From Paraconexibacter algicola (GTDB lineage Bacteria; Actinomycetota; Thermoleophilia; Solirubrobacterales; Solirubrobacteraceae), in NCBI RefSeq assembly GCF_003044185.1, contig NZ_PYYB01000003.1, positions 1-64,000 on the forward strand: a stretch of DNA of 64,000 nt, read 5' to 3'. A program made the translations under genes and the position numbers. Positions 1-64,000 of this stretch are shown here, one piece after another; position 1 is the stretch's first letter; each line of letters opens with the position of its first letter. A model generated the notes under the pieces. That model did not search any database and was not told the DNA's origin. It was given only the letters and a program-made list of their open reading frames with translations.

Positions 1-702
1 GCACGTCTGAACATCCTTCCCGCTGCGCCAAACGGCACAGCCATCAGATGTCCATCAAAGCGGGGGAACTCCAAAGGCCACCTCGACCACGGCTACGCCA
101 TGACCGCCCACCGAGCCCAGGGCGCGACCGTCGACCGCACCTACGTCCTCGGGTCGGACGAGCTCTACCGCGAATGGGGCTACACCGCCCTCAGCCGCCA
201 CCGAGACGCCACCCGCTTCTACCTGTCCGGGTCGCCGGCCTTCCTCAACGACGCCCCCGCCCCACTCTCCGCCGATCGCGACGCAGCCCGGGCCGTCACC
301 GACGCGCTGGAGAGCAGCCGCGCCGAACACCTCGCGCTGACGCAGGTACGGCGCGACTACCGCGAACACAAACACGACCGACTCCTCGCGCGACTCGAGG
401 ACGCCGCGCAGTGGCGCGACCAGCTGCAGGCCCAGCGCGACGCCACACCCTGGTACCGCCGCAGCGACGCCCAAGACCTCGACGAACGCCTCGCCATCGC
501 CCAACGCAACGTCGAGACCCAGATCGGCCTGCTCACCGACAACGAAGCCGACCTCGCCGAACGACCGCCACGCCAAGCCCCACCCCTCACCCCGGCCCGC
601 GACCCCCTACCCGACCTCGACGACCACCGAAGCCCCGGGCTCGGCCGCGAGCTGCCGACCCCCGACCTCAACGACGACCTCGGACCAGACCTCGGCTTCT
701 AA
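1..702 (+). CDS. TraA/MobF-like relaxase-helicase, C-terminal fragment
   Basis: Only the C-terminus is in the window. The stretch LDHGYAMTAHRAQGATVDR followed by a YTALSRHRD-type motif matches the last helicase motifs (UvrD_C_2 region) of conjugative relaxase-helicases such as TraA, which nick and unwind DNA for transfer. These lie at bases 85-230. The rest, to about base 700, is a charged, Arg/Asp-rich tail with helical character, usual for actinobacterial TraA proteins. The frame is open to the left edge, but the first 25 or so codons do not resemble the expected sequence before GHLDHGYA, so a junction, a frameshift or simple divergence upstream is possible. A small HTH gene follows after 32 bases. 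The family call is firm; completeness is unknown. Confidence 0.75.
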   Translation, partial: ARLNILPAAPNGTAIRCPSKRGNSKGHLDHGYAMTAHRAQGATVDRTYVLGSDELYREWGYTALSRHRDATRFYLSGSPAFLNDAPAPLSADRDAARAVTDALESSRAEHLALTQVRRDYREHKHDRLLARLEDAAQWRDQLQAQRDATPWYRRSDAQDLDERLAIAQRNVETQIGLLTDNEADLAERPPRQAPPLTPARDPLPDLDDHRSPGLGRELPTPDLNDDLGPDLGF

Positions 703-734
703 CCCACCCCCGACCCAACCAGAAGGAGCACCAC

Positions 735-953
735 ATGCCCCCGCGCAACCCTGACGACTACGAGCAGCCCGAACTCCCATTCGACGAGCCGCTCATGAAC
801 GCCGAAGACGCAGCCAAGCTGCTCTCCGTCAGAACCTCATGGGTCTACGAAGCAACCCGCGACGGCCGACTCCCCCACATCCACGTCGGCCGCCACATCC
901 GCTTCATCAAAGCCGACCTCCTGCACTGGATCAACCAACAACGAGCAGCGTGA
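735..953 (+). CDS. excisionase/AlpA-like helix-turn-helix DNA-binding protein
   Basis: A 72-residue protein. Residues 24-70 contain the MNAEDAAKLLSVRTSWVYEA helix-turn-helix, then RDGRLPHIHVGRHIRF and an IKADLLHWI helix. This is the compact winged-HTH of the excisionase/AlpA/MerR-like group (HTH_17) that bends DNA or controls integration and excision. The ATG at 735 is chosen because AGAAGGAG lies at 721-728 with normal spacing. It follows the relaxase gene by 32 bases and is probably co-transcribed. Its role as recombination directionality factor for the integrase at 9.3-10.6 kb is inference; such proteins can also be simple repressors. The next 138 bases before the convergent gene at 1092 hold no gene I can support. 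Confidence 0.75.
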   Translation: MPPRNPDDYEQPELPFDEPLMNAEDAAKLLSVRTSWVYEATRDGRLPHIHVGRHIRFIKADLLHWINQQRAA

Positions 954-1091
954 GCCCACGCCCTTCGCCAGAACGCGTGGTGCCGCGAATCAGCGGCATC
1001 ACGCTTGCGGATCTCGCGCGAGACAGAAGCGCAGGACGCGCGGGGGTAGTCCCGCTGGGACCCGCCTCGCCGAGCGACGCGCTTGCGACTG

Positions 1092-2012
1092 TTAGAACCC
1101 GGGAGGTGGTGAGCAGCCCTGTTTCGGACGCCGGTGTCCCGGGCGTATGCGTCCGAACCAGTCGCCGCTGCTGCACGTCAGGCCGTTGCGGTAGGTGACC
1201 TTGAGACCGACTTGTTGAGTGCCGGCATCGCTTGCGCGCAGCACGAATAGGAATTCTCCGTCGGGGCCGGGCTTCATTGAGCGGGTGATCCGACGGTTGC
1301 TGATCGTGACCTTGACTGCTTGGCGGCCTGCGAAGCCGTACTTGACGATGCGTCGTCCGCTTTGGTCGCAGAGCGGCTTGCCGCGTAGACGACGCCGTGT
1401 TTCCGGTGAGGATGTCGCGCGTTTGGGGCGGAATAGCAGGCAGCCGCCGATCGGCGTTTCGATCGAGCCGCTGTAGCCACTGGCCGGTGTCGGGGCGCCG
1501 CCGGCGGAGAACAAGAGCTGGCCGTCGGCGAACGTTCCGGAGCAGTGTCCTGTGCTCGACGCCAGTTCGGGCTGCGGGTGGAATTTGCCGTCGTTGTTGA
1601 ACAGCCCGTCGCGGCCGACCACGCCAAGCTTCCCGTCCTGCACCCGCGCGCGCCGAACGCATCGGATCGGGCCGGCCGCCGGCACTTGGCTCCCAGCGAT
1701 TGACCCACGCGTCGCGTCGAAGACCGCAATTCCCCAGGGCGGGCCGCCATCGGGGTCGGGTACCCGCAGTGAGAGGACGACGCTCGATCCAGGCTTCAAC
1801 TCGCCGACAGCGTCGTTCTTGGACTCTTGTGGAACGGGGTCACCGGTATCGAGCACGCCTGTCACGGCAGCGGTCGCGCCTCCGGCGACCAGGAGCGCTG
1901 CGAAACCGGCTAGGAGCGGCGCGGTCCTACGGCGAGCGCGGGGCGCAGGCGCGAGTTCGAGCCGTTCGGCTGCGCGCCGGAGCTGGTGTTCGAGGTCGGG
2001 AAGACGGCTCAT
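1092..2012 (-). CDS. one-TM protein partner of ECF sigma factor (pair 1), candidate anti-sigma
   Basis: About 306 residues starting MSRLPDLEHQLRRAAERLEL. The ATG at 2012 overlaps the sigma gene's TGA by 4 bases (ATGA), so translation is coupled. It has a short charged cytoplasmic segment (residues 1-32), one TM helix near residues 33-52 (TAPLLAGFAALLVAGGATAA) and a long outer domain with six scattered cysteines. There is no HxxxCxxC zinc anti-sigma motif. Gene order and topology suggest a membrane regulator of the sigma factor, which would bind it through the first 30 residues and sense something outside. This is inferred from context only. It shares layout, and loosely the C-terminal KVT strand, with the two following partners. 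Confidence 0.65.
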   Translation of the reverse strand: MSRLPDLEHQLRRAAERLELAPAPRARRRTAPLLAGFAALLVAGGATAAVTGVLDTGDPVPQESKNDAVGELKPGSSVVLSLRVPDPDGGPPWGIAVFDATRGSIAGSQVPAAGPIRCVRRARVQDGKLGVVGRDGLFNNDGKFHPQPELASSTGHCSGTFADGQLLFSAGGAPTPASGYSGSIETPIGGCLLFRPKRATSSPETRRRLRGKPLCDQSGRRIVKYGFAGRQAVKVTISNRRITRSMKPGPDGEFLFVLRASDAGTQQVGLKVTYRNGLTCSSGDWFGRIRPGHRRPKQGCSPPPGF

Positions 2013-2554
2013 CGGTCGGTCTCCAATCGCTGGCGGAGGGCGCGCAGGCCGCGGCTGACGCGTTGGCGCACGACGCTCTCTGAGCACCGCAGCTCTTCCG
2101 CCAGGTCGTCGTAGCTGAGTTCCTGCAGCACTCGGCCGGTGACGGCGCGACGTTGGTCCTCCGGCAACTCGCCAAGCGCCTCAATGGCGGCGGTCTCGCT
2201 CAACTCGTCAATACGCGCCAGCGCCCCGTCGTCCAGAACCAGCGGCTCCATCTGCAGCCGGCGCCGTGTCTCGTCATCGACGCGGCCGCGCTTGAGGCTC
2301 AAGGCGAGCAGGTTCCGGGCGATGCCGAAGAGCCAGCTACCGACGTCCCCGAGGGCTGGGTCAAACCGCTGCCGTCCCTCAAGCGCTCGAGCGAACGTCT
2401 CCGCGGTGAGATCCGCAGCCAACTCGGAACTCCCGGTGCGTCGCAGGAAGAAGGACAGGACCGCGTCTTCATGCCGACGGTAGAACCTGGCGAAGTCGCG
2501 AGCGTCGCCACGCAGCAGGACCGCGCTCGTGTCATTCCCAGATGCCGGGTCCAT
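2009..2554 (-). CDS. ECF-type sigma-70 factor (pair 1)
   Basis: A 181-residue sigma factor. Region 2 covers about residues 19-85 (FARFYRRHEDAVLSFFLRR, DLTAETFARAL, GSWLFGIARNLL) and region 4 about residues 120-178 (LPEDQRRAV, YDDLAEELRCSESVVRQRVSRGLRAL). It would direct RNA polymerase to a small regulon. The ATG at 2554 has a GAGGAG Shine-Dalgarno just upstream. It is closely similar to the sigma factor at 3398-3967, sharing DETRRRL.MEPL and VVRQRVSRGLR, so the two pairs look like a tandem duplication. The membrane partner follows by ATGA overlap. A motif shared with the second sigma gene lies 35 bases upstream of the start. Confidence 0.85.
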   Translation of the reverse strand: MDPASGNDTSAVLLRGDARDFARFYRRHEDAVLSFFLRRTGSSELAADLTAETFARALEGRQRFDPALGDVGSWLFGIARNLLALSLKRGRVDDETRRRLQMEPLVLDDGALARIDELSETAAIEALGELPEDQRRAVTGRVLQELSYDDLAEELRCSESVVRQRVSRGLRALRQRLETDR

Positions 2555-2570
2555 CTCTCCTCACTTATCC

Positions 2571-2589
2571 CGCGGCCGTGCTTTGTGAC
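2571..2589 (-). promoter_or_regulatory. shared upstream motif of ECF sigma gene 1
   Basis: On the minus strand the sequence reads GTCACAAAgcACGgCCGCG, with the first base 35 bases upstream of the start codon. The same pattern (GTCACAAAatACGcCCGCG) lies 34 bases upstream of the GTG at 3967 of the second sigma gene; 16 of 19 bases agree. It could be a -35 element or operator for autoregulation. The role is inferred from conservation and spacing only. Confidence 0.4.
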
Positions 2590-2672
2590 CGTCCGGCGAG
2601 CAAAGTTCTTGACCCCACGCTCGCTGGCAGGCGGCTAAGGGGACGCTGCTACTCCGGGCCGGCGCGCGAAGT

Positions 2673-3401
2673 TCAACAGCCCACCGGCGGAAGTCGGTGT
2701 TTGGCCTTGCCGATCTGGACGGTGTCAATCGGCTCGTCGGTGGCGAGGACGAAGCTGTTGCGGCTCACGCTGGCGCGCGCCTGCTCGACTCCGGCGCGGC
2801 TCGCTGTGACCTTTTTGACTCCATCAGGCACGATCCCGGCGAGTCGACGGTGTTGCGGATGCGCGGCGCTCTTGTTGCACTGTTCGACGATGAAGCCACC
2901 ACGCTTGCCGATGGTGGCTGTCGGGTGGCAACTGGTGCTGAAGCCGCGACTCGTCGTCTTGCGCTGGTAGAGCCAGCAGGTCTCGCGATCGGTGGCGCGC
3001 AGGTAGATGGCACCTCTTGCGCCGCGGTAGCCGCGGACGTAGGTGTACTTCGGGCGACGGACGCGGTCGGCTCTTGTGGGGTTGCGCAGGACCGCAAAGA
3101 ATCTCTTGGCGTCGGTGATGGGCGCCTGCGCGTTGCGTTGCTGTTGGTACCGCCGACGGACAGCTGGAGACAGTTCGCGTGCCGGAACCGTAATCGTCTT
3201 CGAGCGCAGTGGCGGATCGTCAGGATCGTCTGGGGCCGCCACCCCAAGGACCCCGGCGACCGCTACCCCTGCGATCGCGATCGCGAAGACCGCGGCAAGG
3301 GGGCCTAGGCCCCAGCGCCACCACGTGGCCTTGCGTGGAGCTTGCGCTGCTGCGGCTCGCAGGAGCTCGGCGCGAAGTCGGTCTTGGGGGTCTCGCTTCA
3401 T
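2673..3401 (-). CDS. one-TM protein partner of ECF sigma factor (pair 2), candidate anti-sigma
   Basis: About 242 residues starting MKRDPQDRLRAELLRAA at 3401, an ATG overlapping the sigma stop codon by 4 bases. Residues 1-27 are a charged amphipathic helix. A TM helix follows at about residues 30-53 (LGPLAAVFAIAIAGVAVAGVLG). The outer domain has four cysteines and the motif GIVPDGVKKVT near residue 195, which also occurs in pair 3 as VVPDGVAKVT. The VPDGV strand is frequent in Solirubrobacterales proteins encoded beside ECF sigma genes (from memory). There is no zinc anti-sigma motif. Function as an anti-sigma or sensor is inference. Confidence 0.65.
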   Translation of the reverse strand: MKRDPQDRLRAELLRAAAAQAPRKATWWRWGLGPLAAVFAIAIAGVAVAGVLGVAAPDDPDDPPLRSKTITVPARELSPAVRRRYQQQRNAQAPITDAKRFFAVLRNPTRADRVRRPKYTYVRGYRGARGAIYLRATDRETCWLYQRKTTSRGFSTSCHPTATIGKRGGFIVEQCNKSAAHPQHRRLAGIVPDGVKKVTASRAGVEQARASVSRNSFVLATDEPIDTVQIGKAKHRLPPVGC

Positions 3402-3967
3402 CGGTGCTCCTTCAGGCCGGCGCGCAGGGTGCGTAGTCCGCGTGACACGCGCTGACGCACGACGCTGGGCGAGCAACGCAGTTCACGCGCGATGTCTTCG
3501 TAGGCGTGCTCGTCGATCACCCTGGCGACGACGGCCGCAGCCTGCTCGGGCGGAAGCCCCGCGAGGCCAGCCGCCAGCGTCGCCTGCTGGTTCAGGCAGA
3601 CGCGCTCTAGACGTTCAAGATCCCTGTCCCAAAGATCCAGGGGCTCCATGCCGAGCCGGCGTCGAGTTTCGTCACTGACTTCGCGAGTGCGATACGCGTC
3701 GACGAGGAGGTTCCTCGCGATCGTGAACGCCCACGACAGCGCGGAACCCTTGCGTTCGTCGAATCGACTCAAGGACGCGAGCATCCGCGCGAACGTCTCC
3801 GCCGTGAGGTCGAAAGCGAGCTCGCCATCTCGGACACGGCCCCGCACGAAGGCCAGGACCGAGCCGAAATGCCGGTCGTAGAACACACCGAACGCCTCGA
3901 CATCGCCGTCCGCCGCCCGGGCGAGCAGGTCCTCGTCGCGCTGAATAGCTAGTCGCCGCTTACCCAC
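3398..3967 (-). CDS. ECF-type sigma-70 factor (pair 2)
   Basis: A 189-residue protein from the GTG at 3967 (VGKRRLAIQRDEDLLARAAD); a longer frame opens at GTG 4021. I prefer 3967 because sigma factors usually begin just before such a segment and because the motif shared with gene 1 then sits at almost the same distance (34 versus 35 bases). Region 2 has FYDRHFGSVLAFVRGR, DLTAETFARML and LSWAFTIARNLL. Region 4 has LPPEQAAAVVARV and YEDIARELRCSPSVVRQRVSRGLRTL. It is a close paralogue of the sigma factor at 2009-2554. Its membrane partner overlaps by ATGA. It is divergent from the third sigma gene, with about 250 bases between. Confidence 0.8.
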   Translation of the reverse strand: MGKRRLAIQRDEDLLARAADGDVEAFGVFYDRHFGSVLAFVRGRVRDGELAFDLTAETFARMLASLSRFDERKGSALSWAFTIARNLLVDAYRTREVSDETRRRLGMEPLDLWDRDLERLERVCLNQQATLAAGLAGLPPEQAAAVVARVIDEHAYEDIARELRCSPSVVRQRVSRGLRTLRAGLKEHR

Positions 3968-3982
3968 AACGATTCGTACGGA

Positions 3983-4001
3983 CGCGGGCGTATTTTGTGA
4001 C
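3983..4001 (-). promoter_or_regulatory. shared upstream motif of ECF sigma gene 2
   Basis: On the minus strand this reads GTCACAAAatACGcCCGCG, matching 16 of 19 bases of the motif at 2571-2589 and sitting 34 bases before GTG 3967. Further upstream a GGAAC (4074-4070) and a CGTT (4051-4048), 18 bases apart, resemble an ECF-type promoter. The function of both is inferred. Confidence 0.4.
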
Positions 4002-4186
4002 GCGCCACCACGAGAACCCACCGGCTCGCTACCGCTTGGAGGCGATCAACGCCCGCTTCCGCGAATCCAGTTCCTGACGGTCCCCATATGCCGAGCTAGA
4101 TTCCGCGAGCCGCAGCCGCATTGTCTTGAGAGACCGCAATCGCTCCCTGACGCGTGGGCAGGGTCCGCGCTCGCGAGCCACGGGTT

Positions 4187-4213
4187 GGGAACCGAAAGCC
4201 CGGCTCGAGCGTT
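4187..4213 (+). promoter_or_regulatory. ECF-type promoter candidate for sigma gene 3
   Basis: GGGAACC at 4187-4193 and CGTT at 4210-4213 are separated as in many ECF-dependent promoters (GGAAC, 17 bases, CGTT). Transcription would start about 5 bases before the ATG at 4225, giving an almost leaderless message. This supports 4225 as the start and suggests autoregulation by an ECF factor. No experimental support. Confidence 0.45.
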
Positions 4214-4224
4214 GCAACAAGTTG

Positions 4225-4791
4225 ATGACCGACCGGGACGACATCCAGATGCTTCAGCGGTCGGTCACACAGCCGACCGCCTTCGACGCGCTGTTCGTCC
4301 GGCACCATGCCGCGATCCGCCGATACCTGGCAGCGCGAACCCGCGATCTCGCCGTCGCGGAGGACCTCGCCGCCGAGACGTTCCTTCGCGCGTTCGCCGC
4401 GCGCGCGACCTTCCGCGATCAGGGCCACGGCGTGCGGGCGTGGCTCTTTCAGATCGCGACGAACCTCCTGCGCGATCACGCCCGCAGTAGCGCCCGCCGA
4501 ACGCGTGACCCGTCGCTGGATCTCAGTCAAGGCGGCGATGCAGCCCCTCCAGCGCTTCCCACCGATCCCGCCCTCGAAGCCGTCCTGCGGCAGCTCCCGC
4601 ACGAGCAACTCGAGGCGCTGCTCCTCCACGCCTGGGCTGACCTCACCTACCAGGAGATCGCGACCGTGCTCGACGTCCGGGTCGGAACCGTCCGTTCGCG
4701 CCTGCATCGCGCTCGCGCGCACCTAACCCGGGCCCTCGCCGCGCCCGAGCACGTTCATCCCACATCGACGCCGCAACGGAGTTCCTCATGA
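4225..4791 (+). CDS. ECF-type sigma-70 factor (pair 3)
   Basis: 188 residues starting MTDRDDIQML; a longer in-frame extension begins at 4126 but has no plausible ribosome site, and an ECF promoter candidate lies immediately before 4225. Region 2 has FDALFVRHHAAIRRYLAART, EDLAAETFLRAF and VRAWLFQIATNLLRDH. Region 4 has LPHEQLEALLLHAW and YQEIATVLDVRVGTVRSRLHRARAHL. It is of a different sub-type from the two paralogous sigma factors to the left and is transcribed divergently from them. The next gene overlaps the stop by ATGA. It probably works with the membrane protein it is coupled to. Confidence 0.85.
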   Translation: MTDRDDIQMLQRSVTQPTAFDALFVRHHAAIRRYLAARTRDLAVAEDLAAETFLRAFAARATFRDQGHGVRAWLFQIATNLLRDHARSSARRTRDPSLDLSQGGDAAPPALPTDPALEAVLRQLPHEQLEALLLHAWADLTYQEIATVLDVRVGTVRSRLHRARAHLTRALAAPEHVHPTSTPQRSSS

Positions 4792-5705
4792 CCGGTCACG
4801 ATCTCGATCGCCTCCGCGCCGCCTACCCCGAACTCCCCGACCTCGAGCCGCCCCCCAGTACGCAGGAGCGGCTCGACACGGCGTACGAGCGCGCCGGGCG
4901 TTCCCCCGCCGTCGGCCGATCCTCGCGCCGGCGCGGAACGATTCGCCTCTCTCGGCGGACGGGGCTCTTCGTCGGCGTGGCCGTCGCGGTGAGCGGGACT
5001 GCGGTAGCAGCGACCGTGGGCGGCTGGCGCCCGCAGCTCGGATCACCCGATCAGGGCGAACGCCCGCGCCCGTCGACCTCCGATGTTCCCGCGGAGCAGC
5101 TCGCCATGCTCGCCGTGCTGCGTCGCCCGCAGACCGACGCCGACCGCGGACCGATCGTCGAGCAAGCCCTCAAGCGCATGGACCGCTCGACCGTCGACGG
5201 CGTCCACGTCGACGCCATCCGCGTCATCCACCAAAGCGCCCGCTCCGCCACCATCCTCATCCCGGCACAGCGCACCGGACCGGACGAGCCGAACCTGCCC
5301 AACATCCGATCCGAAGACGTCCTCTGCCTACAGACGTTCTCCTACACCCGCCCCCAGACCTTCACCAGCGGCAACAAGACCATCCGGCTCCCCGGCGGCC
5401 TCCAAGGCGGCGGCACCTGCGGAACCACCGAAGCGCTACGCACCACCGGCATCCGCACCGGCATCGGTCCCGGCCGGATCAGCAACGCGCCCATCGACTA
5501 CGTCAACGGACCCCGCACCCACTACGCGACCGTCGTCCCCGACGGCGTCGCGAAGGTCACCGTCAATCTCCGCCGCAAGCGCCAGGTCACCGTCCCCGTC
5601 CGTGACAACGTCTACCGCTTCTCCGTCCCCGGGATCGCCGCCGAGTTCGGAACCATCTGGTACGACGCCAACGGCAACCGCATCGACCACAGCCAGCGCC
5701 CCTAG
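4788..5705 (+). CDS. one-TM protein partner of ECF sigma factor (pair 3), candidate anti-sigma
   Basis: 305 residues. The start ATG overlaps the sigma gene's TGA by 4 bases. Residues 1-55 are charged and cytoplasmic (LDRLRAAYPELPDLEPPPST). A TM helix spans about 57-77 (TGLFVGVAVAVSGTAVAATVGG). The outer domain contains two cysteines and ends with HYATVVPDGVAKVTVNLRR and a strand-rich tail with IWYDANGNRI. The VPDGV.KVT motif is shared with the pair-2 partner although the two sigma factors differ, so the outer domains look more related than the sigma factors. No zinc anti-sigma motif. A regulatory role is inferred. About 200 bases with no supported gene follow; a short AGTAC..GTACT inverted repeat lies near 5854. 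Confidence 0.65.
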   Translation: MTGHDLDRLRAAYPELPDLEPPPSTQERLDTAYERAGRSPAVGRSSRRRGTIRLSRRTGLFVGVAVAVSGTAVAATVGGWRPQLGSPDQGERPRPSTSDVPAEQLAMLAVLRRPQTDADRGPIVEQALKRMDRSTVDGVHVDAIRVIHQSARSATILIPAQRTGPDEPNLPNIRSEDVLCLQTFSYTRPQTFTSGNKTIRLPGGLQGGGTCGTTEALRTTGIRTGIGPGRISNAPIDYVNGPRTHYATVVPDGVAKVTVNLRRKRQVTVPVRDNVYRFSVPGIAAEFGTIWYDANGNRIDHSQRP

Positions 5706-5904
5706 CCCACGGGGACACAGGCGAGGCTCCTGCTCTCCGCGCCGAGCAGCACCGTCGTGTCAGGTGACCACGGTCGAGGGAGCGGCGTCGGCGCAAGCGT
5801 GGTCCTGGAGGCGACCTGAGACTCATGACCGACGAACGCCTTGCGCCGAGTACGGAGGTACTGCTTGCTTCCAGATGGTCCGGTAGGGATGCGAGGCTGC
5901 AGCG

Positions 5905-6699
5905 GTGACGAAGGAAACGGGGAAAAAGCAAGCGGGCGGCGACGCGGGGCGTCCGTGGTGGCACTGGACCCTGGGCTTCGTGGGCGGGGTGGTCATCATC
6001 GGTTCAGCAGTCTGGTTCGGTCTCAGCCAGTACGTAGACGGGCTGAAGCCGTGCGAGGTCACGACGGCGAAGGACGTCGAGACCACGAAATGTGCGCCGC
6101 CTACGGTCACCGTCCTGCTTCCCGTGATCCTCGTCGGACTCGGTCTGCTGTTCCCCTTCCTCGACGAGATCGAGGTCCCCGGCTTCGCGAAGTTCAAGCG
6201 CCGCCAGCTGCGTGTCGAGGGAGAACTGGAGACTCACCGCAGCGTGCTACTTGGCATCCCCGACCAGCTCGAGGCCGCCGCCGAACCTGGAGCGCAGCCG
6301 CCACCAGTCGCCGGCATCTCAGACGAGGCCCTCCTGCTGCAGATCTGGAACTCCGCGCTAGGCCCGGCGCAGCAACTGCGGGCCTTCGGTCTCACCCCGG
6401 GCACCGTCACCGAGATCCAGACAGCGCTCGATGACCCCACCGCCGAGGCGGAGCTTGCGCCGGTCGTCCGGGACCTTGTAGCGAGGCTGCGCAAGGTCGG
6501 CATCCGCGACGCCAACGCAGCCTGGAACTGGGCACAGACTCACCGCCGGCGTCTCGAGCTGCTGTCAGCCGCGGTGGAGTCCGTCTCCTCCAACGCCGCG
6601 AGCGCAGAAGCGGTAGCGGAAGCCCTGGCTGTCGCCCACGAACTCGCGACGGCCCTCGGCACAGCCGCCGGTTCGGCGCCTACGTCGCCCGGATCGTGA
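5905..6699 (+). CDS. two-TM membrane protein of unknown function
   Basis: 264 residues from a GTG start (MTKETGKKQAGGDAG). Two TM helices at about residues 20-40 and 68-87 flank a short outer loop with two cysteines (KPCEVTT, TTKCAPP). A cytoplasmic helical region of about 170 residues follows, with an FAKFKRRQL basic stretch after the second helix and an Ala/Glu-rich end. I do not recognise the family. It is convergent with the gene at 6680, overlapping it by 20 bases at the 3' ends. The start is not well supported by a ribosome site. It lies among cargo genes of the mobile element; membrane anchoring of a cytoplasmic helical domain is all the sequence shows. Confidence 0.55.
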   Translation: MTKETGKKQAGGDAGRPWWHWTLGFVGGVVIIGSAVWFGLSQYVDGLKPCEVTTAKDVETTKCAPPTVTVLLPVILVGLGLLFPFLDEIEVPGFAKFKRRQLRVEGELETHRSVLLGIPDQLEAAAEPGAQPPPVAGISDEALLLQIWNSALGPAQQLRAFGLTPGTVTEIQTALDDPTAEAELAPVVRDLVARLRKVGIRDANAAWNWAQTHRRRLELLSAAVESVSSNAASAEAVAEALAVAHELATALGTAAGSAPTSPGS

Positions 6700-7135
6700 G
6701 CGCCGCTGCGAGGTCCTCGGCGAAATCTATGTAGTCCTCGTCTCGCGCAAGCGACGGCAGGCTCACCAGCAACGCGTCTGGGTCGACCCGGGCCCGGTCC
6801 GCGTCGACCTCCGCGAACTGACAGGCGTTCTGCCAAAGGGCGCCTAGCGGCCCGTCTAGGCGTGCGAGTCCCTCGAGGTGCAGGTGATCGGCAAGCCACC
6901 GTGCCTCGTCAGCCTCAGTACTCGGTGGTACGCGTCCGTCGGGCAGCGTGAGACCCCGCAGGAGGGCCGTCGGATAGCTGCCCCGCCCCACGTCGGGAAG
7001 CAGGAGGGCGAGCAGCGAGGATTCGCGCGCGGGCTCCATGCCATTGACGCCGAGGCGTCGCAGCAAGGTGAGCCCGAGGTGGGCGAAGTCCTGGCCAGGG
7101 AGTGGAGTCGGGTTGGTGTCGGGGGGCAAGGTCAC
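6680..7135 (-). CDS. unknown protein, last gene of a three-gene cargo operon
   Basis: 151 residues, acidic and Leu/Asp-rich, with no TM helix or recognisable motif (MTLPPDTNPTPLPGQDFAHL; ending AEDLAAALTI). It starts 58 bases after the stop of the gene at 7194 and is on the same strand, so it is probably the third gene of the operon 8586 to 6680. Its 3' end overlaps the convergent gene at 5905 by 20 bases. I cannot name a family. The low-complexity acidic composition would suit a small soluble partner or inhibitor, but that is speculation. Confidence 0.5.
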   Translation of the reverse strand: MTLPPDTNPTPLPGQDFAHLGLTLLRRLGVNGMEPARESSLLALLLPDVGRGSYPTALLRGLTLPDGRVPPSTEADEARWLADHLHLEGLARLDGPLGALWQNACQFAEVDADRARVDPDALLVSLPSLARDEDYIDFAEDLAAALTIRAT

Positions 7136-7193
7136 GGCGAGGGGTACGCGAACCTACCGGCGCGGTGGAGCGGCGAGGAAGCTTTGTTACGGG

Positions 7194-7568
7194 TCAGCGC
7201 AAGTAGTAGGCGGCGACCTCGGTGCTGGGTTTCTCCGGATCGAGGAGGTCAGCGTCGCAAGACGTGCACGAGTAGTCGTCTCCCGAATCACGCTTGTGAC
7301 GGAACTCGTCTAGCGGGTGCAAGGTTGAGCATCGCGGGCACTTGGCGTGGTGGCGGGAGTACAAGGTGCCACACGTCACATGGCCTTCGAGGATGCGGGT
7401 GGTCGTGTCCTCACCGATGCGCAAGCGCCGGGCGACCTCGCTTGCCTCGATCGGCTGCCCTTGGGTGCGGGAGTCGAGGTGGCCCTCGACCTTCGCGATC
7501 TCCTCGGAGGGTGCCAGGCCGTCAGATCGCAAGCGCTCGGAGGCGAGCGAGAAGGAACTCGAGTTCAT
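7194..7568 (-). CDS. HTH plus zinc-ribbon protein, second gene of cargo operon
   Basis: 124 residues. Residues 20-62 look like a helix-turn-helix (EEIAKVEGHLDSRTQGQPIE, ASEVARRLRIGEDTTTRIL). Residues 77-105 hold two CxxC pairs (KCPRCSTLHPLDEF and YSCTSCDADL), a zinc ribbon. The ATG at 7568 lies inside the end of the upstream gene, so the two overlap by 47 bases in different frames, which suggests coupled translation. The protein is probably a DNA- or RNA-binding partner or regulator of the 354-residue protein. The family is not recognised. Start choice is moderately sure because no alternative keeps the HTH. Confidence 0.6.
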   Translation of the reverse strand: MNSSSFSLASERLRSDGLAPSEEIAKVEGHLDSRTQGQPIEASEVARRLRIGEDTTTRILEGHVTCGTLYSRHHAKCPRCSTLHPLDEFRHKRDSGDDYSCTSCDADLLDPEKPSTEVAAYYLR

Positions 7569-8586
7569 CAGCGGAGACCGGTCGTTTGAGGTTGACGCGG
7601 TCGTACTCGGCCGCGATGTCAGTGTGCAGTTCCAACCGCAGCACGGCAGCGGCTGGGATGCCACCCTCGCCGTTCGGGCGCCACCAGCAGTTGCCACGCG
7701 CGGCGACCCCGTGCTTACGGAGGAGGGCGAGCGCGTTGACGACGTCGGCGTGATCAGCGACGACGCTCTGATCGCTTGCGCGCGAGCGATGCGTGGACCG
7801 GACTCCGCCGGTGTCGTAGTTGACGCCCTGCAGCCGGGTCTCGCCCTTGACGCCGCCGTTCTGCTCAGTTTCGGCCTGCACGTGGAGCTTATGAACAACG
7901 GAGGAAAGCGCGAGCGGCACGAAGTGGCCGAACGGCAACCACGGCAGCAGGTCAAGGAACTGGGTCAGGACTTCGCCGTAGTCGCTGTCGCGGCCGAGCT
8001 GGCCGATGTGCAGGTCCGCGGTCCCGCTCAGCACGTTCCAACGTAGCCGCACCCATGCGCGGATCTGAATCGTCTCGTAGACCACCGCGGTCATACCATC
8101 GGCCACCTGCGACTGCAGGCGGGCCTCTTCATCGTGGTTACGACGGCGTGTCGTGCGCCGGCCCGCGGCGGTGATCTCGAAGACCGTGCCGTCGTGGCTG
8201 ACCGACGCGAGGGACAGATCGCGTGGGGCAGCGATCGGTTCGTCCATGCCTAGAACGTCGTGGCCGTCCGCAGTCAGCTTGCGACGGACCTCGGCTGGAT
8301 CCTTCCAGAGGTCGTTGACCGTGGAAGGAACGGTCGACGGCCACACATGCTGACGCCCGAGGAAAGCCTGCTCGGCAACGAACCGCACAAGCTTCGCGTA
8401 GTCGACCTTCGCGTTGCGCAGGCCTTCTCGCACGGCGTTCTCGAGCTCGTCGGCCTTCGAGCGCCTCGACACAGAGAGACCAGAGATCGTCTTCGCGAAG
8501 TCGTACTTCTGATCGCGATTCAACCGATCGAACTCAATGAGCACGAGTTCCCGCTCGCTTGCCTGGGCTGCCGCTCCGTCGGTCAC
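7522..8586 (-). CDS. unknown 354-residue protein, first gene of cargo operon
   Basis: Residues 1-75 are helical (FDRLNRDQKYDFAKTISGL, ADELENAVREGL). The middle and end are strand-rich, with a conserved-looking block TADLHIGQLGRDSDYGEVL near residue 190 and CWWRPNGEGGIP near 305. There is no signal peptide, TM helix or catalytic motif I can name. It is encoded just inside the mobile element's integrase and TA remnant and is followed by an overlapping HTH/zinc-ribbon gene and a small acidic gene. Cargo in this position is often defence, stress or regulation, but nothing in this protein proves that. It is clearly a real gene: long frame, normal codon bias and an overlapping downstream partner. 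Confidence 0.55.
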   Translation of the reverse strand: MTDGAAAQASERELVLIEFDRLNRDQKYDFAKTISGLSVSRRSKADELENAVREGLRNAKVDYAKLVRFVAEQAFLGRQHVWPSTVPSTVNDLWKDPAEVRRKLTADGHDVLGMDEPIAAPRDLSLASVSHDGTVFEITAAGRRTTRRRNHDEEARLQSQVADGMTAVVYETIQIRAWVRLRWNVLSGTADLHIGQLGRDSDYGEVLTQFLDLLPWLPFGHFVPLALSSVVHKLHVQAETEQNGGVKGETRLQGVNYDTGGVRSTHRSRASDQSVVADHADVVNALALLRKHGVAARGNCWWRPNGEGGIPAAAVLRLELHTDIAAEYDRVNLKRPVSADELEFLLARLRALAI

Positions 8587-8759
8587 CCGGAAACCGTAGC
8601 CACGTCCGCGGACATTCCTAGGGCCGGACGGAAAGCTGGCTCAGCGCCTCAGTGCCGACGAGTCTTCCGCCCGACTCGTTGCATGGGAGCTGCCCGCCCG
8701 GAGTGCGACCGATGCGGATATCTCGCTCCTCACCGAGCCGATCCGCGAAATGCGAGCGG

Positions 8760-9044
8760 CTAAGCGACGTCGAGATACCGGCGCAGCGCCTCACGGATGA
8801 CCGCCGAGGTCGTCGCGTCGTCCTGCTCGGCGCGCTCCGCAAGGGCCCGACGCAGCTCCGGGTCCAGCCGCACGGACTCGACGGTCGCTGCGGCTGTCCC
8901 CATCGGCGGCCGACCGCGCCGCCGCTCGAGGGTCTCGTCGACGTCGTAGCCCTTCTCGGCGTCCGCGGCGAGCTTCCCGATCAGCTCGTCGGTGATCGGC
9001 GTTCCGGACTTCGTCTTGCCGTACTTGGGCTCAGCGATGGTCAG
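8760..9044 (-). CDS. ribbon-helix-helix (CopG-type) antitoxin with non-standard start
   Basis: Reading from a CTG at 9044 gives 94 residues: TIAEPKYGKTKSGTPITDEL, an RRRGRPPMG linker, then VESVRLDPELRRALAERAEQ and TTSAVIREALRRYLDVA, a classic ribbon-helix-helix DNA-binding domain. This arrangement is typical of actinobacterial antitoxins paired with BrnT/DUF4258-like toxins. There is no ATG, GTG or TTG in frame before the domain except the ATG of RPPMG, which would remove half the protein. The CTG overlaps the toxin stop as CTGA, where ATGA would be expected, so a single A-to-C change may have weakened the start. Confidence 0.6.
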   Translation of the reverse strand: MTIAEPKYGKTKSGTPITDELIGKLAADAEKGYDVDETLERRRGRPPMGTAAATVESVRLDPELRRALAERAEQDDATTSAVIREALRRYLDVA

Positions 9045-9282
9045 GCTCCCGGGAGGAGTCGGTGGTACTTCGCGCGCATCGGCATCGCGTGAAACGCCAG
9101 GTACGTCCCGTCGCCGCGATCGAGGGCGACGACCTCGAGCAGTCGGCCGTCGCGCGCCGGCCCGTGTAGAGGCGGGCGTCGTTGTCTTGCTCGTCGGTGG
9201 CGATCGCGTTGGCCATGGCGTGCTCGACGTCCGCGTCGGCGATCCCGTGCTTGCGGACCGCCTGATGGATGTCGACCGTCAA
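9041..9282 (-). pseudogene. BrnT/DUF4258-like toxin with a single-base frameshift
   Basis: From a TTG start the frame gives TVDIHQAVRKHGIADADVEH and ATDEQDNDARLYTG, then turns into basic nonsense. Adding one base to the GGCC run near 9167 restores GPARDGRLLEVVALDRGDGT and FHAMPMRAKYHRLLPGA, ending in TGA at 9041-9043 right at the antitoxin start. That continuation (LLEVV, AFHAM.MR.KY) is what toxins of this group look like. Either the toxin is broken in this genome or the base is a sequencing error in a GC run. Together with the odd antitoxin start it suggests a decaying TA pair on the mobile element. Confidence 0.6.
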
Positions 9283-9316
9283 AACGTACTACGAAAGTCG
9301 GGGACCGCCAACCGCG

Positions 9317-10597
9317 TCATGCCGCCTCCACCTCGTCGTGCTCCGGGGCCATCGCCGCGGCGAACGCGTTGCCGAACCGTTTGGCGTCGTCGCGCCGCGG
9401 GCGCAGGTGCATGTAGCGCTCGGTCGTGACGAAGCTCGCGTGGCCGGCGGCGAGTTGGATCTCGAGCGGCGCGATCTTCGGGTCGCGCGCGAGCACGCTG
9501 GCGAACGTGTGCCGCAGGTCGTGGAAGGTCAGCAGCACCATCTTGTTGCCGCGCGGCTTGCGCCTCGTCACACCGGCGTAGTCGCGCGCCTTGCAGAACC
9601 GCGCGGACAGCGCGTCGATGTCGAGCTTGTCGTCGCGGCCCGTCCCCGGGAAGACCAACTCGTTGGACCACTTCGCGTCGTCGGGCGCCAGGCGCGCGAG
9701 GATCTGCGCGACCTGCGGCGCCATCGGGATCGTGCGCACACGCTTGCCCTTCGGCACCGCCCGCTCTCCCGCGCTGATGCTCTCGCTGACGTGGATCGTC
9801 ATCCCGTCGAAGTCGATGTTCTCCCACCGCAGGCTCACCAGCTCGGCGCGGCGCAGGCCGGCGAACGCAGCGAGGGTGATGATCTCCTCGTCGAAGCGGC
9901 TCGCAGCCGCCCGATGCTGGAACTGTTTGCAGTCGCAGAGCTCGAGGTGGATCGCTTTCGCGGCGCGCGCGATCGCCAGGACGTCCTCGACCTCGAAGAA
10001 CGGAGCCTTGCCCGTCGGCGGTTCCGGCGCCTTGCGAATGCCCTTCGACGGATCGGGGACCGGGGCGAACTCGTCCATGCCGTCGCCCCAGTTCACGACG
10101 ATGCGGAAGACCGTCAGCTGCGCGTTGGCGCTGCGCGGCGACAGCGACTCGCGGATGCGCACCCACCACGCGCGAATCTCGCGTCGCTCGATCCCGCGCA
10201 CTGGCTGCTCGCCGAACTCGGTCATCAGCGGACCGTCGGACCGCAGCACCGACTCGTAGTTGCGCAGGGTCGACGGCGCCCAGTCGCCCTCCGCGCGATG
10301 CCACTCCAGCCAGGCCTGCGCGACCTCGCCCCACGGCGCGCCGCCGAACGGGCTCACCGTGACGACGCGGCCCTCGTAGATCGCGCGCGCCTCGCGACGC
10401 GCTGCGACGAGCGTTTCCTCGAGCAGCCCGATCGCGTCGCGCTTGCGCAGGTGGCCGGCCGGAGGCTCGCCGCTCTCCCCCGTCCAGTCCATCCCGAGCT
10501 TGCGCTTGTGCTGCCCGTTCGCGTCCCGCCACTTCATGTACCAGGCCGTCCCGCGCTTGCCCTCGCGGCGGAACACGTGTCCGCTCACGGTGCTCAT
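9317..10597 (-). CDS. int: tyrosine recombinase, integrase of the mobile element
   Basis: 426 residues from the ATG at 10597 (MSTVSGHVFRREGKRGTAWY). The N-terminal arm-binding part (1-70) is followed by a SAM-like core-binding domain (about 90-185, WLEWHRAEGDWAPSTLRNYE) and a catalytic domain with AFAGLRRAEL (first Arg), FHDLRHTFAS (His and second Arg), LAAGHASFVTTERYMHL (His and the nucleophile Tyr). An insertion with LCDCKQFQHRA after the first block is unusual in length. The gene is transcribed away from the attachment site about 160 bases to its right, the standard arrangement for site-specific integration into a tRNA gene. It would integrate and excise the element at tRNA-Gly. Confidence 0.92.
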   Translation of the reverse strand: MSTVSGHVFRREGKRGTAWYMKWRDANGQHKRKLGMDWTGESGEPPAGHLRKRDAIGLLEETLVAARREARAIYEGRVVTVSPFGGAPWGEVAQAWLEWHRAEGDWAPSTLRNYESVLRSDGPLMTEFGEQPVRGIERREIRAWWVRIRESLSPRSANAQLTVFRIVVNWGDGMDEFAPVPDPSKGIRKAPEPPTGKAPFFEVEDVLAIARAAKAIHLELCDCKQFQHRAAASRFDEEIITLAAFAGLRRAELVSLRWENIDFDGMTIHVSESISAGERAVPKGKRVRTIPMAPQVAQILARLAPDDAKWSNELVFPGTGRDDKLDIDALSARFCKARDYAGVTRRKPRGNKMVLLTFHDLRHTFASVLARDPKIAPLEIQLAAGHASFVTTERYMHLRPRRDDAKRFGNAFAAAMAPEHDEVEAA

Positions 10598-10641
10598 ACG
10601 GGGTGCAATCGGCCTGCTCATCGCCCCTAAACTGAAGCACA

Positions 10642-10664
10642 AATTTGGTCCCCAATTTGGTCCC
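10642..10664 (+). repeat. two 11-base direct repeats, candidate integrase arm sites
   Basis: AATTTGGTCCC occurs at 10642-10652 and again at 10654-10664, a 12-base period, and GGTCCCC follows at 10671. The repeats are unusually A/T-rich for the region and lie between the integrase start and the attachment site, where arm-type binding sites usually sit. They could also be operator sites for the integrase promoter. Confidence 0.45.
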
Positions 10665-10760
10665 GAAACGGGTCCCCGAGGGGTCTGAGACAGCCTGATC
10701 GAACCCGAGGCAACCCCATCAATACTGGGCTTCCTGAACCCTCAAGTCATGGTTGAGGCT

Positions 10761-10802
10761 TTGCCATGCAGAAGGTCGAGAGTTCGAGTCTCTTCAGCCG
10801 CT
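10761..10802 (+). tRNA. 3' half of tRNA-Gly(GCC), attachment-site scar (not a functional tRNA)
   Basis: Reading as a tRNA: anticodon loop TTGCCAT at 10761-10767 with GCC at 10763-10765, the 3' strand of the anticodon stem GCAGA, variable loop AGGTC, T stem-loop GAGAG-TTCGAGT-CTCTT at 10778-10794, acceptor 3' strand CAGCCGC at 10795-10801 and discriminator T. The 5' side is missing: the five bases before the loop (AGGCT) cannot pair with GCAGA and there is no GCGGCTG acceptor strand upstream. The break falls exactly at the anticodon loop, a known crossover position for integrases. No CCA is encoded. The intact copy should lie at the other end of the element. Confidence 0.85.
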
Positions 10803-10807
10803 TGACG

Positions 10808-10831
10808 AAAGCCCCGCCCCGGCGGGGCTTT
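10808..10831 (+). terminator. intrinsic terminator left from the tRNA-Gly gene
   Basis: Perfect 10-bp stem AAAGCCCCGC (10808-10817) and GCGGGGCTTT (10822-10831) with a 4-base loop, 5 bases after the tRNA 3' end. It ends in a short T run. It marks the original tRNA transcription unit. From here to 11015 I see no gene; a palindrome AGGCGTC-C-GACGCCT lies at 10949-10963. Confidence 0.8.
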
Positions 10832-11015
10832 CTCGTTGCTCGGAACACGTGGTCCCCAAACTCGGGGCCGCGTTCTCGGACGCCGGCCGGCGAGCGTTCG
10901 GTCACGGACGCTCGCGTCGGCTCCGATGGTGCAGCTCCGCCGGCGCGAAGGCGTCCGACGCCTCGGCCCGAGGTCAATCAGCGGGCACCGCTCCGAGGCA
11001 CGTCGCCGCTCCCGG

Positions 11016-12131
11016 TCAGGCCGCCGCGTCCTCGTCCTGCGACGGCGCGTGCACGTAGGCCCGCAGGCCGCGATGGCGCGCGGCGAGATGCTCCAGGCGC
11101 AGGGTCATCGCCGGCGTCACGCGCACGCCGCGAGCGATCAGCAGCGTCCCGTCGGGCAGCCGCACGTCCTGCGCGATCGTGCTGCCGGCGGGGATCTCGG
11201 CGAGCCCGTGCTCGAGCAGCAAGGACTCCTGCCGGGCACCGACGGCCGCGGCGAGCGCGTCGAGCACCGGCTCGGCGATCGCGCCTTCCGCGCGCAGCAC
11301 CGCGACCGCGTCGGCGGGCGCCAGGCCGATGCACAGGAGGTCCAGGGCGACCGCGCCGCGCAGCAGGCTCGCCGCCGGTCCGAGCTCGCCGGAGGGCGGG
11401 TCGAGCGCCGCGACGACCGCGTCGAGCCGCGGGATGCGGCGCAGCATCCGGCCCGCGGCACGGACCGCGCCGACGACCGCGTCGCGGTCGGCGGGCTCGA
11501 GCGCCCGGCTGTCGGCCAGCCGGGCGGCGGTGTCGGCCGGCAGCGCGAAGGTCCCCAGCTGGCTGAGCGCGGCCGCGGTCTGCAGCGTCCACGTGTCGGT
11601 CAGGCCCAGGGACGGCGCGGCGTCGAGCACCAGGGTCGTCAGCCGTGCCGCGCGGCCCTGCGCCACCGGATCGGCGGCACCGAGCACCTCGGTGAGGACC
11701 TCGGTCGCGCCGCGGACCGTGTCCTGCAGCACCCGGTGCTCGGAGATCCGCTCACGGTGCCGGCGCACGCCCGCCTCGATCGCCGCCAGCAGGACGTCGC
11801 GGGCGACCGGCTTGGTGAGGTAGCGGAAGACCTGACCGTCGTTCACCGCGCTCGCGGCCGCCGCCGCGTCCGCCTGTCCGGTCAGCACGATCCGCGTGAC
11901 GTCCGGCGCGCGGTCGCGCGCCATCCCGAGAAAGCGCGCACCGTCCAGGACCGGCATGCGCATGTCGCTGACGATCACCTCGACCGGCTCCTCGTCGAGC
12001 ACCCGCAGGCCCTCGAAGCCCTGGCTGGCGGTGTGGATGCGGTAGCTGCGGCGCAGCATGTCGCCGAGCGCCTCGAGGACCTGCGGCTCGTCGTCGACGC
12101 AGAGGACGACCGGGCGATCGTGCTCGCTCAT
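11016..12131 (-). CDS. response regulator with degenerate HD-type output domain
   Basis: 371 residues from ATG 12131, which overlaps the previous stop by ATGA. The receiver domain (1-120) is complete: VVLCVDDEP, phospho-acceptor Asp56 in VIVSDMRMP, VLTG and YLTKPV. Residues 150-270 resemble the helical layout of HD/HD-GYP phosphodiesterases (GRAARLTTLVLDAAPSLGL), but LSQLG stands where LHDIG is expected, so the metal-binding His-Asp is gone. The C-terminal 80 residues (EIPAGSTIAQDVRLPDGTLL) match a short module usually found after HD-GYP-like regions. It is likely a signalling or scaffold protein rather than an enzyme. It is the last gene of the kinase operon. Confidence 0.75.
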   Translation of the reverse strand: MSEHDRPVVLCVDDEPQVLEALGDMLRRSYRIHTASQGFEGLRVLDEEPVEVIVSDMRMPVLDGARFLGMARDRAPDVTRIVLTGQADAAAAASAVNDGQVFRYLTKPVARDVLLAAIEAGVRRHRERISEHRVLQDTVRGATEVLTEVLGAADPVAQGRAARLTTLVLDAAPSLGLTDTWTLQTAAALSQLGTFALPADTAARLADSRALEPADRDAVVGAVRAAGRMLRRIPRLDAVVAALDPPSGELGPAASLLRGAVALDLLCIGLAPADAVAVLRAEGAIAEPVLDALAAAVGARQESLLLEHGLAEIPAGSTIAQDVRLPDGTLLIARGVRVTPAMTLRLEHLAARHRGLRAYVHAPSQDEDAAA

Positions 12132-13354
12132 GCCGCACGCTCCGGAGCCACGGCCCCACCCAGCTCGGCCCACAGCCGGGTCAGCGCGTCCGGCAGCTCG
12201 GGCACCCCGACCGGCGCGTCCGCACCCCACACCGCGGGATCACCGTGCCGGTAGATCGCGGTCGTCCCGGGATCCTCGAGCCGGTGCGCCAGGCGCTCCG
12301 CCAGCGCGACGGCCCGGACCAGCGGCGGGCCGCTCGCCGCGTCGGGCGCGTGATGGCACGCGACCGCCTCGACGACGGCGGCCGGCAGGCCCCACAGGGC
12401 GAGCAGCCGCCCGCCCGTCGCCGCGTGGCACGCACCGCGCTCCCGTGTCTCGACCTCGTGCAGGGCCAGGCCGGCGTCGGCTGCGGCCAGCAGGCGTGCA
12501 CGGTGCGCGTCGCGGTCGGCGCTCGCCAGCAGCAGCGCGCCGACGTCGTGCAGCAGCCCGCCGGCGAACGCCGCCGAGCCCAGCTCGCGGGCACCGACGA
12601 CGTCCCGCGCGATCCGGCCGGTGAACCGGGCGTGCGCCTCGAACGCCTCGAGCGCCGACGAGGGCAGCCGCGGCCCGGCGACCGTCAGGACCCCGTGCTC
12701 CAGCGCCACCGCCTCGACCGTGGACACCCCGAGGAACGCGATCGCCTCCTCGAGTCGCACGATCGTCCGCGGCACCCCGAAGTACGCGGAGTTCACCAGG
12801 CCCAGCAGCCGCGCGGTGAGGATCACGTCGCGGGACGCGATCCGGGCCAGCTCGGCCGCACCCGTGCGGTCGTGCGCCAGCGCGTCGCAGAGCTCCAGCA
12901 CGACCTGCGGGGCGCGCGGCAGCTCACCGATGCCCGTGACCGCGAGCCGCAGGCCCTCCTCACGCAGCCGCGCGCGCACCTCCAGGCTCTCCTGCACCGC
13001 ACGGGCGATCTCCGGCTCCGCGCAGGGCTTGCCGAGCACCCGGTGCGCCACGAGCCCCGCCCGCGTCGCGTTGCGCGGCTCCACCTGACCGCTGAGGATG
13101 ATCCGCACCACGTCGGGGTGGCGGCGCTCGACCTGCTCCAGCAGCGCGACGCCGTCCGTGCCCGGCATCCGCACGTCCGTGACGATCACGTCCACCGATC
13201 CGGCGTCGAGCGCCGTCAACGCGGCCGCCGCCCCGTCGTGGAAGCTCATGTCCCAGCGGTCGCGGCGGCGGCGCAGCAGATCGCGCAGCCCCTCGAGGAT
13301 CTCCGGCTCGTCGTCGACGAAGACGATCCGCACACGGTCGGTCGTGGCGCTCAT
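12128..13354 (-). CDS. response regulator with HDOD output domain
   Basis: 408 residues from ATG 13354, overlapping the kinase stop by ATGA. The receiver has VFVDDEPEIL, phospho-acceptor Asp60 in VIVTDVRMPGTDG, ILSG and VLGKPC. Residues 140-340 are an HDOD domain (IGELPRAPQVVLELCDALA, ILTARLLGLVNSAYFG, LEEAIAFLGVSTVEAVAL), then an HD-like segment with FAGGLLHDVGALLL and CHHAPD. HDOD proteins control motility, development or stress responses in other bacteria; the output here is unknown. Both receivers in this operon are probably phosphorylated by the kinase upstream. Confidence 0.85.
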   Translation of the reverse strand: MSATTDRVRIVFVDDEPEILEGLRDLLRRRRDRWDMSFHDGAAAALTALDAGSVDVIVTDVRMPGTDGVALLEQVERRHPDVVRIILSGQVEPRNATRAGLVAHRVLGKPCAEPEIARAVQESLEVRARLREEGLRLAVTGIGELPRAPQVVLELCDALAHDRTGAAELARIASRDVILTARLLGLVNSAYFGVPRTIVRLEEAIAFLGVSTVEAVALEHGVLTVAGPRLPSSALEAFEAHARFTGRIARDVVGARELGSAAFAGGLLHDVGALLLASADRDAHRARLLAAADAGLALHEVETRERGACHAATGGRLLALWGLPAAVVEAVACHHAPDAASGPPLVRAVALAERLAHRLEDPGTTAIYRHGDPAVWGADAPVGVPELPDALTRLWAELGGAVAPERAA

Positions 13355-14988
13355 CGCGGGCCCCCGACCGGCAGGCGGACCTCGACGCACGTGCCCTCCC
13401 CGGGCCGGCTGGACATCGTGATCGTCCCGCCGTGCATCTCGGTGACGATCCGGTGGGCGATCGCCAGGCCCTGCCCCGTCCCGACCCCGACCTCCTTCGT
13501 CGTGAAGAACGGATCGAACACGCGCGGCAGCGTCGCCGCGTCCACCCCCACCCCGTCGTCGACGACCTGCACCACCGCGGTTTCGCCCTCGCGGCGGGTG
13601 CGCACGGTCAGGGTGCCGTCCCCGGCGCGCCCGGTCGCGGCGATCGCCTGCGCGGCGTTCACCACGAGGTTGAGGAACACCTGCCCGAGGTCGCCGGGGC
13701 TGCAGCGGACCTCGCGGTCAAGCGCCAGGTCGGTGACGACCTCCGCCACGTGCCGGTACTCGCTGCGGGCCACGACCAGCGTGTCCGCCAGCATCCGGTC
13801 CAGATCCGCCGGGGCCAGCTCGCCGGACGGTCCGCCGGGCGAGAACCGCTTCATCGCCCGCACGATCGTCGCGACCCGGCCGACCCCGTCGGCGATCCGC
13901 TCGTGGGCCCGCGGCAGGCGCGTGCGCAGGTCGTCGAGGTCGACGCGCTCCTCCGCCGCCCGGACCGCCGCCTCGTCGACCGTGCACGCCAGCGCACGAT
14001 GGTGGTCCAGCACCCCGACGAGGTCCTCGTGCGCGTCCTGGAGGAACGCCGCGGTGTCCCCGATGAACTGGATCGGCGTGTTGATCTCGTGCGCGATTCC
14101 CGCCGCCAGCTGCCCGACCGCCTCGAGCTTGCGCGCCAGCTGCAGCTCGCCCTCGGCACGCGCGTGCTGCTGCTGGGCGAGGACCCGCTCGGTGACGTCG
14201 AGCAGCACGCCCTGCGACACCACGGTCGCGCCGCTGCCGTCCTCGACCGCCGCGAGCTCCTCGCGCACCCACACGTCGTGGCCGTCGGCGTGCACGAGCC
14301 GGTACTCGATCGCCCGGTGGTCCCCCGGCTCCAGCGGCCGGTCGGCGTGCGCGACGACCCGGTCGCGGTCCTCCGGATGCAGGCGCGAGCGCCACAGGTC
14401 GCTGGCCCCGAGCCAGCGCCAGTCCGGGAAGCCGGTCAGCTCCTCGATCTGCGGCGACGCGTACTCGACCAGGCCGCCGAGCCCGCCGCTCGTGCCCACC
14501 GTCAGGTACACGACGGCCGGGAGGTGCTCGACCAGCCGCTGGTAGCGGCGTTGGGACGCGCGCAGCGCGGCGCGGCTCTCGGCCAGCGCCTCGACCTCCA
14601 GGCGCCGCACGCGGCCCGCCTCCTCGGCGTCCCGCAGGGCGTGGCGCTCCGCGCGCGCCCACGACTCCAGGCGCTCCTCGCGCAGCGCCAGATCGGTCAC
14701 GTCGTGCAGCTCCACGACGGCGCCACAGCCCGACGGGTCCGGCCAGGCCTCGAGGCTCCAGACCGCGGTCCGACCACCGGTCGCGGTCCGGCGCTCGTCG
14801 GTGCACCGTGTGTGCTCGCACGCGCTGCGGCTCCCGAGCGCGAGCGCGCGCGCCGCCTCGTCGGGATGCGCGGACGCCCACGCCAGGTAGGCGGGCGTGG
14901 CGGCGAGCAGCTCGCCGTCGGCGGTCACGTGGACCAGCGGCACCGGGAGGGCGCGCCAGACCTGGTCGGGGATCACGAGCTCGGGCAC
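13351..14988 (-). CDS. PAS-domain sensor histidine kinase
   Basis: About 545 residues from GTG 14988, preceded at short spacing by GGAGG; an ATG at 15024 adds 12 residues and is possible. There are no TM helices, so it is cytoplasmic. A first PAS-like segment covers about 5-100 (VWRALPVPLVHVTADGELLA). A coiled coil of about 50 residues follows, then a PAS/PAC domain (LVEHLPAVVYLTV, EYASPQIEELTGF, LDVTERV). The kinase core has the H-box QLAAGIAHEINTPIQF, NLVVNAAQAI, DDGVGV, FDPFFTTK and GTGQGLAIAH. It heads a three-gene unit with two response regulators, all joined by 4-base overlaps. Confidence 0.88.
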   Translation of the reverse strand: MPELVIPDQVWRALPVPLVHVTADGELLAATPAYLAWASAHPDEAARALALGSRSACEHTRCTDERRTATGGRTAVWSLEAWPDPSGCGAVVELHDVTDLALREERLESWARAERHALRDAEEAGRVRRLEVEALAESRAALRASQRRYQRLVEHLPAVVYLTVGTSGGLGGLVEYASPQIEELTGFPDWRWLGASDLWRSRLHPEDRDRVVAHADRPLEPGDHRAIEYRLVHADGHDVWVREELAAVEDGSGATVVSQGVLLDVTERVLAQQQHARAEGELQLARKLEAVGQLAAGIAHEINTPIQFIGDTAAFLQDAHEDLVGVLDHHRALACTVDEAAVRAAEERVDLDDLRTRLPRAHERIADGVGRVATIVRAMKRFSPGGPSGELAPADLDRMLADTLVVARSEYRHVAEVVTDLALDREVRCSPGDLGQVFLNLVVNAAQAIAATGRAGDGTLTVRTRREGETAVVQVVDDGVGVDAATLPRVFDPFFTTKEVGVGTGQGLAIAHRIVTEMHGGTITMSSRPGEGTCVEVRLPVGGPR

Positions 14989-15101
14989 ACCCCTCCATCG
15001 ACGCGCACGCCCGCGCGCATGCACGTGCGCGCCGCGGGGTCGACGGACGGACTGCCGCGCGCCTCACCAGTCGCGGGCGCCGGCTCGTACGGACGTCCGG
15101 G

Positions 15102-15758
15102 TCAGGCCTCGCCCTGCCACTCGTCCAGGAACCGCTCGACGAACGCCTCCATGAACGCGTGGCGCTCGTCCGCGATCCGCCGGCCGGTGGCCGTGTGCAT
15201 CCGGTCGCGGAGCAGCAGCAGCTTCTCGGGGAAGTGGTTGAGCGTCGCCCCGCTGGAGGACACGTAGGCCTCCGCGGTGTCGTGCAGCACGGGCGGGTCG
15301 TCCGGGTCGTACATCAGCCGCCCGGCGTGCCCGCCGTACGCGAACGCGCGGCCGATCCCGATCGCCCCCATCGCGTCGAGCCGGTCGGCGTCCTGCACGA
15401 CCCGGCCCTCGAGCGACGGCATGTCGTCCGGCACGCCCGCCCCCTTGTAGGAGACCCGGCCGACGATGTCGGCGACCCGGTCGGCGAGCGCGGGCTCCGC
15501 GCCCGCGTCCAGGAGCCAGGCGCGCGCGGCGCGCGGGCCGGCGTCGAGGTCGCCGTCGTGGAACTTCCAGTCGGCGATGTCGTGCAGCAGCGCCGCCAGC
15601 TCGACCACCACCGGGTCGACGTCCTCCCCGCGCGCGATCAGGCGCGCGTTCTGCCAGACGCGATGGACGTGCCACCAGTCGTGCCCGGAGCCCTCGCCGA
15701 CGGACTGCGCGCGGATGTGCGCCGCGGCCGCGGCGATCAGCTCCTCGCCGGTCGCCAC
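15102..15758 (-). CDS. HD-domain phosphohydrolase (YedJ-like)
   Basis: 218 residues from a GTG. HD motifs: HDWWHVHRVWQNARLIA (first His), LLHDIADWKF (His-Asp), a second metal-side segment VQDADRLDAMGAIGIGR and later HDTAEAYV. Lengths and spacing match the YedJ/YpgQ group of metal-dependent phosphohydrolases, which act on nucleotides or related phosphates; the real substrate is not known. The next gene upstream ends 5 bases before its start, so the two are probably co-transcribed. Cytoplasmic; no extra domains. HD family membership is clear, substrate unknown. Confidence 0.85.
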   Translation of the reverse strand: MATGEELIAAAAAHIRAQSVGEGSGHDWWHVHRVWQNARLIARGEDVDPVVVELAALLHDIADWKFHDGDLDAGPRAARAWLLDAGAEPALADRVADIVGRVSYKGAGVPDDMPSLEGRVVQDADRLDAMGAIGIGRAFAYGGHAGRLMYDPDDPPVLHDTAEAYVSSSGATLNHFPEKLLLLRDRMHTATGRRIADERHAFMEAFVERFLDEWQGEA

Positions 15759-15763
15759 GCCGC

Positions 15764-15979
15764 TCAGGCGTCGAGCGGCGGGAAGTCGCCCGGCACGCGC
15801 GGCCGGCGACGGTCACGGATCGTGCGGACCGAGCCCTCGGGGGCGACCGCGCCGCGCGCGCGGCGCTCGGACTTGCGCCGGTCGACGATGACCTTCACGT
15901 TCGGGTCGTCGGCGTAGTAGGCCGTCAGCTTGTCCAGGAGCTCGTCGGCGAGCGCCTCCGGCACGACGCAGTAGATCAT
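15764..15979 (-). CDS. small conserved-type hypothetical protein with DRRKSERR motif
   Basis: 71 residues from the ATG at 15979, with GGGAAGG as ribosome site. The first half is MIYCVVPEALADELLDKLTA with a VKVIVDRRKSERR strand and basic patch. The second half is basic and Pro-rich (RTIRDRRRPRVPGDFPPLD). Repeated Arg-Arg-Asp/Lys-Ser motifs suggest nucleic-acid or acidic-partner contact, but there is no named family I can attach. It lies 5 bases upstream of the HD hydrolase gene and 38 bases downstream of the zinc-ribbon gene, within an all-minus cluster. Confidence 0.6.
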   Translation of the reverse strand: MIYCVVPEALADELLDKLTAYYADDPNVKVIVDRRKSERRARGAVAPEGSVRTIRDRRRPRVPGDFPPLDA

Positions 15980-16017
15980 CGGCTTCCCTTCCCCACGGCG
16001 GTCATCGCTGCTGGAAC

Positions 16018-16821
16018 CTACGCGACGCCCGCGACGCGGTGCAACTCGCCCGCGTCGTCCGCCGCCGCGTTGGGCGTGCGCTCCTCGGGCGTCAGCTCGT
16101 CGAGCTCCGCCCCCTGGCCGATCACGCGCACCCCGGCGGCCTCGTCGCCGAGGTCGATCTCGTACCGGTACCAGCTGAGCTCCCACCCGACCACGACCGA
16201 CACGATGCTGCCCTCGGTCTGCGACGGGCGGGCGGACACGATCGGGGCGCCGAGCGACCGCGCCACGCCCGAGACGGTGCGCGGGTGCTGGCTGGCGTTG
16301 AAGACCTCGAGCGCCCGGGCGATCTTCAGCTCGGCGTTCGTCGGCACCGCGTGCACGCCGCGGGGCTCGTGGAACGCCTCCGCGTACGGGTCGGCGGCGG
16401 GCTGCGGCTCGGGCGCGGGCGGCTCGGGGTCGCGGACGATCGGCTCCGGGATGACCGTCCGGGTGTTCTCCAGCGGCTCCAGCGGCGGCAGCTCGTCCCA
16501 CTCGTCCTCGGGCGGCTCGGCGGCGTGGTCGCCGGAGCGACCGCCGCGGCGGGCCGCCGGGGCGGGGCCGCCGTCACGCCGGGTGCGCAGCCGCGTCAGC
16601 AGGCCACGGGCGGCGCCCTCGCGCGGGCTGCGGCCGAGCGCGTCGTCGATGCCCTCGCGGATCCAGCCCTCGTGGACGGCGCGACCGGTGCACAGCTCGC
16701 AGACGGTGCGGCGGGTCCCGCCGTGCAGGAACACGTCGGAGTTCTCGCCGCGCAGCAGCGTGCGGCCGCACACGTCGCACGCTACGGAGGCCTGGGATGT
16801 CGAGATGGTCTTGCGGGTCAC
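16018..16821 (-). CDS. zinc-ribbon protein of unknown function
   Basis: About 267 residues from GTG 16821 (VTRKTISTSQASVACDVCGR); a longer frame from GTG 16875 exists but adds only basic residues. Two CxxC pairs near residues 15 and 45 (CDVCGRTLLRGE, TVCELCTGRA) form a treble-clef or zinc-ribbon fold. The middle (80-155) is acidic and Pro-rich and probably disordered. The last 100 residues form a compact domain (AELKIARALEVFNASQHPRT, ARSLGAPIVSA, GWELSWYRYEIDL). Such proteins recur beside sigma and xerC genes in Thermoleophilia, from memory. Function unknown. Confidence 0.6.
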   Translation of the reverse strand: MTRKTISTSQASVACDVCGRTLLRGENSDVFLHGGTRRTVCELCTGRAVHEGWIREGIDDALGRSPREGAARGLLTRLRTRRDGGPAPAARRGGRSGDHAAEPPEDEWDELPPLEPLENTRTVIPEPIVRDPEPPAPEPQPAADPYAEAFHEPRGVHAVPTNAELKIARALEVFNASQHPRTVSGVARSLGAPIVSARPSQTEGSIVSVVVGWELSWYRYEIDLGDEAAGVRVIGQGAELDELTPEERTPNAAADDAGELHRVAGVA

Positions 16822-16917
16822 GCGGCGATCGAGGGTAGCAGCGGTCCCGAGCGGGCCCCGCACGACGCGGACCACCCGCCAGCTGCTACGCCGCCCCCGG
16901 TGAAGCGGCGCTGCGGG

Positions 16918-17700
16918 TCAGTCGACCTGATCGCTGGTGAGGCGCGAGCGCAGGCGCAGCACGGCCTTCGTGTGCAGCTGCGAGATCCGCGACTCGGTGA
17001 CCCCGAGGACCTCGCCGATCTCGCGGAGCGTGAGGTTCTCGTAGTAGTAGAGCGCGACGACGAGCTTCTCCCGCTCGGGCAGGCGCGCGATGGCGTCGGC
17101 GACCCGGTCCTTCAGGTCGGTCTGGTCCATCACGGCGGCGGGATCGGGAGCGTCCGGGTCCTGCAGGGTGTCCAGGAGCGACACCTGGTCGCCGCTGGAG
17201 TCCGACACCGTCCAGAGCTCGTCGAGCGCGGCGATCGTCGAGTTGGAGATCTGCAGCAGCGCCGCCTGGAACTCGTCGACGGTCATCTCGAGCTCCTGCG
17301 CCATCTCCTCGTCGGTGGGCGCGCGCTGCAGCTTGTGCTCGAGCTTCGAGTTGGCCCGCTCGATCGCGCGGGCGCGGGCCCGCACGGACCGCGGCACCCA
17401 GTCCAGGGAGCGGAGCTCGTCGATGATCGCGCCCTTGATGCGCGTGATCGCGTACGTCTCGAACTTGATCTCGCGCGAGAGGTCGAATCGCTCGATCGCG
17501 CTGATCAACCCGACCAGACCGTAGGAGATGAGGTCGGCCTCCTCCACGTGCGCCGGCAGGCCCGACGCCATGCGACCGGAGACGTACTTCACCAGCGGCG
17601 AGTAGGCGACCACGAGACGCTCCCGGGCGCGCTCGTCCCCGGCGGTCTTGTAGCGCCGCCAGAGGTCCTTCAGTTCGATCGCTTTGACGTTCGTCTCCAC
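16918..17700 (-). CDS. FliA/WhiG-family sigma factor
   Basis: 260 residues from GTG 17700 with GGAG upstream. All four group-3 sigma regions are present: region 2 (LVVAYSPLVKYVSGRMASGL, EEADLISYGLVGLISAIERF, FETYAITRIKGAIIDELRSL), region 3 (APTDEEMAQELEMTVDEFQA) and region 4 (LPEREKLVVALYYYENLTLR, EIGEVLGVTESRISQLHTKA). This class controls flagellar genes (FliA/SigD) or sporulation/differentiation (WhiG). No flagellar genes are visible here, so which programme it drives is open. It lies 19 bases after xerC, an arrangement also seen near codV and sigD-type genes in other Gram-positives. Confidence 0.9.
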   Translation of the reverse strand: METNVKAIELKDLWRRYKTAGDERARERLVVAYSPLVKYVSGRMASGLPAHVEEADLISYGLVGLISAIERFDLSREIKFETYAITRIKGAIIDELRSLDWVPRSVRARARAIERANSKLEHKLQRAPTDEEMAQELEMTVDEFQAALLQISNSTIAALDELWTVSDSSGDQVSLLDTLQDPDAPDPAAVMDQTDLKDRVADAIARLPEREKLVVALYYYENLTLREIGEVLGVTESRISQLHTKAVLRLRSRLTSDQVD

Positions 17701-17719
17701 CCTGGGTCTCCGTCTCGTG

Positions 17720-18655
17720 TCAGGCTCGCGGGTGTGCCCGCGCGTACGCCGTCCTGAGACGCGCTGACTCTACCCGAGTGTAGATCTGGGTCGTGGAGAC
17801 GCTCGCGTGTCCGAGCATCTCCTGGATCGCGCGCAGGTCGGCCCCGCCGTCCAGCAGGTGCGTCGCGAACGAGTGACGGAGGGCGTGCGGATGCACCCCG
17901 CCCTGGACCTCGGCGAGCCGCACCCAGACGCGCAGCCGCCGGCGGACGTCCGACGTGCCGAGACGCCGGCCGGACTTCGAGAGGAACAGCGCCGGTTCCG
18001 CATCCGGCTCCGCGCCGGCGAGCGCGGGGCGGGCACGTTCCCGGTAGCGGGCGACCGCGGCGAGCGCGGCCTCCCCGGCAGGCACGAGGCGGGTCTTGCC
18101 GCCCTTGCCCTCGACGCGGACCTGCTCGGCGTCGAAGTCGATGCTCGGCAGGTCGAGGGTGACGATCTCCTCCGCGCGCAGGCCGCACGCGTACGCCAGC
18201 TCGAACATCGCCCGGTCGCGGAGCTCCAGCGGGGTCGACGTCGGGATGCGGTCCAGGAGGGCGGCGATCTCGGCGGGCTTCAGCACGGTCGGCAGCGTCC
18301 GCGGTCGCTTCGGGGAGGCGACGAGGTCCGCCGGGTTCTGCTCCACGAGGCCGTGCTCGCGCAGGGACCGGAACAGGGAGCGGATGGCCGCCAGCTTGCG
18401 GGCGACCGTCGTCGGTGCCGCCCCGTCCTCCCCGAGCTTCGCGGCGTAGCGGCGCAGCGCGCGGTGCTCGACCTCGCGCGGCTCGAGCCCGGCGGCGGAC
18501 GCCCAGCGCGCGAACTGCTCGACGTCGATGCCGTAGGCGCGCCGGGTCTTCTCGGCCGCGGCCCGGCCGCGCAGCTCGCGGTCGAGCAGCAGCAGCGCCT
18601 GCTGCCAGGCGGGCGGCAGCTCCGCCGGGGAGCCGGTCGTATCCTCAGAGGACAT
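17720..18655 (-). CDS. xerC: tyrosine recombinase XerC/XerD family
   Basis: 311 residues. The N-terminal SAM-like domain (about 18-110) has AYGIDVEQFARWAS and TTVARKLAAIRSLF. The catalytic domain has AYACGLRAEEIVTLDL (Arg), VEGKGGKTRLVP (Lys), HPHALRHSFATHLLDGG (His, Arg), LGHASVSTTQIYT (His, Tyr). It would resolve chromosome dimers at dif with a second Xer protein. Its length and lack of an arm-binding domain distinguish it from the element's integrase at 9.3 kb. The ATG at 18655 overlaps the ATG of the opposite-strand gene by two bases; no ribosome site is visible, so translation may be leaderless. Confidence 0.9.
   Translation of the reverse strand: MSSEDTTGSPAELPPAWQQALLLLDRELRGRAAAEKTRRAYGIDVEQFARWASAAGLEPREVEHRALRRYAAKLGEDGAAPTTVARKLAAIRSLFRSLREHGLVEQNPADLVASPKRPRTLPTVLKPAEIAALLDRIPTSTPLELRDRAMFELAYACGLRAEEIVTLDLPSIDFDAEQVRVEGKGGKTRLVPAGEAALAAVARYRERARPALAGAEPDAEPALFLSKSGRRLGTSDVRRRLRVWVRLAEVQGGVHPHALRHSFATHLLDGGADLRAIQEMLGHASVSTTQIYTRVESARLRTAYARAHPRA
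18640..18645 (+). promoter_or_regulatory. candidate -10 element of a leaderless promoter
   Basis: TATCCT lies 8 bases before the ATG at 18654, so transcription would start at or next to the start codon. The site is inside the xerC coding region on the other strand. It fits a leaderless message, as the gene has no good ribosome site. Confidence 0.4.
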
Positions 18656-18968
18656 GGGTCGCTTCTACATCCACACGACGGACGGTCACATCGCCACCCA
18701 GAAGCAGCTGGTGGAGGCGGGGCTGGCGACCATGGACGACGATCCGGCACGTCCGTGGTTCCCGATCAACGCGCCGATCGACGCGACCACCATGTGGTAC
18801 GCGGCGATGCGCAAGCAGGAGAAGGGTGTGTACATCGGCACGTTGGTCTTTCGCCACCAACCGCACCACACCCTGCTGCTCGAGAAGGGCTGGGAGGAAG
18901 TGCCCGTCGAGGAGATCGGGCTGCCGGGCACGACGTCGGAGATCAGCCCCGCCCCCGACCTGGGCTGA
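18654..18968 (+). CDS. conserved-type hypothetical protein
   Basis: 104 residues starting MGRFYIHTTDGHIATQKQLV. It has a mixed alpha/beta composition, rich in His and aromatic residues (PWFPINAPIDATTMWYAAMR, FRHQPHHTLLLEKGWEEVP), and no signal or TM segment. I do not recognise the family. It is the only plus-strand gene between 11 and 20.7 kb and is divergent from xerC with start codons sharing two bases (CATG). A candidate -10 element just before the ATG suggests leaderless expression. A hairpin downstream separates it from the convergent L,D-transpeptidase gene. Confidence 0.65.
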   Translation: MGRFYIHTTDGHIATQKQLVEAGLATMDDDPARPWFPINAPIDATTMWYAAMRKQEKGVYIGTLVFRHQPHHTLLLEKGWEEVPVEEIGLPGTTSEISPAPDLG

Positions 18969-18982
18969 CCGCCGGGCCGGGA

Positions 18983-19007
18983 CCGTCGCCCGGCCGCGGG
19001 GCGACGG
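18983..19007. terminator. hairpin between convergent genes
   Basis: Perfect 9-bp arms CCGTCGCCC (18983-18991) and GGGCGACGG (18999-19007), loop of 7. It lies between the stop codons at 18968 and 19011 and could terminate both transcripts. There is no T tract, so it is a structural inference. Confidence 0.55.
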
Positions 19008-19010
19008 CCG

Positions 19011-20060
19011 TCAGGCGATGTAGATCGGGGCGCCGACCGGGACCCGAGGGTACAGGTCCTCGACGTCCTCGACGAGCATCCGCAGGCAGCCGTGGCTGGC
19101 GTTCGAGCCGATCGACCCGCGGTCGCTCGTGCCGTGGATGCCGACCCCGTCGTAGATGCCCAGCCAGCGGGACTTCAACGGGTTGTTCGGCGCGCCGCCC
19201 GGGATCACCTGACCGGCGAGGTCCCCGGCCCAGTCGCTGTTGGGCACCGTCCACGCCGGGTTGATCGCCTTGTTGGCGATCTTGTACAGGCCGGTCGGGG
19301 TCTCGTGGCCCTCGGAGCCGACCGCGATGCCGTACGTCTTCTCGAGCTTGAGGTTGCGGTAGACGCGCAGCTTGAACGTCGTGCGGTCGGCGATCAGCAC
19401 GACCGGGTTCTTCTTCGCGAGGCTGGCCTCGGTGTTCTTGGGCTGGACCTTGCGGGTCTGCGCGACGAACCGGCGCTTCGCGGTCGCGGACACGATCGCC
19501 GCGCGGATCTGGCGGTGCAGCTCGCTGGCCCGGACCTCGAGGCCGACCTGGCCCTCGGTCTCCGACAGGCCGGCGGCGGTGAAGGTCAGCTTCGCGTCCT
19601 TGGCGGGACGCTCGATCCCCCGGCGCACGTGGTCGAGCAGACGCACGACGGCGGCCTTGGAGTACTCGACCTGCGGCTGCAGGTCCGCGCGGACCTCGCC
19701 GCCGGTGAGCCCACGGACCGTGCGGGCGAGGATGTTGCCGTCGCGGCTGCGACGGACCGCGTCGTCGACGAGGACGTCGAGGTTCGTGGCGATCCGCGCC
19801 TCGCGCGCCCCGAGCGTCCAGGTGCTGCGGTCGTGGTTGACGATGATCGGCGCCTTCAGCCGCGGCAGGAGGTCCTGCTCGAGACGGTCACGGGCCTGCG
19901 CGTGGGTCAGGCCGCCGAGCGGGACGCCGCCGACGCTGACGCCCTCGGCGATCGTGTCCTTGCGGGAGCTGTCGTAGGCGAACACGCCGCCGGTGACCCC
20001 CAGGAGCAGCACGAGGGCGAGGGAGACGACGAGGACGGGGCGAGAGCGCACGGGGAACAA
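19011..20060 (-). CDS. L,D-transpeptidase with VanW-type peptidoglycan-binding domain
   Basis: 349 residues. An N-terminal signal anchor (PVLVVSLALVLLLGVTGGVF, residues 8-28) places it outside the membrane. Residues 40-150 match the PG_binding_4/VanW-associated module (VSVGGVPLGGLTHAQARDRL, ARIATNLDVLVDDAV). The YkuD catalytic domain covers about 222-348 with GIHGTSDRGSIGSNASHGCL, where His and Cys form the active site, and LRVYRNLKLEKTYGIAVGSE. It would make 3-3 cross-links in peptidoglycan or attach proteins. It stands alone: convergent with the gene at 18654 and about 120 bases from the next gene upstream. Confidence 0.92.
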   Translation of the reverse strand: MFPVRSRPVLVVSLALVLLLGVTGGVFAYDSSRKDTIAEGVSVGGVPLGGLTHAQARDRLEQDLLPRLKAPIIVNHDRSTWTLGAREARIATNLDVLVDDAVRRSRDGNILARTVRGLTGGEVRADLQPQVEYSKAAVVRLLDHVRRGIERPAKDAKLTFTAAGLSETEGQVGLEVRASELHRQIRAAIVSATAKRRFVAQTRKVQPKNTEASLAKKNPVVLIADRTTFKLRVYRNLKLEKTYGIAVGSEGHETPTGLYKIANKAINPAWTVPNSDWAGDLAGQVIPGGAPNNPLKSRWLGIYDGVGIHGTSDRGSIGSNASHGCLRMLVEDVEDLYPRVPVGAPIYIA

Positions 20061-20180
20061 CCTGCCGGGAGGGGACGAACGTCCTGCACACAGTAGGGAT
20101 CGCGGCCGACGCCCACCACCCGTGAAGCGTGCCGTGAGACGCAGTTGAGAGCGGCGCGACGCCAGATTTCGGCGTACGGG

Positions 20181-20753
20181 CTACGCGGCGCGCCGCCGCA
20201 GCGGCTCGAGCGCCGTCTCCAGGCGCTCCGCGAGGGTCGGCCAGTCCTCGGCGTGGACCACGCCCTCCTCCTCGACGACGTCGCGGTTCCACGGGTGCAG
20301 GATCGTCGCGGGCGTGATGCCCGCCTCGATCGCCTGCTGGATGTTGATCGGGCTGTCGTCGATGAGGACGTCGATCTGGATCTCGCGGCAGCGGCTGATC
20401 TTGTCGAACGAGCAGTAGAGCTCGTCGTGGCGCAGGCCGATCCGGTCGAGCCAGCGGGCCGTCGCGTCGTGGGCCGAGCTCGCCCGGTGGCTCGTGATGT
20501 GGATGAAGTGGCCGGCGGCGTGCCAGGCGTTGACCGCGTCGATCGCCCCCGGGTACGGGACGCCGGCGAGGATCGCCTCCTCGGTGTGCGTCTCGTCGAT
20601 GCAGCACTGCAGCTGCTCGGGGCGCAGGCGGGTGATCCCCCAGTCGAGCTGCTGGTCGTACGGGAGGTCGATCCCGAAGCGGCGCTTGGCCGCCGCCGAG
20701 AGCCCGTCCCAGTAGTGGTGCAGCGTGGAGTCGATGTCGATCGCGATCCGCAT
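20181..20753 (-). CDS. HAD-family 5'-nucleotidase-like protein
   Basis: 190 residues from ATG 20753. HAD motif I is IDIDSTLHHY (nucleophile Asp and acid Asp), motif II HITSHR, with an FDKISRCREI segment and motif III/IV VLIDDSPINI. This layout matches the NT5C/YorS-like deoxyribonucleotidase group, which removes phosphate from (deoxy)nucleoside monophosphates. Substrate is inferred from family only. A cap insertion lies between motifs I and II (residues 15-75). It is divergent from the alpha/beta hydrolase gene at 20779, with 25 bases between the start codons, so both promoters must overlap neighbouring coding DNA. Confidence 0.8.
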   Translation of the reverse strand: MRIAIDIDSTLHHYWDGLSAAAKRRFGIDLPYDQQLDWGITRLRPEQLQCCIDETHTEEAILAGVPYPGAIDAVNAWHAAGHFIHITSHRASSAHDATARWLDRIGLRHDELYCSFDKISRCREIQIDVLIDDSPINIQQAIEAGITPATILHPWNRDVVEEEGVVHAEDWPTLAERLETALEPLRRRAA

Positions 20754-20778
20754 GGCCTGCGGCGTACTGTAGAGCGGG

Positions 20779-21696
20779 ATGGGACGGACCGGCCGCGTCG
20801 TGGACGCCGTGACGATCGAGCAGTACGGGCCGCGCGGGCGCTCCGCGTGGCTGGACGTCGACTGGTCGGCGCACCAGCGCTGGGTGGCGGTCGACGGCCG
20901 GGCGGTCAACGTCGTCGACCTCGGCGAGGGACCGGCCGTCGTGTTCGTGCACGGGCTGTCGGGCTCGTGGCAGAACTGGCTGGAGAACCTGCCGGACCTG
21001 GCGCGCGACCACCGTGTGCTCGCGCTCGACCTGCCGGGGTTCGGGGAGAGCGCGCCGCCGGCCGCGGGCATCTCGATCCCCGGGTACGTCGCGACGGTCG
21101 CCGCGGTCCTCGACGCCCTCGGGGTGCGGCAGGCCGACGTGGTGGGCAACAGCATGGGCGGCCTGGTCGCCGCGGAGCTCGCGCTCGCGATGCCCGAGCG
21201 GGTGCGCCGGCTCGCGCTGGTCTCCCCCGCCGGGATCAGCGCCGACGGGCTGATCGGCGACCGGGCGATGGTGGCGCTGCGCCGTGCCGAGCGGCTGATC
21301 GTCGGCTACAACCGGTTCTGGGCGGACCGCGCCGATCGCGTCAGCCGGCGCGCGGGGCTGCGCCGCCAGCTGCTGCGGGCCAGCGCGGCGCATCCGGAGC
21401 TGCTGCCCGCGGCGCTGGCCAGCGAGCAGCTGAGGGTCTCGGGCCGGCCAGCGTTCCTGGATGCGCTGGAGGCGATCGTGCGGACCTCGATCCGCGCTCG
21501 CCTGCCCGGGGTCGGCTGCCCGGCGCTGCTGGTCTGGGGGGAGCGGGACCGGCTCGTGCCGGTCGCGGACGCAGCGCGGTTCGCGCGCGCGATCCCGGAC
21601 TCGCAGCTGATCGTCTACGCGGACACGGGCCACGTCGCGATGCTCGAGCGGCCCGAGCGGTTCAACGCGGACCTGCGCGCGTTCCTCGCGGACTGA
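20779..21696 (+). CDS. alpha/beta hydrolase
   Basis: 305 residues. After an N-terminal 40 residues the fold is standard: VVFVHGLSGSWQNW (oxyanion loop), LALDLPGFGESAPP, the nucleophile elbow VVGNSMGGLVAAEL, the acid strand PALLVWGERDRLVP and the catalytic His in YADTGHVAMLERPE. A cap region lies around 150-220. Esterase, lipase, epoxide hydrolase and C-C hydrolase activities share this pattern, so the substrate cannot be named. It is monocistronic, convergent with the gene ending at 21724. Confidence 0.88.
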   Translation: MGRTGRVVDAVTIEQYGPRGRSAWLDVDWSAHQRWVAVDGRAVNVVDLGEGPAVVFVHGLSGSWQNWLENLPDLARDHRVLALDLPGFGESAPPAAGISIPGYVATVAAVLDALGVRQADVVGNSMGGLVAAELALAMPERVRRLALVSPAGISADGLIGDRAMVALRRAERLIVGYNRFWADRADRVSRRAGLRRQLLRASAAHPELLPAALASEQLRVSGRPAFLDALEAIVRTSIRARLPGVGCPALLVWGERDRLVPVADAARFARAIPDSQLIVYADTGHVAMLERPERFNADLRAFLAD

Positions 21697-21723
21697 CCGC
21701 GTCGGCGCGCAGCGGGCGGTGGG

Positions 21724-22341
21724 TCAGGTGGCGACGCGCCCGGCGCGACGCAGCCGGGTGTTGCGGGCGCGCTCCCACTCGCTGAGGCGCCACAGGTCGC
21801 GCTGCACGGCCTTCGGGTCGACCTGGCGGCCCGGCAGGTGCATGTTCGCGCTGTCGAGCAGACGCCGCTCGTCGCCGGTGAGCGCCATCCACTTGGCGAG
21901 CGCGTCGTCGGAGTCGGGCAGGCGCGCGGAGCCGTAGGGCCGGGTCTCGTCCGGGAACGCGACGCAGTACTCGGCGAGCAGCCGCCGCGTCTGCGGCAGG
22001 TAGGAGACGACCGGCTTGTGCGGGTAGATCAGGTACGCGTAGGGCGCGCCGAACGCGACGGCGGCGTCGGAGCCCTGCTCGGGCCCGCCCGCGAGGCGCC
22101 CCCAGACCCGGATGAAGCCGAGGTCCCGGTACATCTCCCACTCCTCCTCGCCCACGCAGGACTTCAGGAGCTGGCGGGCGCGCTGCTCGGCGCGGCGTTC
22201 CCGGCCGGGGTCGTAGCCCTCGATCGCGGTGCGCTCGCGGCGGCGGCGGCGCTCCTCGGCCCAGCGCTCCCAACGCGGCAGCGTGATCTCCCACATGAGG
22301 GCGAGGATCACGACGGCGACGGCGAAGATGGCGAGGAGCAT
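21724..22341 (-). CDS. one-TM hypothetical protein
   Basis: 205 residues. Residues 2-17 (LLAIFAVAVVILALMW) are an N-terminal TM helix, followed by a strongly basic segment (RWAEERRRRRERTAIEGYD), so the C-terminal 180 residues are cytoplasmic. These include a WEMYRDLGFIRVWGRL motif and an aromatic stretch YAYLIYPHKPVVSYLP. I do not recognise the family. The gene starts 12 bases after the small gene at 22354 and probably shares its message. Confidence 0.6.
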   Translation of the reverse strand: MLLAIFAVAVVILALMWEITLPRWERWAEERRRRRERTAIEGYDPGRERRAEQRARQLLKSCVGEEEWEMYRDLGFIRVWGRLAGGPEQGSDAAVAFGAPYAYLIYPHKPVVSYLPQTRRLLAEYCVAFPDETRPYGSARLPDSDDALAKWMALTGDERRLLDSANMHLPGRQVDPKAVQRDLWRLSEWERARNTRLRRAGRVAT

Positions 22342-22353
22342 GCGCGTTCGGGA

Positions 22354-22605
22354 TCAGTCCGCGCCGCCGGCGGCGCGCGGGAAGAAGATGACGCGGTCGG
22401 CGTCGCGCGGGATGTCCTCGAAGCGGCGGACCATGCGCGCCTCGCGGCGTCCGGCGGCGGCGGTGGTCGGCACGGCCGCCCACATGCCGGCGTCGAGCTG
22501 CGCCCGGAACTCCTCGATCAGGCGCTGCTCGTCCTCGGTGATGTCGACATCACCTTCGGCGAGGAGCACCTCGCCGTGTCCGGGCTTCATCCGCAGGAAC
22601 CGCAT
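22354..22605 (-). CDS. small hypothetical protein
   Basis: 83 residues starting MRFLRMKPGHGEVLLAEGDV. It is soluble, with an acidic helix (ITEDEQRLIEEFRAQLDAG) and a basic second half (AGRREARMVRRFEDIP). On its own strand CATAAT, a good -10 hexamer, lies 9 bases before the ATG, which suggests a leaderless transcript. It is followed 12 bases later by the one-TM protein gene. Function unknown. Confidence 0.6.
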   Translation of the reverse strand: MRFLRMKPGHGEVLLAEGDVDITEDEQRLIEEFRAQLDAGMWAAVPTTAAAGRREARMVRRFEDIPRDADRVIFFPRAAGGAD

Positions 22606-22648
22606 CGGCCGCCGATTATGGCAAAGGGCACGAGCGCCCAAGGGCGGT

Positions 22649-23461
22649 TCACGCGCCCGGTGCCGTGCGCGAGCGGACGTCCAGGACGTCGACCGGCCCG
22701 GCGCCGGTGCCGAGGTCGCGCAGGCCGTGGGCCACCGCGTGGGCGGCGACGCGCCGCGCCGCCCGGGCCGCCTCGAGGGGGGCGTGGCCGTGCGCGAGGT
22801 GGGCGGCGAGCGCGGAGGCGTGCGTGCAGCCGGAGCCGTGGGCGGCCCCGTCGGGGTGCCGCGGACCGGGGATCAGCGTGGTGCCATCGGCGTCCTGGAA
22901 GACGTCGGTGGCCTCGTCGCGGTGGCCGCCCGTCACGACGACCGCCGCCGGACCGAGGGCCCGGACGGCCGCGGCGAGCTCGGCCCCGTCGAGCGTCGCA
23001 TCGCCGGCGAGCGCCCGCGCCTCCGGCAGGTTCGGGGTGACGACGGTCGCCCGCGGCAGGATCAGCCGCACGAGCGCGTCGTGCGCCTCGGGGTCCAGGA
23101 GCCGCGCCCCGGACTCGGCGACCATGACCGGGTCGACGACGACCGGCACGCCCGCGGGGACGAGGTCGAGCGCCTCGGCGACGGCGGCGGCCGTCGCGGG
23201 GCTGCCGATCATCCCGAGCTTGACGGCGTCGACCCCGAGGTCGTCGACCACGGCACGGACCTGCTCGACGATGAACGCGCCCGGCACCGGGTGGACCGCG
23301 GTGACGGCCACCGTGTTCTGCGCGGTCAGCGCGGTCAGCGCGCTCGTGCCGTGGGTGCCGCAGGCCGCGAACGCCTTCAGGTCGGCCTGGATCCCGGCGC
23401 CGCCTCCGCTGTCGGAGCCGGCGATCGTGAGGCAGACGGGCGGGCGGCGCGGGCTGATCAC
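22649..23461 (-). CDS. thiD: hydroxymethylpyrimidine/phosphomethylpyrimidine kinase
   Basis: 270 residues from GTG 23461. It phosphorylates HMP and HMP-P in thiamin biosynthesis (ribokinase fold). Motifs: TIAGSDSGGGAGIQADLKAF at the N-terminus, LTALTAQNT, VKLGMIGS, the VVVDPVMVAESGARLL strand and the anion-hole segment HGSGCTHASALAAHLA. The GSGC differs slightly from the common GTGC. Length is normal. It lies 14 bases downstream of dprA on the same strand, without other thiamin genes nearby. No TPP riboswitch can sit in the short gap. Confidence 0.9.
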   Translation of the reverse strand: MISPRRPPVCLTIAGSDSGGGAGIQADLKAFAACGTHGTSALTALTAQNTVAVTAVHPVPGAFIVEQVRAVVDDLGVDAVKLGMIGSPATAAAVAEALDLVPAGVPVVVDPVMVAESGARLLDPEAHDALVRLILPRATVVTPNLPEARALAGDATLDGAELAAAVRALGPAAVVVTGGHRDEATDVFQDADGTTLIPGPRHPDGAAHGSGCTHASALAAHLAHGHAPLEAARAARRVAAHAVAHGLRDLGTGAGPVDVLDVRSRTAPGA

Positions 23462-23475
23462 GGGCCGCAGGCTAC

Positions 23476-24615
23476 TCAGCGCACCACCACCGCGTACGCC
23501 CCGCCCGGGCTGCGCCGCAGCTCGCCGAGCAGCTCGAGCTCGCTGAGCGCGGCGAGCACCTCGAGCAGCCGGGCGGGGTCCCGCTCGATCGTCCCGGGGG
23601 TCGTGCGCCCGTCGGCGACCGCGTCGCGGACCGCCTGCAGGTGCGGCGGCAGCGCGGCCGCTCCACCGACCCGCGGCGCGGTCGGACCGTCGTGCGCCCG
23701 GCGCAGGTCGGCGAGGGCCTGCCCGAGCAGCCCGTCGAGCAGGTCGGCCGGCTCCAGCACGAGGTGGGCGCCGTCGCGCAGCAGCAGGTTCGTCCCGCGG
23801 CAGCGCGGGCTCGCGGCCCGGCCGGGCACCGCGGCGACGTCGCGGCCGAGCTGCATCGCGAAGTCCGCGGTGATCAGCGACCCGGACCGCTCGGCCGCCT
23901 CGACGACGAGCGTCAGGCGGGCCAGGCCGGCGATGATCCGGTTGCGGGCCGGGAACGCCCAGCGGAACGGCGGCGTGCCCGGTGGCAGCTCGGAGACGAT
24001 CGCGCCGGCCCGCGCGACCCGCTCGCCGAGCGCGTGCTTGGTCCGCGGGTACGTGCGGTCCGCCCCGGTCGCCAGCACCGCGATCGTCGTGCCGCCGGCC
24101 TCGAGCGCGCCCTCGTGGGCGGCCGAGTCGACGCCGAGCGCCAGGCCACTGACGACGGTCACGCCGGCGGCCGAGAGCGCCCGACCGATGCCCCGGGCCA
24201 TCTCGAGCGCCTCGGGGCCGGCGCGGCGCGCCCCGACGACGGCGACGCAGCAGGGCGTGGTGTCGGGGTCCGCGGTCCCGGCGAGCCGCTCCAGCGCGCC
24301 GGGGCCACCGCGGACGTGCAGCACCGCGGGCGCGGACGGGTCCTCGAGCAGCTGCCTCGGGTACCCGGGGTCGTGGCGGCAGACCACGGCGAGGCCGGCC
24401 CGTGACGCCTCCTCCGCCGCCCGCTCGGGGCGGAACGCGGCGTGGGCGGCCGCGAGGGCCGGGCGCCGCTCGCCCGCGAGCGCGGCGAGCAGCTGGTCGT
24501 CGTCGAGGGCGAGCACGTCGCGCAGCGCCCGCCGCGTGCGCGAGGCCCGCTCGAGGTGCGGGGCGAGCGCACCGAGGAGCCACGTGCGGCGCAGGCAGTC
24601 CGGGCACGCGCTCAT
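23476..24615 (-). CDS. dprA: DNA-processing protein DprA
   Basis: 379 residues from ATG 24615, overlapping the comM stop by ATGA. It loads RecA on incoming single-stranded DNA during transformation. The Rossmann-like core covers about 95-300: VGARRAGPEALEMARGIGRA, VVSGLALGVDSAAHEGALEA, AVLATGADRTYPRTKHAL, PPFRWAFPARNRIIAGL, EAAERSGSLITADFA. The C-terminal 70 residues form a winged-helix-like DML1 domain. The N-terminus begins with a CPDCLRR pair of cysteines, as in related Thermoleophilia proteins from memory. With comM it suggests natural competence potential, though pili genes are not in the window. Confidence 0.92.
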   Translation of the reverse strand: MSACPDCLRRTWLLGALAPHLERASRTRRALRDVLALDDDQLLAALAGERRPALAAAHAAFRPERAAEEASRAGLAVVCRHDPGYPRQLLEDPSAPAVLHVRGGPGALERLAGTADPDTTPCCVAVVGARRAGPEALEMARGIGRALSAAGVTVVSGLALGVDSAAHEGALEAGGTTIAVLATGADRTYPRTKHALGERVARAGAIVSELPPGTPPFRWAFPARNRIIAGLARLTLVVEAAERSGSLITADFAMQLGRDVAAVPGRAASPRCRGTNLLLRDGAHLVLEPADLLDGLLGQALADLRRAHDGPTAPRVGGAAALPPHLQAVRDAVADGRTTPGTIERDPARLLEVLAALSELELLGELRRSPGGAYAVVVR

Positions 24616-26129
24616 GCCGCGAGCTCCTCGAGGTCGTGGCGCAGGCCCAGCGCCACGAGCACGTCGCCCGCCCGCACGTCGTCGCGGCCGTCGAGGTCCG
24701 CGAGCGTGCGCGCGAGCCGCAGCGTGCGGTGGCGGCCCCGGGGGCTCAGCCGCCCGGTCGCGTAGGCGCGATCCAGGTGCGCGTGCGCGTCGGCGTCGAG
24801 CCGCACGCAGTCGCGCACCGCTCGCGCGTCGAGCTCGGCGTTGCACGTCACGCCGGTGCGGGCGCTGCGCGCCTCCTGCTGCCACCGCGCCCGGGCGACC
24901 CGCTCGCGCACCGCCGCCGAGGTCGTCGCCGGGGGCGCCGACAGCTCGGCCTGGCTGGGCCGCGGCACCTGGGCGACGACGTCGAAGCGGTCGAGCAGCG
25001 GTCCGCTGATCCGCCGGCGGTAGCGCAGGTGGTCCGCCTCGCCGCAGCGGCAGCGGTCCCCGTCGCCTGCGTGCCCGCACGGACACGGGTTCATCGCCGC
25101 GACGAGCATGAAGCGCGCGGGGAAGACCGCGGTCTGCTGCCCGCGGATCACGACGACCCGCCCGTCCTCCAGGGGCTGGCGCAGCGTGTCGAGGACGTGC
25201 CGGGGGAACTCGGGCAGCTCGTCGAGGAACAGCACGCCGCGGTGCGCGAGGGTCACCTCCCCGGGGCGTGGGATGCTCCCGCCGCCCACGAGCGCGGACG
25301 CCGACGTGGTGTGGTGCGGTGCGCGGAACGGCCGCTCACGCGCCAGTCCGCCGACCCGCAGCCCGGCGACGCCCTGGATGCGGGTGACCTCGACCGCCTC
25401 CTCGCCCCGCAGCGGCGGCAGGATCGACGGCACGCGGCGGGCGAGCATCGTCTTCCCGGTTCCGGGCGGGCCGTTGAGCAGGATGTTGTGGCCCCCGGCG
25501 GCGGCGATCGTCAGCGCCTCGACGACCGCCGCGTGCCCGCGGACGTCGGCGAGGTCCAGCGGGCGGTCGGCGTCCGGCGCGGGCAGCTCCCGCGGCGCCG
25601 CCGGACCGCCGTCCACCGCCTCCCCGGCGAGGATCCGCACGACGTCCTGCAGCGTGCGCGCCCCGTGGACCGCGATGCCGTCCACGAGCGCCGCCTCGCC
25701 CGCGCTCTCGGCGCAGAGGATCAGGCCGGCGAGGCCGGCGTCGCGCGCGCCCTCGGCGACCGCGAGGGCGCCCTGGACCGGGCGCAGCTCGCCGCTGAGC
25801 GCCAGCTCCCCGAACACGCCGAGCGACGCGAGCCGCGCGGGCTCGACCTGCCCGCCGGCGGCGAGGATCGCGCACGCGATCGCCAGGTCGAAGCCCGGAC
25901 CGTGCTTGTGCAGCGAGGCGGGCGCGAGGCTGACGGTGACGCGGTTGTCCGGGAACTTCAGGCCGCAGTTGCCGATCGCGGCCTGGACCCGCTCGCGGGA
26001 CTCGCGGACCGCCCGGTCGACGAGCCCGACGACCGTGAAGGCCGGCAGGCCCGACCGCAGGTCCGCCTCGACGGTGACGCGCCGCGGGACGAGCCCGTCG
26101 ACGTGGAAGGTGGTGACACGGCTGAGCAC
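24612..26129 (-). CDS. comM: Mg-chelatase-type AAA ATPase ComM/YifB
   Basis: 505 residues from the GTG at 26129 (VLSRVTTFHVDGL); the frame is open further upstream but without similarity. ComM is a hexameric helicase that helps branch migration during transformation. The N-terminal ChlI domain has GLPAFTVVGLVDRAVRESRE and KFPDNRVTVSLAPA. The AAA core has GPPGTGKTMLARR (Walker A), GVLFLDELPEF (Walker B) and the MNPCPCGHAGD zinc-like loop with RCRCGE. The C-terminal lid has SPRGRHRTLRLARTLADL. It is joined to dprA by a 4-base overlap. Confidence 0.92.
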   Translation of the reverse strand: MLSRVTTFHVDGLVPRRVTVEADLRSGLPAFTVVGLVDRAVRESRERVQAAIGNCGLKFPDNRVTVSLAPASLHKHGPGFDLAIACAILAAGGQVEPARLASLGVFGELALSGELRPVQGALAVAEGARDAGLAGLILCAESAGEAALVDGIAVHGARTLQDVVRILAGEAVDGGPAAPRELPAPDADRPLDLADVRGHAAVVEALTIAAAGGHNILLNGPPGTGKTMLARRVPSILPPLRGEEAVEVTRIQGVAGLRVGGLARERPFRAPHHTTSASALVGGGSIPRPGEVTLAHRGVLFLDELPEFPRHVLDTLRQPLEDGRVVVIRGQQTAVFPARFMLVAAMNPCPCGHAGDGDRCRCGEADHLRYRRRISGPLLDRFDVVAQVPRPSQAELSAPPATTSAAVRERVARARWQQEARSARTGVTCNAELDARAVRDCVRLDADAHAHLDRAYATGRLSPRGRHRTLRLARTLADLDGRDDVRAGDVLVALGLRHDLEELAA

Positions 26130-26307
26130 GCCGCCGACGCTAGGCGCGGTCGTCGTCGCGGCGCAGCATCGGATCGTGGCGCAACCGTGCCGATCCGGCC
26201 ACGAACCCCGTGACATCGCGAGGCCCGCGGACAGATCCGGAGTTCCGGCACGGTCCCGTGACGATCCCGTGCTGCGCCGGCACCCGGGGGCTCCTAGCGT
26301 CGACGCC

Positions 26308-26676
26308 ATGCCCAAGAACGACCTGCGCCAACGCCTCGGACGGACCGGGGAGACCTACGCGGCCGAGCACCTGGAGCGGCTCGGGTACGCGATCGTCGCG
26401 CGCAACCACCGCACGCGCCACGGGGAGATCGACCTCGTCGCCTGCGACGGCCACACGCTCGTGATCTGCGAGGTCAAGACGCGCCGCGGCACGGGCAGCC
26501 CGTGGGACTCGCTGCACGACCGCAAGCGTCGGCAGGTGCGGCGCATGGCGTCCGCCTACCTCGCCGGGGACCACGACCGGCCCCGCGTGCCGGCGGTGCG
26601 GATCGACGCGATCGGCGTGGTCCTGGACTCCCGCGACCGGCTCGTGCGCCTCGAGCACCTCGAGGGGGCGATGTGA
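26308..26676 (+). CDS. yraN: YraN/UPF0102 family nuclease-like protein
   Basis: 122 residues. The restriction-endonuclease-like fold shows the E/HGEIDLVACDG and CEVKTRRG motifs with the catalytic E, D and E-x-K, then a PWDSLHDRKRRQVRRMA helix. YraN-family proteins are putative Holliday-junction or single-strand nucleases; function is not settled. It is commonly beside rnhB, as here: the two genes are convergent with 3 bases between stops. The ATG at 26308 follows 178 bases with no supported gene, which hold the promoter regions of yraN and comM. Confidence 0.88.
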   Translation: MPKNDLRQRLGRTGETYAAEHLERLGYAIVARNHRTRHGEIDLVACDGHTLVICEVKTRRGTGSPWDSLHDRKRRQVRRMASAYLAGDHDRPRVPAVRIDAIGVVLDSRDRLVRLEHLEGAM

Positions 26677-26679
26677 TTG

Positions 26680-27387
26680 TCAGCCGAGTGACAGCTGCTG
26701 GTAGGCCGTCGACTGGAACGACAGCCGGTGCAGCGGCGAGACGCCCTGGCGCTGGATCGCCGCCCGGTGCTCGGGTGAGGAGTAGCCCTTGTGCCCCGCG
26801 AACGACCAGCCGGGGTGGCGCACGTCGGCGCGCTGCATGAAGCGGTCGCGCGAGACCTTCGCGAGGATCGAGGCCGCCGCGATCGCGGCGCTCGTCGCGT
26901 CGCCCTCCACGATCGCGCGCTGCTCGTAGGGCATCTCCGCCACGCGGAACCCGTCGACCAGGCAGACGGTCCCGGGCCGGGCGACCCGCATCAGGGCGTC
27001 GCGGAGCGCCTGCAGGTTCGTGCGGTGCAGGCCGCGCTCGTCGAGCGCCGGCACGCACCGCGAGACCACCGCGCTGCGCGCGGCGAGCCGCAGCACGACC
27101 GGGTAGAGCGCCTCGCGCGCCTCCTCGCTGTGCTGCTTGCTGTCGTTGAGCAGGCCGAGCGCGCGGACCTCCTGCGGGCCGACGCGGTCGAGGTCCAGCA
27201 GGACGGCCGCCGCCACGAGCGGTCCGGCGAGACATCCACGACCGGCCTCGTCGGCCCCGGCCACGAACCGCGCACCGATCGCGCGGTCGTGCTGGACGAG
27301 CTTGCGGCCCGTGCGCTTCGGGCCGGTGGTCCGGGTCCTAGAGGAGCCCGATCCGCTTGGGCGGCCAGTAGGTCGCGAAGGCGCCAC
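26680..27387 (-). CDS. rnhB: ribonuclease HII
   Basis: About 235 residues. It cleaves the RNA strand of RNA-DNA hybrids and removes misincorporated ribonucleotides. Motifs: FVAGADEAGRGCLAGPLVAA (catalytic Asp-Glu), LLNDSKQHSEEARE, CLVDGFRV (Asp), GDATSAAIAAASILAKVSRD and GYSSPEHRAAI. The start is uncertain: GTG 27387 is used, which overlaps lepB by 50 bases; an ATG at 27444 is also in frame and the GTG at the Val of FVAGADEAG is probably too late. It is the last gene of the rpsP-rimM-trmD-rplS-lepB operon. Confidence 0.88.
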   Translation of the reverse strand: MAPSRPTGRPSGSGSSRTRTTGPKRTGRKLVQHDRAIGARFVAGADEAGRGCLAGPLVAAAVLLDLDRVGPQEVRALGLLNDSKQHSEEAREALYPVVLRLAARSAVVSRCVPALDERGLHRTNLQALRDALMRVARPGTVCLVDGFRVAEMPYEQRAIVEGDATSAAIAAASILAKVSRDRFMQRADVRHPGWSFAGHKGYSSPEHRAAIQRQGVSPLHRLSFQSTAYQQLSLG

Positions 27388-27946
27388 CGATGATCCACTT
27401 CTTCGGGACGGGGCCCCAGAACCGGCTGTCGTCGGACTCTCCACGGTTGTCGCCCATCATGAAGAAGTGCCCGGCGGGAACGGTGAAGGTCCGCGGCAGG
27501 TCGCAGCCCTGGCCGCCACCGCACGCGCGGATGTAGTCGTCCTTCTCGCGCTTGCCGTTGCGGAAGACGTGGCCGTCGCGGATCGAGATCCGGTCGCCGC
27601 CGACGCCGACGACGCGCTTGATGAAGTTCACGTCGGCGCGGTCGCCGGTCGGCTTGTCGCAGGCCTGGTCCTCCGGCTTCTGCGGGTTGCCGCACGTGTT
27701 CGACTCCGAGCCCGACGGCGGGTGGAAGACGACGACGTCCCCCACCGACGGGTCGCTGAAGTTGTTGCCCAGCCGGTTGACCAGCACGCGCTGGCCGACC
27801 GTGAGCGTCGGGACCATCGACTCGGACGGGATCCGGTACGGCTTGACGATGAACGCCTGGATCGCCAGCGCGAGACCGATCGCGACCGCCACGATCACGA
27901 CGGTCTCGAGGATCGAGCCGCCGGCGGACTTCTCCGACTTCGCCAC
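27338..27946 (-). CDS. lepB: signal peptidase I
   Basis: 202 residues. It removes signal peptides on the outer face of the membrane. An N-terminal TM anchor spans about 12-32 (LETVVIVAVAIGLALAIQAF). The catalytic Ser is Ser43 in IPSESMVPTL and the general base Lys110 in FIKRVVGVGGD. The conserved GDNRGESDDSRFWGPVP box follows. An insertion with two cysteines (NTCGNPQKPEDQACDK) and another pair (RACGGGQGCD) may form outside disulfides. It lies 14 bases downstream of rplS. Confidence 0.92.
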   Translation of the reverse strand: MAKSEKSAGGSILETVVIVAVAIGLALAIQAFIVKPYRIPSESMVPTLTVGQRVLVNRLGNNFSDPSVGDVVVFHPPSGSESNTCGNPQKPEDQACDKPTGDRADVNFIKRVVGVGGDRISIRDGHVFRNGKREKDDYIRACGGGQGCDLPRTFTVPAGHFFMMGDNRGESDDSRFWGPVPKKWIIGGAFATYWPPKRIGLL

Positions 27947-27960
27947 CGGCGCCGACCCGC

Positions 27961-28557
27961 CTACGCCTTGTCGTCGGCCGGGGCGTCGCCCTCGGCCGCA
28001 GCCTCGGCCTGCGCCTCGGCGGCCGGCTCCTCGGCGGGCGCGTCCGACACGGGCGCCTCCGCCTCGGGCGTGTCGGCCGCGGTCTCCTCGACCTCGGCCT
28101 CCGCGGCCTCCGCCTCGGCGGCCTGGGCCGCAGCGGCCTCCGCCTCGGCCGCGGCGGCGGCCTCCGCGGCGGGATCGTGCAGCAGACCGGCCTCGACGAC
28201 CTGCTCGGGGCCGACGTAGCGCTTCTCGCGGACGCGGGCGCGCTTGCCGACGCGGTCACGCAGGTAGTAGAGCTTCGCGCGACGGACGTCACCGCGGGCG
28301 GCGACCTCGATCTTCTCGATCTTCGGCGAGTGCAGCGGGAACGTGCGCTCCACGCCGACGCCGAACGACTGCTTGCGCACGGTGAAGGTCTCGCGGGCCC
28401 CGTGGCCCTGGCGCTTGATGACGACGCCCTCGAAGACCTGGGTACGACGGCGCGTGCCCTCGATCACCTGGAAGTGGACCTTGACCCGGTCGCCGGGCTG
28501 GAAGGAGGGGACGCGGCGCAGCTGCGCGCGCTCGATGGAGTCGATGACGGTGCTCAT
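27961..28557 (-). CDS. rplS: 50S ribosomal protein L19 with long Ala/Glu C-terminal extension
   Basis: 198 residues, whereas L19 is usually about 115. Residues 1-115 are normal L19 ([60 protein letters not shown]). From about residue 125 on the protein is almost only Ala, Glu, Pro and Asp, probably disordered and negatively charged. Similar tails occur on ribosomal proteins of some actinobacteria; the role is unknown. It lies 67 bases after trmD and 14 before lepB. Confidence 0.92.
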
Positions 28558-28624
28558 GGCTAAAGGTGAAGGGCCGCGGGACGGACGGGCGTCTGGAGGC
28601 AGGGCCGGTCTCAGGCGCGACGGA

Positions 28625-29320
28625 TCATGGTAGCGGAGAGCCGCCCGAGGAGGCCCCACGCTCGTCGCTGCGTGCCCGGCGCCAGTTGCGGATCTCCTCG
28701 TGGTGCCCCGAGAGGAGCACGTCGGGGACCCGCCAGCCGCGGTACTCCGCGGGCCGCGTGTAGTGCGGGTACTCCGGGTTGCCGCCCAGCGCGGCGGAGA
28801 ACGACTCCTCCACCGCGGAGTCCGCGTGCCCGAGCGATCCGGGCAGCTTGCGCAGCACCGCGTCGGCCACGACCATCGCGGCGAGCTCGCCGCCCGCGAG
28901 GACGTACCGGCCGATCGAGAGGGTGTCCGAGCAGAAGTGCTGGACGATCCGCTCGTCGAAGCCCTCGTAGCGCCCGCACAGCAGCGTGATCGCCGGCTCG
29001 GCGGCCAGCTCGTCGACGTACGCGTCGTCGAGCACCCGGCCCCCGGGGGTCAGGGCGATGACCCGACGCTGCGAGCGCAGCTCCACCGGGTCGGTGTCGT
29101 AGAACGACCGCAAAGCCGCGTCCATGACGTCGACGCGCAGGACCATCCCGGCCCCGCCCCCGAACGGCGTGTCGTCGACCTGACCGCCGCTGAGCGTGGT
29201 GTGGTCGCGCGGGTTGAGCGTGCGCAGCTCGTGGCCGCCGCGCAGGGCGTTGGCGACGTGGCGCTGGTCGCGGAACCAGTCGAACCAGTCGGGGAAGAGC
29301 GTGACGACGTCCAGCTGCAT
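28625..29320 (-). CDS. trmD: tRNA (guanine-N1)-methyltransferase
   Basis: 231 residues from ATG 29320. It makes m1G37 in tRNAs with the SPOUT knot fold. Motifs: [69 protein letters not shown] (SAM-binding knot) and [20 protein letters not shown]. It is complete. It lies 5 bases after rimM, in the standard rpsP-rimM-trmD-rplS order. Confidence 0.94.
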
Positions 29321-29325
29321 GGTCC

Positions 29326-29832
29326 TCAGACCTCCTGTCCTTCGAGGAACGCCAGGTCGACGTCCACCCGGCGGGCGGCGACGTCGATGGTGCGGATCGC
29401 GTCGCGGACCATCGGCACGAGCAGCTCGGGGGCGCCCTCGCGCCGGACCTCGAGCACCTCGCACGAGGGGAGCGGCAGCATCCGCACGACGACCCCGACC
29501 GGCCGGTCGCCGTCGACGACCGCGCAGCCGGCCAGGTCCTCCGCCCAGTACTCCCCCTCGGGGAGCTCGGGCAGGTCCTCGCGGGCGACGAGCAGGTCCT
29601 GCCCGCGCAGCGCGAGCACGGCCTCCCGGGTCGTCGCGGCCGCCAGACGCAGGATCGGGCGGTCGTCGGTGCCCGCCCGGCGCTCGACCGTCGTCGCGGT
29701 GCCGTCCACGTGGACGGTCGCGCCGAGACCGAGCAGCAGGGGGCGGGGTCGCGTGACGTGGAAGCTGCCGTCGAGCCCGTGCGGCCTCCCCACGCGCCCG
29801 GCGCTCAGGAACGGCTCGGTGACGGCGCCCAT
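29326..29832 (-). CDS. rimM: 16S rRNA processing protein RimM
   Basis: 168 residues. RimM helps maturation of the 30S head and binds S19. The N-terminal RimM domain begins LSAGRVGRPHGLDGSFHVTR; the C-terminal PRC-barrel has YWAEDLAGCAVVDGDRPVGV and VPMVRDAIRTIDVAARRVDV. Length is normal. It lies between the KH-domain gene (7-base gap) and trmD (5-base gap). Confidence 0.92.
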   Translation of the reverse strand: MGAVTEPFLSAGRVGRPHGLDGSFHVTRPRPLLLGLGATVHVDGTATTVERRAGTDDRPILRLAAATTREAVLALRGQDLLVAREDLPELPEGEYWAEDLAGCAVVDGDRPVGVVVRMLPLPSCEVLEVRREGAPELLVPMVRDAIRTIDVAARRVDVDLAFLEGQEV

Positions 29833-29839
29833 CCGTGCG

Positions 29840-30094
29840 TCAGTCGACGATGTCGACGAGCACGCGGCGCTTCTCGCGGACCGCGGCGGCCTTCACGACG
29901 GTGCGGAGCGCGCTGGCGGTGCGACCGCCGCGGCCGATCACGCGGCCGTAGTCGTCGTCGCCGACCGCGAGCTCGAGGACGATCGTGCCGTCCTCCTCCA
30001 CGAACTGCTCGACCGAGACCTTGTCGGGGTGCTCGACGATCCGCCGGGTCAGGGACTCCAGCAGGTCGCGCAGCGGCGCCTCCGCCTCGGCCAT
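29840..30094 (-). CDS. khpA: KH-domain RNA-binding protein KhpA
   Basis: 84 residues with a single KH domain: LRDLLESLTRRIVEHPDKVS, LAVGDDDYGRVIGRGGRTAS (the GxxG loop GRGG) and LRTVVKAAA. KhpA, often with KhpB, binds many small and messenger RNAs. It lies 6 bases after rpsP and 7 bases before rimM, its usual place. Confidence 0.92.
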   Translation of the reverse strand: MAEAEAPLRDLLESLTRRIVEHPDKVSVEQFVEEDGTIVLELAVGDDDYGRVIGRGGRTASALRTVVKAAAVREKRRVLVDIVD

Positions 30095-30100
30095 GAGGTG

Positions 30101-30346
30101 CTAGGCCTCGATGCCCTGCGTCTTCAGGATCTTGCGGACCGAGTCGCTGGGCTGCGCGCCACGGCTGAGCCAGTCGCGGATCCGGTCCTCCTTGACGACG
30201 ATCGTCGAGGGCTCGGTCTGCGCGTTGTACTGCCCGACCGTCTCGATCACGCGGCCGTCGCGCGGCGAGCGCGAGTCGGCGACGACGATGCGCCAGATCG
30301 GATCCTTCTTGCCGCCCACACGGGTGAGCCGGAGTCGTACAGCCAC
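30101..30346 (-). CDS. rpsP: 30S ribosomal protein S16
   Basis: 81 residues: [40 protein letters not shown] and [20 protein letters not shown]. Normal length. GAGAGG lies before the start, so this gene is read from a leader, unlike ffh. The 69-base gap to the upstream ffh gene may hold a separate promoter. Confidence 0.95.
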
Positions 30347-30415
30347 GGGGTTCCTCTCAGAAACTTTGGAAATGCGGTGAAGGAGCGTAGACGATCGGCG
30401 CTCGGCGGCGCGTTC

Positions 30416-31747
30416 TCAGCGCTGCTTCATGAGCTGCGCCATGTCGGGCATCTTGCCCTTGCCGAGCTGCTTCATGACCTTGCGCATCTGGCCGAACTGC
30501 TTGACGAGGTTGTTGACCGCCTGCACGTTCGTGCCCGAGCCCTTGGCGATCCGCAGCCGCCGCGAGCCCTTGATGAGCTCCGGCCGGCGTCGCTCCTCCG
30601 GCGTCATCGAGAGGATGATCGCCTCGATGCGGTCGAGCTCGCGCTCGTCGACCTTCAGGCCCTTGAGCTGCTGGCCCGCGAAGCCGGGGATCATGCCCAG
30701 CAGCGAGGTCAGCGGGCCCATCTTGCGGATCTGCTTGAGCTGCCCGAGGAAGTCCTCGAGCGTGAACTCGTTGCGGCGCAGCTTGCGCTCGAGGTCCTTG
30801 GCCTGGTCCTCGTCGAACTGCGCCTCGGCCTTCTCGATGAGCGACATGACGTCGCCCATGCCGAGGATGCGCTGCGACATCCGGTCCGGGTGGAAGCGCT
30901 CGAACTGGTCGAGCTTCTCGCCCGTGGACGCGAACAGGATCGGCTTGCCGGTGACCGCCTTGACCGACAGCGCGGCGCCGCCGCGGGCGTCGCCGTCGAG
31001 CTTGGACATGACGACGCCGTCGAAGTTGACCGCCTCCGCGAACTGCTCGGCGACGTTGACCGCGTCCTGGCCGGTCATCGCGTCGACGACGAGCAGGATC
31101 GTGTGCGGCTTGACCGCCGCGCGGATCTGGACGAGCTCGTCCATCAGCGTGGCGTCGACGTGCAGGCGGCCGGCGGTGTCGACGATGAGGACGTCCTTGC
31201 CGTCCTGCTTGGCCCGATCGAGCGCCCAGCGGGCGATGTCGACCGGGTTCGCGTCGGTGCCCTGCTCGTAGACGGTCGCGCCGACCTGGCCGCCGACCTT
31301 CACGAGCTGGTCGACCGCGGCGGGCCGGTACACGTCGCACGCGGCGACCGCGACGGAGGAGTTGTGCTCCTCCTTGAGGTGCCGGGCGAGCTTCGCGGTC
31401 GCGGTGGTCTTGCCCGAGCCCTGCAGGCCCGCCATGAGGATGACCGTGGGCGGCCGCGGCGAGAAGCTGATGCCGGCCGAGGCGCCGCCCATGAGCGCGG
31501 CGAGCTCCTCGTTGACGATCTTGACGACCTGCTGCCCGGGGTTCAGCTGCCCCATGACGTCGGCGCCCATGCAGCGCTCGCGGACGGTCGTCGTGAACTC
31601 CTTGACGACCTTGAAGTTGACGTCCGCCTCGAGCAGCGCGAGGCGGATCTCCCGCATCGCCTTCTTGATGTCGTCCTCCGTCAGCGTGCCGTGGCCACGG
31701 ACGTCGGACAGGGTGGCCTGGAGCTTCTCGGAGAGCGCGTCGAACAC
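30416..31747 (-). CDS. ffh: signal recognition particle protein Ffh
   Basis: 443 residues from the GTG at 31747 (VFDALSEKLQATLSDVRG). It is the SRP GTPase that binds signal peptides. The NG domain has LMAGLQGSGKTTATAKLARH (G1), VLIVDTAGRLHVDATLMDEL (G3), VMSKLDGDARGGAALSV (G4) and the C-terminal M domain is methionine-rich (IRKMGPLTSLLGMIPGF, GSGTNVQAVNNLVKQFGQMR). GTG is chosen because TACACT, a -10-like hexamer, ends 7 bases before it and no ribosome site exists, so the message is probably leaderless. It is divergent from the MFS gene and heads the block towards rpsP. Confidence 0.95.
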   Translation of the reverse strand: MFDALSEKLQATLSDVRGHGTLTEDDIKKAMREIRLALLEADVNFKVVKEFTTTVRERCMGADVMGQLNPGQQVVKIVNEELAALMGGASAGISFSPRPPTVILMAGLQGSGKTTATAKLARHLKEEHNSSVAVAACDVYRPAAVDQLVKVGGQVGATVYEQGTDANPVDIARWALDRAKQDGKDVLIVDTAGRLHVDATLMDELVQIRAAVKPHTILLVVDAMTGQDAVNVAEQFAEAVNFDGVVMSKLDGDARGGAALSVKAVTGKPILFASTGEKLDQFERFHPDRMSQRILGMGDVMSLIEKAEAQFDEDQAKDLERKLRRNEFTLEDFLGQLKQIRKMGPLTSLLGMIPGFAGQQLKGLKVDERELDRIEAIILSMTPEERRRPELIKGSRRLRIAKGSGTNVQAVNNLVKQFGQMRKVMKQLGKGKMPDMAQLMKQR

Positions 31748-31754
31748 GCCGAGG

Positions 31755-31760
31755 AGTGTA
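31755..31760 (-). promoter_or_regulatory. candidate -10 element of leaderless ffh promoter
   Basis: On the minus strand TACACT is followed by 7 bases and then the GTG of ffh. The same hexamer precedes rpmB (60334-60339) by 10 bases. Placement fits a start of transcription at or near the start codon. Confidence 0.45.
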
Positions 31761-31770
31761 GAGGCCCCGG

Positions 31771-33027
31771 GTGGGGATACTGCCGGTGGTGCAGGAGCCC
31801 GCCCCCAACTCCGCCACCGGCATCCGCGCGGTCCTCCGGGCACCCGGGGCGCCATCGCTGGTCGTCAGCTCCCTGATCGGCGCCATTGCCGCGGGAGCCA
31901 TCGGCCTGCTGCTCGTCCTCCACGTCCGCGAGCTCGGCGGCTCCTACGCCTTCGCCGGCATCGTCGCCGGGTCGTACACCGCGGGACTCGCGCTGTCGGC
32001 GCCGCTCGTCGGCCGCGCGGTCGACCGGCTCGGCCAGACGATCGTGCTCGGCGTCGGGATGGTGGTGACGGCGGCGTGCATGCTGACGATGGCCCTCCTG
32101 CCCGCGTCGGCCCCGGACGTGCTCCTCCCGCTCCTCGCGGTCGGCGGGGGCCTCGTCCACCCGCCGATCGGCGCCTGCACCCGGGCGCTCCTGCCGAAGG
32201 TCATCGACGACGAGGACACCCTCCACAGCGCCTACGCGCTGGAGTCGAGCGCCCTGGAGGCGAGCTACATCGCCGGTCCCCTGCTCATCGGGGGCCTGAT
32301 CGCCCCGTACTCGACCCGCTGGGGCCTCGCGGCGTGCGCCGCGGTCCTGGTCCTCGGGACCGGCTGGTTCATCACCCTGCGACCGAGTCGCGAGTGGAAG
32401 CCGGACCCGGGCACGGCGACGCTCCCCGTCGGCGGACTCGGCGCGCTGGGCTCCCCCGGCGTGCGCGTCCTGCTCCTGGTCCTCACGGCCTTCGCGGTCT
32501 CCTTCGGGGCGATCGAGGTCGCGGTGACGGCGTTCGCGACCGAGCTCGACCGCACGGGCGCGACGGGTCCGCTCCTCGCCGCCTGGGGCCTCGGCAGTCT
32601 CGTCGGCGGACTGGCGATGGCGAACGCCAAGAAGGCCCCGGACGACCCGGCGCGCCGCCTGATCATCGTGCTCGCCGTCCTGGCGGCCGGCAACCTCGCG
32701 CTCGTGCTCGCCTCGAGCTCCTGGCTGCTGGCGGGCCTGCTGCCGCTCGCGGGCCTCGCGATCGCCCCGGCGTTCGCGGTCGTGCACGCGATGGCCGGCG
32801 TGGCCGCGAAGGACGGCACGACCGTCGAGGCGTTCGCGTGGCTCGGGACCGGGGTCAGCGCCGGAGCGGCGAGCGGTGCGGCACTGGCCGGTGTCGCCGC
32901 GGACTCCGGCGGGGTCGGCTGGTCGTTCGGCGTCGCGTTCGGCGGAATCGCCGTGGCGCTGCTGCTCTTCGTGTCGGCCTGGCCGCGGGTGCAGCGCCTC
33001 GCACCCGCGGCCGTCTCGGCGACCTAG
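31771..33027 (+). CDS. major facilitator superfamily transporter
   Basis: 418 residues from GTG 31771; a second GTG at 31789 is possible. About 12 TM helices are visible. The conserved loop between helices 2 and 3 is LVGRAVDRLGQTIVLG, the MFS motif A (GxxxDRxGR). It is typical of multidrug or sugar exporters; substrate unknown. It is divergent from ffh (23-base gap) and convergent with the SPFH gene, overlapping by 4 bases at the 3' ends. Confidence 0.85.
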   Translation: MGILPVVQEPAPNSATGIRAVLRAPGAPSLVVSSLIGAIAAGAIGLLLVLHVRELGGSYAFAGIVAGSYTAGLALSAPLVGRAVDRLGQTIVLGVGMVVTAACMLTMALLPASAPDVLLPLLAVGGGLVHPPIGACTRALLPKVIDDEDTLHSAYALESSALEASYIAGPLLIGGLIAPYSTRWGLAACAAVLVLGTGWFITLRPSREWKPDPGTATLPVGGLGALGSPGVRVLLLVLTAFAVSFGAIEVAVTAFATELDRTGATGPLLAAWGLGSLVGGLAMANAKKAPDDPARRLIIVLAVLAAGNLALVLASSSWLLAGLLPLAGLAIAPAFAVVHAMAGVAAKDGTTVEAFAWLGTGVSAGAASGAALAGVAADSGGVGWSFGVAFGGIAVALLLFVSAWPRVQRLAPAAVSAT

Positions 33028-33932
33028 GCCCGGGGTGCCGGGGGCGCGGGCGGCGGGGCCTGCTGCCCGAGCTTCGCGACCGCACCGCCGAGGCCGCCGA
33101 GTGCCTGGTTGAACTCGCTCGGGATGACGAAGATCTTGTTCGCCTCGCCCTGCGCGAGCTGCGGCAGCATCTGCAGGTACTGGTAGCTCAGCAGCTCCTG
33201 GTCGGGCCTGCCGTCGTGGATCGCCTGGAAGACGGTCTCGATCGCCTTCGCCTCGCCCTCGGCGCGCAGGATCGCCGACTCGCGGGCGCCCTGTGCCGTG
33301 AGGATGGCGGACTCCTTCTCGCCCTGGGCGGTGAGGATCTGCGACTGCTTGACGCCCTCGGCGTTGAGGATCGCGGCACGCCGGTCGCGCTCGGCGCGCA
33401 TCTGCTTCTCCATCGACTCCTGGATCGACGCGGGCGGGTCGACCGCCTTCAGCTCGACGCGGCTGACGCGGATCCCCCACTTGCCCGTCGCCTCGTCCAG
33501 CACCGTGCGCAGCTGCGAGTTGATCTGGTCGCGCGAGGTCAGCGAGTCCTCGAGCGTCATGCCGCCGATGACGTTGCGCAGCGTCGTGACCGTGAGCTGC
33601 TCGATCGCCTGCAGCGGGTTGGCGACCTCGTAGGTCGCGGCCTTCGGGTCGGTGATCGTGAAGTACAGGACGGTGTCGATGTTGACCGTCACGTTGTCCT
33701 CCGTGATGACGCCGGAGGGCGGGAAGTTCACGACCTGCTCGCGGAGGTCGATCAGCGGCTTGACCTTGTCGACGAACGGGATGACGATCGTGAGACCGGG
33801 CTGGAGCGTGCGGCTGTAGCGGCCGAGGCGCTCGACGACGCCCGCGCGGGCCTGCGGGATGATGCGGACCGTCTTCGCCGCCACGAACAGGGCGAAGAGG
33901 ACGAGGGTGCCGAGGACGATCAGTCCGGCCAT
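33024..33932 (-). CDS. SPFH/stomatin-like membrane protein (QmcA group)
   Basis: 302 residues. An N-terminal TM helix (LIVLGTLVLFALFVAAKTV) is followed by an SPFH domain (VVERLGRYSRTLQPGLTIVI, NVTVNIDTVLYFTITDP, VIGGMTLEDSLTSRDQIN) and a long coiled coil with Ala/Glu repeats (ILTAQGEKESAILTAQGARE). Such proteins form ring-like membrane assemblies. The last 15 residues are Pro/Ala-rich. It follows the NfeD gene by 40 bases, the standard NfeD-SPFH pairing. Confidence 0.9.
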   Translation of the reverse strand: MAGLIVLGTLVLFALFVAAKTVRIIPQARAGVVERLGRYSRTLQPGLTIVIPFVDKVKPLIDLREQVVNFPPSGVITEDNVTVNIDTVLYFTITDPKAATYEVANPLQAIEQLTVTTLRNVIGGMTLEDSLTSRDQINSQLRTVLDEATGKWGIRVSRVELKAVDPPASIQESMEKQMRAERDRRAAILNAEGVKQSQILTAQGEKESAILTAQGARESAILRAEGEAKAIETVFQAIHDGRPDQELLSYQYLQMLPQLAQGEANKIFVIPSEFNQALGGLGGAVAKLGQQAPPPAPPAPRA

Positions 33933-33972
33933 GAGGGAGACCTCCGGGTCTGGGTGTCGGGGGGAAGCGGGG

Positions 33973-34404
33973 TCATTCGGAGACCAGGGCGGTCGCGCCG
34001 CGGATCTCGAGCACCTGCACGCGCGTGCCGGCCTCGATGACGACGTCCTCCTCGAAGCCGCGCGCCGTCCAGATCTCGCCGTCGAGCCGGATCGCGCCGA
34101 CGCCCTCGTGGTTCTCGATCCGCTCGACGACGACCGCGCTCTTGCCGATCAGGGCGGCGGTGCCGGTGCGGATCTGCGGCGGGGTGCGCAGGTGGCGCTT
34201 GGCGATCGGCCGCAGGCCACCGAACGCGACCCCGGAGACGACGAGGAAGACGGCGAGCGCCGGGACGAGCGACAGGCCGACGACGGAGGCCAGGGCCGCG
34301 GCGAGCGCGCCGACGGCGAACGGCGCGAGGAAGAAGCTCATGTTGAGGATCTCGCCCACCGACAGCGCGACGGCGATGATGATCCAGACCACCCAGTCGT
34401 CCAT
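33973..34404 (-). CDS. NfeD-family membrane protein
   Basis: 143 residues. Two or three TM helices are followed by a C-terminal OB-fold domain (TGTAALIGKSAVVVERIENH, GAIRLDGEIWTARGFEEDV, VQVLEIRGATALV). This is the short NfeD form without protease domain, which partners SPFH proteins in membrane domain organisation. It lies directly upstream of the SPFH gene. The 110 bases to the ftsY stop hold no gene. Confidence 0.88.
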   Translation of the reverse strand: MDDWVVWIIIAVALSVGEILNMSFFLAPFAVGALAAALASVVGLSLVPALAVFLVVSGVAFGGLRPIAKRHLRTPPQIRTGTAALIGKSAVVVERIENHEGVGAIRLDGEIWTARGFEEDVVIEAGTRVQVLEIRGATALVSE

Positions 34405-34514
34405 TGCGACGGAGGGTACCCACCGGGGCGGCGCGCCGGGAGGGGGTCACGGTCCCATCCCGGTCTCGGATCCGTCCCCCCCGACGCTCGACTCCGTGGT
34501 GCGTCGGGCGGGCG

Positions 34515-35534
34515 TCAGGCCGCGGGCTCGGCCGTCCCGAGCAGCGCCTTGGCGAAGTCGTCGGCGTCGAACGGGCGCAGGTCCTCGAGCGTCTCGCCGA
34601 TGCCGATGAGCTTGACCGGCAGCCCGAGCTCGGCGGAGATCGCCAGCGCGATGCCGCCCTTGGCGGTGCCGTCGAGCTTCGTCAGGACGACGCCGTCGAC
34701 CGGCACCGCCTGGGAGAACAGCTGGGCCTGGCGCAGCCCGTTCTGCCCGGTCGTCGCGTCGACCGTGATCAGCGTCTCGTGCGGCGCGTCGGGCATCTGC
34801 TTCTGGATCACGCGGCGGATCTTCGAGAGCTCGTCCATCAGGTGGTCCTGGTTGTGCAGGCGCCCGGCGGTGTCGATGATCACGATGTCCGCGCCCATCT
34901 CGCGACCCTTTTTGACGGCCTCGAAGGCGACCGATCCCGGGTCGCTGCCCTCGGGACCGATGACGATCTCGCAGCCCGAGCGCTTCGCCCAGCCCTGCAG
35001 CTGCTCGGTCGCCGCCGCGCGGAACGTGTCGGCCGCCCCGAGCACGACGGACTTGCCCAGCTCCTTCTGCAGGTGGTAGCTGAGCTTGCCGATCGTCGTC
35101 GTCTTGCCGGTGCCGTTGACGCCGACGGCCATGATCACGGTCGGCGAGTGCCGCAGGTCGATGCGGCCCGCGTCCTCGTCCTTGGGCCGCGCGATCGACG
35201 CCAGCAGCTCGATCAGGCGGTTCGTCAGCGCCTCGCCGCCCTCGACCGCGCCGCTCTCGGCCTCGGCCTCGAGCTGGGCGACGACCTTCGCCGTCGTCGT
35301 CGCACCGACGTCGGCCATGATCAGCGCCTCCTCCAGCCGCTCCCAGGTCTCCTCGTCGAGCGTCTCGAACAGCGTCGCCTGGATCTCGGCGCCCAGCGCC
35401 TGCCGGGTCTTCGACATGTTCTCCCGCAGACGCTTGAAGAACCCGCGCCGCTTCTCGGGCTCCTGGGCCGCAGCGGCGGCATCGCCGCCCGCGGGTCCGT
35501 CGGTGAGGAAGAGGTCGGTCCAGTCACGGGGCAT
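34515..35534 (-). CDS. ftsY: SRP receptor GTPase FtsY
   Basis: 339 residues. It receives the Ffh-ribosome complex at the membrane. A short charged N-terminal A region is followed by the N domain (MSKTRQALGAEIQATLFETL) and the G domain with MAVGVNGTGKTTTIGKLSYH, VIIDTAGRLHNQDHLMDEL, VLTKLDGTAKGGIALAISAE and GIGETLEDLRPFDADDFAKA. It is about 3 kb from ffh with MFS and SPFH genes between. It is divergent from the GNAT at 35555 with 20 bases between starts. Confidence 0.94.
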   Translation of the reverse strand: MPRDWTDLFLTDGPAGGDAAAAAQEPEKRRGFFKRLRENMSKTRQALGAEIQATLFETLDEETWERLEEALIMADVGATTTAKVVAQLEAEAESGAVEGGEALTNRLIELLASIARPKDEDAGRIDLRHSPTVIMAVGVNGTGKTTTIGKLSYHLQKELGKSVVLGAADTFRAAATEQLQGWAKRSGCEIVIGPEGSDPGSVAFEAVKKGREMGADIVIIDTAGRLHNQDHLMDELSKIRRVIQKQMPDAPHETLITVDATTGQNGLRQAQLFSQAVPVDGVVLTKLDGTAKGGIALAISAELGLPVKLIGIGETLEDLRPFDADDFAKALLGTAEPAA

Positions 35535-35554
35535 GGGTGCGCGAACATACCCGC

Positions 35555-36025
35555 ATGCCGATGGAGATCGAGTTCCGCCCGGGCCGGGTCGACGCCGACG
35601 AGGGCGCCGCGCTGGCCCAGGGGATGCGCGACGAGCTGTTCGAGATCTACGACGGGCTGCGCCTGGACGGCCCCGACATGCCCAAGGCGGGCCCCGAGGA
35701 GCTGAGCCCGCCGGACGGCTCGTTCCTCGTCGGCTGGTCGGGCGGCGCGGCCGTGTGCTGCGGCGGGCTCAAGCGGCTGCCCGACGGCGCGTGCGAGATC
35801 AAGAAGATGTTCGTGGCCCCGTCCGCCCGCGGGCAGGGCGTCGCGCGGACGCTGCTGCACGCGCTGGAGGACGAGGCGCGACGCCTGGGCTACGCGGTCG
35901 CGCGACTGGACACCGGGCCGAAGCAGCCGCACGCGCAGCGCCTGTACGAGTCCGAGGGCTACCGCGAGATCGGGAACTTCAACGACAACCCGGTCGCCAC
36001 GTACTTCGCCGAGAAGCAGCTGTGA
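35555..36025 (+). CDS. GNAT-family acetyltransferase
   Basis: 156 residues from ATG 35555. The acetyl-CoA site is KKMFVAPSARGQGVARTLLH (the RGxGVA loop), followed by LEDEARRLGYAVARLDTGP and QRLYESEGYREIGNFNDNP. Acceptor unknown. The GTGA overlap with the next gene makes the two a coupled pair. It is divergent from ftsY. Confidence 0.85.
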   Translation: MPMEIEFRPGRVDADEGAALAQGMRDELFEIYDGLRLDGPDMPKAGPEELSPPDGSFLVGWSGGAAVCCGGLKRLPDGACEIKKMFVAPSARGQGVARTLLHALEDEARRLGYAVARLDTGPKQPHAQRLYESEGYREIGNFNDNPVATYFAEKQL

Positions 36026-36753
36026 CGACGCTGTCGATCGCCGCGCGGTTCAACGGCCCGCCCGCCAGCGCGCACGGCGGCTACACCGCAGGGCTCGTCG
36101 GCACCGCGATCGACGGGCCGGCCGAGGTCACCCTGCTCGCGCCGCCGCCGCTGGAGACCGCGATGGAGCTGGTGGCCGGCGACGGCGGGACGGTGGTCCT
36201 GCGCGCCGGGGAGCGCGACGTCGCGTCGGGCCGACCGACCACCGTGGACGTCGGCGCGCCGCCCGCCGCGGCCGTCGCGGAGATCCGCGCGGCGATGCCG
36301 TCGCGCGAGGTGCTGCGGACCTCCCACCCCTTCCCCACCTGCTTCGGCTGCGGCCCCGACCGCGACGACGGCGACGGCCTGTGCCTGTTCGCCGGGGAGA
36401 TCGACCCCGCCGCCCGGGTCTGGGGCGTGACGTGGACGCCGGACGGGGACGGTGCGGTGGACCCGGTCCTGGTGTGGGCGGCGCTCGACTGCCCGAGCAG
36501 CGCACCGGCACAGGACCCGACCGGTGAGCGGCCGATCGTCCTCGGGCGGTTCGCGGTCGACCTGCTGGCCGAGGTGCCCGCCGGCGGGGCCGAGCACCGC
36601 ATCCTCAGCGCGCCCCTGCGGCACGAGGGACGCAAGCGCACGAACGCCGTCTGGCTGCTCGACGCCGGCGACGCGGTGCTCGCCGCCGGCCGCGCGACGT
36701 GGATCGAGCTGAAGCCCGACGACGCCGCCGCGCGGCGCGGCGACGGGCGCTAG
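36022..36753 (+). CDS. thioesterase/hotdog-like protein
   Basis: 243 residues. The GTG start overlaps the GNAT stop (GTGA). Two hotdog-like halves are suggested by FNGPPASAHGGYTAGLVGTA at the start and WAALDCPSSAPAQDP/RFAVDLLAEVPAGGAEHRIL later. A cysteine motif TCFGCGPDRDDGDGL lies between. The HGGY start resembles small acyl-CoA thioesterases. Substrate unknown. It is convergent with the secreted-protein gene at 36767. Confidence 0.7.
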   Translation: MTTLSIAARFNGPPASAHGGYTAGLVGTAIDGPAEVTLLAPPPLETAMELVAGDGGTVVLRAGERDVASGRPTTVDVGAPPAAAVAEIRAAMPSREVLRTSHPFPTCFGCGPDRDDGDGLCLFAGEIDPAARVWGVTWTPDGDGAVDPVLVWAALDCPSSAPAQDPTGERPIVLGRFAVDLLAEVPAGGAEHRILSAPLRHEGRKRTNAVWLLDAGDAVLAAGRATWIELKPDDAAARRGDGR

Positions 36754-36766
36754 GCCGGGCGCGCGC

Positions 36767-37417
36767 TCAGCCGCAGTCGACGATCTCGCCGAGCGTGCCC
36801 GACGGCGCGGCGCCGAGCTTCTCCGACTTCGTCGCGTCGCCCTCGGTCCAGTAGAGGGTGTCGCCGCCGAGCGCGAAGTCCGTCGCGCCCATCGCGCCCG
36901 CGGTCCGCAGGCCCGCCGCGTCGGCGATCTTCACGACGCCGTCCTCGAACGCGAAGCCACCGCTCTTGCCCGCCCAGACCTCGCGGATGTCGCAGCCGTA
37001 GGCCTTCGCGGTCTCCTTGCCGGTCTTGAGGTCGAACTGCGCGACGCGGCCGCTCAGGGCGCTGCCGGACTCGACGGTGATCGCCAGGGCGACCTTGTTC
37101 TTGGCGCTGCTGAACGCGGCGTCGTTGATGCGCATGAGGCTGTCCAGCGAGGAGGCGTGCTTGACGATCACGTTCGCGGAGCGCGAGCCCAGCCTGCAGG
37201 TGGTGACCCGCAGCGTGCCCGCGTCGGGATCCGACTTCGACGGTGCGAAGGTCCGCAGGACGCGGTAGGCGCCGGCGGCGACGAGGTCGGTCCCGGCGCG
37301 GTTCTCGCAGAGCGGCGCCTTGGAGGTCTTGGCGTCGGCGGCGGTCGCGCCGAGCGGGAGGAGGGCGAGGGCCAGCGCGGTCGTGGCGAGTGCGCGGCGG
37401 GTGCGTGACGTGGTCAT
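36767..37417 (-). CDS. secreted hypothetical protein
   Basis: 216 residues. A signal peptide spans about 1-29 (TTALALALLPLGATAADAKT) with a likely cut after ADA. The mature part is strand-rich with CDIRE, TTCRLGSRS, PLCENRAG and a C-terminal VDCG, so four cysteines, and a TLYWTEGDA motif like those in beta-propeller-type envelope proteins. Function unknown. It is alone on its strand, 79 bases from the gene at 37497. Confidence 0.7.
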   Translation of the reverse strand: MTTSRTRRALATTALALALLPLGATAADAKTSKAPLCENRAGTDLVAAGAYRVLRTFAPSKSDPDAGTLRVTTCRLGSRSANVIVKHASSLDSLMRINDAAFSSAKNKVALAITVESGSALSGRVAQFDLKTGKETAKAYGCDIREVWAGKSGGFAFEDGVVKIADAAGLRTAGAMGATDFALGGDTLYWTEGDATKSEKLGAAPSGTLGEIVDCG

Positions 37418-37496
37418 GTCCGCTCAACGCCGGACCGCGCCCCGAATCACGCGGGAGTCCGAGCGCAGACGCGCCAGGATGTCGCGTGGGCCACGG

Positions 37497-38738
37497 CTAC
37501 GTGGTGGTGTCCGGCAGGTGCCGGCCGACGTGGCCGACGTAGATCCCGCGGGGCACGTCCCCGGATCCGTCGGCGACGTGCAGGTAGATCCGGGCGATGA
37601 ACCCGGCGCCCGAACCGGAGCCGAGCGCGACGTGCGGACCGAGCTCCAGCCGGTGTCCGTCGTGGGTGACCGTGTAGTCGTGCGGGTTGCGCGAGCGGGC
37701 GATCTCCGACACGTCGCCCTTGTAGGTGAGGCCGAGCTCCGTCGCCGCCTGCGTGAGCGAGCGGCCGAAGCCGGCCGGGTCGGCGTGCAGCGCGCCGAGC
37801 TCGTCGAGCCGGCGCAGCGCGTCGAGCACGTCCTGCGGCCGCCGGTACGGGCTGTCCGCCGCCGAGCTGCGGGCCGCGTCGGTGAACACGAGGTGCGCGC
37901 AGGTCGCCGCCGCCCGCTCGACCGCGGCCAGCACCGTCTCGGGCGGCTCCTCCTCCCCCTCCGGGTTCGTGGCGTCCGCCGCCACGGCTCCCGCCTCGGC
38001 CAGCAGCGTCGAGAGCCGCGCGATCGTGCGCGCGTCGGCGACCGCCTGCTGCTCCAGCGCCTCGCTGCGCCCCAGCAGCTCCTCGCGGTGGGCCCGCACC
38101 GCGTCGAGCTCGTCACGCAGCGCGACGAGCCCGGCGTCCGGGTCGTCCGGCGCGGCGGCCGCCGCCTCCTGCGCGCGGTCGTGCAGCGTCCGCTCCGCCG
38201 CGGCCGCCCGGGCCTGCGCCGCCTCCAGCGCGCCCTGCAGCCGCTCGGCCCGCGCACGCTGCTCGTCGCGCTCGGCCTGCGCCGCCTCACGCCCCGAGCG
38301 CGCGCTCTCCACCTGCCGGCGGAGGTCGTCGACGCGCGCCAGCTCCTTGACCAGCTGCTTCTCGCGGGCCGCGAGGTCCTTCGCCTCCGCGTCCGCCTCC
38401 CGCACCCGGGCCAGCAGCGGCGAGCCGGGCACGCCGGCATGGGCGAGGAACTTCTCCCACGAGCCGAACACGTCGATGACGTAGTCCGGGTGCGGCCACG
38501 GCTCCTTCTTCAGCCACTCCTGGGCCTTCGGGACCTCGCCGGTGTGGATGATCCAGCGGTACAGCTGGTAGACGTAGTCGACCTCCTCGACCAGCAGCGA
38601 CACCTCGCGCAGCCGGCCGTCGGGGCCGAACGGCTCGGCCGCCGGGGTCTCCGCCTCCGCCTGGCCCTCCGTCGCGGTCGTGGCGTCGTCGCCCGGCGGG
38701 CGGCCATCGCCCTTCTTGCTGCGTGCGCGCTTGCCCAT
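37497..38738 (-). CDS. coiled-coil protein directly downstream of smc
   Basis: 413 residues. Residues 1-45 are basic then acidic and disordered. Residues 50-105 hold a helical head with a HEAR-like FGSWEKFLAHAGV motif. Residues 115-260 are a long coiled coil (AEAKDLAAREKQLVKELARV, RERTLHD-type heptads). A C-terminal domain of about 130 residues ends with GPHVALGSGSGAGFIARIYL and YVGHVGRHLPDT. I do not recognise the family. It begins 19 bases after smc and is probably in the same message, which suggests a link to chromosome organisation, but no SMC partner motif (ScpA/B) is visible. Confidence 0.6.
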   Translation of the reverse strand: MGKRARSKKGDGRPPGDDATTATEGQAEAETPAAEPFGPDGRLREVSLLVEEVDYVYQLYRWIIHTGEVPKAQEWLKKEPWPHPDYVIDVFGSWEKFLAHAGVPGSPLLARVREADAEAKDLAAREKQLVKELARVDDLRRQVESARSGREAAQAERDEQRARAERLQGALEAAQARAAAAERTLHDRAQEAAAAAPDDPDAGLVALRDELDAVRAHREELLGRSEALEQQAVADARTIARLSTLLAEAGAVAADATNPEGEEEPPETVLAAVERAAATCAHLVFTDAARSSAADSPYRRPQDVLDALRRLDELGALHADPAGFGRSLTQAATELGLTYKGDVSEIARSRNPHDYTVTHDGHRLELGPHVALGSGSGAGFIARIYLHVADGSGDVPRGIYVGHVGRHLPDTTT

Positions 38739-38757
38739 GGTGGTCGGTCGGGCCGGG

Positions 38758-41700
38758 TCAGCCGATGCCGGCGCCGCTGCGCTCGCGCTCCTCGCCGGCC
38801 ACGAGGTCCTTCGGCGGGAGCTTGCGGGAGATGACCTTCGAGACGCCGTCGCCGCCCATCGAGACGCCGTAGAGCGTGTCGGCCGCCTCCATCGTGCGCT
38901 TCTGGTGGGTCACGACGATGAACTGCGCACGGTCGGCGTAGGTCTCCAGCAGGTCGATGAAGCGCCCGATGTTCAGGTCGTCGAGCGCCGCCTCGACCTC
39001 GTCGAGGATGTAGAACGGGCACGGCTTCGCGAGGAACACGCTGAACAGGAACGCGATCGCGGTCATCGACTTCTCGCCGCCGGACAGCAGGGAGAGGCGC
39101 TTCATCGCCTTGCCCGCCGGGGTGATCTCGATCTCGACGCCGAGCTGGTCGTCGGGGTCGATGCCGGCCTCCTCGTCGGCCTCCGCCTCCGCGGCCGCCT
39201 CCGCCGCCGCCGCGGCCTGCACCTCGGCGACCCCGTCGCCGCTGTCCCTCGGCTCCCCGCCGCCGACGACCGGCCGCGGGCCGCTGTCCTCGCGCACGAG
39301 CCGCAGGCGGCCCTTGCCGCCCGGGAACAGCCGCGCGGACAGCTCCTCGAAGTTCGCCGCCGCCGCGTTGAAGGTCTCCTCGAACGTGACACGGATCTGC
39401 TTGTCCGTGTCCTTGATGAACGCGCGCAGCTCGCGCAGCGCGGTCTCCAGGTCGCCGCGCTGGCGCTCCATCTCCTCGACGTGCGCGACGGCCTCCTCGT
39501 ACTCGGCCTTCGCGAGCGGGTTGACCGGGCCGAGCTGCTCCCGGCGCTTGACCAGCCGCTCGATGCGCTGACGCAGCGCCGCGACCGCCTCGGCGTCGAG
39601 CGCCTCCTCGGCGGGCTCCGGGCTCAGCCCCAGCGTCTGCGCGATCGTCGTCAGCTCCTGGGCGGCCTCCTGCTCCTGGTCGCGGGCCTGCTGCGCCCGG
39701 ACCTCCGAGGAGGTCAGCAGGTCGCCGCGCTCGCGCAGGTGCTGCTGGATCTTCGCCTCCTCCGCGGCGCACGCGCGCAGTTCGGCGGCGACGCCCTCGC
39801 CCGCCGCGCGGTCGGCGGCCAGCGCCTCGTCGAACACCGTCACGCGCTCCTGCACCGCGGTCAGCGCGGCCTCGAGCGCGGCCGCGAGGCGCTGCGCGGC
39901 CGGCACGAGCGCCTTGTCGCGCTCGAGCTTCGCGCGCAGGAACGTGATCCGCTGCGCGCGCTCCTCGCGCTCGCGGGCGGCGCGCTCGGCGACCCGGCGC
40001 TCCGCGGCGAGCTCGCCCTCGACCTGCGCGCGACGCACGGCGCTCGCCGCGTCCTCCGGCGCGTTCTGGCGCTGCTTGATCAGCAGGCCGGTCTGGCGCT
40101 CGTCCTCGCGCGCGGCGTTGCGCGCGCGCTCCGCCTCACGGACGGCGCGGTCGGCCTCGTCACGGGTCGTGTCGGCCGCGGCCATCGCGCCGCCCGCCGC
40201 CTCGACGGCCTTCAGCGCCGCCTGCTCCTCCTGGATCGCCGCCTCGCTGGCCGCGATCAGCCGGTCGCGGCGGTTGCGCTCGGCGAGCACGCGCTCGCTG
40301 CCGCCCTGCGCCGCCCGGACCATCTCGCGCGTCGCGCCGAACCACGCGCGGCCGTCCGTCGTGACGGCGATCCCGGTGAAGTCGTCCGGGAGCGCCGTGA
40401 CGTCCTCGACGATCCACGCGTCGGCCAGCAGGCGCCGCGCGACCGCGACCGCGCGGTCAGGGCCGCGCACCAGCTCCCCGAGGTGCCGCGCACCCGCGAC
40501 GGGGCCGCCCGGCGTCGCCGGCGGGACCGGCTCGCCCGTGGCGACCAGGGCGCTGCCGCCGTCCCGGCCGGCGCGCTCCAGGAGCGCCGCGGCGGCCGCG
40601 GCGTCCTCGACGATCCCCGCGGTCATCCGGGCACCGAGCGCCGCGGACAGGGCGAGCTCGCAGCCCTCCTGCACCTCGAGCTCGTCGGCCAGGGCCTTCG
40701 CGCCGCCCGGGGCGCTCGTGTGCGAGCGCAGGAACTGGTTGGCCGACGCGAGCTCCGCACCGAGCTTCGCGGCCTCGCGGCGCGCCTTCTCCGCCGTCGC
40801 CTCCGCCGCCCGGCGCTGCGTGCGCGCGAGCTCCAGCGCCGTGTCCGCCTCCCGCAGGACCCCACGCACGCGCTCGACCTCGGCGTCGAGCTCCGCCACC
40901 TTCGCCGCGGCGGCCACACGCCGCGCCTCCAGCGCCTCGACCTCGCGCGCCAGCGCGCTCTCGCGCTCGTCGTCCAGGCGGGCGAGCTCGGCCTCCAGCG
41001 ACTCGATCCGCTCGAGGCCCGCCTCGTCCGGCTGGTCCTCCGCGACCTGGGCCTCCAGCAGCTGCAGCTGTCGCGCGCGGCCCTCGGCCCGCTCGGCGAC
41101 CGTCTCGGCGGTGTCCCGGGTGCGCTCCAGACGGACCTCCAGCCGGTCGACGCTCGACCGGGCCGCGTTCACCCGCCGCATCAGGATCTCGCGCTGCTCC
41201 GTGCGCCGGGCCAGCGCCTCCTCGGCCTTCTCGCGCCGGGCCGCCACGCCCGCGAGCTGCGCCTGCGCCTCGTCGCGCGCCGCGCGCGCCTCCTGGGCCG
41301 TCGCCTCCGCCGCGGCCTTCTCGGCGCGCTTGGCGCGGACCGTGTCGCGGGCGAGCTCCCAGCGGGCCTCCAGCGTCTGGCGCTCCAGGCGCTCGTGCAG
41401 CTCCGCCGCCTCGGCCTGCCGCTTCAGCGGCCGCAGCCGCGAGCGCGCCTCGCGCTCCACGTCGAGCGCGCGGTCGAGGTTGTCCTGCGTGCGCTCGAGC
41501 TTCAGCTGGGCGCGACGGCGGCGCTTGCGGTGCTTGCCCAGGCCCGCCGCCTCCTCGATCAGCAGCCGGCGGTCCTTCGGCTTGGACGAGACGATCGCGG
41601 TCACGCGACCCTGCGACACGACCGAGTGCATCTCCTTGCCGAGGCCCGTGTCCGACAGGACCTCGAGCACGTCGACGAGGCGGCACTTCGCGCCGTTGAG

Positions 41701-42039
41701 GAGGTAGGTGCCGTCGCCGTTGCGGTCGAGGCGGCGCACGATCGAGATCTCGCCCAGCGGCAGGTCGACCGTCTGGTCGCTGTTGTCCAGCACGATCTCG
41801 ACCTCGGCGCTCGAGCGCGCCTGCACGCCGCGGCCGCCGCCGAAGATGACGTCCTGCATCGACTGGCCGCGCACCGCCAGCGGCGACTGCTCGCCCATCG
41901 CCCACAGCACGGCGTCGGTCACGTTCGACTTGCCCGAGCCGTTCGGGCCGACGATGACGCTGACGCCGGTGCCGAAGTCGAGCTTCGTCCGGTCGGGGAA
42001 CGACTTGAACCCCTTGAGCACGATCGACTTCAGGTGCAT
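38758..42039 (-). CDS. smc: chromosome segregation ATPase SMC
   Basis: 1093 residues. The N-terminal head has VIVGPNGSGKSNVTDAVLWA (Walker A). Two long coiled coils flank a hinge (about 480-600, GCELALSAALGARMTAGIVE). The C-terminal head has the LSLLSGGEKSMTAIAFLFSV signature and ILDEVEAALDDLNIGRF (Walker B and D-loop). It forms the condensin core with ScpA and ScpB, which are not in the window. It starts 1 base after rnc's stop codon. Ala/Glu/Arg richness in the coils reflects the genome's GC. Confidence 0.96.
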   Translation of the reverse strand: MHLKSIVLKGFKSFPDRTKLDFGTGVSVIVGPNGSGKSNVTDAVLWAMGEQSPLAVRGQSMQDVIFGGGRGVQARSSAEVEIVLDNSDQTVDLPLGEISIVRRLDRNGDGTYLLNGAKCRLVDVLEVLSDTGLGKEMHSVVSQGRVTAIVSSKPKDRRLLIEEAAGLGKHRKRRRRAQLKLERTQDNLDRALDVEREARSRLRPLKRQAEAAELHERLERQTLEARWELARDTVRAKRAEKAAAEATAQEARAARDEAQAQLAGVAARREKAEEALARRTEQREILMRRVNAARSSVDRLEVRLERTRDTAETVAERAEGRARQLQLLEAQVAEDQPDEAGLERIESLEAELARLDDERESALAREVEALEARRVAAAAKVAELDAEVERVRGVLREADTALELARTQRRAAEATAEKARREAAKLGAELASANQFLRSHTSAPGGAKALADELEVQEGCELALSAALGARMTAGIVEDAAAAAALLERAGRDGGSALVATGEPVPPATPGGPVAGARHLGELVRGPDRAVAVARRLLADAWIVEDVTALPDDFTGIAVTTDGRAWFGATREMVRAAQGGSERVLAERNRRDRLIAASEAAIQEEQAALKAVEAAGGAMAAADTTRDEADRAVREAERARNAAREDERQTGLLIKQRQNAPEDAASAVRRAQVEGELAAERRVAERAAREREERAQRITFLRAKLERDKALVPAAQRLAAALEAALTAVQERVTVFDEALAADRAAGEGVAAELRACAAEEAKIQQHLRERGDLLTSSEVRAQQARDQEQEAAQELTTIAQTLGLSPEPAEEALDAEAVAALRQRIERLVKRREQLGPVNPLAKAEYEEAVAHVEEMERQRGDLETALRELRAFIKDTDKQIRVTFEETFNAAAANFEELSARLFPGGKGRLRLVREDSGPRPVVGGGEPRDSGDGVAEVQAAAAAEAAAEAEADEEAGIDPDDQLGVEIEITPAGKAMKRLSLLSGGEKSMTAIAFLFSVFLAKPCPFYILDEVEAALDDLNIGRFIDLLETYADRAQFIVVTHQKRTMEAADTLYGVSMGGDGVSKVISRKLPPKDLVAGEERERSGAGIG

Positions 42040-42040
42040 C

Positions 42041-42742
42041 TCAGCTGTCCTCCCGGGACGTCGCGACCCGGCGGGCCGCGTCCAGGCCGTCGAGCGCCGC
42101 GCGCGCGGCCTCCTGCTCGGCCTGCTTCTTCGACCGGCCCGTCCCGGTGCCGACGGTGGCGCCGGCGACCGAGGCGGTGACCTCGAACGTGCGGTCGTGC
42201 GGCGGCCCGTGCTCGCCGGTGACCGCGTAGACGACGACCGCCCCGCGCTGGGCCAGCCGCTCCTGCAGCGTGGACTTGAAGTCCACGGGGTTGGCGAGCG
42301 CGTCCTCGAGCTCCGGCGCGAACGCCTCGACGACCGCCTCGGCCGTGCGCTCGTAGCCGTTGACGAGGTAGCAGGCCCCGATCACCGCCTCGGTCACCGA
42401 GCTCAGCACCCGCTCGGTCTCGAGCGCCACCGCGCTGCGGCCCTGCCCCGCCGGCGCGACCGCGCGCATCCGGTCCGGCACGTCGAGCCGCTCGGCGACG
42501 CGCTTGCACGCCGGGCCCGACACGGTCTGCGCCCGGATCTTCGTCAGCCGGCCCGCGCCGTAGCGCTCGGCCTCCAGGCGCGGATACAGGTGCGAGGTGA
42601 TCGCGAGCCCCAGGACCGAGTCCCCCAGGAACGCCAGCCGCTCGTAGGAGTCCGCGGACCGCTCGGTCCACGACGCGTGCGTGAAGACCTGCCGCGACAG
42701 GTCGTCGGGCAGGGACTCCAGCAGCTCGCGCAGCAGCTCCAT
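42041..42742 (-). CDS. rnc: RNase III-family protein with replaced catalytic residues
   Basis: 233 residues. The endonuclease domain has the signature YERLAFLGDSVLGLAITSHL and a second block SSVTEAVIGACYLVNGYERT; the dsRNA-binding domain (about 150-225) is intact (DFKSTLQERLAQRG, GRSKKQAEQEAARAALDGL). In active RNase III the signature is ERLEFLGD and the second block DxxE. Here the Glu is Ala37 and the Asp is Ser115, while Glu34, Asp41 and Glu118 remain. So two of four active-site acids are lost, and cleavage may be weak or absent. Gene order acpP-rnc-smc is standard. Confidence 0.88.
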   Translation of the reverse strand: MELLRELLESLPDDLSRQVFTHASWTERSADSYERLAFLGDSVLGLAITSHLYPRLEAERYGAGRLTKIRAQTVSGPACKRVAERLDVPDRMRAVAPAGQGRSAVALETERVLSSVTEAVIGACYLVNGYERTAEAVVEAFAPELEDALANPVDFKSTLQERLAQRGAVVVYAVTGEHGPPHDRTFEVTASVAGATVGTGTGRSKKQAEQEAARAALDGLDAARRVATSREDS

Positions 42743-42748
42743 CGGGAG

Positions 42749-42994
42749 CTACGCCGCAGCGCGCTCGAGGACGAAGTCGACGGCCTGTCCCACCGTGAGG
42801 ATGCGGGACGCCTCCTCGTCGGTCATCTTCACCCCGTAGGAGTCCTCGAGCTCCTGCACGAGCGTGTAGAGGTCGAGGCTGTCGGCGGCCAGGTCCTCCT
42901 TGAAGCGGCTCTCCTCCAGGACGGCCGACGGATCGACGTCGATCTCGTCCGCGAGGTGGTCGCGGATCAGGTTGAAGACCTCTTCACGAGTCAT
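42749..42994 (-). CDS. acpP: acyl carrier protein
   Basis: 81 residues. The 4'-phosphopantetheine Ser is in FKEDLAADSLDLYTLVQEL (the DSL motif). It carries acyl chains in fatty-acid synthesis. The ATG overlaps the plsX stop by 4 bases. It lies 6 bases upstream of rnc. Acidic helical composition is normal for this family. Confidence 0.95.
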   Translation of the reverse strand: MTREEVFNLIRDHLADEIDVDPSAVLEESRFKEDLAADSLDLYTLVQELEDSYGVKMTDEEASRILTVGQAVDFVLERAAA

Positions 42995-44094
42995 GGCGCG
43001 GACACCGTAGACGAGGAATCGGACGGGGCCGAATCATCGCCGGAAGAGCCCGCACGTTGCGGGGATTCCCCGCCCGCGGCGCCCGGACGCGCACGCAGCG
43101 CACCGGCCGTCTGGAGCGCCCCGTGCGTCCGGCCGACGACGTCCCCGGACACGCCGCGCGCCGCCAGCAGGATCGCCTGCGAGAAGCCGAACCGCGTGAA
43201 GCGACCGTGCGGCACGACCCCCAGCCGGCGCAGGCCCAGCAGGTACGCGCCCCCCGGCCCCTCCGGGTCGATCTCGTCGCGGAAGCCGCGCAGGGCCGGA
43301 CGCAGCAGCAGGCCGCCCGCCTTCGCGCGCGGCGTGCTCGTCGCGACGTCGCGGATCGCGCCGATCATCATCTGCGAGACCCCCTCCACGAGCTTCAGCG
43401 CGACGTTGCCGGTGAAGCCGTCGGTGACGACCACGTCCGCCGCCCCGGTCACGAGGTCCGTCCCCTCGACGTTGCCGACGAACTCGAACAGCGGCGAGCC
43501 CTGCGCGCGACGCGCGATCTCCGCGTGCGCGGCGACCACCGTCTCCGTCCCCTTCGTCGGCTCCTCGCCGTTGGAGAGGAGCGCCACGCGCGGGCGCTCC
43601 ACCCCCAGGACGGTCTGGGCGAACGCCGCGCCCATGAACGCGAACTGCACGAGATGGTCGTCGCGGACCTCGACATTCGCGCCGACGTCCAGCAGCGTGA
43701 CCGGGGCGCCCGGCACGGGGATCGGCAGCGCCAGCGCGGGACGGTGGATGCCGCGGCCGCGCTTCAGCGTGAACAGGCCCGCAGCCAGCGCCGCTCCCGT
43801 CGAACCGCCGCTGACGAACGCGTCCGCGCGCCCGTCGGCGACCGCGCGGACCGCCTGGACGATCGACGACTCCGGATTGCCGCGGACCGCCCGGGCCGGA
43901 TCGGCCTCCTTGGCGATCGACAGCGGCGCGTCGACGACCTCCACGCCCGCGGGCACGGAGTCGATCCTCGACGCGTCCCCGAACAGCAGCACGCGGACAC
44001 CGCGCTCGGCGGCGATCGCGGCTCCCGCGGCGACCTCCGCAGGACCGAGATCGGCCCCGCCGGCGTCGACCGCGACGGTGACGTGGTCCGGCAC
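42991..44094 (-). CDS. plsX: phosphate acyltransferase PlsX
   Basis: 367 residues. It makes acyl-phosphate from acyl-ACP for phospholipid synthesis. Motifs: VTVAVDAGGADLGPAEVAAG, AFVSGGSTGAALAAGLFTLK (phosphate-binding loop), LLDVGANVEVRDDHLVQFAF, GTETVVAAHAEIARR and VTDGFTGNVALKLVEGVSQM. It ends in a Ser/Asp-rich tail of about 25 residues. Order rpmF-plsX-acpP-rnc-smc is conserved. Confidence 0.93.
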   Translation of the reverse strand: MPDHVTVAVDAGGADLGPAEVAAGAAIAAERGVRVLLFGDASRIDSVPAGVEVVDAPLSIAKEADPARAVRGNPESSIVQAVRAVADGRADAFVSGGSTGAALAAGLFTLKRGRGIHRPALALPIPVPGAPVTLLDVGANVEVRDDHLVQFAFMGAAFAQTVLGVERPRVALLSNGEEPTKGTETVVAAHAEIARRAQGSPLFEFVGNVEGTDLVTGAADVVVTDGFTGNVALKLVEGVSQMMIGAIRDVATSTPRAKAGGLLLRPALRGFRDEIDPEGPGGAYLLGLRRLGVVPHGRFTRFGFSQAILLAARGVSGDVVGRTHGALQTAGALRARPGAAGGESPQRAGSSGDDSAPSDSSSTVSAP

Positions 44095-44115
44095 GCTCAG
44101 GCCGGGCCGCGGAGG

Positions 44116-44316
44116 CTAGTGGTCGTGATCGTGGTCGTGCGCGTCCGGCGCGACGACCTCGACGCCCTTGTACGTCCCGCAGTTCGGGCAGACCCGATGG
44201 GGACGACGGGGGGAATGGCACTGCGGGCACGCGTTGAAGACCGGAGCAGCCATCTTGTGCTGCGCGCGGCGCTTCGTCGTGCGGCTGTGCGACTGCTTCT
44301 GCTTCGGGACGGCCAT
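44116..44316 (-). CDS. rpmF: 50S ribosomal protein L32 with His/Asp tail
   Basis: 66 residues: MAVPKQKQSHSRTTKRRAQH, then a zinc ribbon NACPQCHSPRRPHRVCPNCG (four cysteines). It ends in APDAHDHDHDH, an alternating His/Asp tail that could bind zinc, nickel or copper. TCTACTCT, a -10-like stretch, lies about 12-14 bases upstream of the ATG. plsX follows after 21 bases. Confidence 0.95.
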   Translation of the reverse strand: MAVPKQKQSHSRTTKRRAQHKMAAPVFNACPQCHSPRRPHRVCPNCGTYKGVEVVAPDAHDHDHDH

Positions 44317-44372
44317 AACGAACAGGGAAGAGTAGACCAAAGCGCTCCGCGACGACTGCTTGACTCCCACCG

Positions 44373-45260
44373 GTGTCCCCCACCCCCGTGATCCGCCCCA
44401 TCACCGACGACGACGTCGAGGTCTGCGCCGCCCTCGCCTGGGAGGCGATCAGCGCGTACATCCCCGTCGAGTTCCGCTCCGACGCCGACACCGAGCAGGC
44501 CGCCGAGCGCGCCCGCGCACGCATGCGCCGCTTCCTCGCCACCGACCCCGGCGGCTGCTGGACCGCCGAGCTGGACGGGCGCCCCGTCGCCACCGCGCTC
44601 GCCCTGCGCCGCGAGGGCGTCTGGGGCCTGTCGCTGTTCGGCGTCGCCCCCGGGCTGCAGGCCCAGGGCATCGGCCGCCGGGTGCTCGACGCCGCGCTCA
44701 CGCACGCCGACGGCTGCCACGGCGGCATCATCGCCTCCACCCTCGACCCGCGCGCCATGCGCCGCTACGCGCTCGCCGGCTTCGCGCTGCAGCCCGCCTT
44801 CGCCGCCTGCGGCATCGTCGACCGGCACGCCGCCCCCGACCCCGCCTCGCTCCGCGCCCGCGAGACGACCTGGGACGACCCGGCGCTGCGCGCCGCGGCC
44901 CGCGACGTCTCCCGGCACGTGCGCGGCGCCTCCCACGCCGACGACCTCGACGGCCTCGCCCTCTACGGCGGCGTGCCGGTCGTGCTCGACGGGGAGGGCT
45001 GGGCCGTCCGCGACGCCGACGGCTCCCCGACAGTCCTCGCCGCGCGGACCCCCGCCGCCGCGCAGGACCTCCTCTGGAGCTGCCTGCTCGGCGGCACCAG
45101 CGGCGCGACCGTCCACGTCGACTTCCTCACCGGGGCGCAGCAGTGGGCCTACGAGGTCGTGCTCGCCGCCCGGCTGCCGCTGTCCCCCGACGGCGCGGTC
45201 TTCACCCGCGGGCGCACCGGGCCGATGAGCCCCTACCTGCCCAGCGGCGTCTTCCTCTAG
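44373..45260 (+). CDS. GNAT-family acetyltransferase, two-domain
   Basis: 295 residues from GTG 44373. The N-terminal GNAT domain has IRPITDDDVEVCAALAWEAI and the acetyl-CoA loop VAPGLQAQGIGRRVLDAAL. The C-terminal half (160-295) looks like a second, degenerate GNAT-like domain (VLDGEGWAVRDADGSPTVLA, TVHVDFLTGAQQWAYEVVLA). Acceptor unknown. It sits on the plus strand between rpmF and yceD, which are usually adjacent on one strand, so it appears to be a later insertion into that operon. Confidence 0.8.
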   Translation: MSPTPVIRPITDDDVEVCAALAWEAISAYIPVEFRSDADTEQAAERARARMRRFLATDPGGCWTAELDGRPVATALALRREGVWGLSLFGVAPGLQAQGIGRRVLDAALTHADGCHGGIIASTLDPRAMRRYALAGFALQPAFAACGIVDRHAAPDPASLRARETTWDDPALRAAARDVSRHVRGASHADDLDGLALYGGVPVVLDGEGWAVRDADGSPTVLAARTPAAAQDLLWSCLLGGTSGATVHVDFLTGAQQWAYEVVLAARLPLSPDGAVFTRGRTGPMSPYLPSGVFL

Positions 45261-45276
45261 GACGCCCGGCGCGCCG

Positions 45277-45801
45277 TCACGACAGGTCGAGCTCGCGCAG
45301 CTTCGCCCAGCGCGGATCCGGTCCGCGCTCGTGATGGTGCCCCGGCTCGGCCGTGTTGAGGTCGATGCCGCACTCCGCGCACAGACCCGCGCAGTCCGCC
45401 CGACACACCACCGACGGCGGCAATGCCAGATGGAACGCGTCGCGCGCCCACGACGCGATGTCCAGCACCTCGCCCGTCATGTACGGGCTCGTCAGGTCGT
45501 CGTCGGTCTCGCCCGGCACGTCGACCTCCCGCGCATCGACCACCGTCTCCGGACGCGCCGGCTGCAGGCAGCGCATGCACGGGCCGCTCAACGCCGCGCC
45601 GAACCGCAGCCGCAGCGCATAGCCGCCGCCCGTCATCCGCGACACGTCGACGGTCACCGGGATCTCCGCCGGCTCCACCGCGTACACCGTGCCACCGAAG
45701 TCCAACGGCTCCAGCGCGACGTCGATCCCGTCCAGCCGCCGGCCCTCGCCGGGACTGAGCTTCAACGTCGCGAGGTCGTACGTGTCGGTGTGCTGGCCCA
45801 C
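45277..45801 (-). CDS. yceD: DUF177/YceD-family protein, 23S rRNA accumulation protein
   Basis: 174 residues from GTG 45801 (VGQHTDTYDLATLKLSPGEG). The family is YceD/DUF177, usually directly upstream of rpmF, and linked to 23S rRNA in E. coli. Cysteine pairs: GPCMRCLQPARPE and CRADCAGLCAECGIDLN, a zinc-binding set. Here a GNAT gene on the other strand separates it from rpmF. A repeated hairpin region of about 100 bases lies upstream, between this gene and the acyl-CoA synthetase stop. Confidence 0.85.
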   Translation of the reverse strand: MGQHTDTYDLATLKLSPGEGRRLDGIDVALEPLDFGGTVYAVEPAEIPVTVDVSRMTGGGYALRLRFGAALSGPCMRCLQPARPETVVDAREVDVPGETDDDLTSPYMTGEVLDIASWARDAFHLALPPSVVCRADCAGLCAECGIDLNTAEPGHHHERGPDPRWAKLRELDLS

Positions 45802-45808
45802 GGGGAAA

Positions 45809-45898
45809 GCGTAGCGGGGCCCGCCACGGCGGCCACGGGGCCGCCTCCGCACCCGCAGGCGTAGCGGGGCCCGCTACGGCGGCCACGGGGCCGCCTCC
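45809..45898. repeat. two tandem 40-base units, each with two hairpins
   Basis: Units at 45809-45848 and 45859-45898 differ at one base. Each contains GTAGCGGG-G-CCCGCTAC (imperfect in the first unit) and GGCGGCC-ACGG-GGCCGCC. They lie between the stop of the acyl-CoA synthetase gene and the yceD start. They may act as terminators, a folded leader, or a small repeat family. No coding frame explains them. Confidence 0.75.
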
Positions 45899-45903
45899 TC
45901 CGC

Positions 45904-47517
45904 CTACTCGTCCTTCAGCTCGCGCTTGAGGACCTTGCCGGTCGCGTTGCGCGGCAGCTCGTCCAGGAACACGATCTCGCGCGGCACCTTGTACGACGCG
46001 AGCTTCGCCTTCACCAGCGCCTTCAGCTCGTCCTCGGTGACCGCCTTGCCCTCCGACACCACGGCGAACGCCTTCAGCCGCTGACCGAACTGCTCGTCCG
46101 GCACGCCGACCACCGCGACCTCGTCGATCGCCTCGTGGTCGGCCAGCACGTCCTCGACCTCGCGCGGGAACACGTTCTCGCCGCCGCTGACGATCATCTC
46201 GTCGTCACGGCCGTCCACGAACAGGCGCCCGCCCTCGTCGAAGTGCCCGACGTCCCCGGTGGACATCAGGCCGTCGATGACGTCCTTGCCGCCCCCGCCG
46301 GTGTAGCCCTCGAACAGCATCTCGTTGCCGACGAAGATCCGGCCCGTGGCTCCCGCCGGCACCGGCCGTCCCTGCTCGTCGTAGATCCGCACGATCGTCC
46401 CGCGCGGCGGCTTGCCCGCCGTTCCCGGCGCGACCCGCATGTCCTGCGGCTGCGCGATCGTCGCCCACGCGACCTCCGTCGAGCCGTAGAGGTTGTAGAG
46501 GACGTCCCCGAACGTGTCCATCACCCGGATGCCCAGCTCGCCCGGGAGCGCCGAGCCCGACGCCCCGATCACGCGCAGCGAGCCCGTGTCGTGCCGGGCG
46601 ATCGTCTCCCGCGGCAGCTCCAGGATCCGCTGCAGCATCACCGGCACGACGATCAGCGCCGTGCAGCGGTGCTCCGCGACCGCCTGGAGCGCGCCCTCCG
46701 GATCGAACCGGCGTCGCAGCACGAGCGTCGAGCTGAGGCCCATCCCGAGCGTGAAGTGGGCGAAGCCCCACGAGTGGAACATCGGCGCCGCGATGTGCGT
46801 GTTCTCCCGCGCGCGCAGCGGGATCTTCGAGAACAGCGCGGCAGCCGGGTCCAGCGAGTCCGGCTGCTTGCGGTTCGCGCCCTTGGGCGTGCCGGTCGTG
46901 CCCGAGGTCAGGATCACCACGCGGCCCTTCTCCGACGGCGGCGTGCGGTCCGCCGGACTGCCGGAGGCGATGAGCTCCTCGAGCGTCGGGACCGCGTGCG
47001 CCGTCTCCCCGTCCGTCCACGCGACGACGGCCTGACGGTCCGCCACGGCGTCGGCGACGAGCTCCGCGAACTCCTCGTCGTAGACGATCACCTTCGGCGC
47101 CTCGCGGGCGCACACGTCCGTGATCTGCGGGCCAGCGAACATCGTGTTCAGGTACAGCGCGTTGGCGCCGAGCTTCGAGCACGCGACCGTGATGTCGATG
47201 AACCCGCGGTGGTTGCGGCACATGATCGCGATGCCGTCCCCCTCGCCGACCCCGCGGCGGGCGAGCGCATCCGCCAGCGCGTTGGACCGGCGGGCGACCT
47301 CCGCGAACGTCAGCGTGCCGAGCTCGTCGATGATCGCCGGCTCGTCCGGGTAGCGGGCGGCGCTGGCCGAGTAGCCCGCCGCCGGGGTCGGCCCCCACTT
47401 CGCGAGCGCGAGACCGGCCCGCACCAGCCGGTCGGGGCGCGCGGGCCGGACCATGCCGACCTCCACGAGCGTCTTGACGGTGTGGAGCTTGCCGCTCACC
47501 TGTCCGAGAACGTTCAC
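45904..47517 (-). CDS. AMP-dependent acyl-CoA synthetase (FadD-like)
   Basis: 537 residues from a GTG. It activates fatty or related carboxylic acids with ATP and CoA. Motifs: VVILTSGTTGTPKGANRKQP (phosphate-binding loop), LYNLYGSTEVAWATIAQ, STGDVGHFDEGGRLFVDGRD, VSGGENVFPREVEDVL and the C-terminal catalytic Lys in LPRNATGKVLKRELKDE. The exact substrate is not clear. It starts 13 bases after the gene at 47531. Confidence 0.92.
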   Translation of the reverse strand: MNVLGQVSGKLHTVKTLVEVGMVRPARPDRLVRAGLALAKWGPTPAAGYSASAARYPDEPAIIDELGTLTFAEVARRSNALADALARRGVGEGDGIAIMCRNHRGFIDITVACSKLGANALYLNTMFAGPQITDVCAREAPKVIVYDEEFAELVADAVADRQAVVAWTDGETAHAVPTLEELIASGSPADRTPPSEKGRVVILTSGTTGTPKGANRKQPDSLDPAAALFSKIPLRARENTHIAAPMFHSWGFAHFTLGMGLSSTLVLRRRFDPEGALQAVAEHRCTALIVVPVMLQRILELPRETIARHDTGSLRVIGASGSALPGELGIRVMDTFGDVLYNLYGSTEVAWATIAQPQDMRVAPGTAGKPPRGTIVRIYDEQGRPVPAGATGRIFVGNEMLFEGYTGGGGKDVIDGLMSTGDVGHFDEGGRLFVDGRDDEMIVSGGENVFPREVEDVLADHEAIDEVAVVGVPDEQFGQRLKAFAVVSEGKAVTEDELKALVKAKLASYKVPREIVFLDELPRNATGKVLKRELKDE

Positions 47518-47530
47518 CCGACGTATCCAA

Positions 47531-48475
47531 TCACTCCGCCGGGGGCAGGATCACGTCAGCGGGCAGGACGCCGTCGTCGATCGCCGATCGGATGTCCCCT
47601 GCCCGGCCCGGGTTGAGGAACACGTGCCGCTGGCCGACGCTCGGCTTCTCGCGCAGCACCTCGGCCGCCAGCAGCGCCTCGCCGACCGCCTCCGCCAACG
47701 CCCGCTCGTTGCCGGCGAACCCGCGGGCCAGATGGCTGAACTCCGTGTGGTACCCGCCCCACTTCCCCATCCCGTCGAGGCGCTGCAGGATCCGGCGCGC
47801 CACCCGCCGGACCGGATCCGGGTCCTCGTGCGGCCGCGGTGCCGCGACCCCGGACGCCGCCGCGCGCGCCGCCAGCGCGGCGAGCACGTCGTCCTCGTGC
47901 TCGGCGACCGACGCCGGGTCGGCGGGCCGGCCGCCGTGCGCGGCGACCGTCGCCGCGACCAGCAGCGGGTGCGCCGGGCCGATCGGGGCGCGCAGCTCGC
48001 CCGTCGCCAGCAGCTCCGGCGGGAGCGCGAGCGCCCGCGCGCGCAGGCGGTCGATCGCGGCCACCTGCTCGTCGAACGCCAGCACGGCGAGCTCCGCGTC
48101 CTCCGGCTCCCCCGCGCCCGGCGCCCGCAGCACCAGACGACCGTCCAGGCCGCCCGCGCGCAGCTCGGTCACCGCCGCGCCGGCCTCGGCGAGCGCCCCG
48201 ACGAGCGCGGCGACGAGCAGCCAGCCGCGCTCCGGCAGGACCGCGGGATCGGCGCGCAACGCGGCGTCCACCGGGGCGACCGCGAGCAGGCCTGAACCGT
48301 CGGCGGCGATCCCCACCGGGACCGGGGAGCGCTGCCCCGAGCGCGCGAGCGCGAGCTCGTCCGCGCCGGCGCCCAGCGCCGCGGACAGCAGGCCACGCAG
48401 CCGCGCGTGGTGCTCCCGCGGCGCGCGCACGCCTCCGGCCTCCTGCAGTGCCTCGGCGAGCGGCTCCGTGGACAT
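47531..48475 (-). CDS. hypothetical protein with conserved C-terminal block
   Basis: 314 residues from ATG 48475 (MSTEPLAEALQEAGGVRAPR). Two-thirds is Ala/Leu-rich with alternating strands and helices. The last 90 residues look conserved: VRRVARRILQRLDGMGKWGG, YHTEFSHLARGFAGNERALA and VGQRHVFLNPGRAGDIRSAI. I do not recognise it. It ends 13 bases before the acyl-CoA synthetase and is divergent from the phosphatase gene at 48503, so its promoter must lie in the 27-base gap or beyond. Confidence 0.6.
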   Translation of the reverse strand: MSTEPLAEALQEAGGVRAPREHHARLRGLLSAALGAGADELALARSGQRSPVPVGIAADGSGLLAVAPVDAALRADPAVLPERGWLLVAALVGALAEAGAAVTELRAGGLDGRLVLRAPGAGEPEDAELAVLAFDEQVAAIDRLRARALALPPELLATGELRAPIGPAHPLLVAATVAAHGGRPADPASVAEHEDDVLAALAARAAASGVAAPRPHEDPDPVRRVARRILQRLDGMGKWGGYHTEFSHLARGFAGNERALAEAVGEALLAAEVLREKPSVGQRHVFLNPGRAGDIRSAIDDGVLPADVILPPAE

Positions 48476-48502
48476 CGAGCCCCGAACGCTACCGTTGACG
48501 GC

Positions 48503-49009
48503 GTGTCCGACTGGTTCGAGAGGTACGGGTTCGCGCTGGTCGACGAGCGGCTGGCGACCGGCGCCTACCCGCTGGACGCCGCCGACGTCGCGCGCCTGCG
48601 CGAGGAGCTCGGCGTCACGCGTGTCCTGAACCTCTGCGAGGACGCGGAGTACGAGGAGGGCGAGCGGCTCGCCGTCGACGAGGCGTACGCCCATCACGGG
48701 ATCCTCGAGCACCGGCTGCAGCTGATCGACTACGGCGAGGTCCTCCCCGGCGCGCTGGAGCAGGGCGCCCGCGAGATCGTGCCGTGGCTCGACGGCGGCG
48801 AGATCGTGTACGTGCACTGCCGTGCCGGCTGGCAGCGGTCCGCCACGGTCGCGGCCGCCGCGCTGTCGGTGCGGTTCGGGATCGAGCCCGACGCCGCGCT
48901 CGGACGCATCCGCGAGCGCAAGCCCAGCGCCCAGCCGCTGCACCACCAGCTCGAGGGCCTGTGGCGCTGGTGGCGGACGCGGCAGGCACGCCTGGAGGGC
49001 CGGGGCTAG
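48503..49009 (+). CDS. dual-specificity protein phosphatase-like
   Basis: 168 residues from GTG 48503 (VSDWFERYGFALVDERLATG). The active-site loop is YVHCRAGWQRSATVAAAAL, the HCxxGxxRS signature, and an upstream NLCEDAEYEEGE may hold the general acid. It resembles small dual-specificity or tyrosine phosphatases. The substrate is unknown; the only protein kinase in the window is at 60.4 kb. It is divergent from the gene at 47531. Confidence 0.85.
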   Translation: MSDWFERYGFALVDERLATGAYPLDAADVARLREELGVTRVLNLCEDAEYEEGERLAVDEAYAHHGILEHRLQLIDYGEVLPGALEQGAREIVPWLDGGEIVYVHCRAGWQRSATVAAAALSVRFGIEPDAALGRIRERKPSAQPLHHQLEGLWRWWRTRQARLEGRG

Positions 49010-49086
49010 GCCCTTCCGGCGCGCGCGTGCACGCGCGCTTGCAGGACCGTCAGATCGCGTCCGGCGCGAGCGACATCCTCGGGGTG

Positions 49087-50223
49087 ATGCGCCTGCTCCA
49101 CACCGCCGACTGGCACCTCGGCCGGACCTTCCACGGGGACCCGCTCCTCGACGCCCAGGCGCGGGCGATCGACACGCTCGTGGACGTGGCGCGGGACGCC
49201 TCGATCGACGCCGTCGTCGTCGCCGGGGACGTGTACGACCGCGCGCTCCCGCCCGTCGACGCGGTCCGGCTCGCCGACGAGGCGCTCGCCCGGCTGAGCG
49301 AGCTGTGCCCGGTCGTCGTCATCAGCGGCAACCACGACTCGGTCGACCGGCTCGGCTTCGCGGCCCGGATCCTCGAGCGCGGCGGCGTGCACGTCCGCAC
49401 CCGCGTCGACGACGTGGCGACCCCGATCCCGGTCGCCGACGGGCTCCTCTACGCGCTCCCCTACCTCGAGCCCGACCTGACCGCCACCGTGCTCGGCGCG
49501 CCCGCGCGCACGCACGAGGCGGTGCTGCGCGCGGCGATGGACCGGGTGCGCGCCGACCTCGCCGCGCGCGGACCGGCCCCGCGCCCGACCGCGGTGACCG
49601 CGCACGCCTTCGTCTCCGGCGCGGACGCGTCGCCCAGCGAGCGGGACCTCGCGGTCGGGGGCAGCGCCTGCGTGCCGGCCGGCACGTTTGCCGGGATCGA
49701 CTACGTCGCCCTCGGCCACCTCCACGCGCCCCAGACCGCCGGGCCGGCGGGACGCTACGCGGGCTCCCTGGTGCCGTTCTCGTTCCCCGAGGCCACCCGG
49801 CCGAAGTCCTGCGCGGTCGTCGAGGTGCTGCCGCTGGGCACCACCTGCGACCTCGTGCCGCTGCCCGTCTGGCGGCCCCTGGCCAGCCTCCGCGGGACGC
49901 TCGAGGAGCTGCTGCGCGACGCGGCGCTCGCGGTGCACGAGCCCGCCTGGGTCCACGCGACCCTCACCGACGCGGTCACCCCGCGCGACGCGATGGCCCG
50001 GCTGCGGGCCCGCTTCCCGCACGCGGTCGCGCTGGCCTTCGAGCCCGTCGGGGCCGCGCCGCGTCCCGAGGGCTCCTACGCGGCCCGCCTGGAGGGCCTC
50101 GACGACCGCGAGCTCGTCGCGCGGTTCGTCACCGACGTCCGCGGGGTCGCGCCGACCGCGGAGGAGGCGCGCGTGCTGGACGAGGCGTTCGTCGCGCACC
50201 GGACCGAGCAGGTCGCGGCGTAG
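49087..50223 (+). CDS. sbcD: exonuclease SbcD (Mre11-like)
   Basis: 378 residues from ATG 49087 (MRLLHTADWHLGRTFHG). It is the metallophosphoesterase subunit of the SbcCD complex, which opens hairpins and double-strand ends. Motifs: HTADWHLG, VVVAGDVYDRALPP, VVVISGNHDSVDRLG, VTAHAFVSG and DYVALGHLHAPQ. The frame is open further upstream, but only from here does it match the family. sbcC follows with a one-base overlap. Confidence 0.94.
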   Translation: MRLLHTADWHLGRTFHGDPLLDAQARAIDTLVDVARDASIDAVVVAGDVYDRALPPVDAVRLADEALARLSELCPVVVISGNHDSVDRLGFAARILERGGVHVRTRVDDVATPIPVADGLLYALPYLEPDLTATVLGAPARTHEAVLRAAMDRVRADLAARGPAPRPTAVTAHAFVSGADASPSERDLAVGGSACVPAGTFAGIDYVALGHLHAPQTAGPAGRYAGSLVPFSFPEATRPKSCAVVEVLPLGTTCDLVPLPVWRPLASLRGTLEELLRDAALAVHEPAWVHATLTDAVTPRDAMARLRARFPHAVALAFEPVGAAPRPEGSYAARLEGLDDRELVARFVTDVRGVAPTAEEARVLDEAFVAHRTEQVAA

Positions 50224-53200
50224 TGCGGCTGCACCGGCTCGAGCTGCGGGCCTTCCTGGCCTTCCCCGCGCGCGAGGTCGTCGACTTCGACGCGCTCAAC
50301 GAGGCCGGCCTCTTCCTGCTGACCGGGCGGACCGGGGCCGGGAAGACCGCGATCCTCGACGCGATCTGCTTCGCCCTCTACGGCCAGGTGCCCGGCACGC
50401 GCGGGATCCGGCGGCTGCGCTCCGACCACGCCGAGCTGGACGAGCCGACCGAGGTCGTGCTGGAGCTCACGGTGCGCGGTCGGCGGCTGCGGGTGACGCG
50501 CCGCCCGGAGCAGGAGCGGCGCGCGCTGCGCGGCGGTGGGCGCACGCTCGCCAAGGCGGAGGTCCGGCTGGAGGCCGTGGAACCCGATGGGTCCGTGACA
50601 CTGCTGGCGAACCGTCACGAGGAGGTCGGGCAGGAGCTGCAGGACGCGCTCGGCATGACGCGCGACCAGTTCTGCCAGGTCGTGCTGCTGCCGCAGGGCG
50701 GCTTCCAGCGGTTCCTGCACGCCCCCACCAAGGAGCGGGAGCCGCTGCTGCGCGAGCTGTTCGACGTCGCCCGGTTCGGGGACCTGGAGCGCTGGCTCGA
50801 CGGGCGCCGCGTCGACGCGGTGCGCGCGGCGGAGCAGGCGGTCCGCGCGATCCGCGACGTGGTGAGCGCGGCGGCGCACGTCGTCGCGACCGCCCCGGAG
50901 GGCACGCTCGCCGCACCGCCCCTCGACGCGGAGCGCGACCCGGCGGCCGCGGAGGGATGGCTCTCCGAGCAGGCCGTCGTCGCGGAGGCGCAGGCGACCA
51001 CCGCGACCGAGGCGCTCGCGCAGGCCGTCGCGGCCCGTGAGGCGGCCGAGCAGGCCCACGCCACTGCCCGGGACCTGCACGAGCGTCAGGCGCAGGCGCG
51101 CGCCGCCGCCGAGGCACTCGCCGCCTGGGAGGCGCGGGCCGACGCGCGGGACGCTGCGCGCGCCCGCCGCGACGCGGCCCGGGCGGCGGCGCCCGCCCAG
51201 GCACTCGTCGCCGCCTGGGAGGACCGGACCGCCCGCGCCTCCGCGGCCGGGCAGGAGGCCCGGGACGCGCTCGCCGCCGCGCGCGGCGCCGACGTCCCCC
51301 TCCCCGCCCTGGACGACCTCGCCACGGTGGCCCCGGCGCTCGGAGCGCTCGCGGACCGGCTGCGGACCGACGCGGGCGGCGCGTCCGCCCTGCTGCCGAT
51401 CGAGGAGCAGGTCGAGTCCGAGCGGCTCGCGGTCGACGCCCTGCGCCGTCGTGCGGACGCGCTGGCGCGGGAGCGCACCGCCGACGAGGAGCGCCTGCGC
51501 ACGGCGCGCGCGGCGGTCGCGGACCTCGAGGCGCGCGACCGTGACGCCCAGACGGCCGGTGACCGGCTCGACGCGCTCCGCGAGACCGCGGGGACCGCGG
51601 AGGTGCGCTCGCGGGACGCCGCGCGCCGCGACGCGCTCGAGGAGCAGGTCCGGACCGCGGAGCTCGCCCACACCGACGCGCGCGAACGGGCCGTGGCGGC
51701 CCGCGAGGCACACCAGACCCTGCTGCGCCAGCACCTCGACGGCATGGCCGCCGTGCTCGCCGCCCGCCTGCGCGACGGCGAGCCGTGCGCGGTGTGCGGG
51801 GCGACCGAGCACCCGGTCCCCGCACACGACCACGCGTCCGTGGACGCCGACGCGGTCGAGGCGGCCGCGCGGCACGCCGACGAGCTGACCGCGGTGCGCG
51901 ACCGTCGCGCGGAGGAGCTCGCGACGATCCGCGCCGACCTCGCCGCCGCGACGGGGGCCGCGGGCGCCGCGCCGCTGCCGGAGCTCCGGGCCGCGGCGGA
52001 GACGGCCGCGCAGGCGGTGGCGGAGGCGACCGCGACCGCGGCGCAGGCGGGTGCCGTGGCCGAGCAGCTCGGCGAGCGCCGCACGGCGGTCGCGGCGCTC
52101 GAGGAGCGGATCCGTGCCGCGGCGCTCGAGCACGCGGCCCTGACGGCCGACGCCGACGCCCGCGGCGCGGCACTCGAGACCGACCTCGCACGGGTCCGTG
52201 CCGCCCGTGCCGGGGCACCGTCCCTGACCGCTCGCGTCGCGTCGCTGACGCAGGCCGCGACCACCGCCGACGAGGCCGCGAGCGCGGTCGCTGCCGCGGT
52301 CCGCGCCACCGGCGAGGCACAGGACGCCCAGGACGCGGCGGCGGACGCGGCGGGCGCTGCGGGCTTCGACGACCTCCCCGCGCTGCGGGCGGCCCTCCTG
52401 TCCACCGCCGAGCTGGCGGAGCTCGACGCGCGCATCGAGACGTACGACACCGGGCTGGTGGAGCGGCGCGCGGCCGCCCGGCGGCCCGAGCTCGTCGCGG
52501 CACTCGCGCAGCCGCCCGCGGCGGTCGAGGCATCCGCGGCCGCATGGCGGGCCGCGAAGGCGGCGGAGGGCGACGCGCTCGCACTGCGCGAGGCGGCGGT
52601 GAGCCGTCGCGGCCAGCTGCGCGGCCTGGCCCAGCGGCTGACCGCGGCGATCGAGCACAGCCGGCCGCTGCTGGAGCAGCGCGCGCTGCTGACCGACCTC
52701 GCGGAGCTCGCGACCGGGCGCGGCGCCGCGAACCGGCTGAACATGAGCCTCAGCGTGTACGTGCTCGCCGCACGGCTCGAGGAGGTCGCGGCCGCCGCGA
52801 CCGACCGGCTGCTGGAGATGACCGATGGCCGCTACGCCCTGGAGCACGCCGACGACACCGCCAAGGGACGGTCGCTCGGCGGCCTCGACCTCGTCGTGAT
52901 CGACCACTGGAACGGCACGACGCGGTCCCCGTCGACGCTGTCGGGCGGCGAGACGTTCATGGCCTCGCTGGCCCTGGCGCTGGGCCTCGCGGACGTGATC
53001 GCCGCCCAGACCGGCGGCGTGCGGCTCGAGACGCTGTTCGTCGACGAGGGCTTCGGCTCGCTCGACGACGAGGGCACGCTCGACGGCGTGCTCGAGGCGC
53101 TCGACGCGCTGCGCGAGGGCGGCCGGACCGTCGGCGTCGTCTCCCACGTCGGGGAGCTGCGTCAGCGGATCCCGACGCAGCTGCGCGTCGAGCGCGGGCG

Positions 53201-53243
53201 CAACGGATCACGGGTCCGCGCCGCGACGACCCTGCCGGCCTGA
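50223..53243 (+). CDS. sbcC: exonuclease SbcC (Rad50-like ATPase)
   Basis: 1006 residues from GTG 50223, which overlaps the sbcD stop by one base. Head parts: TGRTGAGKTAILDAICFAL (Walker A), LPQGGFQRFLHAPTKERE, TLSGGETFMASLALALGLAD (signature) and ETLFVDEGFGSLDDEGTLDG (Walker B). Long Ala-rich coiled coils flank a zinc hook with CAVCGATEHP near residue 522. Complete. It partners SbcD. Confidence 0.95.
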   Translation: MRLHRLELRAFLAFPAREVVDFDALNEAGLFLLTGRTGAGKTAILDAICFALYGQVPGTRGIRRLRSDHAELDEPTEVVLELTVRGRRLRVTRRPEQERRALRGGGRTLAKAEVRLEAVEPDGSVTLLANRHEEVGQELQDALGMTRDQFCQVVLLPQGGFQRFLHAPTKEREPLLRELFDVARFGDLERWLDGRRVDAVRAAEQAVRAIRDVVSAAAHVVATAPEGTLAAPPLDAERDPAAAEGWLSEQAVVAEAQATTATEALAQAVAAREAAEQAHATARDLHERQAQARAAAEALAAWEARADARDAARARRDAARAAAPAQALVAAWEDRTARASAAGQEARDALAAARGADVPLPALDDLATVAPALGALADRLRTDAGGASALLPIEEQVESERLAVDALRRRADALARERTADEERLRTARAAVADLEARDRDAQTAGDRLDALRETAGTAEVRSRDAARRDALEEQVRTAELAHTDARERAVAAREAHQTLLRQHLDGMAAVLAARLRDGEPCAVCGATEHPVPAHDHASVDADAVEAAARHADELTAVRDRRAEELATIRADLAAATGAAGAAPLPELRAAAETAAQAVAEATATAAQAGAVAEQLGERRTAVAALEERIRAAALEHAALTADADARGAALETDLARVRAARAGAPSLTARVASLTQAATTADEAASAVAAAVRATGEAQDAQDAAADAAGAAGFDDLPALRAALLSTAELAELDARIETYDTGLVERRAAARRPELVAALAQPPAAVEASAAAWRAAKAAEGDALALREAAVSRRGQLRGLAQRLTAAIEHSRPLLEQRALLTDLAELATGRGAANRLNMSLSVYVLAARLEEVAAAATDRLLEMTDGRYALEHADDTAKGRSLGGLDLVVIDHWNGTTRSPSTLSGGETFMASLALALGLADVIAAQTGGVRLETLFVDEGFGSLDDEGTLDGVLEALDALREGGRTVGVVSHVGELRQRIPTQLRVERGRNGSRVRAATTLPA

Positions 53244-53271
53244 CCTCGGCCCGTCGCGAGCGAGAACCCGG

Positions 53272-53323
53272 GCCGGACTGTCCATCTCCGGCCCCTCTGG
53301 GGGCGGGAGATGGACAGTCCGGC
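53272..53323. terminator. long hairpin between convergent genes
   Basis: Perfect 18-bp arms (53272-53289 and 53306-53323) enclose GCCCC-TCT-GGGGGC, and outer GAACCC/GGGTTC at 53264-53269 and 53327-53332 extend it. It touches the stop codon of the minus gene at 53324 and lies 28 bases after the sbcC stop, so it could stop both transcripts. No T tract. Confidence 0.7.
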
Positions 53324-54280
53324 TCAGGGTTCGCGGGCGGCGCGGGCGGCGTCCCGCGCCGCGGCGGCGGTCGCCTGGGCCGCGGCCAGTTCGTCCTCCG
53401 CGGTGACCAGGGCCGCGGCGGCGCGGTCGCGTCGGGAACGCGCACGCTCGAGCGCCCGGTCGGCGTCCCGCTGCGCCCGCTCCGCGCCCCGGAGCGCGGC
53501 CGCCGCCTCACGCGCCGCCTCCGCCTCACGCGCCGCCGCCGCCTCACGCGCGGCCGCCGCCTCACGCGCCGCCGCCGCCTCACGCGCCGCCTCCTCACGC
53601 GCGGCCGCCGCCTTGCGCGCGGCCGCCGCCTGGCCTGCCGCTTCAGCCTCACCCGCCGCCTGACCCTCGCGCGCGGCCGCCGCTCCACGCGGCGCCGCCC
53701 CACGCCCGGTCCGGGCCGCCCGACCGGTCCCACCCGACGCGACCGCTGTCCCGCCGGCGTCCGCGGTCGCCGCCACGCTGCTGCGCGCCGCCGGGCGCGC
53801 CGGCGCGGCGCTCGCGCCGACCCCGGCCGCGATGCCGGAGTACCGCAGCTCGCGGACGAGCCGGCCGGCCAGGACCGTCTCGCGCGCCGCGGGGTCGACC
53901 GCGGCGGCCTGGAACGTCTCGCGCACGCGGTCGACGACCCCGGGACCGACCTCCAGGGCGGTCGCGCGCTCCCCCAGCACGGCGAGGGCGGACCGCAGCT
54001 CGCGCGTCGCCGTCCGGGTCGCGGCGCGGTCCCCGGTCCCGGCCAGCAGCGCGTCCTGCGCGGCGATCAGGCCGTCGCCGGCCGCGACGAGGTCCCGGAC
54101 GGCGTCGCGCGCGGTGCGGACGAGCCGGTTGACCGCCCACGCCGCGACCGTCGGCTTGCGCAGCGCGGCCACCGCGACAGCCTCGTCACGGCGCCCCTCC
54201 GCGCGCAGCGCCTTGACGGCCGCGGCGCGCTCCGCCACGAACGCGTCGAGCGGCAGCGCGTAGAGGCCGTCGGCGTCCAC
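53324..54280 (-). CDS. hypothetical protein with Ala/Arg/Glu repeat coiled coil
   Basis: 318 residues. The N-terminal domain (1-150) is LYALPLDAFVAERAAAVKAL, EAVAVAALRKPTVAAWAVNR and VAAGDGLIAAQDAL, a block found in related Thermoleophilia proteins from memory. Residues 205-315 are a highly charged helix with repeats of AAAREA. I cannot assign function. It begins 1 base after the gene at 54282 ends its message partner; the pair probably share a transcript. Confidence 0.6.
   Translation of the reverse strand: MDADGLYALPLDAFVAERAAAVKALRAEGRRDEAVAVAALRKPTVAAWAVNRLVRTARDAVRDLVAAGDGLIAAQDALLAGTGDRAATRTATRELRSALAVLGERATALEVGPGVVDRVRETFQAAAVDPAARETVLAGRLVRELRYSGIAAGVGASAAPARPAARSSVAATADAGGTAVASGGTGRAARTGRGAAPRGAAAAREGQAAGEAEAAGQAAAARKAAAAREEAAREAAAAREAAAAREAAAAREAEAAREAAAALRGAERAQRDADRALERARSRRDRAAAALVTAEDELAAAQATAAAARDAARAAREP
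53504..53593 (-). repeat. five 18-base tandem repeats inside the coding sequence
   Basis: Near-identical 18-base units beginning CGCCTCACGCGC encode repeats of the six residues AAAREA/EAAREA on the minus strand. Copy-number change by whole units would keep the frame and only alter the helix length. Confidence 0.8.
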
Positions 54281-54281
54281 G

Positions 54282-54578
54282 TCACCAGACGTAGCCGTTG
54301 AGGACCTCGAGCATCTCGTCGCGCGACACCGGCCCGAAGCGCACGATCCACGCGTCGACCCCGTCCTGGCGGAGCGACACCGTCACCCCGGCGTCGCGGA
54401 GCTGGCGGTCGATGACCTCGGCGCGGCGGAAGCCCGCCGCGCCGTGGAAGAGCACGTCGATGCCAAAGCGGTCGACCTCGACCGGCCAGATCGAGATGCG
54501 GTCCGGTCGCGTCGGACCGGGGAGCTGCGGGCCGCGGGGCTCGCGCTCGGGCGGGACGTGGCGGTAGATGCCCGGCAC
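54282..54578 (-). CDS. small hypothetical protein
   Basis: 98 residues from GTG 54578 (VPGIYRHVPPEREPRGPQL). Strand-rich middle (ISIWPVEVDRFGIDVLFHGA, GVTVSLRQDGVDAWIVRFGP) and a C-terminal MLEVLNGYVW. No TM helix. Family not recognised. It ends 1 base before the ATG of the 318-residue protein, so translation is probably coupled. Confidence 0.6.
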   Translation of the reverse strand: MPGIYRHVPPEREPRGPQLPGPTRPDRISIWPVEVDRFGIDVLFHGAAGFRRAEVIDRQLRDAGVTVSLRQDGVDAWIVRFGPVSRDEMLEVLNGYVW

Positions 54579-54591
54579 GTCCCAGAGACTA

Positions 54592-54608
54592 CGGCCCGCG
54601 TCGGGCCG
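54592..54608 (-). terminator. short hairpin after the DivIVA-like gene
   Basis: CGGCCCG (54592-54598) and CGGGCCG (54602-54608) with a 3-base loop, just after the stop of the gene at 54614 and before the GTG of the next gene. It may be a weak terminator. Confidence 0.4.
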
Positions 54609-54613
54609 CGGTC

Positions 54614-55084
54614 TCAGGCGGCCTCGTCGTCGAGCTCCTCGCTCTTGCCCTGCAGCCGCTCGCGGCCACGCTGGACGGCCCCGATGAACTTCGAGAGGTT
54701 CACCTCGAGCGTGTTGAGGATCTCGTCCGCGTAGTCCTCGGCGCCCAGGCGGATCTCCCGTTCGCGGGCGCGCGCGTCCTCGATGATGTCCTCGGCGGCG
54801 CGCTCGGCCTGCTTGGTGATCTCCTCCTCGGAGACCAGCCGCTCGCCGCGCTCCCGGGCCTCCTTCACGAGGCGTTCGGCCTCGCGCTTGGCCTCGGCCA
54901 GCATCTCCTGGCGCTCCTTGACGATCCAACGCGCCTGCTTGATCTCCTCGGGGATCGTCGCGCGCATCTGATCGAGGATGTCGTAGATCTCCTCCTTGTC
55001 CACCCGGACCTGATCGGTCATGGGCACGCCCTTGGCGTTGTGGACGAGATCGTCGAGCTTGTCGATGAGGACCAGGACGTCCAT
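54614..55084 (-). CDS. DivIVA/SepIVA-like coiled-coil protein
   Basis: 156 residues, almost entirely charged coiled coil (EEIYDILDQMRATIPEEIKQ, AEAKREAERLVKEARERGER, QAERAAEDIIEDARAREREI). The MDVLVLIDKLDDLVHNAKGV start matches short DivIVA/SepIVA-like proteins of actinobacteria that mark growth poles or the divisome. ATP-synthase b-like coils look similar but a TM helix is missing. A GAAGGG ribosome site precedes the ATG. A TAGACT -10-like hexamer lies about 55 bases upstream. Confidence 0.75.
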   Translation of the reverse strand: MDVLVLIDKLDDLVHNAKGVPMTDQVRVDKEEIYDILDQMRATIPEEIKQARWIVKERQEMLAEAKREAERLVKEARERGERLVSEEEITKQAERAAEDIIEDARAREREIRLGAEDYADEILNTLEVNLSKFIGAVQRGRERLQGKSEELDDEAA

Positions 55085-55148
55085 AGCAACCCTTCAGTTC
55101 GCCGCGTGGCAGGGGGTTCCTGCCCACGCGCCGTCGAGTCTAGACATG

Positions 55149-55175
55149 TCGCGCCGCAAATCGTTCGCGCCGCAA
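55149..55175. repeat. 11-base direct repeat in the coaD/DivIVA-like gap
   Basis: TCGCGCCGCAA at 55149-55159 and 55165-55175, spaced 16 bases. It lies near the coaD stop and upstream of the DivIVA-like promoter candidate, so it could be an operator. Weak evidence. Confidence 0.35.
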
Positions 55176-55179
55176 CGAT

Positions 55180-55689
55180 TCACCCGCGGGACAGCTCTTC
55201 CAGCAGCCGCGCCTTGACGTGCTCGGGGACGAGCCCGTCGATGTTGCCGTTGAAGGTCGCGAGCTCCTTCACGCCGCTGGAGCTGAGGAACGAGTACTGC
55301 GGGCTGGCCATCAGGTAGAAGCTCTCGATCTCCGGAGCCTGACGGCGGTTCAGCTGGTTCATCTCGAACTCGTACTCGAAGTCGGAGATGGCGCGCAGGC
55401 CCTTCACGATCGTCTGCGCCCCGACCTGGCGGGCGAAGTCGACGATCAGCGTGTTGAACGGCAGCGGGCGCACGTTCTGCAGGCCGAGGTCGGCGGTCGC
55501 GCGCTCGATGAACGCGGTCCGCTCCTCGAGCGAGAACAGCGTCCGGCTCTTGCGGACCGAGTTGTTCACGATCGCGACGATCACCTCGTCGAACAGGCCG
55601 GCGGCCCGGGAGATGACGTCGAGGTGGCCGTTGGTGATCGGGTCGTAGCTGCCGGGGCAGACGGCGATCTTCTTCGCGGGCGGAGTCAT
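55180..55689 (-). CDS. coaD: phosphopantetheine adenylyltransferase
   Basis: 169 residues from ATG 55689, overlapping the rsmD stop by ATGA. It makes dephospho-CoA. Motifs: VCPGSYDPITNGHLDVISRA (TxGH nucleotidyltransferase site), VGAQTIVKGLRAISDFEYEF and SFLSSSGVKELATFNGNIDG. Length is normal. Upstream partner rsmD is the usual neighbour. Confidence 0.95.
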   Translation of the reverse strand: MTPPAKKIAVCPGSYDPITNGHLDVISRAAGLFDEVIVAIVNNSVRKSRTLFSLEERTAFIERATADLGLQNVRPLPFNTLIVDFARQVGAQTIVKGLRAISDFEYEFEMNQLNRRQAPEIESFYLMASPQYSFLSSSGVKELATFNGNIDGLVPEHVKARLLEELSRG

Positions 55690-56231
55690 GTGGTGGCGCT
55701 GTGGATGCGGATGAGGGTGTCGCCGTAGCGGCGGTCCAGCACGCACGGCAGTCCGAGCTCCAGCGGGGCCCGCCGGTCCATCTCGGCCACGACGCGCGCG
55801 CCGGGAGCGAGGAGGCCGGTGAGGCCGTCGGTGAGCTCGTCCCCGAGCGCCGGCGCCAGCCGGTACGGAGGGTCGAGAAAGACGAGACTGTAGTGGTCCC
55901 CCCTCTCCCGTGCGGTTCGCAGCGCCGCACGGGCGTCGCCGCCGCGGACCTGCGCCGCTGGCGCCGGGACGCTCAGGTCCGCGAGGTTGCGGCGCAGGAC
56001 GGCGAGCGCGCGCCGGTCCTGCTCGACGAACAGGGCGCGGGCCGCCCCGCGCGACAGCGCCTCGATCCCCAGCGCCCCGGTGCCCGCGAACAGGTCGAGG
56101 ACGACGGCGCCGTCGAGCGGGCCGAGCGCGCTGAACACCGCCTCCCGTACCCGGTCGGACGTCGGTCGGGTGCCGTCGCCCCGGGGGGCGTGCAGGCGGC
56201 GGCCCCCGTAGATGCCGGCGACGACCCTCAT
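55686..56231 (-). CDS. rsmD: 16S rRNA (guanine966-N2)-methyltransferase
   Basis: 181 residues from the ATG at 56231, overlapping the recG stop by ATGA. Motifs: VVAGIYGGRRLHAPRGDGTR, TSDRVREAVFSALG, VLDLFAGTGALGIEALSRGA (SAM motif) and VFLDPPYRL (catalytic NPPY-type site, here DPPY). Complete and conserved next to coaD. Confidence 0.92.
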   Translation of the reverse strand: MRVVAGIYGGRRLHAPRGDGTRPTSDRVREAVFSALGPLDGAVVLDLFAGTGALGIEALSRGAARALFVEQDRRALAVLRRNLADLSVPAPAAQVRGGDARAALRTARERGDHYSLVFLDPPYRLAPALGDELTDGLTGLLAPGARVVAEMDRRAPLELGLPCVLDRRYGDTLIRIHSATT

Positions 56232-58381
56232 GCCGGGATCGGGACGGCGTCGAGCTGCGGGTGGGACCGGTGCAGCGCGTCGCGCAGCAGCACGTGCACC
56301 GGGTCGTCGAGCTCCGGGTCCTCGTCCATCAGCCGCTCGGCGACGCGCCGGGCGCGGTCCAGCAGGTCGGCGTCCGCGGGCAGCTCCGCCACCCGGAAGC
56401 TCGCCAGGCCGGACTGCCGGGTGCCGATCAGCTCGCCCTCACCGCGGAGCTCGAGGTCGATCTCGGCGAGCCGGAAGCCGTCCGTGTGCTCGGCGAGCGC
56501 GCTGAGCCGCGGGGCGTCCTTGGGCCCGAACAGCAGGCAGAGCGACTCGTGCTCACCCCGACCGACCCGGCCGCGGAGCTGGTGCAGCTGGCTGATGCCG
56601 TAGCGCTCCGCGTTCTCGATCAGCATCACGGTCGCGTTGGGGACGTCGATCCCGACCTCGATGACGGTCGTGGCCACGAGCACGTCGGACTCGTGCCGGG
56701 CGAACGCCTCCATCGCCGCGCGCTTCTCCGCCGGGCGCATCTGGCCGTGCAGGAGCGACACGCGGTGGTCGCGCAGCTCGCCGTCGCGCAGCCGCTCGAA
56801 CTCGGCGGTCGCGGCACGGGCGGCCAGGGCGTCGCTCTCGGCGACGAGCGCGCACACGACGAACGCCTGGCGGCCCGCCGCGAGCTCCTCGCGGATCCGC
56901 TCGTAGGCGCGGGCGCGCTCCCGGTCCCCGGACGCGACGTGCGTGCGGATCGGCTTGCGGCCGCGCGGCAGCTCGCGCAGGACGGTGACGTCGAGGTCCC
57001 CGTACCCGAGCAGGGCGAGCGTCCGCGGGATCGGCGTGGCGGTCATGTGCAGGACGTGCGGGGCGAACGGGGTGCCGTCCGGGGCCCTCCCCGCCTTCGC
57101 GTCGAGCGCGGCGCGCTGCCGGACCCCGAAGCGGTGCTGCTCGTCGACGACCGCGACGGTCAGGCGCTGGAACCGCACCGGCTCCTCGATCAGCGCGTGC
57201 GTGCCGACGACCATCGCCAGCTGCCCGTCGGCGAGCCTGCCGAGCACGTCGCGCTTGCGCGCCGCCGGCGTGGAGCCGGTCAGCAGCGCGACCGGCACGG
57301 CGAGCTCGCCCCAGCCGCCCAGCAGCGCCTGGAGCGTGGCGAAGTGCTGCTCGGCGAGCGTCTCGGTCGGGGCCATGAGCGCGGCCTGCGTGCCGTGCTC
57401 GACGGCACGCAGCATCGCGTGGAGCGCCACGACGGTCTTGCCGGAGCCGACCTCCCCCATGAGCAGGCGCTGCACCGGCTGCTCGCGCGCGAGGTCGCCC
57501 GACAGCGTCTCGATCGCCCGCTGCTGGTCCCCGGTCGGGGTGAAGGGCAGGTGCTCGGACAGCCACGGGGCCGTCAGCGTCGGCGGTCCGTCCAGCGCGG
57601 TCGCGCGAGCGGCCCGCTCCCGGGTGCGCCGCCGGACGAGGTAGGCGAGCTGAGTCAGGAGCAGCTCGTCGAACGCCAGGCGCCGACGGCCGCCCTCGGC
57701 GTCCCCGACGTGCGCCGCGACGAGCGCGGCGGAGCGGTCGGGCAGCTGCTCGGCGGCGCGCAGGAGGCCCGGGAGCGGCTCGTCGGCGTCCGCGGCGGCC
57801 GCGAGGTGCGCGCGGACGAGCGCGAGGATCTGCGTGGAGGACAGGCCCTCGGTGGCGGGGTAGTGCGCGACGACGTCCCCGGAGGCGGTGGCCTCGAGCG
57901 TCGGGGCGTGCGAGCGGACCTTGAAGCGGTTGCGGGCCTCGAACTCGCCGTGCAGCACGAGCCGCGTGCCGACTGGGTACTTCGACTGCAGCCACGGCTG
58001 GTTGAAGAACACGACCTTCATCGGGCCGGTCTCGTCGGCGACGGTCGCCTCGACCAGCGGCTTCATGCCGCGGCGGCGCACCGGCCGCGTCGTGATCGTG
58101 CGGACCTCGACGACGACGGTCGCGATCTCGCCCGGGACCAGCCCGGCGACCGTGCGCGCCTCGCGCCGGTCGCGCGGCAGGTGCTCCAGCAGCCGTCCGA
58201 CCGTGGTCAGGCCGAGCGCCGTCGCGGCCTCCCGGGCCTTCTCGTACGGGAGCTGCGGCGCGGCGGCGAGCACCGCCGGACGCCGCCACCGCACCGGTGC
58301 CGCGAGCAGCTCGGCGCGGGACGGCAGCCGGCCGTCGGCGAGGCGACGCGGAGGGGGCGGGACGGACATCGTGGCGATCAT
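56228..58381 (-). CDS. recG: ATP-dependent DNA helicase RecG
   Basis: 717 residues. It regresses stalled forks and moves branches. The N-terminal wedge domain (VGRLLEHLPRDRREARTVAG) is followed by helicase motifs: LLMGEVGSGKTVVALHAMLR, ALMAPTETLAEQHFATLQAL, VGTHALIEEPVRF, VVDEQHRFGVRQRAALDA, HMTATPIPRTLALLGYGDLD and HQLRGRVGRGEHESLCLLFG. Two ATGs (codons 1 and 5) are possible. Slightly shorter N-terminus than some RecG proteins. Confidence 0.93.
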   Translation of the reverse strand: MIATMSVPPPPRRLADGRLPSRAELLAAPVRWRRPAVLAAAPQLPYEKAREAATALGLTTVGRLLEHLPRDRREARTVAGLVPGEIATVVVEVRTITTRPVRRRGMKPLVEATVADETGPMKVVFFNQPWLQSKYPVGTRLVLHGEFEARNRFKVRSHAPTLEATASGDVVAHYPATEGLSSTQILALVRAHLAAAADADEPLPGLLRAAEQLPDRSAALVAAHVGDAEGGRRRLAFDELLLTQLAYLVRRRTRERAARATALDGPPTLTAPWLSEHLPFTPTGDQQRAIETLSGDLAREQPVQRLLMGEVGSGKTVVALHAMLRAVEHGTQAALMAPTETLAEQHFATLQALLGGWGELAVPVALLTGSTPAARKRDVLGRLADGQLAMVVGTHALIEEPVRFQRLTVAVVDEQHRFGVRQRAALDAKAGRAPDGTPFAPHVLHMTATPIPRTLALLGYGDLDVTVLRELPRGRKPIRTHVASGDRERARAYERIREELAAGRQAFVVCALVAESDALAARAATAEFERLRDGELRDHRVSLLHGQMRPAEKRAAMEAFARHESDVLVATTVIEVGIDVPNATVMLIENAERYGISQLHQLRGRVGRGEHESLCLLFGPKDAPRLSALAEHTDGFRLAEIDLELRGEGELIGTRQSGLASFRVAELPADADLLDRARRVAERLMDEDPELDDPVHVLLRDALHRSHPQLDAVPIPA

Positions 58382-58416
58382 GGCGGCCCGGGCGGACCGT
58401 CAGGTGCGCCGCGGAC

Positions 58417-60102
58417 TCACTCGGCGCTGAGCAGCCACCAGTAGGCGGGCTGCCCGCCGCGGGGCTGCTCGAGCTCGATCGCGTCGGGCGCGAGCCCGGC
58501 GACGGTGGCGTCGTCCAACGGGGCCCCCTCACCGGCGATGCAGGTGACGAGCTCGGCACCGTCGGAGAGCCGGGCCATGACGTCCCGCAAGGTGTCCTGC
58601 GGGCTGCCCCAGGCGACGAGCTGGTCGTCGACGAAGCCGACGGCGTCGCCGATGCCGAAGCGGCCGTCGGGGTCCTGGCGGGCGGCGGGCGCGACCGCCC
58701 CGGTGCGCAGGTCCTCGACGGCGTCCGCCATCGCGGCGGCGTTCTCGTCGGCCGAGAGATCGGCGAGCGACGCGAACGCGGCGGCGAGCCCGGCCTGCAG
58801 CGAGCGGGTGGGCACGACGCGGACCGGCTTCTCCGCGAGCTCGGCCGCGCGCTCGGCGGCCATGATCACGTTGGGGCTGTTGGGCAGCAGGACGACCTCG
58901 TCGGCCGCGATCTCGTGGATGCCCGCGAGCAGCTCGTGGGTCGACGGGTTGAGGGTGGCGCCGCCGTCGAGCGGGTGCACGCCGAGGCTCGCGAACAGGC
59001 CGCGCAGACCGTCGCCGGCGACGACGGCGAGGACGCCGCAGCGGGTCCGCTCCGGGGCCGCGTCGCCGTCCGGGCCGCCGATCGTGCCGCCGTCACCGCT
59101 GGCTGCCAGTCGCGCCTCGCGGTCGACGACCTGCGCGTGCATGTCGGCGACGTCCAGCCGCGAGGTCTCCGCGATCCCGGCGAACACGCCGGTCGCGCGC
59201 TCGGGCTCGTCGGTGTGGACGTGGACGCGCAGGGTGACCGCGTCGCCGACGACCAGGACGCTGTCGCCGATCGCCTCGAGCTCCGGGACGAACCGCTGGG
59301 CCTCCAGGCCGCTGCCGGTGACCGCGAAGTTCACGCAGTAGCGGAACGTCGAGCTCTCGTGCTCGGGCTGCGTGATGCGGGCCGGGGCGACGTGCCGCGT
59401 GAGCTGCGGCGCGTCGTTGCCGCGGAGGACCGCGACGACGCCCGCGAAGATGACGGTGACCGCGTACCCGCCCGCGTCGACGACCCCGGCCTGCTTGAGC
59501 GCGGGCAGCAGCTCGGGGCCCCGGCGGACGGACTCCTCGCCCGCCTCGATCGCGCGCTCGAGGACGTCGGCGATCAGCGCGTTCTGCTTCTCAGGATCCC
59601 AGTCGGAGCCCAGCCGGGTCTCCGGCATGTGCGCCAGCTCGGAGGCGACGCGCGCCGCCATCTCGCGCATGACCGTGAGCATCGTGCCCTCGGCGGGCTC
59701 GCGGACCGAGTCGTAGGCGCGCTGGGCGGCCCGGGCCATCGCGGCACCGACGAGCACCGGGTCGATGAGCTCGCCGGGACGGGAGATGAGCTCCTCCGCG
59801 GCGCCGCGGACGAGCTGGGAGAGGATCACGCCGCTGTTGCCGCGCGCGCCCAGCAGGGCGGCTCGCGCGACGCGCTCGGTGATCTCGGTGCGCCCGATCT
59901 CGTCGATCAGGCCCTCGCCCTCGCTGGCGAGCGCGTCGAGCTCCTCGAGGCAGGCGCGCAGCGTGAGCGCCATGTTGTCGCCCGTGTCGCCATCGGCGAC
60001 CGGGAAGACGTTGAGGTCGTTGATCTCCGACCGCCGCGACTCGAGGTGCGCCAGGGCACCCTCGACGACGGCCCGGAACCGGACGAGACTGCGATCGGAC
60101 AT
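58417..60102 (-). CDS. DhaL/DegV-type kinase, fatty acid kinase FakA-like (YloV/DAK family)
   Basis: 561 residues from ATG 60102. The N-terminal DhaL domain has NDLNVFPVADGDTGDNMALT (metal-binding) and AALLGARGNSGVILSQLVRG. The C-terminal half carries the EDD/Dak1_2-type domain (HVHTDEPERATGVFAGI, VVLLPNSPNVIMAAERAAEL). This matches FakA, which with FakB phosphorylates fatty acids; a FakB is not visible here. Its place rpmB-(DAK)-recG is conserved in Gram-positives. Confidence 0.88.
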   Translation of the reverse strand: MSDRSLVRFRAVVEGALAHLESRRSEINDLNVFPVADGDTGDNMALTLRACLEELDALASEGEGLIDEIGRTEITERVARAALLGARGNSGVILSQLVRGAAEELISRPGELIDPVLVGAAMARAAQRAYDSVREPAEGTMLTVMREMAARVASELAHMPETRLGSDWDPEKQNALIADVLERAIEAGEESVRRGPELLPALKQAGVVDAGGYAVTVIFAGVVAVLRGNDAPQLTRHVAPARITQPEHESSTFRYCVNFAVTGSGLEAQRFVPELEAIGDSVLVVGDAVTLRVHVHTDEPERATGVFAGIAETSRLDVADMHAQVVDREARLAASGDGGTIGGPDGDAAPERTRCGVLAVVAGDGLRGLFASLGVHPLDGGATLNPSTHELLAGIHEIAADEVVLLPNSPNVIMAAERAAELAEKPVRVVPTRSLQAGLAAAFASLADLSADENAAAMADAVEDLRTGAVAPAARQDPDGRFGIGDAVGFVDDQLVAWGSPQDTLRDVMARLSDGAELVTCIAGEGAPLDDATVAGLAPDAIELEQPRGGQPAYWWLLSAE

Positions 60103-60131
60103 GGGAACCGGACCGCCGACGGGCGGTCGGG

Positions 60132-60323
60132 TCAGGCGGCCTTGGTGACCTTGCCGGCCTTCAGGCAGCGCGTGCAGACGTACACGCGGCGCGGCGCGGA
60201 GCCCACGAGGACCCGGACCTTCTGGAGGTTCGGATCGAACCGGCGCTTCGTCGCGACCATCGAGTGGCTTCGACTCTGGCCGAAGGCGGGACCCTTCCCG
60301 CAGCTGTGACAGACCTTTGCCAT
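60132..60323 (-). CDS. rpmB: 50S ribosomal protein L28
   Basis: 63 residues: VCHSCGKGPAFGQSRSHSMV, TKRRFDPNLQKVRVLVGSAP and VYVCTRCLKAGKVTKAA. Four cysteines in two CxxC pairs show the zinc-binding form. It is divergent from the Ser/Thr kinase gene, with 48 bases between starts, and leads towards the DAK-recG-rsmD-coaD block. TACACT lies 10 bases before the ATG. Confidence 0.95.
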   Translation of the reverse strand: MAKVCHSCGKGPAFGQSRSHSMVATKRRFDPNLQKVRVLVGSAPRRVYVCTRCLKAGKVTKAA

Positions 60324-60333
60324 GAGGCGAAGG

Positions 60334-60339
60334 AGTGTA
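60334..60339 (-). promoter_or_regulatory. candidate -10 element of rpmB
   Basis: Minus strand TACACT, 10 bases before the rpmB ATG, identical to the hexamer before ffh. Suggests a leaderless or very short leader. Confidence 0.45.
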
Positions 60340-60371
60340 GCGAGGACCCGCAGTGGGAAGCTTTGCGGTCG

Positions 60372-62021
60372 ATGGGTTCCGCCGATCTCCCCCTCGAGCT
60401 GCCTGCACGCTACCGCCCGCTGCGCCATCTGGCCAACGGCGGGATGGCCGCGGTGTGGGTCGTTCGCGACACCCTCCTGGACCGTGACGTGGCGGTCAAG
60501 GTGCTCTCGCCCGCGCTGGCCGCCGACGACGACGCCCGCACCCGCTTCACCCGGGAGGCGCGCGCCGCCGCGCGGCTGAGCGGCCACCCGCACGTGGTGA
60601 CCGTCTACGACGCGGGCGAGCACGACGGGCAGGCCTACCTCGTGATGGCCCTCTACGCGGGGGGCACGGTCGCCGACCGCCTGCGCGACGACGGGCTGCC
60701 TGCGACCGCGACGGCGCTGCGCTGGCTGCGCGAGGCCGCCGACGGCCTCGACGCGGCGCACGCCGCCGACGTGGTGCACCGGGACGTCAAGCCCGCCAAC
60801 CTGCTGCTGGACGAGCGCGACCGCGTCGCGGTCGGCGACTTCGGCATCGCCAAGGCCGCCTGGAACGCGTCGGTGACGCAGACCGGGCTGGTCGTCGGGA
60901 CCGCCGCCTACCTGGCCCCCGAGCAGCGCACCGGGGGCACCGCCACCGCGGCGACGGACCGCTACGCCCTCGGGGTCGTCGCGCACCAGCTGCTGACCGG
61001 CACGCGCCCGCCCGACGGGCAGCTCGACCCGTCGCTGCCCGGGCCGGTGAAGGCCGCGCTGGCGCAGGCGCTCGCCCCCGTTCCGGAGGACCGGCCGCCG
61101 TCCGCCCGCGCGCTGGTCGCCGACCTCGAGCGAGCCCTCGACGCCGACGACGGGGACGAGGCGACGACCGTGATGGCCGCCCGCGGCCGTCCGCGCCCGC
61201 GAGCCCCGCTGCCCGTGCCGGTCCCGGCGCCCGACCTCGACCCGGACACCGACGACGGGGCCACCGCCGCGTGGGACGTCGAGCCGACCGCACCGCGGGT
61301 CGTCGCCGCCCGCGAGCCGCGACCGCCGCGCCGCGGCGCCGGCACTCCCGCGGCACCGCCGCCCGACCCGCCCGCGCGCGCGGGCGGCGGTTCGCGCGCC
61401 CGGACGCTCGTGCCGGTCGCGGCCGTCCTGCTGGCGCTCGGCACCGGTGCGGCCGTGCTCGCCTCCGGTGGCGAGGAGGCGGACGGCGGCGCGGGCGCGA
61501 CCACCGAGCAGCGGGCCGACACGACGGCCGAGCCGACCCCGACGCCCGAGCCGACCGCGACGCCGACCCCGGAGCCGACGGCGACCGCCACGCCGCAGCC
61601 GACCCCGACCGCCGAGGCCCCGGCCCCGGGCGAGGACCCGAAGGCCCTCAACGACGCGGGGTTCGCGCTGTTCAACCAGGGGCGCTACGCGGAGGCGCTG
61701 CCCCTGCTGGAGCGGGCGCTCGCCGGCCTGCAGAGCACGCCACAGGACCAGTACTACGCGTTCGCGCTCTACAACCTCGGTGCGACGCTCCGCCGGCTCG
61801 GCCGCCCGGCGGAGGCGATCCCGTACCTCGAGCGCCGCCTGCAGGTCAGCGACTTCAAGCGCGGCGTCGTCGAGCAGGAGCTCGCGGCGGCGCGCAACGA
61901 GGCGGGCGGCGGACCGGGGGCCTCGGGACAGCCGCAGCAAGGGCCGAAGGGTCGCGGACGCGGTCGCGGGCCGCGCGACGCGGGCGACGTGCTCGACTTC
62001 TTCCTCGACGGCGACGACTGA
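60372..62021 (+). CDS. Ser/Thr protein kinase with C-terminal TPR-like domain
   Basis: 549 residues from ATG 60372 (MGSADLPLELPARYRPLRHL); the frame is open upstream, but that part overlaps rpmB. Kinase motifs: LANGGMAAVWVVRD (Gly loop), DVAVKVLSP (Lys), DVVHRDVKPANLLL (HRD), VAVGDFGIAK (DFG) and AYLAPEQRT (APE). A Pro/Arg-rich linker leads to a TM helix (LVPVAAVLLALGTGAAVLAS, about 355-375), then a PT/EPT repeat region and a TPR-like extracytoplasmic domain (LNDAGFALFNQGRYAEALPL). It thus has TPR where PknB-type kinases have PASTA repeats. It may sense envelope state. Confidence 0.88.
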   Translation: MGSADLPLELPARYRPLRHLANGGMAAVWVVRDTLLDRDVAVKVLSPALAADDDARTRFTREARAAARLSGHPHVVTVYDAGEHDGQAYLVMALYAGGTVADRLRDDGLPATATALRWLREAADGLDAAHAADVVHRDVKPANLLLDERDRVAVGDFGIAKAAWNASVTQTGLVVGTAAYLAPEQRTGGTATAATDRYALGVVAHQLLTGTRPPDGQLDPSLPGPVKAALAQALAPVPEDRPPSARALVADLERALDADDGDEATTVMAARGRPRPRAPLPVPVPAPDLDPDTDDGATAAWDVEPTAPRVVAAREPRPPRRGAGTPAAPPPDPPARAGGGSRARTLVPVAAVLLALGTGAAVLASGGEEADGGAGATTEQRADTTAEPTPTPEPTATPTPEPTATATPQPTPTAEAPAPGEDPKALNDAGFALFNQGRYAEALPLLERALAGLQSTPQDQYYAFALYNLGATLRRLGRPAEAIPYLERRLQVSDFKRGVVEQELAAARNEAGGGPGASGQPQQGPKGRGRGRGPRDAGDVLDFFLDGDD

Positions 62022-62027
62022 GCCCGA

Positions 62028-62048
62028 GGACCGGCCCTGGGCCGGTCC
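62028..62048. terminator. hairpin between convergent genes
   Basis: GGACCGGCCC (62028-62037), one-base centre, GGGCCGGTCC (62039-62048). It lies between the kinase stop (62021) and the stop of the minus gene (62055), so it can terminate both. Confidence 0.6.
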
Positions 62049-62054
62049 CGCGAG

Positions 62055-62387
62055 CTACTCGGCGCCGGTGCGCTCCGGCACGCGGGCCGGCTGCGGGGCG
62101 TGGTCGGGGCGGCGCGCGGGACGCGGGTGCGCGTCGGCCAGGCGGCCGGGCTCGCGCAGACGGATGCGCGCGGGCGCCGACTCGGGAAGCAGGTCGGGAC
62201 CACCCGGGAGCATCGGCTCGGGCTCGATCGGGTCAGGCCCGCCGCCACCGTCCTCGTCGTCCGGCCAGAGGCTGCGCCAGTCCGGCCGGTTGTCGCCGTC
62301 GAACATCGCCCAGACGAGGACGACCGCGCCGATGACGTGCACGACGAGCGTCAGGATGATGGCGGCGACTTCTGCTTCGAGGGTCAC
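62055..62387 (-). CDS. one-TM hypothetical protein
   Basis: 110 residues. An N-terminal TM helix (VAAIILTLVVHVIGAVVLVW, residues 7-26) is followed by an acidic, then basic, Pro-rich tail (DNRPDWRSLWPDDEDGGGGP, PARRPDHAPQPARVPE). No known family. It lies between ribH and the kinase terminator, reading in the same direction as ribH with 49 bases between. Confidence 0.6.
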   Translation of the reverse strand: MTLEAEVAAIILTLVVHVIGAVVLVWAMFDGDNRPDWRSLWPDDEDGGGGPDPIEPEPMLPGGPDLLPESAPARIRLREPGRLADAHPRPARRPDHAPQPARVPERTGAE

Positions 62388-62436
62388 GGTCCGTCAGACC
62401 CTAACGCGCCCGATGCCGCGGCGGCGCCGAATTCCC

Positions 62437-62862
62437 TTACGAGAGCTGCTCGCGCAGTGCCACGAGCGCCAGGACCGCCTCGGCGGCGTGCGCGCCCTGG
62501 TCGCGCTTGCCGCCGCCCGAGCGCGCGAGCGCCTGGTCGAGGTTCTCGACCGTCAGGACCCCGAACGCGCACGGCACGCCGGTCGCGAGCTGGACGTCCA
62601 TGATCCCGCGGGCCGACTCGCCGCAGACGTAGTCGTAGTGGGTGGTCTCGCCGCGGATGACCGCGCCGAGGCAGGCGACGCCCGCGTAGCGCCCGGACTC
62701 GGCCGCGTACTTCGCGACCATCGGCAGCTCGTAGGCGCCCGGCACCTCGAAGACGTCCACGCCCTCCGCCCCGGCCTCCTCGAACGCGCCGCGCGCGGAG
62801 TCGATCAGCCGGTCGGCGAGGTCGCGGTAGAACGTCCCGACCGCGATCGCGTAGCGCGCCAT
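62437..62862 (-). CDS. ribH: 6,7-dimethyl-8-ribityllumazine synthase
   Basis: 141 residues from ATG 62862. It makes the lumazine precursor of riboflavin. Motifs: AIAVGTFYRDLADRLIDSA, VFEVPGAYELPMVAKYAAES, LGAVIRGETTHYDYVCGESA and GVPCAFGVLTVENLDQALAR with RSGGGKRDQGAHAAEA. The ATG overlaps the ribBA stop by one base (TGATG), so the two are coupled. Confidence 0.95.
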   Translation of the reverse strand: MARYAIAVGTFYRDLADRLIDSARGAFEEAGAEGVDVFEVPGAYELPMVAKYAAESGRYAGVACLGAVIRGETTHYDYVCGESARGIMDVQLATGVPCAFGVLTVENLDQALARSGGGKRDQGAHAAEAVLALVALREQLS

Positions 62863-64000
62863 CAGGCCTGGTCCCCGGTCTCGCGCTTGGCCCGGTCGGC
62901 CTCGCGCTCGGTGTGCAGCAGCTCCTCGTCGAGGTTCAGGCCCTGGTGGTGCAGCATGTGCTCCATCCGCTCCTTCTTCGTGCGCAGGTACGCGGCGTTG
63001 TGCGGGTTCGGGGCGTGCTCGATCGGCACCTGGGCCGCGACCGACAGCCCGTAGCCCTCGAGGCCGCGGATCTTCTTCGGGTTGTTCGTGAGGATGCGGA
63101 TCGACGACAGGCCGAGGTCGACGAGGATCTGCGCGCCGATGCCGTAGTCGCGCAGGTCGGCGGGCAGGCCGAGCTTGAGGTTGGCCTCGACCGTGTCGTA
63201 GCCCTCCTCCTGCAGCTTGTAGGCCTTCAGCTTGTTCAGCAGGCCGATCCCGCGGCCCTCCTGGGAGAGGTACAGCAGCACGCCGCGCCCCTCCTGCTCG
63301 ATCATCGAGAGCGCCGACTCGAGCTGCTCGCCGCAGTCGCAGCGCAGGGAGTGAAAGACGTCCCCGGTGAGGCACTCGGAGTGCACGCGCACGAGGACCT
63401 CGTCCTGGCCGTCGACGTCGCCCTTGACCATCGCGACGTGGTGCTTGTCGTCGACGAGGCTGCGGTAGCCGATGACGGTGAACTCGCCGAACGCGGTCGG
63501 CATGCCGGTCGCGACGACGCGCTCGACGAGCTTGTCGTGGCGGCGCCGGTACGCGATCAGGTCGGCGATGGTGATGAGCTTGAGGCCGTGCTTGGCGCAG
63601 TACGGCACGAGGTCGGGCAGGCGCGCCATCGTCCCGTCCTCGTTCTGGATCTCGCAGATCAGGCCGGCGGGCTGGCAGCCCGCGAGGCGGGCGAGGTCCA
63701 CGGACGCCTCGGTGTGCCCGGTGCGCTCGAGCACGCCGCCGTCACGGGCCTTGAGCGGGTGCACGTGCCCGGGGACGACGATGTCGGCCTTGCCCTTGGC
63801 GGGGTCGACGGCGGTGCGGATCGTCGTGGCCTGGTCGGCGGCCGAGATGCCCGTGGTGACGCCCTCGCGCGCCTCGATCGTGACCGTGAACGGCGTCTCG
63901 TAGGCGGACTCGTTCTTCAGCGACATGAGCTCGAGGCCGAGCTCGTCGCAGCGGTCGGGCGTGAGCGCGACGCAGATCCAGCCGCCCGCCTGGCGGGTCA
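62862..64000 (-). CDS. ribBA: bifunctional 3,4-dihydroxy-2-butanone-4-phosphate synthase / GTP cyclohydrolase II, 5' end outside window
   Basis: The frame is open past the right edge ([20 protein letters not shown]), so the start is missing. The N-terminal RibB part has [40 protein letters not shown] and [13 protein letters not shown]. The RibA part has [20 protein letters not shown] (three Cys/His zinc ligands), [20 protein letters not shown] and [16 protein letters not shown]. It supplies the first branch of riboflavin synthesis and is coupled to ribH. Confidence 0.95.

What the first reader, a model, noticed from the sequence alone, without database searches (positions are those of the whole stretch)
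10761..10802. tRNA-Gly(GCC) cut exactly at the anticodon loop marks an element junction
The 42 bases reproduce a tRNA-Gly 3' half from the anticodon loop to the discriminator, followed by an intact terminator, while the 5' half is absent and the preceding bases cannot pair. A tyrosine integrase starts about 160 bases away. This gives the right attachment site to the base and defines everything to the left as acquired DNA.
Basis: partly seen in the sequence, partly recalled or inferred. Interest (0 to 1): 0.75.

Follow-up and report, generated by a model that had tools for sequence, protein, structure and literature searches.

The report
Mobile element inserted in glycine tRNA
The 42 bases are the leftover 3' half of a glycine tRNA gene that a mobile DNA element split when it inserted (its intact twin sits at the element's other end, on a neighbouring contig); this is an ordinary kind of insertion, at what turns out to be a repeatedly used site in this bacterial order.

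Summary
Confirmed. Window 10761-10802 is exactly the 3' half of tRNA-Gly(GCC), starting at the first base of the anticodon loop. The only other copy in the 4.74-Mb genome is the intact gene at C6:4817-4890(-). The exact repeat is longer than claimed: 67 bp, through the terminator (10761-10827). The window starts at contig C3's first base. C6 and C3 are parted by an IS copy inside one MobF relaxase gene; its two halves join in frame with a 3-bp target duplication. The element therefore runs from the tRNA on C6 to 10760, about 15.5 kb plus the IS. It carries a tyrosine integrase 163 bp from the remnant, a broken relaxase, an ApeA-like gene and ECF sigma factors. GC is 0.67-0.70 in the element against 0.75-0.77 just right of it. 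In relatives the tRNA gene lies next to genes found right of the remnant. Nine other genomes of the order hold a half gene cut in the same stem-loop; in all five checked, an integrase lies beside it likewise. This is a classic anticodon-loop attR at a tRNA hotspot: real, precise, ordinary. One correction: the right flank is not cleanly native; an arm-like sequence at 10842-10889 points to an older insertion.

The parts
10761..10802 (+). Displaced 3' half of tRNA-Gly(GCC), from the first base of the anticodon loop to the discriminator: the attR core
   Evidence: Identical to the intact gene at C6:4817-4890(-)
10803..10827 (+). Spacer and terminator stem, also part of the exact 67-bp repeat shared by both element ends
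10761..10767 (+). Anticodon loop TTGCCAT, the inferred 7-bp strand-exchange (overlap) region
   Evidence: Identity between the two copies begins exactly here in this genome and in four others; the 7-bp rule is from PMC8371274
10645..10677 (+). GGTCCC-type repeats between integrase start and remnant, likely integrase arm-binding sites (P arm)
   Evidence: Motif TTGGTCCCSAAWYT at up to 1 mismatch occurs in the whole genome only at the att flanks; positions
10842..10889 (+). P'-arm-like sequence OUTSIDE the remnant, similar to the element end beside the intact tRNA; likely trace of an older element
   Evidence: Local alignment score 44 against a null maximum of 31; motif copy at 10849
9317..10597 (-). 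Tyrosine integrase, 426 aa, reading away from the remnant into the element
   Evidence: Pfam Phage_integrase E 4.5e-20; HDLRH, GHAS and TERY motifs readable
1..72 (.). Right end of an IS copy at the contig end; breaks the relaxase gene and the assembly
   Evidence: Inverted-repeat ends at six contig ends; AAG target duplication shared with the C6 start
73..702 (+). C-terminal part of the element's MobF relaxase-helicase (N-terminal 730 aa on C6:3-2192, minus strand)
   Evidence: N part: TrwC E 7.2e-85, MobF over cut-off; in-frame join across the IS site
2009..2554 (-). ECF sigma factor
   Evidence: Sigma70_r2 and r4, sigma70-ECF
3398..4021 (-). ECF sigma factor
   Evidence: Sigma70_r2 and r4, sigma70-ECF
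8760..9038 (-). Ribbon-helix-helix (CopG) protein, probable antitoxin
   Evidence: RHH_1 E 1.2e-5
15764..18655 (-). Right-flank native block: small protein, w16018 protein, sigma factor, XerC/D-like recombinase; found next to intact tRNA-Gly in relatives

Best explanation
The 42 bases are the displaced half of the target gene at attR of an integrated mobile element. A tyrosine integrase recombined the element's attP with the chromosomal tRNA-Gly(GCC) gene, exchanging strands across the 7-bp anticodon loop. The element's own copy of the 3' half and terminator restored the tRNA at one end (C6), and the original 3' half was pushed to the other end (window 10761), beside the integrase. The element is about 15.5 kb plus an IS. 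It looks like an integrative mobilizable element (integrase plus MobF relaxase, no transfer channel found) whose relaxase is now broken by the IS. Shown: the repeat, the intact tRNA, the synteny, the composition step, the integrase. Inferred: that the overlap equals the anticodon loop, that GGTCCC repeats are arm sites, and that the element once moved by conjugation.
For: Only two genomic copies, one intact and one half, sharing 67 exact bp that begin at the loop edge. The relaxase halves on C6 and C3 join in frame with an AAG duplication. GC is 0.67-0.70 up to 11 kb and 0.75-0.77 just right of it; host codon scores are low for most of the element's ORFs, though not for the integrase. Empty arrangement in other genera and families: intact tRNA-Gly beside the right-flank block. 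Five other remnants have an integrase at the same side and orientation, including two with both ends on one contig, 10.5 and 14.1 kb apart.
Against: C6 and C3 are not physically joined in the assembly; adjacency rests on the IS ends, the target duplication and the reading frame. The same-genus genome P. antarcticus has its two element ends 793 kb apart in inverse orientation. No genome with a directly empty site and the same immediate right-hand genes (11-15.7 kb) was found.
Confidence: 0.95

Rival explanations
1. Tandem accretion (a refinement rather than a replacement of the best explanation): the remnant is both attR of the present element and the old attL core of an earlier related element, whose left (P') arm survives at 10842-10889 and whose cargo may be the unique genes at 11.0-15.7 kb.
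For: P'-arm-like sequence outside the remnant, score 44 against null maximum 31. The arm motif occurs genome-wide only at the att flanks. The HDOD regulator at 12128-13354 has no match at E 1e-40 in 20 relatives, while the next conserved gene is at 15764. Repeated tRNA 3'-half copies on one strand exist elsewhere (G095).
Against: No third tRNA remnant right of 10827. Genes at 11-15.7 kb have host-like GC and codon use. The arm copy could instead be chromosomal DNA once picked up by the element.
Confidence: 0.45
2. A decayed duplicate of the tRNA gene that merely lost its 5' half, unrelated to the integrase.
For: tRNA gene fragments can in principle arise by deletion or duplication without an element (general knowledge).
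Against: Exact 67-bp identity, cut exactly at the loop, the integrase alongside, GC and codon step, synteny, and recurrence with the same geometry in other genomes.
Confidence: 0.02
3. A split or intron-bearing tRNA gene whose 5' half lies elsewhere.
For: Cut at the anticodon loop, where introns sit.
Against: A complete intact tRNA-Gly(GCC) with the same 3' half exists and is in conserved context.
Confidence: 0.01

Closest known systems
tRNA-integrated genomic islands with anticodon-centred attachment site (Islander, class A; PMC4383910)
   Same: Regenerated tRNA gene at one end, displaced 3' fragment at the other, integrase inside, same orientation; 2083 of 3919 Islander islands are anticodon-centred and 3760 leave a 3' fragment
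   Different: Here the two ends fall on two contigs split by an IS; nothing else differs in kind
Integrative mobilizable / conjugative elements with MobF (TrwC/TraA) relaxase
   Same: Tyrosine integrase and a MobF relaxase-helicase; 50% identical relaxase downstream of tRNA-Gly in P. antarcticus
   Different: No type IV secretion or FtsK-like gene found in the 19 element ORF translations scanned; relaxase broken by an IS

Membership tests
tRNA-integrated genomic island (Islander criteria) | Intact tRNA gene and a fragment of it in the same orientation | tested here: met
   C6:4817-4890(-) and window 10761-10802(+); C6(-) followed by C3(+) gives the same orientation
tRNA-integrated genomic island (Islander criteria) | Both on the same replicon | tested here: inconclusive
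   Different contigs; joined by IS ends, AAG duplication and in-frame relaxase
tRNA-integrated genomic island (Islander criteria) | Non-Xer tyrosine integrase between the ends | tested here: met
   PF00589 E 4.5e-20; below the XerC and XerD equivalog cut-offs
tRNA-integrated genomic island (Islander criteria) | Length 2-200 kb | tested here: met
   About 4.8 kb on C6 plus 10.7 kb in the window plus one IS
tRNA-integrated genomic island (Islander criteria) | Crossover in the anticodon loop (class A) | tested here: met
   Identity begins at the first loop base; strand exchange itself not assayed
Integrative mobilizable element | Relaxase gene | tested here: met
   TrwC E 7.2e-85, MobF over cut-off, but interrupted by an IS
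Integrative mobilizable element | oriT and mobilization by a helper | not testable with these tools
   Needs mating experiments; oriT not searched
Integrative conjugative element | Type IV secretion system or FtsK-type transfer gene | tested here: not met
   No such Pfam match in 19 element ORF translations

The most novel reading that the evidence does not exclude
In this order the anticodon-loop integrases at tRNA-Gly not only insert elements but also flip DNA: P. antarcticus has its element ends 793 kb apart in inverse orientation, and in 9 of 39 scored cases the tRNA-Gly gene is inverted relative to the conserved sigma-factor block beside it.
Probability: 0.1. Interest if true: 0.5.

Novelty: new member of a known kind. 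Interest (0 to 1): 0.25.

Why it matters
It fixes one end of a mobile element to the base, identifies its partner end on another contig, and so orders two contigs. It also shows tRNA-Gly(GCC) to be a recurring insertion hotspot in this little-studied actinobacterial order, with a consistent geometry (integrase beside the displaced half, reading inwards) that can be used to find further elements automatically.

Tried and rejected
Chance match: rejected. RNA families over 10400-11100: no tRNA hit; the weak hits are mostly terminator hairpins. Third remnant right of 10827: none above shuffled queries. Relatives of the integrase in named genomes by peptide patterns: none confirmed. Phage and plasmid collections: only 21-28% identity in the matches listed. 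Other integrases 33-41% identical to this one sit near other tRNA genes (Thr, Arg, Met, SeC, Asp), so the tRNA-Gly target does not follow overall integrase similarity; no tree was built.

Full report
Observation. Window 10761-10802 equals the 3' half of an intact tRNA-Gly(GCC). A 25-base core of it occurs twice in the 4.74-Mb genome at up to 3 mismatches: here and at C6:4827-4851(-). ARAGORN calls the C6 copy a complete tRNA-Gly with anticodon GCC and finds no tRNA in the window. Aligned directly, the two copies share 67 identical bases, 10761-10827, from the first base of the anticodon loop through the terminator stem, with no identity to the left. The chance expectation is zero.

Where the other end is. 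The window begins at base 1 of contig C3, so the partner could not be in the window. Reading C6 on its minus strand gives tRNA-Gly, then an ApeA-like gene, an unknown gene on the opposite strand, and a MobF relaxase-helicase that runs off the contig start. The window's first reading frame is the tail of such a relaxase. Both contig ends carry terminal inverted repeats of one IS, which also sits at the ends of C1, C4, C5 and the far end of C6. Taking the IS boundary as TGGAGTTCC..., C6 and C3 share the target duplication AAG, and the two relaxase parts join in frame as ...HYAHEGHLDHGYAMTAHRAQG.... C6(-) and C3(+) are therefore one stretch interrupted by an IS. The element spans about 4.8 kb on C6 and 10.7 kb in the window, plus the IS, whose length is not known.

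Independent support. GC is 0.67-0.70 across 1-11 kb and 0.75-0.77 over the next 6 kb. A codon model trained on the right part of the window scores most ORFs in 1-9 kb low; the integrase itself scores 137 and is host-like in this test. In related genomes the genes right of the remnant (15764 small protein, 16018 protein, 16918 sigma factor, 17720 XerC/D-like, 19011) lie downstream of an intact tRNA-Gly: in G012 of the same family, and in G016, G027 and G018 of other families. The C6 flank (tRNA-Val, tRNA-Cys, the 7010-8098 gene) is shared with the tRNA-Gly neighbourhood of G007. Tabulating the tRNA 3' half and the sigma gene where both lie on one contig gives 28 of 39 cases convergent, with spacing from 1.4 to 101 kb; 9 have the tRNA flipped on the same side of the sigma gene; 2 are unrelated (coordinates typed; one genome contributes two copies, and at least two rows, those of this window and of G007, are remnants). 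The variable spacing marks an insertion hotspot.

Same event elsewhere. Nine other genomes carry a 3'-half copy without the 5' half: G007, G032, G060, G062, G095, G100, G123, G125, G145. In G007, G062, G125 and G145, as here, identity with the tRNA starts exactly at the first anticodon-loop base; the others retain 1 to 7 bases of the stem's 5' side. In five (G007, G100, G123, G125, G145) a relative of the window integrase lies immediately left of the remnant on the minus strand, as in the window; the remaining four were not examined with enough flanking DNA or gave no match. G100 and G123 hold both ends on one contig, 10.5 and 14.1 kb apart, with exact 48-bp repeats.

Mechanism. Tyrosine integrases commonly use the anticodon stem-loop: its 7-base loop matches the 7-bp overlap and its stem the inverted core sites (PMC8371274). 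Here attB is TCTGC-TTGCCAT-GCAGA. GGTCCC repeats flank the core on the integrase side (10645-10677) and on the tRNA side (C6 4758-4723); the motif TTGGTCCCSAAWYT at up to 1 mismatch occurs nowhere else in the genome except 10849. I read them as arm-type sites; this is inferred. That 67 bp including the terminator are identical suggests a recent insertion from a close donor, because terminators differ between congeners; also inferred.

A correction to 'right = native'. One arm-like motif, at 10849, lies outside the remnant. Around it about 48 bp align to the element's tRNA-side end beyond the repeat, score 44 against a null maximum of 31. The HDOD regulator at 12128-13354 has no match in 20 relatives at E 1e-40, and the first gene conserved in place is at 15764. 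An older insertion at the same site, now without its far end, is plausible; GC and codon use there are host-like, and no third remnant was found.

Known or new. Islander lists 3919 such islands, 2083 anticodon-centred, 3760 with a 3' fragment (PMC4383910). This is a new member of that kind. As a mobile element it is most like an integrative mobilizable element: integrase and MobF relaxase, and no transfer-channel gene in 19 ORF translations scanned.

Noticed in passing
window 1-72; C1 start, C4 end, C5 start, C6 both ends: One IS (ends GGAGTTCCCCCG...TGGACA) sits at six contig ends, so many assembly breaks of this genome are copies of it; one copy inactivates the element's relaxase.
   Followed up: partly
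G007 C1:2631497(-) and C1:3424421(+): In P. antarcticus the tRNA end and the integrase end of a related element are 793 kb apart in inverse orientation, suggesting a large inversion or a misassembly.
   Followed up: partly
tRNA-Gly versus sigma block in 39 scored cases: In 9 cases the tRNA-Gly points away from the conserved sigma gene instead of towards it, while staying on the same side.
   Followed up: partly
window 8760-9282 (-): RHH antitoxin-like gene next to a partner ORF that appears frameshifted near 9160 (two frames together cover it).
   Followed up: partly
C6:3371-4591(-): ApeA N-terminal-domain protein (E 2.5e-10; PADLOC PDC-S58 and Cas13-ApeA weak matches), a possible anti-phage defence gene just inside the element's tRNA end.
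   Followed up: partly
window 11016-14988 (-): Two response regulators (HD, HDOD) and a histidine kinase between remnant and native block; the HDOD regulator is unique to this genome among 21 compared.
   Followed up: partly
C1:2112175-2113275(+): Another integrase (37% identical, one in-frame TAG) lies 148 bp after a tRNA-Thr(CGT) in the same genome, likely a second element.
   Followed up: no
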